From Methanosphaera stadtmanae (GTDB lineage Archaea > Methanobacteriota > Methanobacteria > Methanobacteriales > Methanobacteriaceae), in the NCBI GenBank assembly GCA_015062825.1, contig SUTR01000012.1:8761-53961 (forward strand): a stretch of 45,201 nt of DNA. Reading direction: 5' to 3'. The notes beneath the pieces are model-generated. The model was not told where the DNA came from and did not search any database. It saw only the letters and a program-made list of their open reading frames with translations. How positions within the stretch are numbered: position 1 is the stretch's first letter; every line of letters starts with the position of its first letter. The translations under genes were made by a program, and so were the position numbers. This document shows positions 1 through 45,201 of the stretch, in pieces.

Positions 1-686
1 TTTGTATTGAAGTAACTGTTTTTAACAGTGATGTTGGTTGAATCATCACGTATTGACATTATTCCTACTTCTGTACCTACTGTATTATCTGTAACTGTAA
101 CACTAATACCATCAAATACTATGCTGTTTGTATTGTTTACATATATTTCAGTATTATGGAAATGTATATTGGTAATGTTTGAGCCTGCAGCTCCTGCTAC
201 AAAGTTAAATGACGTATAATGTAATTGACTGTCTGGAAGATTATATCCCATAGATGTATCTAAATCAATTGTATTATTGTTATCACTTGTTAAATTTATG
301 GCTTTGTTAATAATATATGATTTGTCATTTTTTGAAATGTCAGTATTTATTTTGATTGTTGAACCATCTGTTACGCCACTTAAATAGCCATCAGAATCGA
401 ATAGATTATCAAAATCTGATTCTGAATTAATTATTATTGGTGTGGACTCTTGTTTTAAGTTTTTTTCTTCTTTTTCTATTATCTTTGTATTGATATTATT
501 ACTTGTAGTTTGCACAGGTTCTATTGCTGTAGAATCAATATTAGTCTCAGCAGCATCACTTACAATATTATCAATAGCAGCTGTGCTGTTAGTATCATCT
601 GTTGCACATACTCCTCCTACAGTTGTAAGTAAAGTAACAATTGTTAATACAAAGAATATTCTTTTAATATTCTTATTCATATTCAT
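1..686 (-). CDS. Adhesin-like Asn/Thr-rich surface protein, N-terminal part (runs off window)
   Basis: An open minus-strand frame of about 228 codons starts at the ATG at 686 (a second in-frame ATG lies at 680) and is still open at base 1. A GAAG-rich stretch lies just upstream as a weak ribosome site. The N-terminus is a signal peptide: Lys/Arg (NKNIKR), a hydrophobic core (IFFVLTIVTLLTTVGGV) and a likely cleavage near VCA-TDD. After a low-complexity Thr/Asn/Ser linker the chain shows short strand-turn units with many N-x-S/T sequons (NITNIHF, NNTNSIVFDG, DSTNITVKN), typical of the right-handed beta-helix of methanogen adhesin-like proteins. It is secreted by inference; the C-terminus and any anchor are outside the window. 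Confidence 0.8.
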   Translation of the reverse strand, partial: MNMNKNIKRIFFVLTIVTLLTTVGGVCATDDTNSTAAIDNIVSDAAETNIDSTAIEPVQTTSNNINTKIIEKEEKNLKQESTPIIINSESDFDNLFDSDGYLSGVTDGSTIKINTDISKNDKSYIINKAINLTSDNNNTIDLDTSMGYNLPDSQLHYTSFNFVAGAAGSNITNIHFHNTEIYVNNTNSIVFDGISVTVTDNTVGTEVGIMSIRDDSTNITVKNSYFNT

Positions 687-699
687 TCATCTTCTGTAT

Positions 700-1426
700 A
701 TTTAGTTAATAATAAAATGATTATATGAGAAATTGAACAAATGTGACGTGTTTGTGTAATATTTAAAGGTTATAAGAATTATTATTTAATTTATTTTATT
801 ATTAAGATATTTTTTTAACCATTAGTAATTATGTTTATTTTTTATTATATTTTTAAAATTTTTCATATAAATTTTATTATTAATTTATATTTTATAATTA
901 GATATTATTAAATTATCCTTTATTTTTTAAATTTAAATAATAATTACAAATGTTTGAATTTTTTTCTTAATTATTTATAATGTATTCTTAAGTTATATGA
1001 TTTATATTCTTTAACGATAGCAAATTTTATATAAATATAAGTTGTTTTTAGATAATGTGGTGGTAATTATTATATTATGGTAAGATTTTTAGTGTTTTAT
1101 GTATTTTTTTGGCTTGTGTTTTTTTTAGAATAATCTTTTGTTGTCGGTGCATTTATGTTCGTAGTCTACGGGTTGGAGTGTTGTTGTTTTTCTTCATCAA
1201 GAGGTAGTGCGTTGATTAATCCTTTTTTTTTACTAGCATACTGTAATGTTGAAGTTGAAGAGATATTTTTTTTCATGATTGTTGCAGTATTACTCTTTGT
1301 TTTATCAAATACAGTTCCTTGAAAGATGGGCAACATAAGGAAAAGAATTTCATGACAAATGGAAAAACTTTGAAAAATATATTAAAGATTATGGTCTAAT
1401 AAACTAGAAGTTACCATCATTAGTAC
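700..1426. other. Gene-poor AT-rich stretch upstream of the left adhesin gene
   Basis: From 700 to about 1080 the DNA is almost only A and T, with TATA-like runs that could include the promoter of the minus-strand adhesin gene. From about 1130 the composition becomes less AT-rich and coding-like, but all frames are broken. The stretch reads as decayed coding DNA. I see no RNA gene or insertion-sequence end in it. Confidence 0.5.
1166..1336 (-). CDS. Small unrecognised ORF (56 codons), possibly a gene remnant
   Basis: A minus-strand frame runs from an ATG at 1336 to a TAG at 1166-1168 and encodes a Lys/Ser/Thr-rich peptide with a C-terminal GLINALPLDEEKQQ segment. There is no good ribosome-binding site before the ATG, and the same frame extends a little further upstream. 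I do not recognise it. It may be the end of a decayed gene, since the surrounding 700 bases hold no intact gene, or it may be chance in AT-rich DNA. Confidence 0.15.
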   Translation of the reverse strand: MLPIFQGTVFDKTKSNTATIMKKNISSTSTLQYASKKKGLINALPLDEEKQQHSNP

Positions 1427-1720
1427 ATGTTTGAGAAAGAGGTATATGCTAAGCATTTGAATGCAGATAAGGCAACAAAAAATATGAGAAAATACATTGA
1501 AATAAACCAAGTACCTGCTGATGCATTTAATGTTATAAATGTAGTGTCTTTTGCATATTATGGATGTTTTGCTAATATGGAATCATCATTTAATATATTA
1601 TCACGAACATACACATCCACTTCAGGAGTTGGAATGAGTGGCAGTGAAGATTTGATGGTGGAAAAGGAGCTACATTCTAAGAAGGAATTCACTTTTCAGC
1701 CAAAACACAATAAAATGTAA
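1427..1720 (+). CDS. Unrecognised 97-codon ORF, possible gene fragment
   Basis: A plus-strand frame starting at the ATG at 1427 encodes a mixed, fairly polar peptide with a charged N-terminus (ADKATKNMRKYIE) and a Lys-rich C-terminus. No Shine-Dalgarno sequence precedes the ATG, and sequence upstream (1320-1426) is coding-like but interrupted by stops, so this may be the 3' part of a broken gene. I recognise no domain. It lies in a decayed interval between an adhesin gene and a conserved MutS-family gene. Confidence 0.25.
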   Translation: MFEKEVYAKHLNADKATKNMRKYIEINQVPADAFNVINVVSFAYYGCFANMESSFNILSRTYTSTSGVGMSGSEDLMVEKELHSKKEFTFQPKHNKM

Positions 1721-1856
1721 AATATTTAAATCCACACCATTTACATTAAATTTCTTTCTATCAAAAATAATTTTGTCGGACTCTAATTAATTTAAAATAA
1801 TACTTTTTACATAAATATATATTGTCTACATTTATGATTTATTCATAATAGGTTAA

Positions 1857-1990
1857 TATCTTAAGCATTCATATGCTTAATCTGTAATGGAATTTGATAT
1901 TAATTCATGACTGCCTGGTACGAGGGTTGCTTGGGGAGGAATGTTGGTAATCTACCTGTGATCTGGAGAGTTAGTAAACAGGCAATAATA
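1857..1990. ncRNA. Possible structured RNA: hairpin plus GC-rich island
   Basis: A perfect 8-bp hairpin (TTAAGCAT / ATGCTTAA, 4-base loop) lies at 1861-1880. About 30 bases later comes an island much richer in G and C than its surroundings, at 1911-1984. Its ends pair (TGCCTG at 1912-1917 with CAGGCA at 1979-1984) and it contains an internal hairpin GGTA-ATC-TACC (1946-1956). No coding frame explains it. In AT-rich archaea such islands are often non-coding RNAs; I cannot assign a family, and the strand is unknown. Confidence 0.3.
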
Positions 1991-2031
1991 TTTTAATAAA
2001 TTATTTAAAAAAGAGGATGTTAGGGTATTGT

Positions 2032-4002
2032 TTAATCTTTAAACTTATCTAATATGTCCTTATAAACACTTTTTATAGGTTCTTCTGATTTTTCATATAC
2101 TCTTGTAAGAATAAGCTCTGGTGTACTGTTTGCAAGATAATTAATTCTAGGACTACGATCAACTATTAAATTATAATCCTTATCAAGACCCTTTGCTTCA
2201 ATACCGTCAGTTCTAATTTTCACATCATTTGTATGTTTAAGTATCTCTGATGCCATATGTGTTACAATAATAGCATAGGATTGTTTGTCCTGTATGTGTT
2301 CAATAAATCCTATGATAATCTTTATTGCAGCTTCCAGTTCTGTTATTGATTCAAGTTCATCAATTAATATTAATTTTCTTTCTCGTCCAACAACTACTGG
2401 TATGAATGATGTTAAAAATGTTTCAAATGCCCCTGCATTAAGGGAATGTTTCTTTGTAAAGTAGTATACTTCACTGGTTTGGGCTATCCTTGCTGTTTTA
2501 CTGCATACTCCAAGTCCCATATGGGTCATGATAGTATGTTGGGCTAATGTTTCAAGTAATGTGGTTTTACCACCACTATTTGCACCAGTAAGTAGAATAA
2601 TATTGTTGTCATCATCTAAGTTATAGTTTATGGGCTGTGTTTCAAGATTTTCTTCATGTTCCTGTTGCTTTAGTGTAAGGTGTAATGCTCCTTCAAGTAC
2701 ATACTCCTTGGTAATATTAGGTATTGTTAGATTATAGTATTTACTAAAGTGTGCAAGGCTAAACTGGTAGTCATAGTGGATTAGTTCTGTTGTTTCTTCT
2801 ATGATTTTTTCCTTGAATTTTTCAAGTTTAACACATGCATTTAATTCCTTTTCATATTGTTTAATATGATGGTTTGCTCGATTGTTTTCCTGTACTCTTT
2901 TTATTTCATCATAGTCTATTTCTAATGGGTATTTTATTATGAATGGATCAATGTATATTCCGGTTTGTTTTTTTATTTCATCTTTTGCAATATCTAATTG
3001 CTTGTTAAATATGGTCATTATCTTTGGCGGTAAGTTTTCATTATTTAACAATTGCAGTACTTCTTCTCCGCTCAAATCAATCTGTTTTATTTGTTGTTCT
3101 ATTTGCTTGTCTGTTTTATCTTTTATGTCTTCTATAATGCCTGTTACCTCAAGGTCTTCATGTTTTTCTAATGTAATCTCATCAAGTGTTTCAAGTACCT
3201 TGTCTATGCATGTGTCTAAATTAAGATATTTTCTTAAGTTAAATACATTTTCTAGTATTGGCCTGTTTTGTCTGTAGAATTCTAGTTCTACAGCCGGCTG
3301 TATTTCATAATCCGGACTTTTATTGCTTACTGTGATTATATTTGATGTTTCTCCAGGATCTGTATTGAAATCATTATATATGTAAATTATATATTCATAT
3401 TCATTTAGGTCTGTATTGTTTTCTAACGGATAAATATTGCAGTATTTGTTCAATCCACGTTCCAGCAGTTCCATATAATCTTCATAGTCTTCACATAGAA
3501 TTGCATAGGTATCGTTGAATTTTGCTTTGCAATTGGTATTTAATGGTGTAATGTTTTGGTAAAGTTTTCTTATATAATCATAGTCAAGATTTTTGGTATT
3601 GTCCAGTGTCTTCATTATAATTTCATTTCTCTTTGATATTTCATCATAATCTGTTGTAGGTGTTAATAGTAATACGCGATTTCTTGCATATTCTGTATTG
3701 GTAAATGTTAAAATACGATTAATTATATCTTGATATATAGTCTCTGCCTGAGTAGTTTTAAGAAATTCATCTTGCTGTTTGTCCAGAACAAATCTTGCAA
3801 TCTCCAAAGCCTTCTGTCTACTAAGACCTGGAATGCTCATAAGCTTATCAATCTCATAAGCTCTGATTGACTCTTCAAAATTCTCATAAGAGGAATAACA
3901 CTCCAAAATCTTGTCAATAATCTTACTGCCTACACCCTTAATCTCTTCTATAGCATAAATACTAAACACATCCCATTGAAAATAATTAAAATCAAGTACC
4001 AA
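2032..4002 (-). CDS. Archaeal MutS-family ATPase with N-terminal helix-hairpin-helix (MutS2/MutS5-like)
   Basis: This 656-residue protein has an N-terminal helix-hairpin-helix DNA-binding region (roughly residues 15-70: IKGVGSKIIDKIL and IPGLSRQKALEIA), a long coiled and clamp-like middle (about 270-420), and a C-terminal MutS ABC ATPase. The ATPase shows a Walker A (GANSGGKTT, near 475), a Walker B (LILIDELES, near 547) and a downstream switch His (VTHMASE). It lacks the MutS1 mismatch-recognition domain and has no Smr nuclease domain, so it resembles the archaeal MutS2/MutS5-like group rather than a canonical mismatch-repair MutS. A role in branched-DNA processing or recombination is inferred. 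The start is a TTG at 4002 after a weak GATGA; no in-frame ATG lies near it. Confidence 0.85.
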   Translation of the reverse strand: MVLDFNYFQWDVFSIYAIEEIKGVGSKIIDKILECYSSYENFEESIRAYEIDKLMSIPGLSRQKALEIARFVLDKQQDEFLKTTQAETIYQDIINRILTFTNTEYARNRVLLLTPTTDYDEISKRNEIIMKTLDNTKNLDYDYIRKLYQNITPLNTNCKAKFNDTYAILCEDYEDYMELLERGLNKYCNIYPLENNTDLNEYEYIIYIYNDFNTDPGETSNIITVSNKSPDYEIQPAVELEFYRQNRPILENVFNLRKYLNLDTCIDKVLETLDEITLEKHEDLEVTGIIEDIKDKTDKQIEQQIKQIDLSGEEVLQLLNNENLPPKIMTIFNKQLDIAKDEIKKQTGIYIDPFIIKYPLEIDYDEIKRVQENNRANHHIKQYEKELNACVKLEKFKEKIIEETTELIHYDYQFSLAHFSKYYNLTIPNITKEYVLEGALHLTLKQQEHEENLETQPINYNLDDDNNIILLTGANSGGKTTLLETLAQHTIMTHMGLGVCSKTARIAQTSEVYYFTKKHSLNAGAFETFLTSFIPVVVGRERKLILIDELESITELEAAIKIIIGFIEHIQDKQSYAIIVTHMASEILKHTNDVKIRTDGIEAKGLDKDYNLIVDRSPRINYLANSTPELILTRVYEKSEEPIKSVYKDILDKFKD

Positions 4003-4103
4003 GTTTTCATCAAAAAAACATATCTTGTAAAAAAAAGATACATATCTACATATACTTATTGTCTTGAAAGTATTTTAATATAACCAGAAAATGTGAAGAC
4101 AAA

Positions 4104-4910
4104 ATGGACTATATAATATATTTAATACTCCTATTAATAGGAGGATGCTTCGGTGGATTAATGGCAGGATTACTTGGAGTAGGTGGTGGAATGATACTAA
4201 CACCAATACAATATTACCTCCTATTGATAATGGACACACCAAACGAGATAGCAATACCTATGTCATTTGCAACAAGTCTTGCTGTAATATTTGTCACAAT
4301 GATAAACTCCACACACAAACAAGAAAAAAATCATATGGTTGTAAAAGAACATCTAAAACCATTAATGATACTTGGATTTCTAGGAGCAATTTGTGGAGCA
4401 TTCATATCAACACATGTTGATGTAGGATTACTTAAAATACTCTTTGGACTAATGTGTATCATTGCAGTAATAAACATGATACTAATTAAATACCCTGATA
4501 ATGATGATAATATCAGCCACAGTCTGATAGGACATTCAATGCTTGGACTAATGGCCGGACTGCTATGTGGATTGTTGGGTGTTGGGGGCGGAGTAATAAT
4601 GATACCCGTACTTACAATAGTATTGCATTATCCAACTCACAAGGCAATAGGAACATCATCAGCATCAATAATTGCAACATCCCTTGGAGGATTAATAACG
4701 TATATAATAATAGGATGGGATGTGGCAGGACTTCCACCATTATCTGTAGGATATGTTAATCTAATACAATTTGCATTTCTAACACTAACAAGTACAATAG
4801 TAGCAGGATATGCAGCAGGTCTGTCAAAAAACATTGATGCAAGAAAACTAAAAGCATTACATATAATATTAGTAACTTACATTGGATTAAAGATGCTGGG
4901 CATAATATAA
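4104..4910 (+). CDS. TauE/SafE-family membrane permease (anion/sulfite exporter type)
   Basis: This is a 268-residue integral membrane protein with about eight hydrophobic segments in two homologous halves. Each half begins with the family's glycine-rich signature: GGLMAGLLGVGGGMI near residues 17-31 and GLMAGLLCGLLGVGGGVI near 148-165. Family members move sulfite, sulfoacetate and other organic or sulfur anions; the substrate here cannot be read from sequence. Length is normal. It is transcribed away from the MutS-family gene, about 100 bases apart, and is followed by an MFS transporter on the same strand after a gap of about 100 bases. Confidence 0.88.
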   Translation: MDYIIYLILLLIGGCFGGLMAGLLGVGGGMILTPIQYYLLLIMDTPNEIAIPMSFATSLAVIFVTMINSTHKQEKNHMVVKEHLKPLMILGFLGAICGAFISTHVDVGLLKILFGLMCIIAVINMILIKYPDNDDNISHSLIGHSMLGLMAGLLCGLLGVGGGVIMIPVLTIVLHYPTHKAIGTSSASIIATSLGGLITYIIIGWDVAGLPPLSVGYVNLIQFAFLTLTSTIVAGYAAGLSKNIDARKLKALHIILVTYIGLKMLGII

Positions 4911-5012
4911 GTGTCTACACAGAGGACCTTTTCATTATACCAGATTTTCTTTAGAAAAATTTATTGTAATGTTTAAAGAAAATCCATGATTAAAAAAATA
5001 GGATGAACATAT

Positions 5013-6209
5013 ATGGAAAATGAAAATCAGAATGAAAAAATATTTACAAAATCATTTCTTCTAATCTTCTCAGCATTGTTGTTCACATCATTAGTGATGT
5101 ATGCATTAATGTCTACCGTAACCGAATATGCCACATCAATGGGGACTTCAGCAGCAATCGCAGGTTTGGTATCTGGTATCTATGTCTTTGGAGGATTATG
5201 TTCCAGAATATATTCAGGTAATGCATTAGAAAAGAAAACATATAAAAGCATCGCATTAATCTTCATGACCATACATTTTTTAGCATGTCTGCTCTATTTT
5301 ATTGTGGATGACATTTCATTGCTTTTAATTGTTCGATTTATACATGGTATTGGATTTGGAGCATCAGCAAATGCAATAGTAACAATAGCATCAGAAATTC
5401 TTCCAAAGACTAGGTATGGTGAAGCATTTGGTTATTTTATGCTTGGAACCACAATATCTGTAGGTTTAGGTCCATATATTGGAGGTATTCTTTTTGATAC
5501 TATGGGCTCAAGAGGATCTTTTTTAGCCGCAAGTCTATTTGCACTAATAGCATTAATAAGTATAATCATATTGGATGTGGATAAATATGATCCAAAAATG
5601 AAAAATGAAAAAAACACTTATAAAAACATGAACGCTAACCATGCATATACGGGATTGGAGAAAATAATAGAATATGATGCAATACCTGTCTCACTATTCA
5701 CAGCTCTTACAAGTCTGGGCTATGTTTCAATATTATCATTCTACAGATTATATGCAGCTGAAGTAAATCTGACCGGTATATTTTCATGGTTTTTCATCAT
5801 ATATTCACTGTCTTTAGTTTTAACAAGACCTGTAGCAGGTAAAATACAGGACAAAAATGGTGATAAACTAGTTTGTATAACTGGAATAATTGCTCAAAGC
5901 ATAGGACTTTTATTAATATCATTGATGCCATCAAATATTACAGTCATCATATGTGCAGTATGTGCAGCTTTAGGATTTGGAACCTTGAGTTCTGCATGCA
6001 CAACAATAGTCACAAGAAATACAAGTAAAAATCGAAGATCATATGCGTTATCAACATTTTTCATATTCTGTGATGCTACAATGGGATTTGGACCTGCACT
6101 TCTGGGATTATTTGTATCACAAGGCACAGGATATGCACCATTATATATCATATCATCATTTATCACATTACTTGCATTACCAGTATGTTTATATGCACTT
6201 AAGAAATAG
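5013..6209 (+). CDS. Major facilitator superfamily (MFS) transporter
   Basis: This 398-residue protein has about twelve hydrophobic segments in two sets of six, separated by a charged cytoplasmic loop near residues 190-215 (DVDKYDPKMKNEKN). Motif-A-like loops are present in both halves (SRIYSGNALEKK near 65; RPVAGKIQDKNGDK near 271). It looks like a drug- or metabolite-efflux type of MFS protein; the substrate is unknown. The ATG at 5013 follows a clear GGATGA ribosome site. It may share a transcript with the TauE/SafE gene upstream, though the gap of about 100 bases leaves room for its own promoter. Confidence 0.9.
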   Translation: MENENQNEKIFTKSFLLIFSALLFTSLVMYALMSTVTEYATSMGTSAAIAGLVSGIYVFGGLCSRIYSGNALEKKTYKSIALIFMTIHFLACLLYFIVDDISLLLIVRFIHGIGFGASANAIVTIASEILPKTRYGEAFGYFMLGTTISVGLGPYIGGILFDTMGSRGSFLAASLFALIALISIIILDVDKYDPKMKNEKNTYKNMNANHAYTGLEKIIEYDAIPVSLFTALTSLGYVSILSFYRLYAAEVNLTGIFSWFFIIYSLSLVLTRPVAGKIQDKNGDKLVCITGIIAQSIGLLLISLMPSNITVIICAVCAALGFGTLSSACTTIVTRNTSKNRRSYALSTFFIFCDATMGFGPALLGLFVSQGTGYAPLYIISSFITLLALPVCLYALKK

Positions 6210-6452
6210 AAATATGATAAAATATGAATTTACAAAAGCAAATGTATGAAAAATAATTAAAATATTTTAAAAAGGCTATGATAATTGAATGTTTTAATTA
6301 TGATAAGTAATTATTGAACTAAATCACGGATTAAAAAAAAGATAAAGGTAAAAAAAGTTGGATTGGCGTCTATTTAAAATTAATTCATTAATTTAAATAA
6401 TCACCTGTTTTATTCTACTTCAATCAATTAATATTCTCTTAATATTATACTA

Positions 6453-8765
6453 TTATTCTGACGGCACATCTATTGTAACTATTGAAGGATTATCCTCGGT
6501 GTTAACCATCTGTGAATTTGCAGGTGCAGTGTATTTGCCGCCCATGTTATAATAATAATTTTTCACAAATTCCATAATAGTTGAATTCAAATAATATGAT
6601 GGTGTTACTTTCATAAAACCATTTTCCTTAAGAGCCTTATCAGTATTCATTACTTCAGTCCATGTTGCCCATTGTACAGCATTAATATTGTGGCTGGGAC
6701 CACTTGGGTTTAAGCATAAAAATGTATCATTAACAGAATTATATGCTGCTATTGCCATATAATGACCATTAATATGCCAAAATATCATACTACCTTCTTC
6801 CAATGCACTTTTCACAGATTCCTTAGTATTGTTAATATTTGTTAAAGTCATATTAACAAGAGGTGAATACTTGATGATGTTGGATTCATCCGTTCCATAT
6901 GCAGCAGTTGTAAGATATACACCTGCAAGTTTTCTTTCACTTCTATATACATTTAAGCCCTGACTAATCATACTCATAGCAGTTGGTCCGCAAGTATATC
7001 TTTCACCGTTAATCCATTCCTGATAATCAAAGTATATTGGAGTATAACGAATCTTTCCAGTTAAATTCACAGTAATCATATAAGGGAATCCAACAGAATC
7101 ATATCCCTGATCTACATGGTATTTATTCAGTGCCCTTATAATAACATTCCATTTTTCACGACTGATAACATATTTAATATTTGAATTTTCAGTTCTGAAA
7201 AATGTATACTTCGGTGTGAAACCATATATCTGTTGACAATAACTGTCTAATTGTCTTACTCTAACTATTTCAGCAACAGTTATATTATACACTCCTTCTT
7301 CATCAGCAAAAACATAATCTGCTCCTAGCCTGGAAATATCCGGTTTTCCATCTACTGGTGTAATATTCATTGTAATTGCAGTTTCATTACCTGTATCATC
7401 TAAGCTAAGGAATGTCTCATTATCTATTATCACTATTTCTGTAATCTCAATTGTAGTGGTAGTGTTTCTCTGGCTTTTATAAGCAAGTCTGTCTTGTGTA
7501 ACTATCTCTATGCTATTGTATGTTGAATATGCGGGTATGCTTAGATTGCTTATTGTGATGTTTCCATCTGTAGCATAGAAGTATTGTGGCTTTGTTTCGT
7601 TTTTGATTGTGATTCCGTTTATTTTGATTATGTATTTGTTTGGTCCTATTACATTATTGTTTAGGTAGTCTTTGATTGTTGCATTTAATGATAGTTGGTG
7701 GCTTGTTTTGTCTATGGTTGTGTTTTGGAATTGTATTGTTATGTCGGATCTTTCTGTTTGGAATGTGCTGGTGTTTGTTGCTGTTGGGTAGTAGTTTTTG
7801 TTTGCATATCCTGCGAGTATTGTATGGTTTTTTGTTGTGAATGTTTTACCGTCTGTCACTGCAGATAGTCCCAATGGAATGTAGTATTGTGTTGTTGCTG
7901 TTGAATTTACTACTTTAACCTTCAGGGCATTTCCTTGTTCATCTTTTAGTGTTATTCCGTTAACTTTGAAGTATACGTATTCGTCTGTGTATGGTGCTAG
8001 TGTGGTGTTTCTTTGTCCTGTTGTTATGTCGTATATTTTTGCTGTTATTGTAAGGTATTGTCCTTGTTTTATTGTTTTTACATTACTTGAGACTTCTATT
8101 GATGCGTTTCTTAGTGCTATTTGTGCTGTTGCTGTGTTTGATCTGGATGCGTTGTATGTGGTTGATCCTGAGTATACTGCTGTTAGTGTTTTTGCATTTC
8201 TCATGTTGAGGTCTGCTGTTATGTTTGTTGTTGCTGTTCCGTTTTTTACATATACCTTTAGGTTATTTGTACTTCCTGTGAGTTTACCATTATCTTTTAT
8301 GGTAACACCATTTAATTTGAAGATAACATATCCATTAGTTACATTTTCATCATTTTCATCCAGTACTGTTGCATTTAAAGTTAAATTGTTTCCAATTATT
8401 CCTTTGCTGGTTGATACTATGACTGAAGTAAGTGTTTTTGTATTGTTGTTTGTGTTTTCTTCTTGACTGTTGTTCTCTGGATAATCTGTTGAGGTGTTAT
8501 TTGTTGTTTCAATATTTTCTGTATCATTAAGATTATTGGTTATATTTGAATTTTTAAGGTTTTTATCTTCCTTAATTAGTGAAGCCTTCTTGATTTCATT
8601 ATTATCTACATCATAAGTTAAATCATTTGTGCTGTGATTATTTTCCTCTATCTTATCATCATAAGTATTGGTATAATCGGGTGCATCTGATGCACTAACT
8701 ATTCCTACCAAAAAGATGGATAAAAGTATAAGAAGAAACAAATTAATAATCTTTGTATATCTCAT
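6453..8765 (-). CDS. Secreted adhesin-like protein with Ig-like repeats and C-terminal C39-like cysteine peptidase domain
   Basis: This 770-residue protein begins with a signal peptide (residues 1-25, hydrophobic INLFLLILLSIFLVGIVSA) and a Thr/Asn/Glu-rich linker (26-110). Ig-like beta-sandwich repeats follow (about 111-440). The C-terminal third (about 470-770) ends in a papain-like region: CGPTAMS with Cys near 592, GHYMAIAAY with His near 668 and LNPSG near 684, the Cys-His-Asn/Asp order of Peptidase_C39-like domains. Catalysis is inferred; it could process wall peptides or surface proteins. Residues about 170-339 are encoded by DNA identical to part of the neighbouring giant gene. Many N-x-S/T sequons suit AglB glycosylation. 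No C-terminal membrane anchor is visible. Confidence 0.85.
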   Translation of the reverse strand: MRYTKIINLFLLILLSIFLVGIVSASDAPDYTNTYDDKIEENNHSTNDLTYDVDNNEIKKASLIKEDKNLKNSNITNNLNDTENIETTNNTSTDYPENNSQEENTNNNTKTLTSVIVSTSKGIIGNNLTLNATVLDENDENVTNGYVIFKLNGVTIKDNGKLTGSTNNLKVYVKNGTATTNITADLNMRNAKTLTAVYSGSTTYNASRSNTATAQIALRNASIEVSSNVKTIKQGQYLTITAKIYDITTGQRNTTLAPYTDEYVYFKVNGITLKDEQGNALKVKVVNSTATTQYYIPLGLSAVTDGKTFTTKNHTILAGYANKNYYPTATNTSTFQTERSDITIQFQNTTIDKTSHQLSLNATIKDYLNNNVIGPNKYIIKINGITIKNETKPQYFYATDGNITISNLSIPAYSTYNSIEIVTQDRLAYKSQRNTTTTIEITEIVIIDNETFLSLDDTGNETAITMNITPVDGKPDISRLGADYVFADEEGVYNITVAEIVRVRQLDSYCQQIYGFTPKYTFFRTENSNIKYVISREKWNVIIRALNKYHVDQGYDSVGFPYMITVNLTGKIRYTPIYFDYQEWINGERYTCGPTAMSMISQGLNVYRSERKLAGVYLTTAAYGTDESNIIKYSPLVNMTLTNINNTKESVKSALEEGSMIFWHINGHYMAIAAYNSVNDTFLCLNPSGPSHNINAVQWATWTEVMNTDKALKENGFMKVTPSYYLNSTIMEFVKNYYYNMGGKYTAPANSQMVNTEDNPSIVTIDVPSE
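7747..8255 (-). repeat. Copy 1 of a 509-bp identical direct repeat (Ig-like domain block)
   Basis: By eye, bases 7747-8255 match 9259-9767 at every position, with a constant offset of 1512. Immediately outside, the two genes diverge (for example 7745-7746 and 8256). It encodes about 170 residues of Ig-like repeat in the C39-like adhesin. Identity at DNA level, silent sites included, points to recent duplication or gene conversion. Confidence 0.95.
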
Positions 8766-8945
8766 GTAATCTAAACCATTAATAATTTTTTAATTGTATA
8801 AAAAAATACATAATACTTATTTATTGTAAACTTACTTTATAAACTTAATTGTTCAAAGTATAAAAATTTCATATTAAATATTTATTGTTAATCTTTGAAT
8901 GATTTTTTTTATAGAAAAAAAGAAAATTAAGAAGGTCATATCTTT

Positions 8946-11900
8946 TTAGTTAATTGTTTTAATAATGGTTGTCATATTTCTCTGGCTTTTGTATGCTAGT
9001 CTGTCTTGTGTAACTATTTCTATGCTTTTGTATGTTGTGTATGAGGGTATGTTTAGGTTGTTTATGTTTATGTTTCCATTTGTTGCATAGAAGTATTGTG
9101 GTTTGTCTGAGTTTTTGATTGTGATTCCGTTTATTTTTATTATGTACTTGTTTGGTCCAATAACTTTGTTTTGCAGGTAGTCCTTGATTGTTGCATTGAG
9201 TGATAATTTATGACTTGTTTTGTTTATTATAGTTTTTTGGAATTGTATTGTTATGTTTGATCTTTCTGTTTGGAATGTGCTGGTGTTTGTTGCTGTTGGG
9301 TAGTAGTTTTTGTTTGCATATCCTGCGAGTATTGTATGGTTTTTTGTTGTGAATGTTTTACCGTCTGTCACTGCAGATAGTCCCAATGGAATGTAGTATT
9401 GTGTTGTTGCTGTTGAATTTACTACTTTAACCTTCAGGGCATTTCCTTGTTCATCTTTTAGTGTTATTCCGTTAACTTTGAAGTATACGTATTCGTCTGT
9501 GTATGGTGCTAGTGTGGTGTTTCTTTGTCCTGTTGTTATGTCGTATATTTTTGCTGTTATTGTAAGGTATTGTCCTTGTTTTATTGTTTTTACATTACTT
9601 GAGACTTCTATTGATGCGTTTCTTAGTGCTATTTGTGCTGTTGCTGTGTTTGATCTGGATGCGTTGTATGTGGTTGATCCTGAGTATACTGCTGTTAGTG
9701 TTTTTGCATTTCTCATGTTGAGGTCTGCTGTTATGTTTGTTGTTGCTGTTCCGTTTTTTACATATACTTTCAGGTTAGTTGTACTTCCTGTGAGTTTACC
9801 ATTATCCTTTATGGTTATACCATTTAGTTTAAATATTACATATCCATTGGTGACCCTATTTTTATTAACATCAGTTATGTTTGCTTTAAGTGTAAGTTTT
9901 TCACCTATAATTCCACGGACAGTTGATATGCTGATATCAGTATTGTATTGTTTAACAACTACAAGTCCATTTGCATATGTTTGGGAATATGAACTGAACT
10001 TGGAATTTCCATAATAATTGAATGTAATATTATTATTTCCCATCAACTGACTGATTGCAATGAAGTTAAATGTGATGCTTCCATTTTTTACAATACCTGT
10101 TATATTTTTTCCATTGGTGTCAGTTAATACTTTATTATTAAGCTTAACAGATACATTTCCTCCATCTGCGGGATAATAATTCTTATTTGACAATCCATTT
10201 CCAATTTTTAATATCAAACTTGCATTAGTATCTACACGAACAATTGTCTTATTGTATGAAAATACTGGTGTCATAGGATTGATTTTAATATTAACAGTTT
10301 TTCTAGCAGCACTTGTCGATTCATTTCCATCATAAATGAATGTAAGATTATATTCACCTTTATCCATGCTTGTAGGAAGGGTATAGTTATAATTTACCAC
10401 GCCTTTTGTAATGTTATATTCTTCAATTAACTTATTTGCAATGTATGTCTTTAATTTACCATTGTTTATGTTAATGTTTCCTGATTTGATATTTGCCTTA
10501 ATATTGATTGATTTACCAATAGTTCCAACATAATTATTGGAGGTTATGTCTGTTTTTGTCTGTATTCCTAAGATATTAGTTCCAGTTGCACTTTTATAAG
10601 AGTCTGTTCCAAGATAGGTTACTTTTATTGTATGCACACCTATTGTTTGACTGTTTGAAATTGGATAATTATATTTGACAACACCTAAATTTAAATTTAC
10701 GGTAGCTAGCTTTTTATTATCCAAATAAATTGTTGCCTGTCCAGTTCCAATCTTTCCGCCAGTTGATGTTGTAATGTTGGCTGTTATGGTAGCAGTTGAA
10801 CCTAATGTATTTAATACTTTGGCAACAGACACTACAGTTTTTTCTGCTTCCTTAAGAAATGTGGCTTTGGTTTGCATACTTGTATTCTGGAAGTTAACAC
10901 CTCTTGCCGATATGGTTAATGTGTAAGTTGTAGGATTTAACAACTTTGAAACTGTGTATGGTAAAATAACAGTATGATTTGTTACATTAACACTTCCTAA
11001 TGTGTTCTGACCTAATCTGAATGTAACTGTAAGATTTTTCAGATTTTCCGTGTTTGAATTAATAACTGCGGTTAAGTTAATCAAATCACCTAAATGTGCA
11101 GTAATTGGATTTGCCGTTATATCTACAAAGTATAAGAAATTGTTTGACACGATATTTGTTGAGTGCTCGTTTAACACACTTTTATCTGCAAATGTATTCT
11201 TTGCCTTCAATGAATTATTTGTAACATTATTATATCTGGTGTCCTTTGTTAACTTAACACTATTTGTTGCATTGGTATCTATCATATTGCCTGTTATCCT
11301 GTTATAGCTACTGTAACTCATAAGCATTATTCCATCGTCACCGGATTCAATAACATCACTATGTGCTGCAGTACTCGTCTGGCCATAATTATATTTTCTC
11401 AATGTAAAAGTGTTGTTTGTAATATTATTATATGATGTTCTATATCCTGATATACCATAAGGATAGGTAGCATTAGCATTTATGCTATTGTTAGATATAT
11501 TATTATAGCTTGAATCAAACAATTCAAATGGATAAACTGATGATCCTGTAATGCTTATATTATTCTTGGATAATGTAGAATGGGTACTGTTTTCAAGAGT
11601 AACTGCATGACTATAATCTCCCCTATTCGTATTGTTATGATAAGCGTTTACTTTGATATTATTTGATTCAACAACAGTGCCAATACTGTTTCGTCCAGCA
11701 ATAAATCCTGTTACAAAGTAACCACCATTTAAATTAACGGTATTATACATAAATTTGTTTGCTGTTGCATTAAGACTTGTAATTGATGACCCCCAGTTTC
11801 CTCCAAGAACACCCATTCCATAAACATATGGACAGTAACTTGTAAAGCTTATATTATTGTAGCTTACCTGATTATTATGGCTGTCAAAGTAAATGTCAAT

Positions 11901-14054
11901 ACCTACAATACTATTTTTACAGTTATTTGTTGGAAAAGTATAATTCTTGAATCCAGATGTAACCTTAACAGTATTGTTCTTTATACTATTTTCAGATGAG
12001 TATAAAAGTATTATTCCATGATTATGTAATACCTCAGTGATAGTGCCTATTTTCTCATTAAACATCACAGAATCATCATATGCAAGACTGACATTTGACT
12101 GTTTTACATGTAAAATGTTCTTCTCCAACACATTTGAATCAGATGAATATAAGAGAATTGCATTGTTGATATAATCACTATTTGTTGTAATATTACATCC
12201 AGATACCTTATTTCCATTTGCACCATAGATAAATATGCCCAGACTTTCAGATTCAGCTAGCGTATCAATAACAACATTACTTATTTCACAATTATTTACC
12301 TCAACTACTTCTATTCCATGACAAATAGTATTCTTCCTGTTATTATTTATCTTTAAATTAGTGACAGTTGATGAATGTGCATCACCAGTTAAAGTAATCA
12401 TACCATTATCAATAACACAATTTCTTCCAATAACATGCACTTTCTTATTAAATGTAAAATTATGATTTGTAAACGTACCCTCTAAGTAAATTGTTGCATT
12501 CTGTTGAATTTTTGAATTGGATATTCCATCGGTAAAATACTGGTTATAATTTGATTCTTTAATGACAATTGTCTGATTAGAATCAAACAATGTCTCATCA
12601 TTAACATTTTCAGGCCTAAGATATGCATTACTGCCACTTCCCTTGCCTGACTTAAGTACATTGGAACTGTCTATTGTAATATTGACTTGACTGGCATCAG
12701 ATGAACCTGCTTCTAATAGATCAATAGCATAATCTGTTTGTGAAACAATATTATTTCTACTAATCAGTACATGGTTAATCTTTTTAGTGTTTGATTGTTT
12801 TCTAAATAATATGCCTTCCAGCTTACTTGTTATCTTATTATTGTCAATGACAATATGGGAATATTTACCTTTAGAATGAATGCCCATACTATTGGTGGAA
12901 ATCAGTGTATTATTTGTGATGTTCACATTATTTGCTCTTATTTCAATAGCCTGTCCATCAACACTATTGATTGTATTGTTTGTTATGCATACATTATCCC
13001 CACCAACGGTTATGCCAAAGGCACTGCCGTTTACATGAATATTGTTATTTGACACATTTGCCTTCTCACAGGCATAAATACCTGTGCTGATGGCATGAAC
13101 ATCATTTCCTGATATTATATTATTCTCATAATCCTGTGTGGATATTCCTCTAAATCCACCATCAACAGTATTGTTAATAATATTATTGTTTGCACCCATA
13201 ACCTGTATGGTATAACACCATGAAGTAATATTTCCACGTGCAGTAATCTTATTTCCTCTGATGTTGTTGTAATTACTAGGACCACCATCAAAATCTGCTT
13301 CACTGCTTCCATATATACTTAGATAAATACCATTGGCTCCACCACATTCTATTGTATTGTTTAGAATATTATTATGATGACTGTTACCGATTACAAATGT
13401 AATATATCTCCAATCATCACCTTCACGTTTAAAATCATTGTATCTTATAGTACTATTGGTCATGTAATCTGCAACAAAACCATATGAACGAAGACCATAA
13501 GTTTTAATTATATTATTTTCAATTATAAGATTTGATGAATTCTTAACCTGAATTGCTCTAAGTAAAGTACCATTATTGGTAATTTTCAAATCCTTTATAA
13601 TGGAATTGGAAGAATTGCCTCCAACTACAAAAACAGTACAATTATATAATTGCGTATTGGCATCATAACCTGTTAATGTGATTGATTTGTCCACTGTGAA
13701 ATTTACATTAGTGAATGTGCCCTTAAGTTTTACAGTATCACCAGATTGAATTAGATTGCTACTTTTAGGAATATATGAATTGGACTGCTTTTGAAAATAA
13801 TACTCATAATTATCCTTAGTGATTGTAATGATACCTGATGATTTCTTTAAATTCTGTTTTTTCTTCTCAATTAATTTGGTTGAATTATCTTTTATAACAT
13901 CATGATCATAACTTTGTATATTATCCAATTCAGATGATGCCATATTCACATTATCGCAACTGATGCTGTTGTCGGTATGCTTTGTGGCAGATACTGCAGT
14001 AATACTAATCAATAACAATACAAACAATAATAAAAAAGCATTCTTACACTTCAT
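8946..14054 (-). CDS. Giant adhesin-like protein: beta-helix plus Ig-like repeats
   Basis: This 1702-residue protein begins with a signal peptide (KNAFLLLFVLLLISITAVSA) and a Ser/Asp-rich linker. A very long right-handed parallel beta-helix (about 100-960) follows, built of N-N-x-I-x-x-N-x-I turns (NNIINNTV, YNNITNNTF, SNNSINAN) as in NosD/pectate-lyase-like repeats. About five to six Ig-like domains complete it (about 985-1700). Residues about 1429-1598 are encoded by DNA identical to the next gene. The protein stops soon after the shared RLAYKSQRN motif, where the neighbour continues into its peptidase domain, so it may be shortened. No anchor is seen. The ATG at 14054 has a GAGGATT ribosome site. 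Sequons are abundant. Surface binding is inferred from the family. Confidence 0.88.
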   Translation of the reverse strand: MKCKNAFLLLFVLLLISITAVSATKHTDNSISCDNVNMASSELDNIQSYDHDVIKDNSTKLIEKKKQNLKKSSGIITITKDNYEYYFQKQSNSYIPKSSNLIQSGDTVKLKGTFTNVNFTVDKSITLTGYDANTQLYNCTVFVVGGNSSNSIIKDLKITNNGTLLRAIQVKNSSNLIIENNIIKTYGLRSYGFVADYMTNSTIRYNDFKREGDDWRYITFVIGNSHHNNILNNTIECGGANGIYLSIYGSSEADFDGGPSNYNNIRGNKITARGNITSWCYTIQVMGANNNIINNTVDGGFRGISTQDYENNIISGNDVHAISTGIYACEKANVSNNNIHVNGSAFGITVGGDNVCITNNTINSVDGQAIEIRANNVNITNNTLISTNSMGIHSKGKYSHIVIDNNKITSKLEGILFRKQSNTKKINHVLISRNNIVSQTDYAIDLLEAGSSDASQVNITIDSSNVLKSGKGSGSNAYLRPENVNDETLFDSNQTIVIKESNYNQYFTDGISNSKIQQNATIYLEGTFTNHNFTFNKKVHVIGRNCVIDNGMITLTGDAHSSTVTNLKINNNRKNTICHGIEVVEVNNCEISNVVIDTLAESESLGIFIYGANGNKVSGCNITTNSDYINNAILLYSSDSNVLEKNILHVKQSNVSLAYDDSVMFNEKIGTITEVLHNHGIILLYSSENSIKNNTVKVTSGFKNYTFPTNNCKNSIVGIDIYFDSHNNQVSYNNISFTSYCPYVYGMGVLGGNWGSSITSLNATANKFMYNTVNLNGGYFVTGFIAGRNSIGTVVESNNIKVNAYHNNTNRGDYSHAVTLENSTHSTLSKNNISITGSSVYPFELFDSSYNNISNNSINANATYPYGISGYRTSYNNITNNTFTLRKYNYGQTSTAAHSDVIESGDDGIMLMSYSSYNRITGNMIDTNATNSVKLTKDTRYNNVTNNSLKAKNTFADKSVLNEHSTNIVSNNFLYFVDITANPITAHLGDLINLTAVINSNTENLKNLTVTFRLGQNTLGSVNVTNHTVILPYTVSKLLNPTTYTLTISARGVNFQNTSMQTKATFLKEAEKTVVSVAKVLNTLGSTATITANITTSTGGKIGTGQATIYLDNKKLATVNLNLGVVKYNYPISNSQTIGVHTIKVTYLGTDSYKSATGTNILGIQTKTDITSNNYVGTIGKSINIKANIKSGNININNGKLKTYIANKLIEEYNITKGVVNYNYTLPTSMDKGEYNLTFIYDGNESTSAARKTVNIKINPMTPVFSYNKTIVRVDTNASLILKIGNGLSNKNYYPADGGNVSVKLNNKVLTDTNGKNITGIVKNGSITFNFIAISQLMGNNNITFNYYGNSKFSSYSQTYANGLVVVKQYNTDISISTVRGIIGEKLTLKANITDVNKNRVTNGYVIFKLNGITIKDNGKLTGSTTNLKVYVKNGTATTNITADLNMRNAKTLTAVYSGSTTYNASRSNTATAQIALRNASIEVSSNVKTIKQGQYLTITAKIYDITTGQRNTTLAPYTDEYVYFKVNGITLKDEQGNALKVKVVNSTATTQYYIPLGLSAVTDGKTFTTKNHTILAGYANKNYYPTATNTSTFQTERSNITIQFQKTIINKTSHKLSLNATIKDYLQNKVIGPNKYIIKINGITIKNSDKPQYFYATNGNININNLNIPSYTTYKSIEIVTQDRLAYKSQRNMTTIIKTIN
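9259..9767 (-). repeat. Copy 2 of the 509-bp identical direct repeat
   Basis: This is the second copy of the block at 7747-8255, in the same orientation and in the same reading frame, inside the 3' part of the giant adhesin gene. Flanking Ig-like sequence on both sides is similar at protein level but clearly diverged in DNA, so the identical block has sharp edges. Confidence 0.95.
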
Positions 14055-14074
14055 AAGTTTTTAATCCTCTTGAT

Positions 14075-14111
14075 TATTTATAAAATTTTCATTCAAGATG
14101 CAAGCTTGAAT
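14075..14111 (-). promoter_or_regulatory. Inverted repeat and TATA-like element upstream of giant adhesin gene
   Basis: An inverted repeat, ATTCAAG-7 bases-CTTGAAT (14091-14111), lies 37 bases upstream of the start codon, next to a TATA-like TTTATAAAT (about 14078-14087). It could be an operator or a 5'-leader hairpin. If the TATA-like site were the real promoter the leader would be almost absent, which conflicts with the good ribosome site, so the assignment is tentative. Confidence 0.3.
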
Positions 14112-15025
14112 TATCTATATGAAAGTTTGTAAAATCAATGATAAAAAATTTTGGAAAAAAATAATTCCTTTCTATAATAATATTATTAAGTTATAAAATG
14201 TATCTTAAATAATCTTCATTGTAAAAGTCAGAATGAATCTTTTGAAAAAGGACTATTTTTTTTTGGAATATGAAAGAAATAATATAATATATTATTTTAA
14301 TAATGTTTAATGCTCTATTTCTATTTAAATAATCATAAAGTGTTGATGTTCATGGGCAAAAACTATGAACAATACTTCAATAAATGCTAAAGGATATATA
14401 AATACACCCCAACACAAAACAAGCAAACATGGGATATATTAATCACATCACAAAGAGCTGATAATTATCCATATAATCTTAAGCATATGAACTTGAAGGT
14501 AACATCATAATATTTAAATACTAACATAATATAGCATTATACAGAATATGTTCAAGTCAGTCTGATACATATTTCAAAGGATAATCATATAAAAAGGATA
14601 ATATTTTTTTTACTATCATAGTAATATGATTTAAAGTCTAATTTTAATTAAAATATTTCATATAATATCTAATTCTATTTTTATTTATATTACTTAAAAC
14701 AAAAATTATTGGTAATTAAATGTTTTTTTCTAATACATTTAATCATTTTATCAACTTTAGTAAATCAAACCACTCTTAAACCTATTTTAACCCTTTATTG
14801 CACTGTTTGGTGCATAGTTGGTGGGGGTGATTATATGTATCTCATCGACTTACACATGTAGCACAATATTTTTAGAATAAAATGTGGAACAAATACTAAA
14901 TTAGCATAATAGAATAAAATCTTATCATTATTCACAGTATTTTAAATTTTAGGTTATTATTTTTTTATAGTTTTTATTATTTAGAAAAAATTATATTTAT
15001 ATACTAAAAATATATATATTTATAA
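14112..15025. other. Gene-poor interval with decayed coding pieces
   Basis: No intact gene lies here. At 14348-14510 one plus-strand frame reads coding-like (ADNYPYNLKHMNLK) but is cut by a stop at about 14390-14392. At 14795-14870 the DNA becomes notably G-rich, with a hairpin TGCAC-6 bases-GTGCA (14799-14814). The remainder is very AT-rich, and its end holds a TATA-like sequence (about 14996-15005) that probably serves the vapBC pair. Confidence 0.5.
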
Positions 15026-15037
15026 TTGGTGAATATA

Positions 15038-15268
15038 ATGATTGAAACAAGTATTTATAAAGGATTTCAGATATACATTCCAAAAAAAATTCGTGAAAAA
15101 CATAACCTAAATCTTGAAGATAAAATTACATGGGAATCCAGGGATGATGAAATTATAATAAAAGTTAAAAAACAAAGAAGTTTAAATGATTTGGCACGTT
15201 TAGTTGTAGCTGATGAGGAAGTAGATGCTGTTGAAATAAAAAAACTTGCCGGAAGAGGTGAAATATAA
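15038..15268 (+). CDS. vapB: VapB-type antitoxin, AbrB/SpoVT (swapped-hairpin) family
   Basis: This 76-residue protein has an N-terminal AbrB-like DNA-binding fold (about residues 1-45: KGFQIYIPKKIREKHNL, LEDKITWESRDDEIIIKVKK) and a C-terminal tail that would wrap the toxin. The ATG at 15038 follows a GGTGA ribosome site by six bases; earlier TTG and GTG codons in frame overlap that site and are less likely. The toxin gene starts at the base after its stop codon, so both come from one transcript, probably autorepressed by the complex as in the family. Confidence 0.85.
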   Translation: MIETSIYKGFQIYIPKKIREKHNLNLEDKITWESRDDEIIIKVKKQRSLNDLARLVVADEEVDAVEIKKLAGRGEI

Positions 15269-15655
15269 TTGTATTTCATAGATTCATCTTTTCTAATATC
15301 CCTATTAACAGAAAATGAAAAAAACAACCAACATTCCTGTGAAATATCAGAGAACATAAATGAATATCGTGTTATTAATAATATAGTATTATCAGAAACA
15401 TTAAATGGAATAAGAAGATATGAAAAAAGAGTCGATATAAACAAGATATATACCATAATAAATGAAGTAATGGACATTAAATATCTTAAAAAATCAGATT
15501 ATGAAGAGGCCATAAATATATATAGTTATTATAATGGTTCCATTAATTACTCCGATTGTTTAATACTAAAAACAATGCAAGATAATAATATAAACAAGAT
15601 ATTAAGTTATGATAATGATTTTGATAAAATAAATGGACTTCAAAGAATTTATTAA
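15269..15655 (+). CDS. vapC: VapC-type PIN-domain toxin ribonuclease
   Basis: This 128-residue PIN-domain protein has the acidic residues expected for the metal-dependent RNase site: Asp5 in FIDSSF, Glu43 in LSETLNG, Asp96 in NYSDCLIL and acidic residues near 115-119 (SYDNDFD). Family members cut specific RNAs, often tRNA or rRNA loops; the target here is unknown. The start is a TTG directly after the vapB stop codon, so translation is likely coupled. The pair sits among decayed surface-protein DNA, a typical accessory location. Confidence 0.85.
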   Translation: MYFIDSSFLISLLTENEKNNQHSCEISENINEYRVINNIVLSETLNGIRRYEKRVDINKIYTIINEVMDIKYLKKSDYEEAINIYSYYNGSINYSDCLILKTMQDNNINKILSYDNDFDKINGLQRIY

Positions 15656-15689
15656 ATAATCACTAAGCTTGTATATATGTATTAAAGTA

Positions 15690-16135
15690 AATACTCGTAT
15701 CTACAAAAAAAGGTAACAGCAACCCATAGTAATTTAATAATAACTGAATCTATAGCCAAAACTATTAAAATAACAAATAAGTAATTATTGATTTAAAATA
15801 AAAAGAGTTTACTATTATTAAATTAAAAAATTAAGATTAATATATGAAATAATTTCTAATTAAAGTCTCAATAATCCTTTAATTTATGATTTAATCAACC
15901 TGATTTTCAACAGTAACCAATAACAGATGAAACTGGAAAAATATTAGTAAAAAACACACCAATAACAATAAAAGCAAACGGAAAAACAATACAAAACGGA
16001 ATAAACAGTAACAACGGTACAATAAACATAACATTTACCAATACCCTAAAACCAGGAATGTACGAATTACTCATAATCAGCGGAGAAACAGGACTATACA
16101 AAAGCGGAAAAGTCACTACAGTACTGAAAATATAA
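15690..16135 (+). pseudogene. Decayed C-terminal fragment of an adhesin-like surface protein
   Basis: From about 15890 to the TAA at 16133-16135 the plus strand reads as the end of an Ig-like repeat (ITDETGKILV, TPITIKANGKTIQNG, INITFTNTLKPGMYEL, KSGKVTTVLKI-stop). The frame is blocked upstream by a stop just before PITDE. A further coding-like piece in another register lies at about 15700-15783. No start codon or ribosome site is present. This looks like the 3' remnant of a gene similar to the large adhesins nearby, on the opposite strand to them. Confidence 0.65.
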
Positions 16136-16174
16136 ATAGACTACAATAACAATAAATTTATAATATAATTCAAG

Positions 16175-16232
16175 GATGAAGAGGATAAAAAAGTATGATG
16201 AATTCCTCTTCATCACATAATCTCTTTTTTTT
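16175..16232 (+). terminator. Hairpin with T-run after adhesin remnant
   Basis: A perfect 11-bp inverted repeat, GATGAAGAGGA (16175-16185) and TCCTCTTCATC (16204-16214), with an 18-base loop, is followed ten bases later by an uninterrupted run of eight T (16225-16232). It lies 40 bases after the stop of the surface-protein remnant and probably terminated its transcript. Confidence 0.5.
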
Positions 16233-16495
16233 ATTAATTGGGTGACTGGAGACATTTTTAAAAATTTTTCTGTTATTCATTATCACACAACATAAAAACC
16301 ATACAATATAAAAATACAACCTATTCAACAAATAATAGAACAAACAACTTCCTTAAAAACCATAGGTTTTATCTAAAAACAAAACCCTCAGGACAATAAA
16401 ATAAAAAGAGCATTAACAAACCATAAATAAAATCTAATCATGTTAAACACTATTTTTATAAAAAAAAGGAATTTAAAGGGGATATGTGTTCATAA
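16233..16495. other. AT-rich spacer without recognised gene
   Basis: Between the hairpin terminator and the 3' end of the U32 gene lies AT-rich DNA with no open frame of interest, no RNA gene and no clear repeat. The base-pairs just beyond the U32 stop include a run of T on the minus strand (about 16456-16470) that may end its transcript. Confidence 0.4.
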
Positions 16496-18961
16496 TTAGT
16501 CCTTGTAATAGTATAATCCCTTTTCAATGTTTGCTTCAAAGAAGTTGTTATTGTCGGTTAATTCTAATTTTCTAGTTGTATTATTCTCTATTATGTCTTG
16601 GAAATATTCTAGTATTCTTGTTGTATCAGTTATGTTGAAGTGTCTTAAATCTATACTATAACAGTCAATACTGCTTTTATCTAATTGTTCTAGCCATTCT
16701 GTTAGGTTTAATATTCTATAGTCATAGATGTGCGTGTTCTCATTTGCATCTTGCACTAATTTATATTCATGGTTACGCTTATCCTTTAGGTAGTAGTACT
16801 TGTTTTCATAGGATGGCTTCATATCTTCAAAGTTGTCTCTTGTTATCATATCCTCGGTGTGTCCAAATATTATGTATTCAAGTTCTATGTTCTCATTATG
16901 CAGTTGTTTAATGTCATGTAATGATATTTCATTTGATATCACTTGTCTTTTGAAGATCTTTTCAAGTTTTCTTATTGTATAGTTATTGTATATGTTCAAT
17001 CTATTGGAATAACTGGTTACATCAAGGTTGTCTGCTACTCCAATATTATCGGTCTGTATCTTCAAATCAATATTGTTAAATCTTAACTTAACAAGTATCT
17101 CACCAATATGTGGTAAATCTTTATCAAGTAATAAATCAGGTAATATCCATATAATTTTTTTATCTTTTAATATTTTAGATAATTCTTCAAGTTCATCATA
17201 AATTCCATGACAGTAATCATTCATATTATCATAGTTAAAGCTTGCATCATAATATACTTCATCGATAAATGAGTAATCATTTAGTAATTTTGCCTGCTTA
17301 AGATTGTATATGTATACATTATATTTCTTATCTTTATCAGTTAGGTCATATTTAATATAGTGTTCCTGTTTAAATTTTTCAATTTTTTCTTTAGTTAGTT
17401 CTAGATTTTCCTTTGATGGAAGTTGACTTTTCTTTATTATCTTATCAAGATAATCTGTTAGTTTACGTCTAATGTCATTTATTATTGATATTGGCATAAA
17501 CAAGTCATTAGGAAAGTTATCATAGGATATGTTTATTATTTCATACTTTGTATTTCCAGTTTTTCTTAGTTGCTTATTAAGGGTATCTGTTGTAAGTGGC
17601 CTTTTCTGTGCAGTTTCAAATTTTTCATTACTTATAAATTCAACATCATCTTTGAATATGTCACTTCTACATTTTACTTTCAATTGTCTCTCATCAGTTA
17701 CACTTAAATTCAAATCCAATGTTATCTTATGAAGGTTGTTACCGTTTATTATCCTTTTGCTTGTATCATGTAAATATTTTGAGTAGCTAATATAGACCAA
17801 TGTACCTTCTTGTAGGTAGAAATGCTTATTGTTTGCTATTGTAATTTTACGCTTGGATTGTTTTAAAATCTTACTAACATACATTCCAAGACTATCATTA
17901 TTATATTCAAATCTAAGGCCGTCACCATTAACTATCTTAATTGGATATTTACGATTGGTAAATTCAAATGTAATAGTATCATAATCATATTTAGTAACAC
18001 GGCCTATAGGATAACCCTTTGTTCCTGATTGGCTACGTCCAACAACATCACAAGCATCCTTTTCTAAAATATAACCCTCCGTAAGACCTCTGTTAAATGC
18101 AAGATTTAACAATAAATAATTACTCTTATCCTCAGGATTTTCAATAATCTGCTTATAACAGTATGTGGTGATGCTTACATAATCAGATGATTTCATACGA
18201 CCTTCAATCTTCAGACTATCAACACCAGTATCCAAAATCTCTTTAATATTGATGTATGTGCATAAATCCTTGGTACTTAGTAAATAATTATCATCACTAA
18301 TCTTTCCATGATAATAATCCTCCAATGTATATCTCATGCGACATGGCTGTGCACAACTTCCACGATTACCACTACGACCACCTAAAAATGAAGACATTAT
18401 GCAACGACCACTATAACAATAACATAAAGCACCATGAGCAAATACTTCCAACTGGATTTCATGATTAAATTTATCAAGCTTGGACTTGATGCTTTTTATA
18501 CGTGAAATAGGAACCTCCCGTGAAATGTTCACATTATCAAATCCATTATCTGAAAGCCATTTGACAAAACTATAATCAACTATGGTCATCTGTGTAGAAG
18601 CATGTAGTTCTAAGTCTGGAAATATATTAGAAATTACTGATGCAAGACCTATGTCCTGAATTATAATTGCATCCACACCATGAGAATACAGGAAATACAC
18701 ATAGTCAATAACAGATTCCATTTCATCCTCTAAAATACTGGTGTTAACAGTAACAAATACCTTTACATTATAGCGATGACAGAAAACAATAGCCTCCTGC
18801 AACTGTTCATAATCAAAATTATCCGCATATGCTCGTGCACCAAAACGTTTACCTGATAGATATACATAATCAGCACCACTAAAAACAGCAGCCTTCAGAA
18901 CATCCTTGCTGCCAACAGGTGCAAGAACCTTACATTTATTATTTGTTATAATTTTATCCAC
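16496..18961 (-). CDS. Peptidase U32 family protein (YegQ/RlhA-type)
   Basis: This 821-residue protein has an N-terminal U32 barrel (LAPVGSKDVLKAAVFSGADYVYLSG) and the U32 signature near residues 172-190 (E-V-F-A-H-G-A-L-C ... S-G-R-C-I-M-S). Further cysteines follow (GSCAQPCRMRY), consistent with the Fe-S cluster site of RNA-hydroxylating members. Bacterial relatives of this long form act in tRNA or 23S rRNA hydroxylation; peptidase activity is doubtful. The archaeal role is inferred. The GTG start at 18961 is preceded by GGGAG at proper spacing. It faces thymidylate kinase divergently about 100 bases away. Confidence 0.85.
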   Translation of the reverse strand: MDKIITNNKCKVLAPVGSKDVLKAAVFSGADYVYLSGKRFGARAYADNFDYEQLQEAIVFCHRYNVKVFVTVNTSILEDEMESVIDYVYFLYSHGVDAIIIQDIGLASVISNIFPDLELHASTQMTIVDYSFVKWLSDNGFDNVNISREVPISRIKSIKSKLDKFNHEIQLEVFAHGALCYCYSGRCIMSSFLGGRSGNRGSCAQPCRMRYTLEDYYHGKISDDNYLLSTKDLCTYINIKEILDTGVDSLKIEGRMKSSDYVSITTYCYKQIIENPEDKSNYLLLNLAFNRGLTEGYILEKDACDVVGRSQSGTKGYPIGRVTKYDYDTITFEFTNRKYPIKIVNGDGLRFEYNNDSLGMYVSKILKQSKRKITIANNKHFYLQEGTLVYISYSKYLHDTSKRIINGNNLHKITLDLNLSVTDERQLKVKCRSDIFKDDVEFISNEKFETAQKRPLTTDTLNKQLRKTGNTKYEIINISYDNFPNDLFMPISIINDIRRKLTDYLDKIIKKSQLPSKENLELTKEKIEKFKQEHYIKYDLTDKDKKYNVYIYNLKQAKLLNDYSFIDEVYYDASFNYDNMNDYCHGIYDELEELSKILKDKKIIWILPDLLLDKDLPHIGEILVKLRFNNIDLKIQTDNIGVADNLDVTSYSNRLNIYNNYTIRKLEKIFKRQVISNEISLHDIKQLHNENIELEYIIFGHTEDMITRDNFEDMKPSYENKYYYLKDKRNHEYKLVQDANENTHIYDYRILNLTEWLEQLDKSSIDCYSIDLRHFNITDTTRILEYFQDIIENNTTRKLELTDNNNFFEANIEKGLYYYKD

Positions 18962-19062
18962 ACTCCCTCATTATACAACATTACTCATATATAAGTATTT
19001 CAAACATTACAAATAAAAATATCTATAATAAGAAAAAATAACCAAATAAAAGGTTGATGAAT

Positions 19063-19644
19063 ATGTATATAGTACTTGAAGGAATAGATGGCACAGGAAA
19101 ATCAACACAAACAAAACTACTGCAGGAACACCTATTAAAAGAAGGTTATCAAGTAGAAACAGTTGTAGAACCAACAAAATCAGAAATTGGAAAACTCATA
19201 AGAGTTCAGCTTAAAAATGAAGAATCAACACAAGATACCAACCAGCAAATATTGGCATTACTATTTGCTGCAGACCGACTAACACTTAAGGATAGAATAT
19301 TGGAAGTTAAAGGGGACAAGACAAAATTCATATTAAGTGACAGATCATTCTATTCAAGTATTGCATATCAAGACAATCCAAACATAGACATGCAATGGCT
19401 ACGTAAAGTAAATGATTACACACCACAACCAGATATGATGATACTGCTTGACTTGGATGAAGATGAAGCAATAAAACGTTGTGATGAAACGGAAGTATTT
19501 GAAACAAAGGAATTTTTAAGAAGAACAAGACAAAAATACCTTAAATTCCTTGAAGAAGAAAACACATATAAAATAGATGCCTCTCAGATAGTAGAACAAG
19601 TTCATGAAGACATATGTAAATTGATAGAAGAAAACATAATGTAA
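19063..19644 (+). CDS. tmk: Thymidylate kinase (dTMP kinase)
   Basis: The enzyme phosphorylates dTMP to dTDP in DNA-precursor synthesis. It shows a P-loop GIDGTGKST near the N-terminus, DRSFYSSIAYQ (DR-Y motif) and an Arg-rich LID region (KEFLRRTRQKYL). Length of about 193 residues is normal. I chose the ATG at 19063, giving the usual MYIVLEGIDG start, with AGGTTGATGA as the ribosome site; an ATG at 19057 overlaps that site. Confidence 0.93.
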   Translation: MYIVLEGIDGTGKSTQTKLLQEHLLKEGYQVETVVEPTKSEIGKLIRVQLKNEESTQDTNQQILALLFAADRLTLKDRILEVKGDKTKFILSDRSFYSSIAYQDNPNIDMQWLRKVNDYTPQPDMMILLDLDEDEAIKRCDETEVFETKEFLRRTRQKYLKFLEEENTYKIDASQIVEQVHEDICKLIEENIM

Positions 19645-19704
19645 AAATTCAGATTGTATAATAAAACTAGTTTTGATTGGTAAGTAAAAAAAAGCTTTTA
19701 AATC

Positions 19705-19742
19705 TAAAAAAAGGAATTGGATGTAAGAAGAATTACTTACAT
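19705..19742 (-). terminator. Hairpin with U-run ending the tyrS-side operon
   Basis: On the minus strand ATGTAAG-8 bases-CTTACAT (19721-19742) overlaps the stop codon of the 110-residue gene. After a short spacer it is followed by a run of seven T (complement of 19706-19712). It sits between two convergent genes and probably ends the minus-strand transcript. Confidence 0.4.
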
Positions 19743-20069
19743 ACCCAAACGTTCTTTCATTAAATCAACAAGGTAATTGACAGCATCATTCACATCAATA
19801 AGTGGGCCATGTAACTGTGGACCTTCATCTGATTGCTTAAGTTTAAGATTGAACTTATCAATGGTTTCCTTTATCTCTGAAACTGTAGGACCCGGAGGTA
19901 GGGTTACATCAACAACATGCTTGGATGCACGACGTAAATCTTCAAGTTCACCCTCAAATAATAATATACCATCAGCAGTCTGAAGCATATTAAGATGATA
20001 TTCAACTATCATCTCATCAACCTGTCTTGGCTGCATTCCACTTAATACTCTCATTGTATGTTTAACCAT
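19737..20069 (-). CDS. Small conserved-looking protein of unknown function, downstream of tyrS
   Basis: This 110-residue soluble, acidic protein begins MVKHTMRVLSGMQPRQ, has a helical-looking N-terminus, a central VTLPPGPTVSEIKETIDKF segment and a C-terminal helix ending in KERLGM. No cysteines, membrane segments or nucleotide-binding motifs are visible. The ATG at 20069 has a strong GGGAG site. The gene starts 17 bases after tyrS, so it is probably co-transcribed with it. I do not recognise the family. Normal composition and good translation signals argue for a real gene, perhaps methanogen-specific. Confidence 0.8.
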   Translation of the reverse strand: MVKHTMRVLSGMQPRQVDEMIVEYHLNMLQTADGILLFEGELEDLRRASKHVVDVTLPPGPTVSEIKETIDKFNLKLKQSDEGPQLHGPLIDVNDAVNYLVDLMKERLGM

Positions 20070-20086
20070 AATTAATAACTCCCTAC

Positions 20087-21043
20087 TTAATTATTTTCCA
20101 TATATTCTCGAGCATCTTCAAATCGTTCTACAATATATTTGGCAACAGTATTTTTCAAGTCCATAGGATGTAACTCTTCTTTTTCATATACATCTAGTAA
20201 TTCAGCTTCCGTTAGCTCTAGATTACCACCAAATTTTTCAGGTCTTTCAATAAGCATTGTTTCATGTTCATCGAATATATAATAATGTGCCATTTCAATA
20301 ACAGGATTATCCTCTGTAACTCCTATTGGACAGAAACTTTTGTTGATTTTTTTCTTAATTTCCTTTGGACTGTCATCTATTGCAATGAAGTTTCCTTTAC
20401 TGCTTGACATCTTATCTGAACCGTCAGTTCCATGTATGAGTGGGATGTGTATACATACTGGTGCTTCATATCCCATACGTGGTAGTGCTTCACGTGCCAA
20501 CATATGTATTTTTCTCTGTTCCATTCCACCTACAGCTACATCCACATCTAAATCATGAATGTCCAATGCTTGCATAATAGGATACATTGCTTCTGCAACA
20601 TTATGTGTTTCATCTCTTGAAACCTGTGCCATACTACGCTGTGCTCGTTGAATTGTAATAAGTTGTGCTACTTTAAATACTTGGAACATATATTCTGGTG
20701 TCATACGAGTTGATCCAAGAATAAATTCAGTATCTTCACTTAGACCTAATGCTTTGAAACATTTAATGTTATACTCTGCTGTTTCCTGAATTTCTTCAAG
20801 AGTTCCTTTACCATTAAGGTATGCATGTAAATCTGCTAGGAATATTTTTATCTTAAAACCAGCATCCTGTAATGCTTTCATCTTCTTAATTGTTAATGCA
20901 TGTCCAAGATGTATTTTTCCTGATGGTTCAAATCCTACATAAGCACCTTTTTTATCTCTTTTAATCAATTCCTTCAATTCATCCATTTCTATTATTTCTG
21001 CTGTATCCTTTGATATATTTTCTAATGCTTTATCTACATCCAT
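20087..21043 (-). CDS. tyrS: Tyrosyl-tRNA synthetase (archaeal type)
   Basis: This class I synthetase charges tRNA-Tyr. The HIGH-type motif is HLGHA (about residues 43-47) after FEPSGKI, and the KMSKS-type motif is KMSSSK (about 212). The protein is about 318 residues and lacks the bacterial C-terminal S4 domain, as in archaeal TyrRS. The start is the ATG at 21043, placed just after a perfect GGAGG (21052-21056 on the opposite strand); a longer frame from a TTG would include that ribosome site and is rejected. It follows nmd3 by 24 bases. Confidence 0.94.
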
Positions 21044-21067
21044 TTTATTGGCCTCCAATTCCTTTTT

Positions 21068-22108
21068 TTATATTGATATGTATAATCTGTTTTTAATTTT
21101 TATTGTGTTAATTTCATCTCCAATATTTAAGCTATTCATAAGCTCATTTTTATCAAATTCTATTGTTTCATAAGTATCTGGATCAAATACTTGAATTTGC
21201 TTTGGGGTAATATTGGTTATGGTAGTTTTTTTAATATCATCAGTTGTTGCAATCTTATTTGTCTTATCATATTCCTTCCAGCTGACTGATTCCTCTTTAT
21301 AACTGGATAAATTCAATCCTACAAATTTATGACTTCCTATCTTTTCTATCCTTAAAATCTTATCCTCATATTCTATGAAGTCATTTTTATGAAATGATGG
21401 TAGTCTTACTGATACCCATGAACGATATAGGTCACGACTTTTGGATTTATCAAATCCAACAAGTTTGCGTGATTCTGTTATTACTCCACCGAATGTTTTT
21501 TGTAGGTTCAATGCTATTTTGTGGGCTGCATTATAGGAACCTACATTATAATCAATACCTTCCTTCAGGACAATTCTTTCAGATACATAAGCTAATTTAT
21601 TGGTTTTGCATAATCGTTGTATTTCCTTTGCTATAAATTCATCAGCATCTTTTATTTCTTCATCATCTAACTTACGTCCATCTGCTCTTAATTGAATTAC
21701 TGCTTCATAATAACCAGAATGGAATTTACTGCAATCTGGACAAACACCCTTTTCAACCTTTACCTCTATTGGATATTCTTGTCTGATGGGTGAGTCTATA
21801 ACAGTACCATTTACATGTAATATACACTCATAGACTGTTCCACGATTGTTGGTAATTTCTGTAAATATTTCCACATCTTCAAGTTTTTCATTTACTGTGA
21901 TGTCCTTTTGTATTGCATCATTAATTATTTCATCATCATAGTATCCTACTTGAATCCATTTGTTCTGTTTTAATGTTGCTCCACAATGTGAACAGACAGT
22001 AAAAGTTGCATATTCCGGTACTTTAACTGCTTGAAATTCATTTAAGTAACAGCTTTTGCATAAGCCGTCATATAGTTTTTCTTCCTTGTCACATAGTAAA
22101 CAAAACAT
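21068..22108 (-). CDS. NMD3-family zinc-ribbon protein
   Basis: This protein of about 346 residues has the N-terminal cysteine pairs of NMD3 (CLLC, CKSC, CSHC and later CPDC), followed by the conserved body and C-terminal OB/SH3-like regions. Eukaryotic NMD3 is an adaptor for 60S ribosomal subunit export and maturation; archaeal members are presumed to act on the large ribosomal subunit. The start chosen is the ATG at 22108 (MFCLLCDK), just after a GTGAT ribosome site. It is part of the minus-strand run aIF2-beta > nmd3 > tyrS. Confidence 0.88.
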   Translation of the reverse strand: MFCLLCDKEEKLYDGLCKSCYLNEFQAVKVPEYATFTVCSHCGATLKQNKWIQVGYYDDEIINDAIQKDITVNEKLEDVEIFTEITNNRGTVYECILHVNGTVIDSPIRQEYPIEVKVEKGVCPDCSKFHSGYYEAVIQLRADGRKLDDEEIKDADEFIAKEIQRLCKTNKLAYVSERIVLKEGIDYNVGSYNAAHKIALNLQKTFGGVITESRKLVGFDKSKSRDLYRSWVSVRLPSFHKNDFIEYEDKILRIEKIGSHKFVGLNLSSYKEESVSWKEYDKTNKIATTDDIKKTTITNITPKQIQVFDPDTYETIEFDKNELMNSLNIGDEINTIKIKNRLYISI

Positions 22109-22240
22109 AGTTATCACTCATGATATTCCATTTTAATAAGTAATCATAATTTAGTATTTCATATAAACTGGAATATGAGAAATAGTATAAAATTAATTAA
22201 TATTTGGAGCTTAAAGAAAAAATAATAGTAATGAATACTA

Positions 22241-22675
22241 TTATAATGATTTAAGTGGTGCTCTAGCTCCACAAGCACTACATTTTAGCATATCGATGCG
22301 ATCTTCTCTTATGATAACTGTATCTGGTCTGTTACATTCATGACACATTACAAAGTTATCCACATATTCTTTTACACGATCGTTAATCACATAGTGGGTG
22401 AATTTTCCTTGAAGAATTGCACGATTTCCTTCCACATTACCTGATGTACCTAATTCTCTTAATAAATATTTAAGTACATGTTGTGGGTCCCTGTTTAATG
22501 TACTTGATACATCACCAAAGTTTTTAATGATTGTTCTATTTCCTTGGATTACAGAGTATCCTTTTGGTATTTTAAATCTTTTTGCTTCAAATATTTTATC
22601 TGGCAACTGTTCGTATGCCTTATCTAATAATTTCTCATATTCTTCAAAATCTGAATTCTTTTTACTTTTTGCCAT
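22241..22675 (-). CDS. Translation initiation factor aIF2 subunit beta
   Basis: aIF2-beta is part of the heterotrimer that brings initiator tRNA to the small ribosomal subunit. The 144-residue protein has the central alpha/beta domain ([19 protein letters not shown]) and a C-terminal zinc ribbon (CHECNRPDT ... CSACGAR). The ATG at 22675 (MAKSKK) is preceded by GGAGG at good distance; a longer frame upstream has no such support. It lies between mcm and nmd3, a gene neighbourhood familiar in Methanobacteriales. Confidence 0.94.
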
Positions 22676-22810
22676 AATCCCCAACCTCCATATTTTTTTC
22701 TTGTTTTTATGATAATGATTAGCTTTATAATACAATCATTTTTTTTTAAGTATTCTTTGATTTGTATTGATATATAATACTATAATATATGTTTTTCAAG
22801 TAATATTAAT

Positions 22811-24850
22811 CTATGCTATATTGTAATGGTCTGGTGTAGGCTCGTAAATTACACCCTTGGTTTTTAGCATGTTTATTACTTCATCAACCTTGGCTTCTCC
22901 TACATTATACTTATCTGCAAGTTCGGCATATACTGTTGTTTTAGGTGCACTACCTTCATAATCTTCACATAATTCCTTGATTACATCAATTATAATGTTT
23001 ATCTTGTCACGTTCGGATTTGGAAGTTCTACCTTCTACTTTATCAATGTCTACTTTACCTGTATCTGGGTCATAACCTACTTGTTTCATACAGTCTTCCT
23101 GTAATTTTATTGCCCGTTCTGCATCTTCTTTGGTAACTTCTGGTGACAATCGTATACGTGCACTAGCTTCGGATATACGTACAAGTGCTTCTAATTGCCT
23201 TGCAGTGATTGGTACAGGGGATTCTTCATCAATAGCACCACTACGCATTGTCACATAGAAGTTTTGCAGGGTTTTTGCAGCTTCTTTGGATAATGTTGGA
23301 TTCACGCTACGTCTTGCATATGCAATGTATTTACGCATAAATTCAGGTTCAATTTCATATGGTATGCTGCTTTCTTGATGTATTTTCAGGATGTGTCCTG
23401 CCAGTTTATGGTCACGTTCGGCATTTGGCTTATCTTCAATAATGAATATTAAATCAAAACGTGAAAGAATCGGTGAAGGCAAATCAATCTGTTCAGCAAT
23501 AGATTTATATCTGTCAAATCTACCAAATTTAGGGTTTGCTGCTGCAAGTACACTACAACGACTGTTAAGGGTAGCCATAATACCTGCTTTAGCAATGGAT
23601 ATTGTCTGTTGTTCCAATGCTTCGTGTATAGCACTTCTGTCTTCTTCACGCATCTTATCAAGTTCGTCTACACATACGTTTCCCTTATCACCTAATACCA
23701 ATGCACCAGCTTCTAGACTCCATCCGCCAAAGTCATCACGAACTGCTGCTGCAGTAAGCCCTACTCCACTAGTACCTTTACCACTGGTATATATTCCACG
23801 GGGAGCAAGCTTTGATACATATTTCAGAATCTGGGATTTACCAATACCCGGATCTCCAACAATAAGGATATGCATATCTCCTCTTATGTGTGTTTTATCC
23901 TCAAGTACTTTGGCTGATCCGCCAAATAATTGGAATGCTATTGCTTCTTTTACTTCAAAATATCCCTGAATGGATGGTGCAGTGGAAGCAATAATCTTGT
24001 CATAGATGTCTGGAGATTGTGCAAGTTTAATTATTTCTTCTTCATCTTCTTCACTGATATGTAACTCTTCAAATTCCTGTTCTAAAGGTTCTAAGTAATT
24101 ACCATAGATGAAATTATTAAAACGTTTTGTCTTATCATCACGTACCGTTTTTAGAATTCCAGTTACACGTACCTTATCTCCTGGTGTAAGAGTATCAACC
24201 ATATCATCTTCTAACACAACATTTATTTGTCTTGGCTGATCTCCTCCTGATAAGTTTTCCAATGGTTCCTGTAGTTTAACTGTTTGTGTATCCATATAAC
24301 GTGATTCATCCTGCAGTAACTTAAATGATCGTCCTCCACATTCTGTGCAGACTGCTGGTTCATGGATAATATTGGATTTTTGTGCAACTTCATGCAGTCT
24401 CATACAACTTCTACATTCAAATACTGCTGTCATAATACGTGGATGTATTTCATCTGTTTTACGTACAATACCATCTACAGCTATGAATTTTCCAATAAAT
24501 TCACTACGAAGAAATCTTAAAGGAACATTGTTACGAACATTCTTAAATCGAACATTCAGTTCTGCATTTTTTCGCTGAGGGTCTATGTTAACAATGGATT
24601 TACTAGCAGCTTCTAACGTCTCTTCAGGTTTTTCAATAAGTAAATCTGCACTATCTGGGTCAAACATTTCTAAGTCATTATAGTCAATAATAACAGATTT
24701 TTCTTCTGGAAACTTATCAAGTACTGCAAAGATTTCATCTTTTGAACGATTGGAGAAGAATTCTTCTAACTTTACAATTGAATTTTTCTTATTAGATTCT
24801 ACCATAGTTGCCATATTATCATATTCAAATCTTTTTTTAGATAATTTCAT
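22811..24850 (-). CDS. mcm: Replicative DNA helicase MCM
   Basis: MCM is the hexameric replicative helicase. The N-terminal domain carries a zinc site (CRSC ... CTECGG, near residues 145-170). The AAA+ core shows Walker [10 protein letters not shown] (near 333), Walker B CVDELDKM, sensor and arginine-finger segment LSRFDLIF, and a C-terminal winged helix (about 610-679). Full length is 679 residues. The exact start is uncertain: ATG codons at 24850, 24814 and 24805 are in frame, none with a strong ribosome site; the last would give a protein closer in length to well-studied methanogen MCMs. A TATA-like TATATAAA lies near 24886-24893. Confidence 0.93.
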
Positions 24851-25046
24851 TGATGAAAATATAAGTGGGTTTTTCTAAAATTTTTTATATAAAAAAAAAT
24901 TCTCATTTTCAATATCATTAAATATTTTCAAAAATAGAAATTATATATAACTAATATATTATATTGAATTTTATTATTATTAAAATTTTAATTTCTTAAA
25001 TAATTCTAAAAATGTAATAATTAAACTAATCTTCAGAGAGGAAATA

Positions 25047-25484
25047 ATGAAACGATCAAGATTAAAACTATTTAAAACTACTTCATTAACCATATCATTA
25101 ATTGGTGTGATTTTAATTTTAATTTCAATTGGAGTAATAGCGTATATAGGAGTATCAGGGTTAACAAATTCTGTTTCAACAACAGTAAATAGTGGTTCAT
25201 CATATGACCAATTAAATCAACTAAAAAGTGAATATTCTAATGTATCAGAACAATATTTATCAATCAGTGACAAAGTATCATCCAGTTCAGATCAAAACCT
25301 AAAAACAAGATACAATGAGGGAAAAATAAAATTATCAGAAGCTAACACAACATTGTCTACAATTGAAAGTATGATAAATAATGGAAAGCCTGATAATGAA
25401 ATTCAGACACAAGTAAAATCTGCAAAAGAAAATCTTGAATATGTAAAAAGCAACTATTCAAACTTAACAACCACTTCCAAATAG
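25047..25484 (+). CDS. Small membrane-anchored protein with coiled-coil ectodomain, unknown function
   Basis: This 145-residue protein has a basic N-terminus (KRSRLKLFKT), a single strong membrane segment (about 15-37: SLIGVILILISIGVIAYIG) and a Ser/Asn/Gln-rich helical remainder with heptad-like spacing (LNQLKSEYSNVSEQYLSIS). The likely topology is N-in with the helix outside. Family unknown. The ATG at 25047 has a GAGAGGA ribosome site. It stands alone, divergent from mcm and convergent with the rRNA methyltransferase, with its own terminator. Confidence 0.75.
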   Translation: MKRSRLKLFKTTSLTISLIGVILILISIGVIAYIGVSGLTNSVSTTVNSGSSYDQLNQLKSEYSNVSEQYLSISDKVSSSSDQNLKTRYNEGKIKLSEANTTLSTIESMINNGKPDNEIQTQVKSAKENLEYVKSNYSNLTTTSK

Positions 25485-25511
25485 AGTATTAAAACTCTAT
25501 TCTTTTTTTTA
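25481..25511 (+). terminator. Intrinsic-type terminator after small membrane protein
   Basis: The hairpin ATAGAGT-ATTAAA-ACTCTAT (25481-25500) overlaps the TAG stop and runs into a T-rich tract (25501-25511). It sits between convergent genes and could work for the plus-strand transcript. Confidence 0.6.
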
Positions 25512-25556
25512 TAGCTTTTTTTTAACTTTTAGAAAAATAGAAAAATGTTTTAAAAA

Positions 25557-26177
25557 CTATTTTTTATTAGCTTTAAAACCTCTGGCAATAATATACATTT
25601 CACTGCTACGTTTACGTGAAGAATTTGGTTTAGTAGTCTTCACAGTTCTAAATTTCTTCTTAATCTGACTTATCAATTCTTGATACGCTTCACCCTGGAA
25701 TGCTTTCATAATTAGATTTCCGTCTTTTTTGAGAAGATTGTCTGAAATATTCATAACTGCAGTAGCCAAGTCAAATGTTCTAAAATTATCAATATCCTTA
25801 ATACCACATAACTTTGGTGATGCATCAGATAATATTACATCTGCTTTTCCGTCAATGATTTCAGTTATGGTATTTTGTACTTCCTCTGTTGTAAAGTCGC
25901 CTTTGACGCCAATATATGCCTCATGGTCTATGGGTTTGATGTATTCCAAATCAACACTAACAACCATGCCTGTACCTTCCTCACCAATCACTTCGCACAC
26001 AACCTGACTCCAACCACCTGGTGCAGCACCCAAATCAATCACATTATAATGTGGCTTTAATAATTTATACTTTTTATCAAGCTGTTTGAGTTTATATGAA
26101 GCTCGTGAACGATAATTTTGTTTTTTTGCCAATTTATAATAATGTTCCTTATCATGTTTTGCCTTCCATCTGGACAT
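25557..26177 (-). CDS. rlmE: RlmE/FtsJ-family 23S rRNA (uridine-2'-O)-methyltransferase
   Basis: This 206-residue SAM-dependent 2'-O-methyltransferase shows an N-terminal SRASYKLKQLDKKY segment with the first catalytic Lys, the SAM site VIDLGAAPGGWSQ, catalytic Asp in LSDASPKLCG, Lys in LIMKAFQG and Glu in RKRSSEMYII (the K-D-K-E tetrad). It resembles bacterial RlmE and archaeal FtsJ in size. It lies 22 bases after the phosphoesterase gene on the same strand, so they are probably co-transcribed. Confidence 0.92.
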   Translation of the reverse strand: MSRWKAKHDKEHYYKLAKKQNYRSRASYKLKQLDKKYKLLKPHYNVIDLGAAPGGWSQVVCEVIGEEGTGMVVSVDLEYIKPIDHEAYIGVKGDFTTEEVQNTITEIIDGKADVILSDASPKLCGIKDIDNFRTFDLATAVMNISDNLLKKDGNLIMKAFQGEAYQELISQIKKKFRTVKTTKPNSSRKRSSEMYIIARGFKANKK

Positions 26178-26199
26178 AAAACCGTTACCTCCTTAAATA

Positions 26200-26721
26200 T
26201 TAGTGTTTGAATCTACTAAAATCCAATGATTTACAGGTTGGAGCACCTACTACAACTATCCGTGCATCAATCTTATCATCATTTATCTCAAGTAACATTA
26301 CACTAGGCTCACACATACGTGGCTGGGTAGGACTACCGGGATTTAGTAATAAAACATCGTCAACCTTTTCAATCATTGGCTGATGACTATGTCCTGTAAT
26401 CATAACATCAACATTCAACTCTCTTGCAAGATAATATAACTGTTGTGTATCACCTCTTGGATAAACAATCCCATGTGCAAGTCCAATCCTGGTCTGGTCT
26501 ACTGTGATAATTTCATGATCATTTAATCCTAAGTCATAATCACAATTACCATTAACTGCAACTACAGGGGCGATTTCTTCCAATGATTCTATTACTTCTT
26601 TACTTTCAATATCTCCTGCATGCAATATTAAATCAACATCTTCAAAAACTTCAAACACTTTATTGGGGATGTTTCTGCTACGTGCTGGAATATGTGTATC
26701 TGATATAACGCCTATTAACAT
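26200..26721 (-). CDS. YfcE/MJ0936-type metallophosphoesterase
   Basis: This 173-residue calcineurin-like phosphoesterase has the full metal-binding set: D and H in ISDTHIPAR, D in HAGDIES, N in NGNCDYD, H in GLAHGIVYPRGD and H-x-H in GHSHQP. Small members of this group hydrolyse phosphodiesters in vitro; the natural substrate is unknown. The start is the ATG at 26721. It is the first gene of a two-gene unit with the rRNA methyltransferase and is divergent from topA. Confidence 0.9.
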   Translation of the reverse strand: MLIGVISDTHIPARSRNIPNKVFEVFEDVDLILHAGDIESKEVIESLEEIAPVVAVNGNCDYDLGLNDHEIITVDQTRIGLAHGIVYPRGDTQQLYYLARELNVDVMITGHSHQPMIEKVDDVLLLNPGSPTQPRMCEPSVMLLEINDDKIDARIVVVGAPTCKSLDFSRFKH

Positions 26722-26956
26722 AATAATACTCTCATCTAATTATTTATCTGAAATTGAATGATGATATTAAATTCAATAATAATAATCTTCTTATTTTTTT
26801 CTTTCAATAATAAATATTTATATAATACTATCTAATAATCATTTTAATATAGAATTATTCTTAAAGTAAAATATGTTGTAAAAAATATAAATACAATATA
26901 ACATGTTCAAAATTAGAATAAATACTACCACAACAAAAAGATAGGATGATGAAAAA

Positions 26957-29116
26957 ATGAGTGAATTAATAATCTGCGAAAAGCCAAAAGTTGCTGAAAA
27001 AGTAGCTAAAGCATTATCTGATTCAGCAGTAAAAAATTCATACAAAAGAGTACCGTATTATGAAATAGTTCAAGAAAATGGACAAAAGATAACGGTACTA
27101 TCTGCTGTAGGGCACTTGTTCTCTTTAAAAGCAAAAAATAAAAAGAACAAAAGATTTTTTGATGTAGAATGGGTTCCTTTACATGAAACAGATAAATCAA
27201 AGAAATATATAAAAAATTACATTGATGTGATTAAGAAATTCTCCAAGGATGCAGATAGATTTATACATGCATGTGATTATGATACAGAAGGAACATTGAT
27301 AGGATACAATGCATTAAAATACATTTGTGGAGAAAAAAGTATAGAAAATGCATTTAGAATGAAATTTTCAGCACTAACAAAAAAAGATTTGCTGCAGGCA
27401 TATGATGATGCATATCCATTAAAGGATGATACAAGTTGGGCAGATAGTGGAGAAGCAAGACATATACTTGATTTTCTTTTTGGTGTAAACATATCAAAGG
27501 CCATGACAGAATCGGTACAACATGTAACAAATAGGTATGTGCAATTGTCTGCAGGACGTGTACAGACACCAACACTTGCCATACTTAATGAAAGGGAAAA
27601 AGAGATACAGCAATTTGTACCAGAACCATACTGGATGATCAAAGCAAAGATAGAAAAAGGAATAGTTGCTGACCATAAGAAAGGTAAAATATTTGACAAG
27701 AAAGAAGTAGATAAAATCCTGGATAACTGTAAAGGTAAGGATGCAGTTGTAACTAAGATTACAACTAGAAAATCTAAAAAAGCATTGCCTGTTCCATTTG
27801 AATTAGGTACATTACAGTCAGAAGCATATGCACAATTTGGATTTACCCCTCGTAAAACACAGCAAATTGCACAAAACTTATATGTTGAAGGATACACTTC
27901 ATATCCTAGAACATCTTCACAAAAACTTCCAGATAACCTAGGGTTACCTGGTATTCTTAAAGATCTTGCAAAAAATCCAAAATATAAGGATAAAATTGAA
28001 TCATTAAAAGAACCTTTAAAACCAAATGAAGGTAAAAAGACCGATGAAGCACACCCTGCTATACATCCAACAGGAACACTGCCTAAGGATATAAGTGCAG
28101 ATTATCAGAAAATATATGACCTTATAACCTATCGATTCATAAGTCTATTTGGCCAAGAGGCAGAATTAGAATCAATCAAGGTTGAACTTGAAATTGGAGA
28201 AGAACCATTTACTTTTTCAAGACAAAGAATATCCAAGGAAGGCTGGTTAGCCTTAGATCCATATCAATATAAAAAAGTTAAAAATGAAGAATTTCCTGAT
28301 ATAACAGAAGGTCAAACAACTAAGGCAAAGGTTAAAAGTGAAGAAAAAGAAACAAAACCACCTGCAAGATACAATCAAGCATCCATCATAAGAGAACTTG
28401 AAAAACGTGGGCTTGGAACTAAATCAACACGTGCAAATATTGTATCAATATTATATACTAGAAAATATGTTGAAGGAAACAAGATAACAGTAAACAAACT
28501 TGGAGAAAGTATAATTGATACATTGGAGAAATATTCTGAAAGAATTACTAGTGAACAGATGACACGTGAATTTGAAGAAGACCTATCTGAAATTAAAGAT
28601 AAAAAAATTACAGAATCAGAAGTAATTGGCAATGCAAAAAATGAATTAAACGGCATTCTTGATTCAATTGATGACAATCAGGATAATATTGGTAGAGAAT
28701 TATTCGGAGCCTATGAACAAAGCCGTATCGTTGGTGAATGTGAATGTGGTGGAAATTTAATAATCATCTCATCTCCAAGGGGTGGAAAATTTGTTGGCTG
28801 TTCAAAATATCCTGACTGTAAAAATACATATTCGCTTCCGGCAGGAGCTAATGTTCTTAAAACAAAATGTGAAAAATGTGGCCTTCCGTTAATTTCATAC
28901 GGTAAACCAAGACAAAGGGCATGTTTAGATTTTGAATGTGCAAATGGTGGTCAAAAATCCAGTAATGATGTTGTTGGTAAATGTCCTGATTGTGGTAGTG
29001 ATTTAATAAAACGTATGGGACGTTTCGGTGAATTCATAGGATGTACTGGTTTTCCAAAATGCAGATTCACATCATCAATAGCAGATTTTGAAAAGAATAA
29101 TCAAAATAGTGAATAA
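26957..29116 (+). CDS. topA: DNA topoisomerase I (type IA)
   Basis: Type IA topoisomerase relaxes negative supercoils through a 5'-phosphotyrosine. The 719-residue protein starts with a Toprim domain ([11 protein letters not shown]; acidic DYDTEG in HACDYDTEG), continues with the gated ring containing catalytic Tyr316 in GYTSYPRTS, and ends with three zinc-finger modules (CECGG...CSKYPDC; CEKCG...C...C; CPDCG...CTGFPKC, about residues 595-710). There is no reverse-gyrase helicase domain, fitting a mesophile. GGATGATG precedes the ATG, and a TATA-like ATATAAATAC lies near 26885-26895. Confidence 0.94.
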
Positions 29117-29155
29117 TTCACTCTTTCCATCCTCTTTTTTTATTAATTTAATTGG

Positions 29156-31462
29156 CTAATTTTCTGCAATATTTTCATATAATCTTTTTAGTATTAATAA
29201 TGTTCCTTCCTTATTTAAGAACTTATCATCGGTTTGTTGTTGTGATGAATAAATACATGCAGGACATCCAGATTCACAGTCACAATCCTTGACCAGTTCA
29301 TAGGACATTTTAATAATATCTTTAAATAACTTAAATGCCTTCTGGGATAGACCTACTCCACCTTCAAAGCCATCATAGATAAATATTGTAGCATTCATGG
29401 TATCTTCATGCATATTTTTAGTCACACCACCAAGATCATATGAATCGCACATTACATGAAAAGGAGCAACAGACAATATTACATTTTGAACTCCTTGTAA
29501 ACATCCTCTAAAAAGGTCATTAAACTTATCATCACTAACTAGGAATTCTTCAAGCTCCTCTTTAATAGCGTAGGGAATTGTAAAGTAAAATCCATTTGTT
29601 TTAAAGTTAAGGGGTGGTAATGTTAATTTCTTTGATGCAATAATTTTACTATAGTGTATAACATTATAACGGTTATAGATTTCTGTAACATTTAGGTTAG
29701 CATAGCTAATTTTAATATTGCCCATAGTTGTTTCTTTAAGTTTCTTAATTATTTTAACATCAACTTCCTTAAGTGCCTGCGTATAGTAATCCAAATCTTT
29801 TTTCTTTACATATACTCTTCTTTCAGATATGTCTAATTCTTTTACAATATATGTCTCTCCATTATGTATTAGCACGGCATTTTCATGTGCTTCACGAAAT
29901 GCCTGTTTTTGGCTCATGGATTCAAGAAATGATCTTCCATTAAATACATTGTATGTATCCGAACTTATGTCACTAAGGTTTACTTTGAAATTCGGATTAT
30001 CATCCATATCCTTTTGATTGTATGACCATTGGTCATGTTTATATGTGAGAATGTCATCTGTTTCCATTTCACTTATTTCATCAAAAACTACGCCCTGATC
30101 ATCAAATCCAAAACTATCCGTTTCACTAAATTTTATTGGAAGTTCATATGCAGCACATTTAAGATGTCCTCGTAGTATTTCCTGATTATTCAAATCGATA
30201 ATTGCATGTTCATGTGAATTTGTAAAGAATAATTCCGGATGTTTCATAAAGTATTGGTCTAATGGATTTTGAAATGCAATCATAGTAATAATTGATTCCT
30301 GATTACTTCTGCCGGCACGTCCTGCCTGCTGCCATGTAGAAATAAGAGTTCCGGGGTATCCTGATATTATAACACTATCTAATGAACCAATATTTATTCC
30401 AAGTTCCAATGCATTGGTTGTTACAATCCCTCTAATTTTGCCTTTTTTCAGGTCATCCTCAATTTTTTTCCTCTCATCAACAGTATATCCTGCACGATAT
30501 GCTGTTATATTTTCAATTAAATCAGGTCTTGTTTTTTTAAGTTCATTCTTTGATCTTAATGCTACAACTTCTGCCATTTTACGTGATATTTCAAAACATA
30601 TTGTCTGCAGGTCCTTTTCAATGAAAGTATTGAATAGTTTTTGTGTGTCCTGATGTATTGATGGATTTTTTGATTCTATTGCATATGGATTAAAAAACAT
30701 AAAATATTTTTTTCCTGCAGGGGACCCATTTTCTGTTATGATATGTGATTTGACTCCTGTTAATTTTTCACCAAATTCCACTGGATTTGCTAGAGTTGCT
30801 GTTGAAATAATAAATTGTGGATGTGAACCGTAATGTTTACATATTCGTTTTAGACGCCTTATTAGAAATGCCATGTTTGATCCGAATACTCCACGGTATT
30901 GATGTGCTTCATCAATTATTACATATTTGATATTTTCAAAGAATCTTTGCCATTGTTTATGCCATGGAAGAATCAAGTGTAATTCATAGGGGTTGGTAAT
31001 GACTAATCTGGATGTTCTTTTTATTTCAGGTCTTTCTGATTTAGGAGTATCTCCATCATATTTTGCAGGATTTATTCCAAGATCACATTCCTTGTCTATA
31101 CTTAATATACTCTTTAATTGATCGTTTGCAAGAGCCTTTGTTGGGTAAATGTATAATGCAGTATCCTCTTTGTTGTTGGTAAGGTCTTCCAGTACCGGTA
31201 GTGAAAATGACAAGGTTTTTCCTGAAGCTGTGGGTGTGGTGATAATAACGTTTTCTTTGTTTCGCACATGTTTTAATGTTTCATATTGATGGGTGTATAA
31301 TTTGATGTTGTGATTTTTTAAATATTCCTCAAGTTCAACAGGTAAATTCAATTTACTAGTGGTATATCTTGCTCTTCTAGGAGGTATTTCTTCAATATGT
31401 TCAATTCTATCTCTATACCATTTTTTATTTTCAAAATACTCTAGTATATCCGTTATCATCAT
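29156..31462 (-). CDS. DEAD/DEAH-box helicase with C-terminal DUF1998-type zinc region
   Basis: This 768-residue superfamily 2 helicase shows Walker A TPTASGKT (near residue 78), motif II DEAH in VIIDEAHQY, motif III STATLANP and motif VI QQAGRAGR. The C-terminal third carries a four-cysteine cluster (CDCESGCPACIYS, near residues 726-738) as in DUF1998 domains of YprA/MrfA-like helicases. Bacterial MrfA acts in DNA repair; a repair role here is inference. It converges on topA (39-base gap) and diverges from aglB. The start is one of two adjacent ATGs at 31462 and 31459. Confidence 0.9.
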   Translation of the reverse strand: MMITDILEYFENKKWYRDRIEHIEEIPPRRARYTTSKLNLPVELEEYLKNHNIKLYTHQYETLKHVRNKENVIITTPTASGKTLSFSLPVLEDLTNNKEDTALYIYPTKALANDQLKSILSIDKECDLGINPAKYDGDTPKSERPEIKRTSRLVITNPYELHLILPWHKQWQRFFENIKYVIIDEAHQYRGVFGSNMAFLIRRLKRICKHYGSHPQFIISTATLANPVEFGEKLTGVKSHIITENGSPAGKKYFMFFNPYAIESKNPSIHQDTQKLFNTFIEKDLQTICFEISRKMAEVVALRSKNELKKTRPDLIENITAYRAGYTVDERKKIEDDLKKGKIRGIVTTNALELGINIGSLDSVIISGYPGTLISTWQQAGRAGRSNQESIITMIAFQNPLDQYFMKHPELFFTNSHEHAIIDLNNQEILRGHLKCAAYELPIKFSETDSFGFDDQGVVFDEISEMETDDILTYKHDQWSYNQKDMDDNPNFKVNLSDISSDTYNVFNGRSFLESMSQKQAFREAHENAVLIHNGETYIVKELDISERRVYVKKKDLDYYTQALKEVDVKIIKKLKETTMGNIKISYANLNVTEIYNRYNVIHYSKIIASKKLTLPPLNFKTNGFYFTIPYAIKEELEEFLVSDDKFNDLFRGCLQGVQNVILSVAPFHVMCDSYDLGGVTKNMHEDTMNATIFIYDGFEGGVGLSQKAFKLFKDIIKMSYELVKDCDCESGCPACIYSSQQQTDDKFLNKEGTLLILKRLYENIAEN

Positions 31463-31795
31463 TAGCTTTCCTATTTGTTTTTACAAAGTATCTTTAATTT
31501 TTGTATCAAAAAAAGTATATGTTTGATTATATTTTATTTTGAGTTTCATATTTAATAAATTTAATAACATCAAATTTATTTAATTTTTAATAAATTTAAA
31601 TATATCTTAAAACTTAAACTTATATATAGATATATTTTTGATTTATGATGATATAATCAAAATTCATATTTTTAGGATATTCTCATTAGATACAGTTTAT
31701 AATTTGAATAGAAGAAGAATAACATTTAAATATTAGATTAGATGAGTTTTATCCATTCTTTTATCTAATATGGAGGTCATAGGAGAATTTACAAT
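31463..31795. promoter_or_regulatory. Divergent promoter region between helicase gene and aglB
   Basis: This 333-base spacer between divergent genes is nearly pure A/T, with repeated AAATTTA/TTTAATAAATTT elements (about 31550-31605) and TATA-like TTATATATAGATATAT (about 31619-31635). A strong GGAGG (31771-31775) and an AGGAGA nearer the start precede aglB. I see no gene here. Confidence 0.5.
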
Positions 31796-34342
31796 ATGGA
31801 CAGTAAAAATTTAGCATTAAAAATAGCACCTTTTGTCATAGTGCTATTACTAGTAGTAACGGTTTTTGCCATAAGGGCAGAGACAATCAATCTTGGAGGA
31901 ATCTCTAACGAAAGTGTAAAAGCATTATACCAAGACGAATCGGGGATGCCGTACTTTACAGAGTTGGACTCATATTATAATTATCGTTTAACTGAGAATT
32001 ATTTAAATACAGGACATTTGGGTGAAACAGTTCGCAATGGTACAGATTGGGATGCACTGTCGACGTCACCTTATGGTCGTGAAGCAAATTATCAACCAAT
32101 GATTATCGTACTTGCAGCATGGGTATATAATTTCCTAAACTCATTTACAAGTGTAAGTTTAACACAAGTAGCATTTTGGTTAGGTCCAGTTATAGGATCA
32201 CTTGCTGTAATACCAGCATTTTTCATTGTAAAAAGAGCAACAAACAACACATGGGGTGCAGTAATAGCTGGATTGATTGCAGGAGCAGCACCAGCATATT
32301 TCTCACACACATATGGTGGGTTCTTTGATACAGACATGTTCAACGTACTCCTTCCACTGTTAATTGCCTTATTCCTAACAGAAAGTGTCTATGCATCTAA
32401 ACCAATATATAAGGTTATATATGCAGCATTATCTGCAGGATGTTTAGGATTTTTCTCATTAGCATGGAGTGGGTACACATATATGGTATTATTAACCTTC
32501 GGTACATTGATACTATATATTCCAGCATCATATATCATGGATAGACGTGATGGCTTAGAAACATCACCATTTATGACTTGGCTAAAGAAAAATCCTGTTA
32601 CCATACCATGTGTGGTATTTATAATATTATCCATAATTATATTGGCAATAACTGTCGGAGCTTCAATGTTCGAATCAGCAGCTGGTGTAATTGGATTATC
32701 TACAAGCTTACAGAGTGCAACAGCAGGATCTGCATATCCTAACGTATATGTTTCTGTAGGTGAAATGCAAGTTCCACAAGTGATTGATATATTATCACAA
32801 AGTGGAGGAGTATTCACTGTAATATTCGCATTATTAGGATTTGTAATCTTAGGAGCATTCTTAAGTAAAAAAGCAAAATCAAAACAAGAAAAAGAAGAAG
32901 AAAAACCAGAAATCAAAATTGAAGTTAAAAATAAATCTGGACGATATACACCTAAAACTAAAAAAGCAGAAGAACAAATCAAACAAGAAATTGAAAGAAA
33001 ATTCATACCAAAAGAATTTACATTCAATCAAAAGGAAAAATATAATAACTTATTCCTATTTGTAATGTTACTCTTATGGGTACTTGGTATAGCTGTAATG
33101 CTTACACAAGGTACAAGGTTTATCGAACAGTTTGAAGTACCAATCGCATTGATGGCAGGTATTTCCGTAGGATATACCTTAGAATATCTCAGTCTTAAAT
33201 GGGAATCACGCTATCATGTAACACTTGTAGCAGTAATACTATTATTACTGGCAGTTGCAAGCCCATTATATGCGGATCATTTAACTTCCTCCCAGTCTGT
33301 AGGAAGTACAAACGATGACATGTACAACACATTAACCTGGATTAAGGCAAATACTCCAGAAGATACAGTACTTGCATCTTGGTGGGACTTCGGGCACTTG
33401 TTCACAGCAGTAGCTGACAGACAAGTGGTATTCGACGGAGGTTCACAGAACAACATGAGAGCATATTGGATAGGTCATTCATTGTCAACGTCGGATGAAG
33501 CATTATCTGCAGGTATCCTAAGAATGTTGGCAAATAGTGGAGAAGATGCATCAAATACATTAGATTTATATACTAATGATACTGCAAAATCCGTAGAAAT
33601 ATTAAATAAAATATTACCAATGGATAAAGCACAAGCAAGTTCTACACTAACCGGTACATATGGATTAGATCAACAACAAGCAAATTCAGTTCTTGACAAA
33701 ACACATCCAGAAAAGACAAAACCAGTTAACTTAATATTAAGTTCAGATATGCTTTCAAAAGCAGCATGGTGGTCATACTTCGGTTCATGGAACTTTGAAA
33801 ATAAAACTTCAGTCCATTACTCATACTATCCATCTCAAAGTGTAACTGAACAAATAAATGGTAAGGCATTTACCTTAGGTTCTGAAAATGGTGTAGTGGG
33901 TGTAGAATCTACAGGAAATGAAACTAATGGTTCATCCATGACATTTGCATACCTTGATCAATCTAAATTAAACAAAACTGTTGGAAACTTCACAACAGAA
34001 GATAAAGAACGTGTATCAAAAGAGTTAACAGATGGTACTGGTAATGAACTATTAAAACCACATAAATTATTGGTCGTTGAAAACAATCAACTATCCGAAA
34101 GAATAGTTAATGAAAACAGTAACATGTCTATTATGGCAATTCATCAAAATGATGGTTCATACTTTACTGTTTTATTTGATTCATACTTGGAAAATTCCAT
34201 ATTTACCAAATTATACTTGGAAAGTGGATATAACCAAACAAGATTCAATCTTACCCATTCTGAACCAGGTATAAGTGTATGGAATGTAATGGAATATGGA
34301 TCATCAACTTCCAACAATGTAACTACTAATCAAAGTAGTTAA
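31796..34342 (+). CDS. aglB: Oligosaccharyltransferase AglB (STT3 family)
   Basis: AglB transfers a lipid-linked glycan to Asn in N-x-S/T of secreted proteins. This 848-residue protein has an N-terminal multi-pass membrane domain of about 13 segments with acidic loop motifs (LDSYYNYR near residue 62; FFDTDMF near 181), a charged cytoplasmic insert (KSKQEKEEEKPEIK, near 360-420), and a periplasm-side catalytic domain with the WWDFG signature (near 529). A DMLSKAAWW segment matches the DK/MI-type motif region. The Asn-rich adhesins in this window are natural candidate substrates (inference). The start has two upstream purine-rich ribosome sites. Confidence 0.94.
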   Translation: MDSKNLALKIAPFVIVLLLVVTVFAIRAETINLGGISNESVKALYQDESGMPYFTELDSYYNYRLTENYLNTGHLGETVRNGTDWDALSTSPYGREANYQPMIIVLAAWVYNFLNSFTSVSLTQVAFWLGPVIGSLAVIPAFFIVKRATNNTWGAVIAGLIAGAAPAYFSHTYGGFFDTDMFNVLLPLLIALFLTESVYASKPIYKVIYAALSAGCLGFFSLAWSGYTYMVLLTFGTLILYIPASYIMDRRDGLETSPFMTWLKKNPVTIPCVVFIILSIIILAITVGASMFESAAGVIGLSTSLQSATAGSAYPNVYVSVGEMQVPQVIDILSQSGGVFTVIFALLGFVILGAFLSKKAKSKQEKEEEKPEIKIEVKNKSGRYTPKTKKAEEQIKQEIERKFIPKEFTFNQKEKYNNLFLFVMLLLWVLGIAVMLTQGTRFIEQFEVPIALMAGISVGYTLEYLSLKWESRYHVTLVAVILLLLAVASPLYADHLTSSQSVGSTNDDMYNTLTWIKANTPEDTVLASWWDFGHLFTAVADRQVVFDGGSQNNMRAYWIGHSLSTSDEALSAGILRMLANSGEDASNTLDLYTNDTAKSVEILNKILPMDKAQASSTLTGTYGLDQQQANSVLDKTHPEKTKPVNLILSSDMLSKAAWWSYFGSWNFENKTSVHYSYYPSQSVTEQINGKAFTLGSENGVVGVESTGNETNGSSMTFAYLDQSKLNKTVGNFTTEDKERVSKELTDGTGNELLKPHKLLVVENNQLSERIVNENSNMSIMAIHQNDGSYFTVLFDSYLENSIFTKLYLESGYNQTRFNLTHSEPGISVWNVMEYGSSTSNNVTTNQSS

Positions 34343-34585
34343 TTTATAAGCTCCCTTTTTTTATTTTTTTTAATAAAATAATTTTTATATTAAACATTAT
34401 CCATTTATCTTTCAATAATACTAATTCTAATTGAACATTATTATAATCCGGTATATTTTTTTTATATTTTTGAAATTTTATTTTATTTTTTTTAAAAATT
34501 TTTTAATTATACTTCAATGTATTTATATAACAAAAAACAGAAATATAAATAGATAAATCTATTTATAATAGATGAGGAGATAAAA

Positions 34586-35284
34586 TTGAAAACACTTTCA
34601 GATTTAAAACAAGCAACAGTTATTCCTACAAATTCATCATTAGATGAACTTCTTGGTGGAGGAATAGAAAAAGGTTGCATAACACAAATATATGGACCAC
34701 CAGGCTCGGGTAAAACGAACATATCCTTAAAAATTGTTTACGAAGCCACAAAAAATGGTTCAAAAGCCATATATATGGATACTGAAGGCGGTTTATCTCT
34801 AGAGAGAATACAACAAATTGCAGGGTCTGATTTTAATAAGATTGCACAAAATATTTATCTATTAGAACCTAAATCATTTGACCAACAACAGTTGGATATT
34901 CAGAATATAGAAGATTTATTATCTGAGGATGACTCAATAGACATTTTAATAATTGATTCAATAGTAGCTTTATATCGTGTAGAAGAAGGCGATCCTTCAG
35001 AAATAAATAAAAAACTTGGAAGACTGATGGCAAAATTATTAACACTTAGTAGAGATTATGATATAGCCATCTTAATTACAAATCAAATATATTCGCCATT
35101 CGATTCGGATGATTTAATAGTTGAACCGATAGGTGGAACGGTACTTAAATATTGGAGTAAAGTAATTGTACAAATAGAAAAAAATACAGGGTCTTTAGTA
35201 AGAACAGCCATTCTTCAAAGACATAAAAATAAATCATCAGGACAAAAAATTACATTTGAAATAGTTGATGATGGAATAACATAA
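34586..35284 (+). CDS. radB: RadB, RecA-family recombinase paralogue
   Basis: RadB is the short archaeal RadA paralogue thought to assist recombination. The 232-residue protein is a single RecA core with Walker A GPPGSGKTN (near residue 39) and Walker B ILIIDSIVAL, without the N-terminal HhH domain of RadA, as expected. It begins at a TTG (34586) placed seven bases after GAGGAGA; no ATG is suitably placed. It is followed 14 bases later by an aminotransferase gene, suggesting co-transcription. Confidence 0.92.
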   Translation: MKTLSDLKQATVIPTNSSLDELLGGGIEKGCITQIYGPPGSGKTNISLKIVYEATKNGSKAIYMDTEGGLSLERIQQIAGSDFNKIAQNIYLLEPKSFDQQQLDIQNIEDLLSEDDSIDILIIDSIVALYRVEEGDPSEINKKLGRLMAKLLTLSRDYDIAILITNQIYSPFDSDDLIVEPIGGTVLKYWSKVIVQIEKNTGSLVRTAILQRHKNKSSGQKITFEIVDDGIT

Positions 35285-35298
35285 AAGAGGTTAATATT

Positions 35299-36456
35299 AT
35301 GGCATTTAAGAAAAAAGAAAAAAAAATACCAAGTGGATTTAATTCAATAAATGAATTTTTTGATTATTTATATAAAAAAGAAGATTTAATATGGATGGGA
35401 CAAAATACAAATCACCTTCAAAAGGATAAGAACATAGAAAATGCACTCATAGCAGCAGCTAAAAAACGAGACTATTGTAAGTATCCTCCACCTGAAGGAT
35501 TTCCGGAACTTAAAGAATTAATCCTAAAAGATTTGGATTTAGACCCTGAACAACAGGATATTCAAATAACCGCTAGTGGAACAGAAGGATTATATTTAGC
35601 TATAAGTACAATATTACATCATACACAAAATTCCATAGCATCTGATCCTGGATATTTAATTATTAACAATTTCGCTAACAGATTTGGAAATCATGTAAAA
35701 GAAGTACCAATATACAATAAAGACTGTGGATATAAACTCACACCAAAGCTAATTAGAGAATATATTGATATGGATACTAAACTAATAATATTGATTGATC
35801 CATTAAATCCATTGGGAAGAGCATATACAGAGGATGAAATCAAAGAAATTGCAGAAATCGCAAAGGAAAATGATATCTATATTTTACATGATGTAACCTA
35901 TAGGGATTTTTCAAAACATCATACAATAGCAGCTAAATATGCTCCAAATCATACAATAACAATATACAGTTTTGCAAAAATATTTGGTATGGCAGGATTA
36001 AGAATAGGTGCTGTAGTAGCATCACATGAATTAATACGTAAAATGAGATCAAGTGTAATAAACGATTTAGGTACTAACAGTATTGCTCAGGAAGCAGCTA
36101 TTGCAGGACTGGAAAGTAAAGATAAATGGATTAATGATGTAAAGGACACTACATTTGAAAATCAGAAAATTATCAAAGAAGCAGTTGATGAAACACCTGG
36201 AACATTCTTGCCAGTATATCCATCAGATGCAAATATGATGGTGATTGATGTCTCAGGAACAGGTCTTGCACCAACAGAAATAGCAGAATACTTGCTTAAG
36301 GAAAAAAATATATTTGTACGTGAAGGAAACTATACCAGTAAATTATTTGCAAATAAATACATACGTATAAGTTATTCTATACCAACAGAGCAAATACTTA
36401 AATTTAAGGATGAATTTAAAAATGCAATTCTTACATTGCAAGAACAAAAAAGATAA
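35299..36456 (+). CDS. PLP-dependent class I/II aminotransferase
   Basis: This 385-residue fold-type I enzyme has the expected PLP contacts: DPLNPLGRAY (Asn of the NPxG-type motif), HDVTYRDF (Asp and Tyr), SFAKIFGMAGLRIGA (Schiff-base Lys) and IRISYSIP (substrate carboxylate Arg). The substrate is not clear; aspartate-, alanine- or histidinol-phosphate-type transamination are all possible. The ATG at 35299 follows AGAGGTTA, and the gene is coupled to radB. Confidence 0.88.
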   Translation: MAFKKKEKKIPSGFNSINEFFDYLYKKEDLIWMGQNTNHLQKDKNIENALIAAAKKRDYCKYPPPEGFPELKELILKDLDLDPEQQDIQITASGTEGLYLAISTILHHTQNSIASDPGYLIINNFANRFGNHVKEVPIYNKDCGYKLTPKLIREYIDMDTKLIILIDPLNPLGRAYTEDEIKEIAEIAKENDIYILHDVTYRDFSKHHTIAAKYAPNHTITIYSFAKIFGMAGLRIGAVVASHELIRKMRSSVINDLGTNSIAQEAAIAGLESKDKWINDVKDTTFENQKIIKEAVDETPGTFLPVYPSDANMMVIDVSGTGLAPTEIAEYLLKEKNIFVREGNYTSKLFANKYIRISYSIPTEQILKFKDEFKNAILTLQEQKR

Positions 36457-36458
36457 TA

Positions 36459-36761
36459 TTAATTAGAAGATTCATCTTCTAATTCTTTTGGATTAACAAT
36501 TTCTACATCAGGAACATCTTTTGAAGTTTTTTCTTTAATTATTTCTTTTTTTTCAACATTTAACAAAACATAATCTCCTATTTCACGAACCATGTCTTGT
36601 GTAATTTCAGAGTTAACTTTTCTAAGAGTCAATTCATTGCTGCTGATATATATTTTCTTGATGCAATTGTTCTTTATATCAATATCAATGTCTGATATTT
36701 TTCCAACTTCATAAGCGCTACTGTCTAGTACTTTTTTACCAATAATATTTGTAACTTTCAT
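36459..36761 (-). CDS. PRC-barrel domain protein
   Basis: This 100-residue protein is an N-terminal PRC-barrel (residues 1-75: KVTNIIGKKVLDSSAYEVGKI, then DIDIDIKNNCIKKIYIS) with an acidic tail (VNPKELEDESSN). In archaea such small proteins are common; roles include RNA-processing or cell-division partners, none assignable here. The ATG at 36761 is preceded by GAAGGTAAT. It converges on the aminotransferase with a two-base gap. Confidence 0.85.
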   Translation of the reverse strand: MKVTNIIGKKVLDSSAYEVGKISDIDIDIKNNCIKKIYISSNELTLRKVNSEITQDMVREIGDYVLLNVEKKEIIKEKTSKDVPDVEIVNPKELEDESSN

Positions 36762-36888
36762 ATATATTACCTTCTACTAATATATTATACACTTAGTTAA
36801 TATTAAGGTATTTGCATTTAAAAATGATTATAATCTTATAAACTTTAAATGATAAAAGTTATTATTAATCTAGTTTTAAGGAGTAGCT

Positions 36889-38517
36889 ATGATGGAAGAC
36901 ATTTGTAGATTAATTATTGAAACTGCTATTGCGGAAAATATTCAAACAAAAAAGGATATGGAAAAACTAAAAAATAGAATATGTCGACAAAATGGTACAA
37001 AAGGTTTTATGAGTAATTCCAAAATATTAGAATATGCTAAGGAAGATGAAATGGAATTCTTAAGACCACTTCTTATGAAGAAACCTACTCGTACTATTTC
37101 TGGTGTGGCAATAGTTGCTATAATGTGTCATCCACATAAATGTCCTCATGGAAGGTGTAAATATTGTCCTGAAAGTAGTGTAGCTCCTCCTAGTTATACA
37201 GGTGAAGAACCTGCTGCATTAAGGGCCAGAATGTTTGATTATCATCCATATGTACAGACATTTAACAGGTTATATCAGTTGAAAAATATAGGACATACAA
37301 TTGATAAAGTTGAATTGATTATAATGGGTGGAACATTTGCATCAAGATGTCTTGACTATCAGGAATGGTTCGTATCTCAAGCATTAAGGGCAATGAATGA
37401 TTTTGACAAGGTATCTAAAACTCTTGTTCCAAATAAACGTGAAATAACTATTACACCACCTATGGACTTTAAATATCTTCATGATATCCAGAAGACTAAT
37501 GAACACAGTAAAGTACGATGTGTGGGATTAACTTTTGAAACAAGACCTGACTTTTCAAAAATTGAAGATATAAACAGGATGTTGGAATTTGGTGTTACAC
37601 GTGTAGAATTAGGTGTTCAAACATTATATAATCATATTTATTCAAGAGTTGATCGAGGACATACCATACAGGATGTAGTGGAGGCTAATCAGTTGTTAAG
37701 GGATTCAGGTATAAAGGTTGCAATGCATATGATGCCTGGATTACTATCTACATTCGAAAGTGATAAATTCATGTTTAAAAGGTTATTCAATGAATCCTCA
37801 TTTTCACCTGACATGCTTAAGATATATCCATTATTAATAACAGAAGGTTCTGAATTCTATGAAATGTGGAGAAGGGGTGAATATGAACCATATTCTTCAC
37901 AGGAGGCTGTTGATTTAATTGTTGAGGTTAAAAAGTTCTTACCAAAATGGGTTAGGACCATGAGAATACAGAGGGATATACCTGCAACATTGATTAATGC
38001 AGGTGTAAAGAAATCAAATCTTGGAGAATTGGTATATAATAGACTGGAAGAGGAAGATATCCAATGTCAATGTATTAGATGTAGGGAGGTTGGACATAAG
38101 AGAGCTCATGGAATAGAAGCAAACTATAATAATCTGGAATTATTAAGAACTGATTATGAAGTAACTGGAGGTCATGAAATATTCCTGTCTGTTGAAGATG
38201 TCGACAATGATATATTAATTGGATTTACAAGACTTAGAATTCCTTCAAAAAACGTCTTCAGAAATGAAATAACTAACAGTAGTGCTTTGATTAGAGAATT
38301 GCATGTCTATGGTCAAATGCAAAAAATTGGTAATAAAAACAAGAATTTATGGCAACATAAAGGTTATGGTGCACAACTGTTAAGTCAGGCAGAACATATT
38401 GCAAAAGAGGAATTTAATAAGGATAAATTACTTATCATAAGTGGAATTGGTGTAAGGGACTATTATCGTAAATTAGGATATCATAAGGATGGACCTTACA
38501 TGTCTAAATTTATATAA
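36889..38517 (+). CDS. elp3: Elp3, tRNA wobble-uridine carboxymethylating radical-SAM/acetyltransferase
   Basis: Elp3 modifies U34 of tRNAs (cm5U-type). The 542-residue protein has an N-terminal tRNA-binding segment (1-80) and a radical-SAM core with the Elp3 cysteine pattern [15 protein letters not shown] (near 82-96). It also has a zinc or structural cysteine group ([16 protein letters not shown], near 398-413) and a C-terminal GNAT acetyltransferase domain (about 420-542, [14 protein letters not shown] as acetyl-CoA loop). In archaea Elp3 acts without the other Elongator subunits. The start follows AAGGAG. Confidence 0.95.
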
Positions 38518-38656
38518 CTCTATTTTTCCTTTTTTAATTCTTAACTTTTTTTGTTATTTCATAATCCATATTTAAACAAAGCATTATTAATAAGTTTAAA
38601 CAAAAATAAGCATAGTATATAAAAATTCTCAATATTCTTTTTTAGGTTGTATTATT

Positions 38657-39643
38657 TTGAAAATTGAAACTTCTGCAAGATTACATCTATCTTTAATAGA
38701 TTTAAATGGCTCAGAGGGTAGGATTGATGGAGGTATTGGAATTACTCTTAAAGATCCTGCATTGGAGATAGAATGTATTGAAAATGATGATAGTACTAAG
38801 ATATTATTTGATGAGTCCATATCAAAAGATTTGATAAACGATGAGTATTCACAGAAAATACTAGAAGCCACCAATAATATGAAAGAATACTTATCAATTG
38901 ATACAGAGTATACATTTAAAATCAATAATATATATCCTATTCATCACGGATTAGGGCTGGGAACTCAACTATTATTATCGGTAGGTCAGTTAATATCTCA
39001 ATTAAATGATACATCACTAGATATTAATCAATTAGCAAGAATAATTCAACGTGGAGGAACAAGTGGTATTGGTGTTGAATCATTTAATCGTGGTGGATTT
39101 ATCGTTGATGGTGGACACAAAAAAGATATAAAAAAGGAGTTTTTACCATCTTCATATTCTACTGTTTCACCACCACCTGTACTTGCAAGATATGATTTTC
39201 CTGAAAAATGGAACATAATACTTGTAATACCAAATATTTCAGGTGGAGCATATGGTAAAAAAGAAAAAGACATTTTTCAGTCATATACTCCGATTAATAT
39301 AAAAGATGTTGAAAAAATCAGTTATCTGACATTGATGAAATTAATGCCGGCAGTAATTGAAGAAGACTTACAAAGTTTTAGTGATGCAATAAATAAAATA
39401 CAAGAATTAGGATTTAAAAAGATTGAAAAAAATTTACAATATCCTATCATACATGATATTATAGATTATATGAAAGAAAATGGTATAGAAACAGCAGGAA
39501 TGAGTTCATTTGGACCAACTTGTTTTGGAATAACTGATAGTAATATTAAATATCATAAAAGGGACTTAGAGGATATGTTTGGAGAAAACAGTACAATAAT
39601 TGTTACAAATGGGAAAAATCATGGTTCAAAAATAATTAAGTAG
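38657..39643 (+). CDS. mptG: Beta-ribofuranosylaminobenzene 5'-phosphate synthase (methanopterin biosynthesis)
   Basis: The enzyme condenses phosphoribosyl pyrophosphate with a 4-aminobenzoate-type acceptor, releasing CO2, the committed step of methanopterin synthesis. The 328-residue protein has a GHMP-kinase-like fold: N-terminal SARLHLSLIDL, the glycine-rich HHGLGLGTQLLLSVG and the conserved RGGTSGIGVESFNRGGF. The start is a TTG at 38657, with AGGTTG upstream. It leads a tight operon: hacB begins 12 bases after it. Confidence 0.92.
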   Translation: MKIETSARLHLSLIDLNGSEGRIDGGIGITLKDPALEIECIENDDSTKILFDESISKDLINDEYSQKILEATNNMKEYLSIDTEYTFKINNIYPIHHGLGLGTQLLLSVGQLISQLNDTSLDINQLARIIQRGGTSGIGVESFNRGGFIVDGGHKKDIKKEFLPSSYSTVSPPPVLARYDFPEKWNIILVIPNISGGAYGKKEKDIFQSYTPINIKDVEKISYLTLMKLMPAVIEEDLQSFSDAINKIQELGFKKIEKNLQYPIIHDIIDYMKENGIETAGMSSFGPTCFGITDSNIKYHKRDLEDMFGENSTIIVTNGKNHGSKIIK

Positions 39644-39655
39644 GAGTAATTTTTT

Positions 39656-40153
39656 ATGCAAAAAATGAAGGGGAAAGTATGGAAATTTAGGGATTGTATA
39701 GATACGGACGTAATTATAGCAGGTAGATACTTAAGGACGTTTGATCCCAATGATTTAGCTGCACATGTAATGGAAGCAGAAGATCCGGAATTTTCTACAA
39801 AGGTAAATAAGGGAGATATTATTGTTGCAGGTTGGAATTTTGGTTGTGGTTCAAGTCGTGAACAGGCACCAGTTGCAATAAAACAGGCAGGTGTATCTGT
39901 TGTAATAGCCAAATCATTTGCAAGAATTTTTTATAGAAATGCAATAAACATAGGACTGCCTGTAATCACAGCAGACATAGATGCTGATGAAGAAGATATT
40001 CTGGAAATAAATGTAGAAGAGGGGATAATAGTAAATCTAACATCAAATAATGAATATAAGATCAAGGCTTTTGATGAAACCATGTTAGATATTTTAGAAG
40101 ATGGTGGATTAGTTCCACATTACCTGAAAAATAAAAAGGAGGAAGAACAATGA
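39656..40153 (+). CDS. hacB: Methanogen homoaconitase (or isopropylmalate isomerase) small subunit
   Basis: This 165-residue swivel domain has the family motif GCGSSREQAP (near residues 62-71). The specificity loop near residues 25-28 reads YLRT, the sequence associated with methanogen homoaconitase; isopropylmalate isomerase small subunits of methanogens typically have YLVY there. By that rule it works on homoaconitate and longer homologues toward 7-mercaptoheptanoyl chains of coenzyme B. The large subunit is not in the window. GGAG sits nine bases before the ATG at 39656. Confidence 0.85.
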   Translation: MQKMKGKVWKFRDCIDTDVIIAGRYLRTFDPNDLAAHVMEAEDPEFSTKVNKGDIIVAGWNFGCGSSREQAPVAIKQAGVSVVIAKSFARIFYRNAINIGLPVITADIDADEEDILEINVEEGIIVNLTSNNEYKIKAFDETMLDILEDGGLVPHYLKNKKEEEQ

Positions 40154-40785
40154 CTTGTCCAACATGTGGTAATGAAGAATATGAAATATTAAAAAGTAAA
40201 GGAAAGAAGGTAAAAGAATTAACAGTTCAATGCACATCATGCAATCATGTTTATCGTGAAGTATATGAAGAAGCATCTGAAATAGCAGTAAGGGTAGTAA
40301 TAAGTGAATTTGAAACTTCATGGAAGACCAATGTAAAACTATTCTCAGATGAATATTTGGAAGTTGGAACAATATTATACATAGATAACAAGGAAGTAGA
40401 AGTAACTTCAATAGAAAATAATGAAAGTATACGTGTATATGAATGTCCAGTAATAGAAATTCAAACAATATGGGCAAAATCCTTAGATACACTTGCAAGA
40501 ATAGGATTATCTATTGACAATCATGGACAAGTACTATCACACAAGATTGAGATTGAAAGGGATTTCATCTTTACAATAGGTGATATTGGTGAAGTAAATG
40601 GATTAAAATTCCAAATTTATGGTTTTAAGACATTGGAGAGAAGTATGAAAAAGGGTTATGCTTATGCTAAAGTAATAAAACGTGTATATGCTAAGCTATT
40701 ATCTCCGAAGGATAAATCTACAATAAAATATGATTTGTCAGAATATGTTGTTAAAACAACAATTAAAGAACATGATTATAATTAA
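40150..40785 (+). CDS. HVO_0476-type zinc-finger protein
   Basis: This 211-residue protein begins with a zinc ribbon (CPTCGNEEYEIL ... CTSCNHVY) followed by beta-rich domains and a basic C-terminal part (FKTLERSMKKGYAYAK). It matches the archaeal family named after a Haloferax gene; the function is not established, though the layout suggests nucleic-acid binding. Its ATG overlaps the hacB stop by four bases (ATGA), so translation is coupled. Confidence 0.85.
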   Translation: MTCPTCGNEEYEILKSKGKKVKELTVQCTSCNHVYREVYEEASEIAVRVVISEFETSWKTNVKLFSDEYLEVGTILYIDNKEVEVTSIENNESIRVYECPVIEIQTIWAKSLDTLARIGLSIDNHGQVLSHKIEIERDFIFTIGDIGEVNGLKFQIYGFKTLERSMKKGYAYAKVIKRVYAKLLSPKDKSTIKYDLSEYVVKTTIKEHDYN

Positions 40786-40795
40786 TTGTGATAAA

Positions 40796-42067
40796 ATGAA
40801 AATAAATTTACAAACATATGGATGTACATTCAATCAGGCAGATACTGCAATAATGAAAAGCATTCTTGAAGAAGATAATACGATTGTAGATAATATGGAG
40901 GATGCTGATGTAATCATATTGAATACATGTTATGTTAAACGTCCTACAGAACAGAAAATGATTACAAAAATTCATGAAATTGAAACTAAATTTCCTGACA
41001 AAAAATTAATCATAGCCGGTTGTATGGTTGAAGTTGATCCTATACGCCTAAGTAAATTTTCTAAAACAGCATCATGGATAGGTCCTCATAAACTGGATAA
41101 GGTGGCAGATGTTGTTTATCGAACGGCAAACGGTGAAATAGTAAGAGAAACAGGTAAAACTGCCATCATTAAGGCAGGACTTAACAAATATGATGATTCT
41201 TTGATACATATTCTCCAAATATGTGAAGGATGTAATGGTGGATGTACCTTTTGTTGTACTAGAATTGCAAGAGGTTCCCTTGTAAGTTATCCTATCAGTG
41301 CAATTGTAAAGGAAGCTGAAGATGCAATAAATCATGGGTGTAAAGAATTGCAAGTTACAGCACAGGATACTGCATGTTTTGGAATGGATAGTGGAGAATC
41401 ATTTGCAGATTTGCTTCAACAATTATCTGATATTCCAGGAGATTTTCGTATTCGTGTAGGTATGATGAATCCTAGAAGTCTTAAAAATGAATTTAAGGAC
41501 ATAGTTCGCGTATTTAAGAATAATGAAAAAATATATAAATTTTTACATCTTCCAATACAATCAGGTAGTGATAAGGTTCTTAAAGAAATGAATCGTCTTC
41601 ATGAATTGAATTTATTCTTGGAATTACTTGATTATTTTAAATCTGAAGTACCAGAATTATCCATTGCTACTGATATAATTGTAGGTTATCCTACTGAAAC
41701 TGAAGAGGATTTTCAGGAAACAATAAAATTATTAAAAGATATTAAACCTGACATAATACATATATCTAAGTATATGCATAGGCCTGGTGCAATCTCAAGT
41801 AGTTTGGATGAAATTGATCACAAGGTTATGAAGGACAGATCCCATAGACTTAATAAAGTTAAAACCGAGGTAATGCTGGAAAACAATTTAAAATATGTTG
41901 GTACCCATCAAAAGGTATTAATATTATCTGAAGGTAGTCGTGGAGGTTATGTGGGTTATACCAATAGTTATAAGAACATAATCATAGATGAGGCTGAAAT
42001 AGGTACTTTTATGGATGTTGAAATAGTAGATGCTAAACGTACTTATTTACTAGCAAAAGCATTATAA
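40796..42067 (+). CDS. tRNA t6A methylthiotransferase (MtaB/CDKAL1-type radical SAM)
   Basis: The family converts t6A to ms2t6A at tRNA position 37. The 423-residue protein has the MTTase N-domain with three Fe-S cysteines (YGCTFNQAD, NTCYVKRP, AGCMVEVDP), a radical-SAM CxxxCxxC (CNGGCTFC, after CEG) and a C-terminal TRAM domain (about 360-423). I chose the ATG at 40796 (MKINLQTYGC), preceded by GTGAT; a longer frame overlaps the previous gene. It is the fourth gene of the mptG operon, ten bases after the zinc protein. Confidence 0.9.
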   Translation: MKINLQTYGCTFNQADTAIMKSILEEDNTIVDNMEDADVIILNTCYVKRPTEQKMITKIHEIETKFPDKKLIIAGCMVEVDPIRLSKFSKTASWIGPHKLDKVADVVYRTANGEIVRETGKTAIIKAGLNKYDDSLIHILQICEGCNGGCTFCCTRIARGSLVSYPISAIVKEAEDAINHGCKELQVTAQDTACFGMDSGESFADLLQQLSDIPGDFRIRVGMMNPRSLKNEFKDIVRVFKNNEKIYKFLHLPIQSGSDKVLKEMNRLHELNLFLELLDYFKSEVPELSIATDIIVGYPTETEEDFQETIKLLKDIKPDIIHISKYMHRPGAISSSLDEIDHKVMKDRSHRLNKVKTEVMLENNLKYVGTHQKVLILSEGSRGGYVGYTNSYKNIIIDEAEIGTFMDVEIVDAKRTYLLAKAL

Positions 42068-42140
42068 ATAACAAAATAATATAATATGTATTTAGTATAA
42101 AAAAAATATAGTGAAATTTTTTTAATTTAATGATGATAAT

Positions 42141-42905
42141 ATGAGTTTTATAGTTTGTCGTAATTGTAAAAAATTTGTAAAGGTCGATGTTAATGTGCCA
42201 TTAAATTTTGACAAATGTCAAAACTGTGGCAATACTTTGGAATTTGCAGGAGACAGTAATGATTTAAATTATATTATTAATGATATTGAGATTCCCAAAG
42301 TATCTTCCAATAAGATTTGTGCTTCCTGTCATTCTGTTAATCCTAGAGAAACTGGAACTTGTTTATTCTGTGGTTCTTCAAGTTTTCTTTTACAATATGA
42401 TGCAGATAGTGTTAATAAGTATAATAAATCTGTCAGTGACATTCAGGAAAGAGGCAATGCAATCATTATTCAAACATCAAATAATGTTACAAGAATTCCA
42501 TTTTTTGTTAAAGTAATTTCTATTGTTATGGGATTGGTTGATTTCTTCTTTTTTGCATTTGTAGGTCTTCAATTAACTATTGATTTATCTGCTATTCGTT
42601 CACTTAATCCTGCAGATGTTATTGCTTATATAACTCCTCATGCTAATAATATAACGTTGGTAATTGTTGCATCCCTTTTGCTTTCAGGTATTCTTGCAAC
42701 ATTTATCATTCCAAAAATATCATATAAACAAGCTTTTAAATTAACATCTGTTATTGGAATTATAATTGGATTATCTACCTTATACTTAAATATGGGCATT
42801 GGCGTTCTTATTGCTTCTATAATATTCTGTGGATTATTTACAGGGTTAGGTGGTTTAATAGGTGAAGCTGTTGTCCACTTTTTATTAAGTAAATTAAATT
42901 CATAA
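42141..42905 (+). CDS. Double zinc-ribbon integral membrane protein, unknown function
   Basis: This 254-residue protein starts with two zinc ribbons (CRNCKKF ... CQNCGNT at about 6-40; CASCHSVNP ... CLFCGSS at about 59-80). A short linker leads to three or four membrane segments (about 118-140, 172-195, 203-222, 228-250) containing a glycine-rich stretch (GLFTGLGGLIGEAV). Zinc ribbon plus membrane proteins are common in Methanobacteriales; no function can be assigned. It is 73 bases after the methylthiotransferase and may have its own promoter. Confidence 0.8.
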   Translation: MSFIVCRNCKKFVKVDVNVPLNFDKCQNCGNTLEFAGDSNDLNYIINDIEIPKVSSNKICASCHSVNPRETGTCLFCGSSSFLLQYDADSVNKYNKSVSDIQERGNAIIIQTSNNVTRIPFFVKVISIVMGLVDFFFFAFVGLQLTIDLSAIRSLNPADVIAYITPHANNITLVIVASLLLSGILATFIIPKISYKQAFKLTSVIGIIIGLSTLYLNMGIGVLIASIIFCGLFTGLGGLIGEAVVHFLLSKLNS

Positions 42906-43001
42906 TATTTTTTTTATTTTATTTGTTTTTTGTCTTATTTTTACAATTATTTGTTAATAATTATTTAATAAAAAGTATTACTAATCTTCTAAAAAATAAG
43001 T

Positions 43002-43072
<71 letters not shown>

Positions 43073-43079
43073 TTATATA

Positions 43080-43151
43080 TGGGCCGAACGAGATTCGAAC
43101 TCGCGATCCCCTCCACGTCAAGGAGGTATCATACCTCTAGACCATCGGCCC
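43080..43151 (-). tRNA. tRNA-Val (GAC)
   Basis: On the minus strand: acceptor GGGCCGA/TCGGCCC, anticodon stem CCTCC/GGAGG with loop TTGACGT giving anticodon GAC, and T arm GCGAG-TTCGAAT-CTCGT. The discriminator is A; no encoded CCA and no intron. It lies seven bases upstream of tRNA-Phe, so the two are probably one transcript. Confidence 0.95.
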
Positions 43152-43239
43152 AGATTGCCCTAATGTCTTATCTAAAGACTATATAACATTATGATTTTTA
43201 TACTATATATACTTTTTGGTATCTTTAATATTATATGGG

Positions 43240-43303
43240 CTCTGTAGAAAACCTTGCTTTGAGTGAAGTATGAGTAATAACTCAAATATAATTTTTTACA
43301 GAG
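43240..43303. mobile_element. 64-bp inverted-repeat element (MITE-like or IS end remnant)
   Basis: The ends are inverted repeats: CTCTGTAGAAAA (43240-43251) and the complement of TTTTTTACAGAG (43292-43303), matching at 11 of 12 positions. A second inverted pair TTTGAGT/ACTCAAA lies inside (43258-43264, 43280-43286). The end resembles CTCCTGTAGAAATCCC at 44726-44741, next to the transposase remnant, so it may be a non-autonomous derivative of that element. Confidence 0.4.
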
Positions 43304-43339
43304 GGAAATATTCTATTTCAATATTATCCTTTCTTCATC

Positions 43340-43471
43340 AATATACAATTCTCACTCATATTGAGTAATTGTATTTGTCATTTGATTCCTGCCTAATTGC
43401 CGCCAACGCAGCATAGTAAGTGGTACAGGCGATCCCCGGGAAACCCTCGGTTCATATAAATAATATAGTAA
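43340..43471 (-). ncRNA. Probable omega-RNA (reRNA) and right end of the TnpB element
   Basis: Directly downstream of the tnpB stop lies a GC-rich, non-coding stretch (43388-43452) with many possible pairings, for example GGG-TTT-CCC and GCCT/AGGC. It is followed by a strong imperfect hairpin at 43344-43373 (ACAATT/AATTGT outer stem, ACTCA/TGAGT inner stem), typical of an IS200/IS605 right end. In characterised systems this region makes the guide RNA used by TnpB, the guide being the DNA just outside the right end. Exact ends and the overlap with the ORF are not determinable here. Confidence 0.55.
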
Positions 43472-44584
43472 TCAATATTGTATTTGATTAATTATTTTTA
43501 ATCCTTCCTTATGTATATTTTTGGCAGCATTAATGTCTCTATCATGTCTGTTACCACATTGGGGGCATGTCCATGTTCGGTTGTTTAGTGTTAGGTCTTC
43601 TTTGTGGTATTGGCAGTTGTTGCATGTTTTGCTGGAGGGGTACCATTGGTCTATGTGTATTAGTTTTCGTCCGTGTTTGTATGCTTTTTGTTCTAGTATT
43701 CTGGTGAACATGTGCCAGGATTTTTCTTGTATACTTCGTGATAGTCTGCTGTTTTTTAGCATGCCTTTGATGTTTAGTGTTTCCATAGAGATTACGTGAT
43801 ATTTTTCTGTTAATCGTTGTGCTATCTTATAGAAATGATAGTCTAGTATGTTATGTCTTTTTTCATATGCTAGGGTTATCTTCTTTTTGATTTTATTGTA
43901 GTTTTTGCTGCCAATTTCTTTTTTGGATAGTTTTCTTTGAAATCTTCGTATTTTCTTGTCTAATTGTATGATCTTGTTTTGTTGTGGGAAAGGTATTATT
44001 TCGCCCGTGTTTATTGTGACAAAACGTGATATTCCCAAATCTATACCACAACTGCGATCATTACTCTTAAAAACATGCCTTGTGACATCTTTACATAAAA
44101 TAGAAACAAAATATTTCCCTGATGCTTTTCGTTTAACAGTGACAGATTGTATTTTGCCGGATATCTTTTGATGTGTACGAAATCGAATCCAACCCACCTT
44201 AGGAAGACGAATCCATTTATCCATAATTCTGATGTTGTTATTGATATTATTGGTTTTATAAGATTGTACTGGATTATACTTACTTTTATAGCGTGGATAC
44301 TTGCTAAGGTGTTTAAAAAATCGGTCAAAAGCATTTTCTAAATTTTTCAACGATTCAATCAAAGCTTGTGAATCAACTCGTTTTAACCAATCCTTAGACT
44401 TCTTCAACTCAGTCAACATAGCCGAACAATCATAAAAAGACAAATACTTTCCACTATCTGAGTATACAGTCTTTTTAGCATCCAGAAAAGTGTTAAAAAC
44501 AAAACGGCAACAACCAAACTGATTAATAAAAAAACTCTCCTGAATCTCATCAGGATAAATACGAACAACAATACTCTTATACAT
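43472..44584 (-). CDS. tnpB: TnpB, RNA-guided RuvC-type nuclease of IS200/IS605-group element
   Basis: This 370-residue protein has an N-terminal helix-turn-helix/WED-like part, then the split RuvC nuclease: Asp in CGIDLGISRF (about 181), Glu in ISMETLNIKG (about 267) and Asp in HDRDINAAKNI (about 350). A zinc ribbon (CNNC ... CPQC, about 322-343) lies between the last two. All three catalytic acids are present, so it may be active. Family members cut DNA guided by an omega-RNA from the element's right end. No tnpA transposase gene is in the window, so this is a stand-alone (IS1341-like) form. The ATG at 44584 has only a distant GGTG upstream. Confidence 0.93.
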   Translation of the reverse strand: MYKSIVVRIYPDEIQESFFINQFGCCRFVFNTFLDAKKTVYSDSGKYLSFYDCSAMLTELKKSKDWLKRVDSQALIESLKNLENAFDRFFKHLSKYPRYKSKYNPVQSYKTNNINNNIRIMDKWIRLPKVGWIRFRTHQKISGKIQSVTVKRKASGKYFVSILCKDVTRHVFKSNDRSCGIDLGISRFVTINTGEIIPFPQQNKIIQLDKKIRRFQRKLSKKEIGSKNYNKIKKKITLAYEKRHNILDYHFYKIAQRLTEKYHVISMETLNIKGMLKNSRLSRSIQEKSWHMFTRILEQKAYKHGRKLIHIDQWYPSSKTCNNCQYHKEDLTLNNRTWTCPQCGNRHDRDINAAKNIHKEGLKIINQIQY

Positions 44585-44798
44585 AATAACTATCTACACA
44601 CCAAAAAATAATAAAATATTAATTATATATAATAAAATATTACTTATGGTATAGTTAATAATTTTATTTAAAGTAATATATAAATGTTTTGATAAAAGTA
44701 TTACTTTTAATTGTTTTTTTTTCGACTCCTGTAGAAATCCCTATTTATTGTACAATTTGAATAGATCTGTAAAATATTATAAGATATATTTTTTTAGT
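44585..44798. other. Putative left end of TnpB element and adjoining IS end
   Basis: Upstream of tnpB the sequence repeats TATTACTT-type words. AAAGTAATA at 44670-44678 is the inverse of TATTACTTT at 44699-44707, and AAAAGTA-T-TACTTTT (44694-44708) is a 15-base palindrome that could be the left-end hairpin. At 44726-44741 lies CTCCTGTAGAAATCCC, a candidate terminal repeat of the transposase remnant. The element boundary would fall between them; this is inference. Confidence 0.3.
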
Positions 44799-45201
44799 TT
44801 ATGTTTCTTTTATTTGTAAATTAGTACTTCTACTGCTGTTTATTCCACTAAATTTTCTTTTTTTCAACACTATTTACTCCTTCAACTTGGTTTATTGAAT
44901 CTGTATATTTGAGATCTGAATAATTGCTCTACACTTGCTTCTATATGTACCTTTATTTTTGTCTTGTTTTTACAAGTATCTGGAGTAATGCAGTTGTTTC
45001 TTCAGTTATTCTTTGTTTAATAATTTCAGTATCATATGCTTTGTCTACTAATATGTATGTTGGTTTATAACATCGTATTGCTCGTATTGCTCGTATTGCA
45101 CTTATTACAAAGTTTGTATCGTATTTTTGGTCCTTTTGTAGCATTGTGGTGTCTTATTAACATATATTGTGAATCCACAGTGATATGATTTTTGATATAA
45201 C
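44799..45201 (-). pseudogene. Frameshifted DDE transposase remnant (IS5/IS4-like), runs off window
   Basis: Reading the minus strand from the right edge, one frame gives KSYHCGFTIYVN. The frame then shifts to give an open stretch with KPTYILVDKAYDTEIIKQRI, typical of the region of the second catalytic Asp in DDE transposases. Further shifts and stops give YIEASVEQLFRSQIYR and finally KKKFSGINSSRST, the usual C-terminal segment. At least three frame changes are needed, so it is inactive. A short tandem repeat encodes AIRAIRAIR near 45070-45095. Confidence 0.8.

Follow-up and report, generated by a model that had tools for sequence, protein, structure and literature searches.

Two neighbouring genes for secreted surface proteins of Methanosphaera stadtmanae share 509 bp that are identical at every base, set within homologous sequence that has otherwise diverged. 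We put at about three in four the probability that this pattern, read from the DNA sequence, reflects recent gene conversion between the adjacent Ig-like cassettes of the two genes. They lie in the window, i.e. the whole stretch of 45,201 nucleotides that was analysed, which belongs to a 2.6-Mb draft genome in 132 contigs. The identical block is bounded on both sides by homologous sequence, and the contrast between block and flanks extends to silent sites. One of the two partners is a giant adhesin, and the other, a candidate wall peptidase, carries a region resembling the pseudomurein endoisopeptidase PeiR.

An identical tract in neighbouring genes

The 770-aa gene sits downstream of the giant adhesin-like gene, and both are on the minus strand (Table 1), as the preliminary description had it. 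In the giant, Pfam Beta_helix and Big_3_5 match above the cut-off; in the 770-aa protein, Big_3_5 matches below it. These matches and the signal peptides agree with the definition of archaeal adhesin-like proteins (ALPs), which calls for an N-terminus that is either secreted or anchored, together with a beta-helix, Ig-like (big) domains, or both (PMC11532034). The intergenic region probably contains the promoter of the 770-aa gene, to judge from its sequence, and a T-run that follows the giant's stop codon may act as a terminator.

Table 1. Features of the two genes and of the tract that they share (positions in the window).
Feature	Position	Strand	Evidence or remark
770-aa secreted protein gene: signal peptide, Ig module aa 111-445, PeiR-like cysteine peptidase region aa 446-770	6453..8765	(-)	
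PeiR-like/C39-like region aa 446-770	6456..7430	(-)	alignment, Pfam C39_2, PDB 8z4h/8z4n sequence and fold
C-side homologous flank, copy 1	7449..7746	(-)	83% vs 8961-9258; 8/25 fourfold differences
Identical block, copy 1, within 770-aa gene	7747..8255	(-)	509/509, maximal exact run
N-side short flank, copy 1	8256..8330	(-)	87% vs 9768-9842
AT-rich intergenic region between 770-aa gene and giant	8766..8945	.	sequence read directly
1702-aa giant adhesin-like gene: signal peptide, beta-helix, Ig-like domains, terminal Ig module aa 1372-1699	8946..14054	(-)	
C-side homologous flank, copy 2	8961..9258	(-)	homology ends ~5 codons from giant's stop
Identical block, copy 2, near giant adhesin gene 3' end	9259..9767	(-)	direct comparison
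N-side short flank, copy 2	9768..9842	(-)	87% vs 8256-8330

A direct comparison by script showed that all 509 bases of the two copies match and that the exact run is maximal, since it cannot be extended by a single base on either side. The preliminary description had claimed an identity that included silent sites, with sharp edges and diverged homologous flanks, and each of these points is borne out. Sliding windows reveal three tiers of identity: 100% in the block, some 80-87% in the adjoining sequence (82.8% in the C-side flank and 86.7% in the short N-side flank), and about 55-58% past position 8330, which is no higher than between other members of the family. With both flanks, the homologous tract spans 880 bp. 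Of the four-fold-degenerate sites, none of 89 differ in the block, whereas the C-side flank has 25, of which 8 differ (Fisher P = 2e-6), and given a flank identity of 0.83 the probability of a run of 509 bp is about 1e-41. At 100% the block occurs in only two places of the genome, and the next best match is at 75%.

The shared module is an Ig-like cassette, some 330 aa long, that occurs nine times in this genome and dozens of times in the genus, with many copies in other Methanosphaera genomes, usually at the extreme C-terminus of giant adhesins with a beta-helix. We compared all pairs among 41 homologous modules. The next longest exact run is of 128 bp, and the contrast between block and flank, 17.9 percentage points here, reaches at most 15.6 among the 741 other module pairs. 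The other 39 modules are just 56-75% identical to the block. This rules out purifying selection or constraint at the DNA level as the source of the identity and, together with the difference between block and flank at fourfold sites, it excludes chance and selection on the protein.

What we find is thus a bounded tract, identical at silent sites, between flanks that are homologous but diverged. The preliminary description had offered gene conversion or unequal exchange. The tiers and the contrast at silent sites favour the former; a simple unequal exchange, or a fresh duplication of the whole module, fares badly, since the flanks are 13-30% diverged and only the middle is identical. The three tiers of divergence imply that exchange took place at least twice, at different times, and that the latest event covered about 509 bp. 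The two modules would first have become homologous through an older acquisition or exchange, and near the block they have since diverged by 13-17%. Some 509 bp would then have been overwritten by non-reciprocal homologous recombination between the giant's C-terminal module and the N-terminal module of the secreted PeiR-like peptidase candidate, presumably by the cellular recombination machinery rather than by a dedicated recombinase. The giant gene may have been the donor: its C-side flank is closer than that of the 770-aa gene to 35 of 39 family members, which is a weak hint because these members are not independent. When genome contigs were scanned with an alignment of the C39 region, only other Methanosphaera species were retrieved, with no second genome of the source species, in a collection that has one genome per species; a scan with the single protein gave no match.

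We found no sign of a mobile element at the edges of the repeat, i.e. neither inverted repeats nor a transposase. The only transposase-like gene seen, OrfB/TnpB (43472-44584, minus strand; Pfam OrfB_IS605 and a Cas12f1-like TNB domain), is far from the repeat. A few genes from the adhesin pair lies a 656-aa gene (2032-4002, minus strand) with MutS domain V and a helix-hairpin-helix region. The proximity of a MutS-like ATPase to a recombining locus may be a coincidence.

Homogenised cassette ends and the copying of patches look widespread in the adhesin family of Methanosphaera. The single-contig relative G003 has giants at distant loci whose ends match at about 90-100%, against 40-60% in their mid-part, and which are otherwise unalignable. 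In the present genome we also noted a 441-bp exact direct repeat with a spacing of 639 bp, where there is no long ORF (L081 4598-5038 and 5237-5677, G000:C5). Elsewhere in this genome (L077 6633-9734, G000:C129) a beta-helix adhesin has this Ig module as well and, behind it, a cyclophilin-like domain (PF18050) at the C-terminus, i.e. another enzyme-like tail joined to the Ig cassette.

The PeiR-like region and its relatives

The C-terminal region of the 770-aa protein matches Pfam Peptidase_C39_2 above the cut-off, and it is 59-69% identical to its counterparts in ten other Methanosphaera genomes. Q582, C592, H668 and N686 are invariant in the alignment of the 11 Methanosphaera members. Searches of the PDB matched its sequence to PeiR (8z4h, 8z4n) with E 7.6e-11 at about 20% identity. 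A predicted model of moderate confidence (pLDDT 69.6) matched the fold of the same protein (Foldseek E 3e-11, TM 0.74 over the PeiR chain), with a fold alignment of 246 columns for a PeiR chain of 228 residues. The PeiR nucleophile C90, which is mutated in 8z4n, aligns with C592. Hence alignment, Pfam, PDB match and predicted fold concur on a catalytic Cys and His in a C39 fold. Judging from sequence and model, the region probably acts as a cell-wall isopeptidase or as some related peptidase.

PeiR is a pseudomurein endoisopeptidase that belongs to a provirus of Methanobrevibacter ruminantium (PMC6189367). The present protein shares with PeiR the C39-like cysteine peptidase domain and the aligned catalytic Cys. 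It differs in being a predicted chromosomal secreted protein with an Ig module, at a low level of sequence identity, and in having no Pfam match to the pseudomurein-binding repeat (PMBR) at E <= 1. We also considered a viral origin of the C39 domain, and scans of viral contigs gave no relative.

The architectures in which the C39 domain is found vary among species: it may be N-terminal, C-terminal, or placed at the end of a giant. The last case is in G014 (L107 4490-10117), where a 1875-aa protein combines a papain-family domain, Ig repeats and a C-terminal PeiR-like C39 domain. We rejected the idea of a conserved operon of giant and C39 gene. G007, G018 and G005 do have an Ig adhesin close to their C39 gene, but a third gene stands between the two and their local protein identity is only 24-44%; elsewhere the arrangement is not conserved.

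Alternative explanations of the repeat

It is unlikely, in our view, that the identity is an assembly artefact, in which similar but non-identical blocks were given one consensus by a short-read assembler traversing a simple repeat loop. Naturally, a scaffolded draft in so many contigs, with fixed 100-N gaps, invites this suspicion. One such run of Ns stands directly before the window (G000:C101:8661-8760, L075); the window is the right-hand contig of the scaffold, and the adhesin ORF on its left is cut at the N run. Among the stretches of this genome that we compared, exact repeats across contigs do not exceed 140 bp while the local ones reach 441 and 509 bp, as if only simple loops had been traversed. 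Yet smoothing erases scattered SNPs and cannot turn a divergence of about 17% into 0% across exactly 509 bp. Furthermore, the single-contig genomes G003 and G014 also hold exact repeats in related genes, of 406 bp (between two loci some 790 kb apart in G003) and 444 bp. Since G003 shows similar homogenised ends, an artefact is not needed to account for the pattern. A search of contig ends for assembly k-mer overlap returned none. The assembler could have smoothed a few real differences inside the block.

A single event, in which copy 1 arose very recently from copy 2 by partial tandem duplication or by unequal exchange, without later conversion, would be in keeping with genes that are adjacent and on the same strand, and with a homology that stops near the giant's stop codon. 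We consider it quite improbable, because a single recent duplication predicts identity over the whole tract, whereas the homologous tract runs past the block at 83-87% on both sides.

The preliminary description further suggested that the repeat could be a built-in switch of surface-protein architecture. On this reading the direct repeats would be maintained, and the population could shift between a state with the genes apart and one in which they form a single giant adhesin-peptidase fusion. The description's point that a deletion between the copies would fuse the genes in frame holds: the computed deletion removes 1512 bp, and the reading frame of the product is open over 2029 aa. The reason given, that 1512 is divisible by three, is irrelevant, since the fusion is in frame whatever the length of the spacer as long as the two copies share a reading frame, as they do. 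From the sequence, such a fusing deletion is possible at a low rate of homologous recombination. The switch itself is possible in principle but finds no support, even if the deletion product is open and the G014 giant ends in a C39 domain of the type found in the 770-aa protein. Four other pairs of nearby modules, of which G003 and G011 supply three and this genome one, lack a long exact block, with runs of at most 61 bp. The arrangement is not conserved at orthologous loci: at the C39 loci of ten relatives, the C39 gene shares no exact repeat with a neighbour. Neither a fused nor a third copy of the block is present in the assembly, the edges of the block showed neither a dedicated recombinase nor a special site, and a deletion of 1512 bp is not readily reversible. 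Exact local repeats are also frequent in the adhesin family, so the 509-bp repeat alone is no sign of a device. A maintained switch is therefore very unlikely. We would give only the faintest credence to the repeat being a selected site of recurrent recombination, where deletion in a sub-population welds the PeiR-like wall-cutting domain onto the tip of the giant adhesin; if true, this would give heterogeneity of cell-surface architecture in a gut archaeon.

Related systems and implications

The proposed gene conversion between neighbouring cassettes has parallels in other archaea. The PKD/Ig clusters of Methanosarcinales (PMC8416519) likewise consist of clustered large Ig surface proteins, with mosaics and C-terminal Ig domains conserved or homogenised by recombination. 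They differ from the present case in lineage (Methanosphaera belongs to the Methanobacteriales), in Ig family (PKD there and Big_3_5 here), and in that here an exact tract of 509 bp joins a giant adhesin and a peptidase gene. By analogy, we take the Methanosphaera case to be the same kind of event as in the clusters of Makarova et al. 2021. In the VARTIG system of Thermococcales (PMC8416519), too, the gene of a large Ig protein lies upstream of one that shares its C-terminal Ig region, and recombination involves that region. In VARTIG, the hypervariable C-terminal Ig domain is exchanged between Thermococcales species, and its authors detected no recombination within the locus (PMC8416519), whereas the present tract belongs to another lineage and is homogenised inside its own locus. 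We rejected an identity with VARTIG, whose definition calls for arCOG07710 and for hypervariability of the C-terminal Ig domain, at a locus in Thermococcales, given the genus and a module homogenised between neighbours.

Closer to home, the ALPs of Methanosphaera stadtmanae and Methanobrevibacter smithii have an N-terminal hydrophobic segment, a right-handed beta-helix and repeated Ig-like (archaeal big) domains, and a few carry extra enzymatic domains (PMC11532034). The genes studied here resemble them in these features, but the main text of that paper mentions neither recombination nor C39, nor does it describe the shared module with a PeiR-like domain attached. Our literature search on gene conversion in methanogen adhesins found nothing specific.

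The pair of genes illustrates cleanly how gut methanogens reshuffle their large repertoire of adhesins. Shared Ig cassettes that are similar enough to convert each other mean that domains, including a candidate wall peptidase, can move among surface proteins. They also call for caution, as the similarity of Ig modules in these adhesins does not follow the history of the genes. Finally, the chromosomal family of PeiR-like enzymes offers a lead on the remodelling of pseudomurein.
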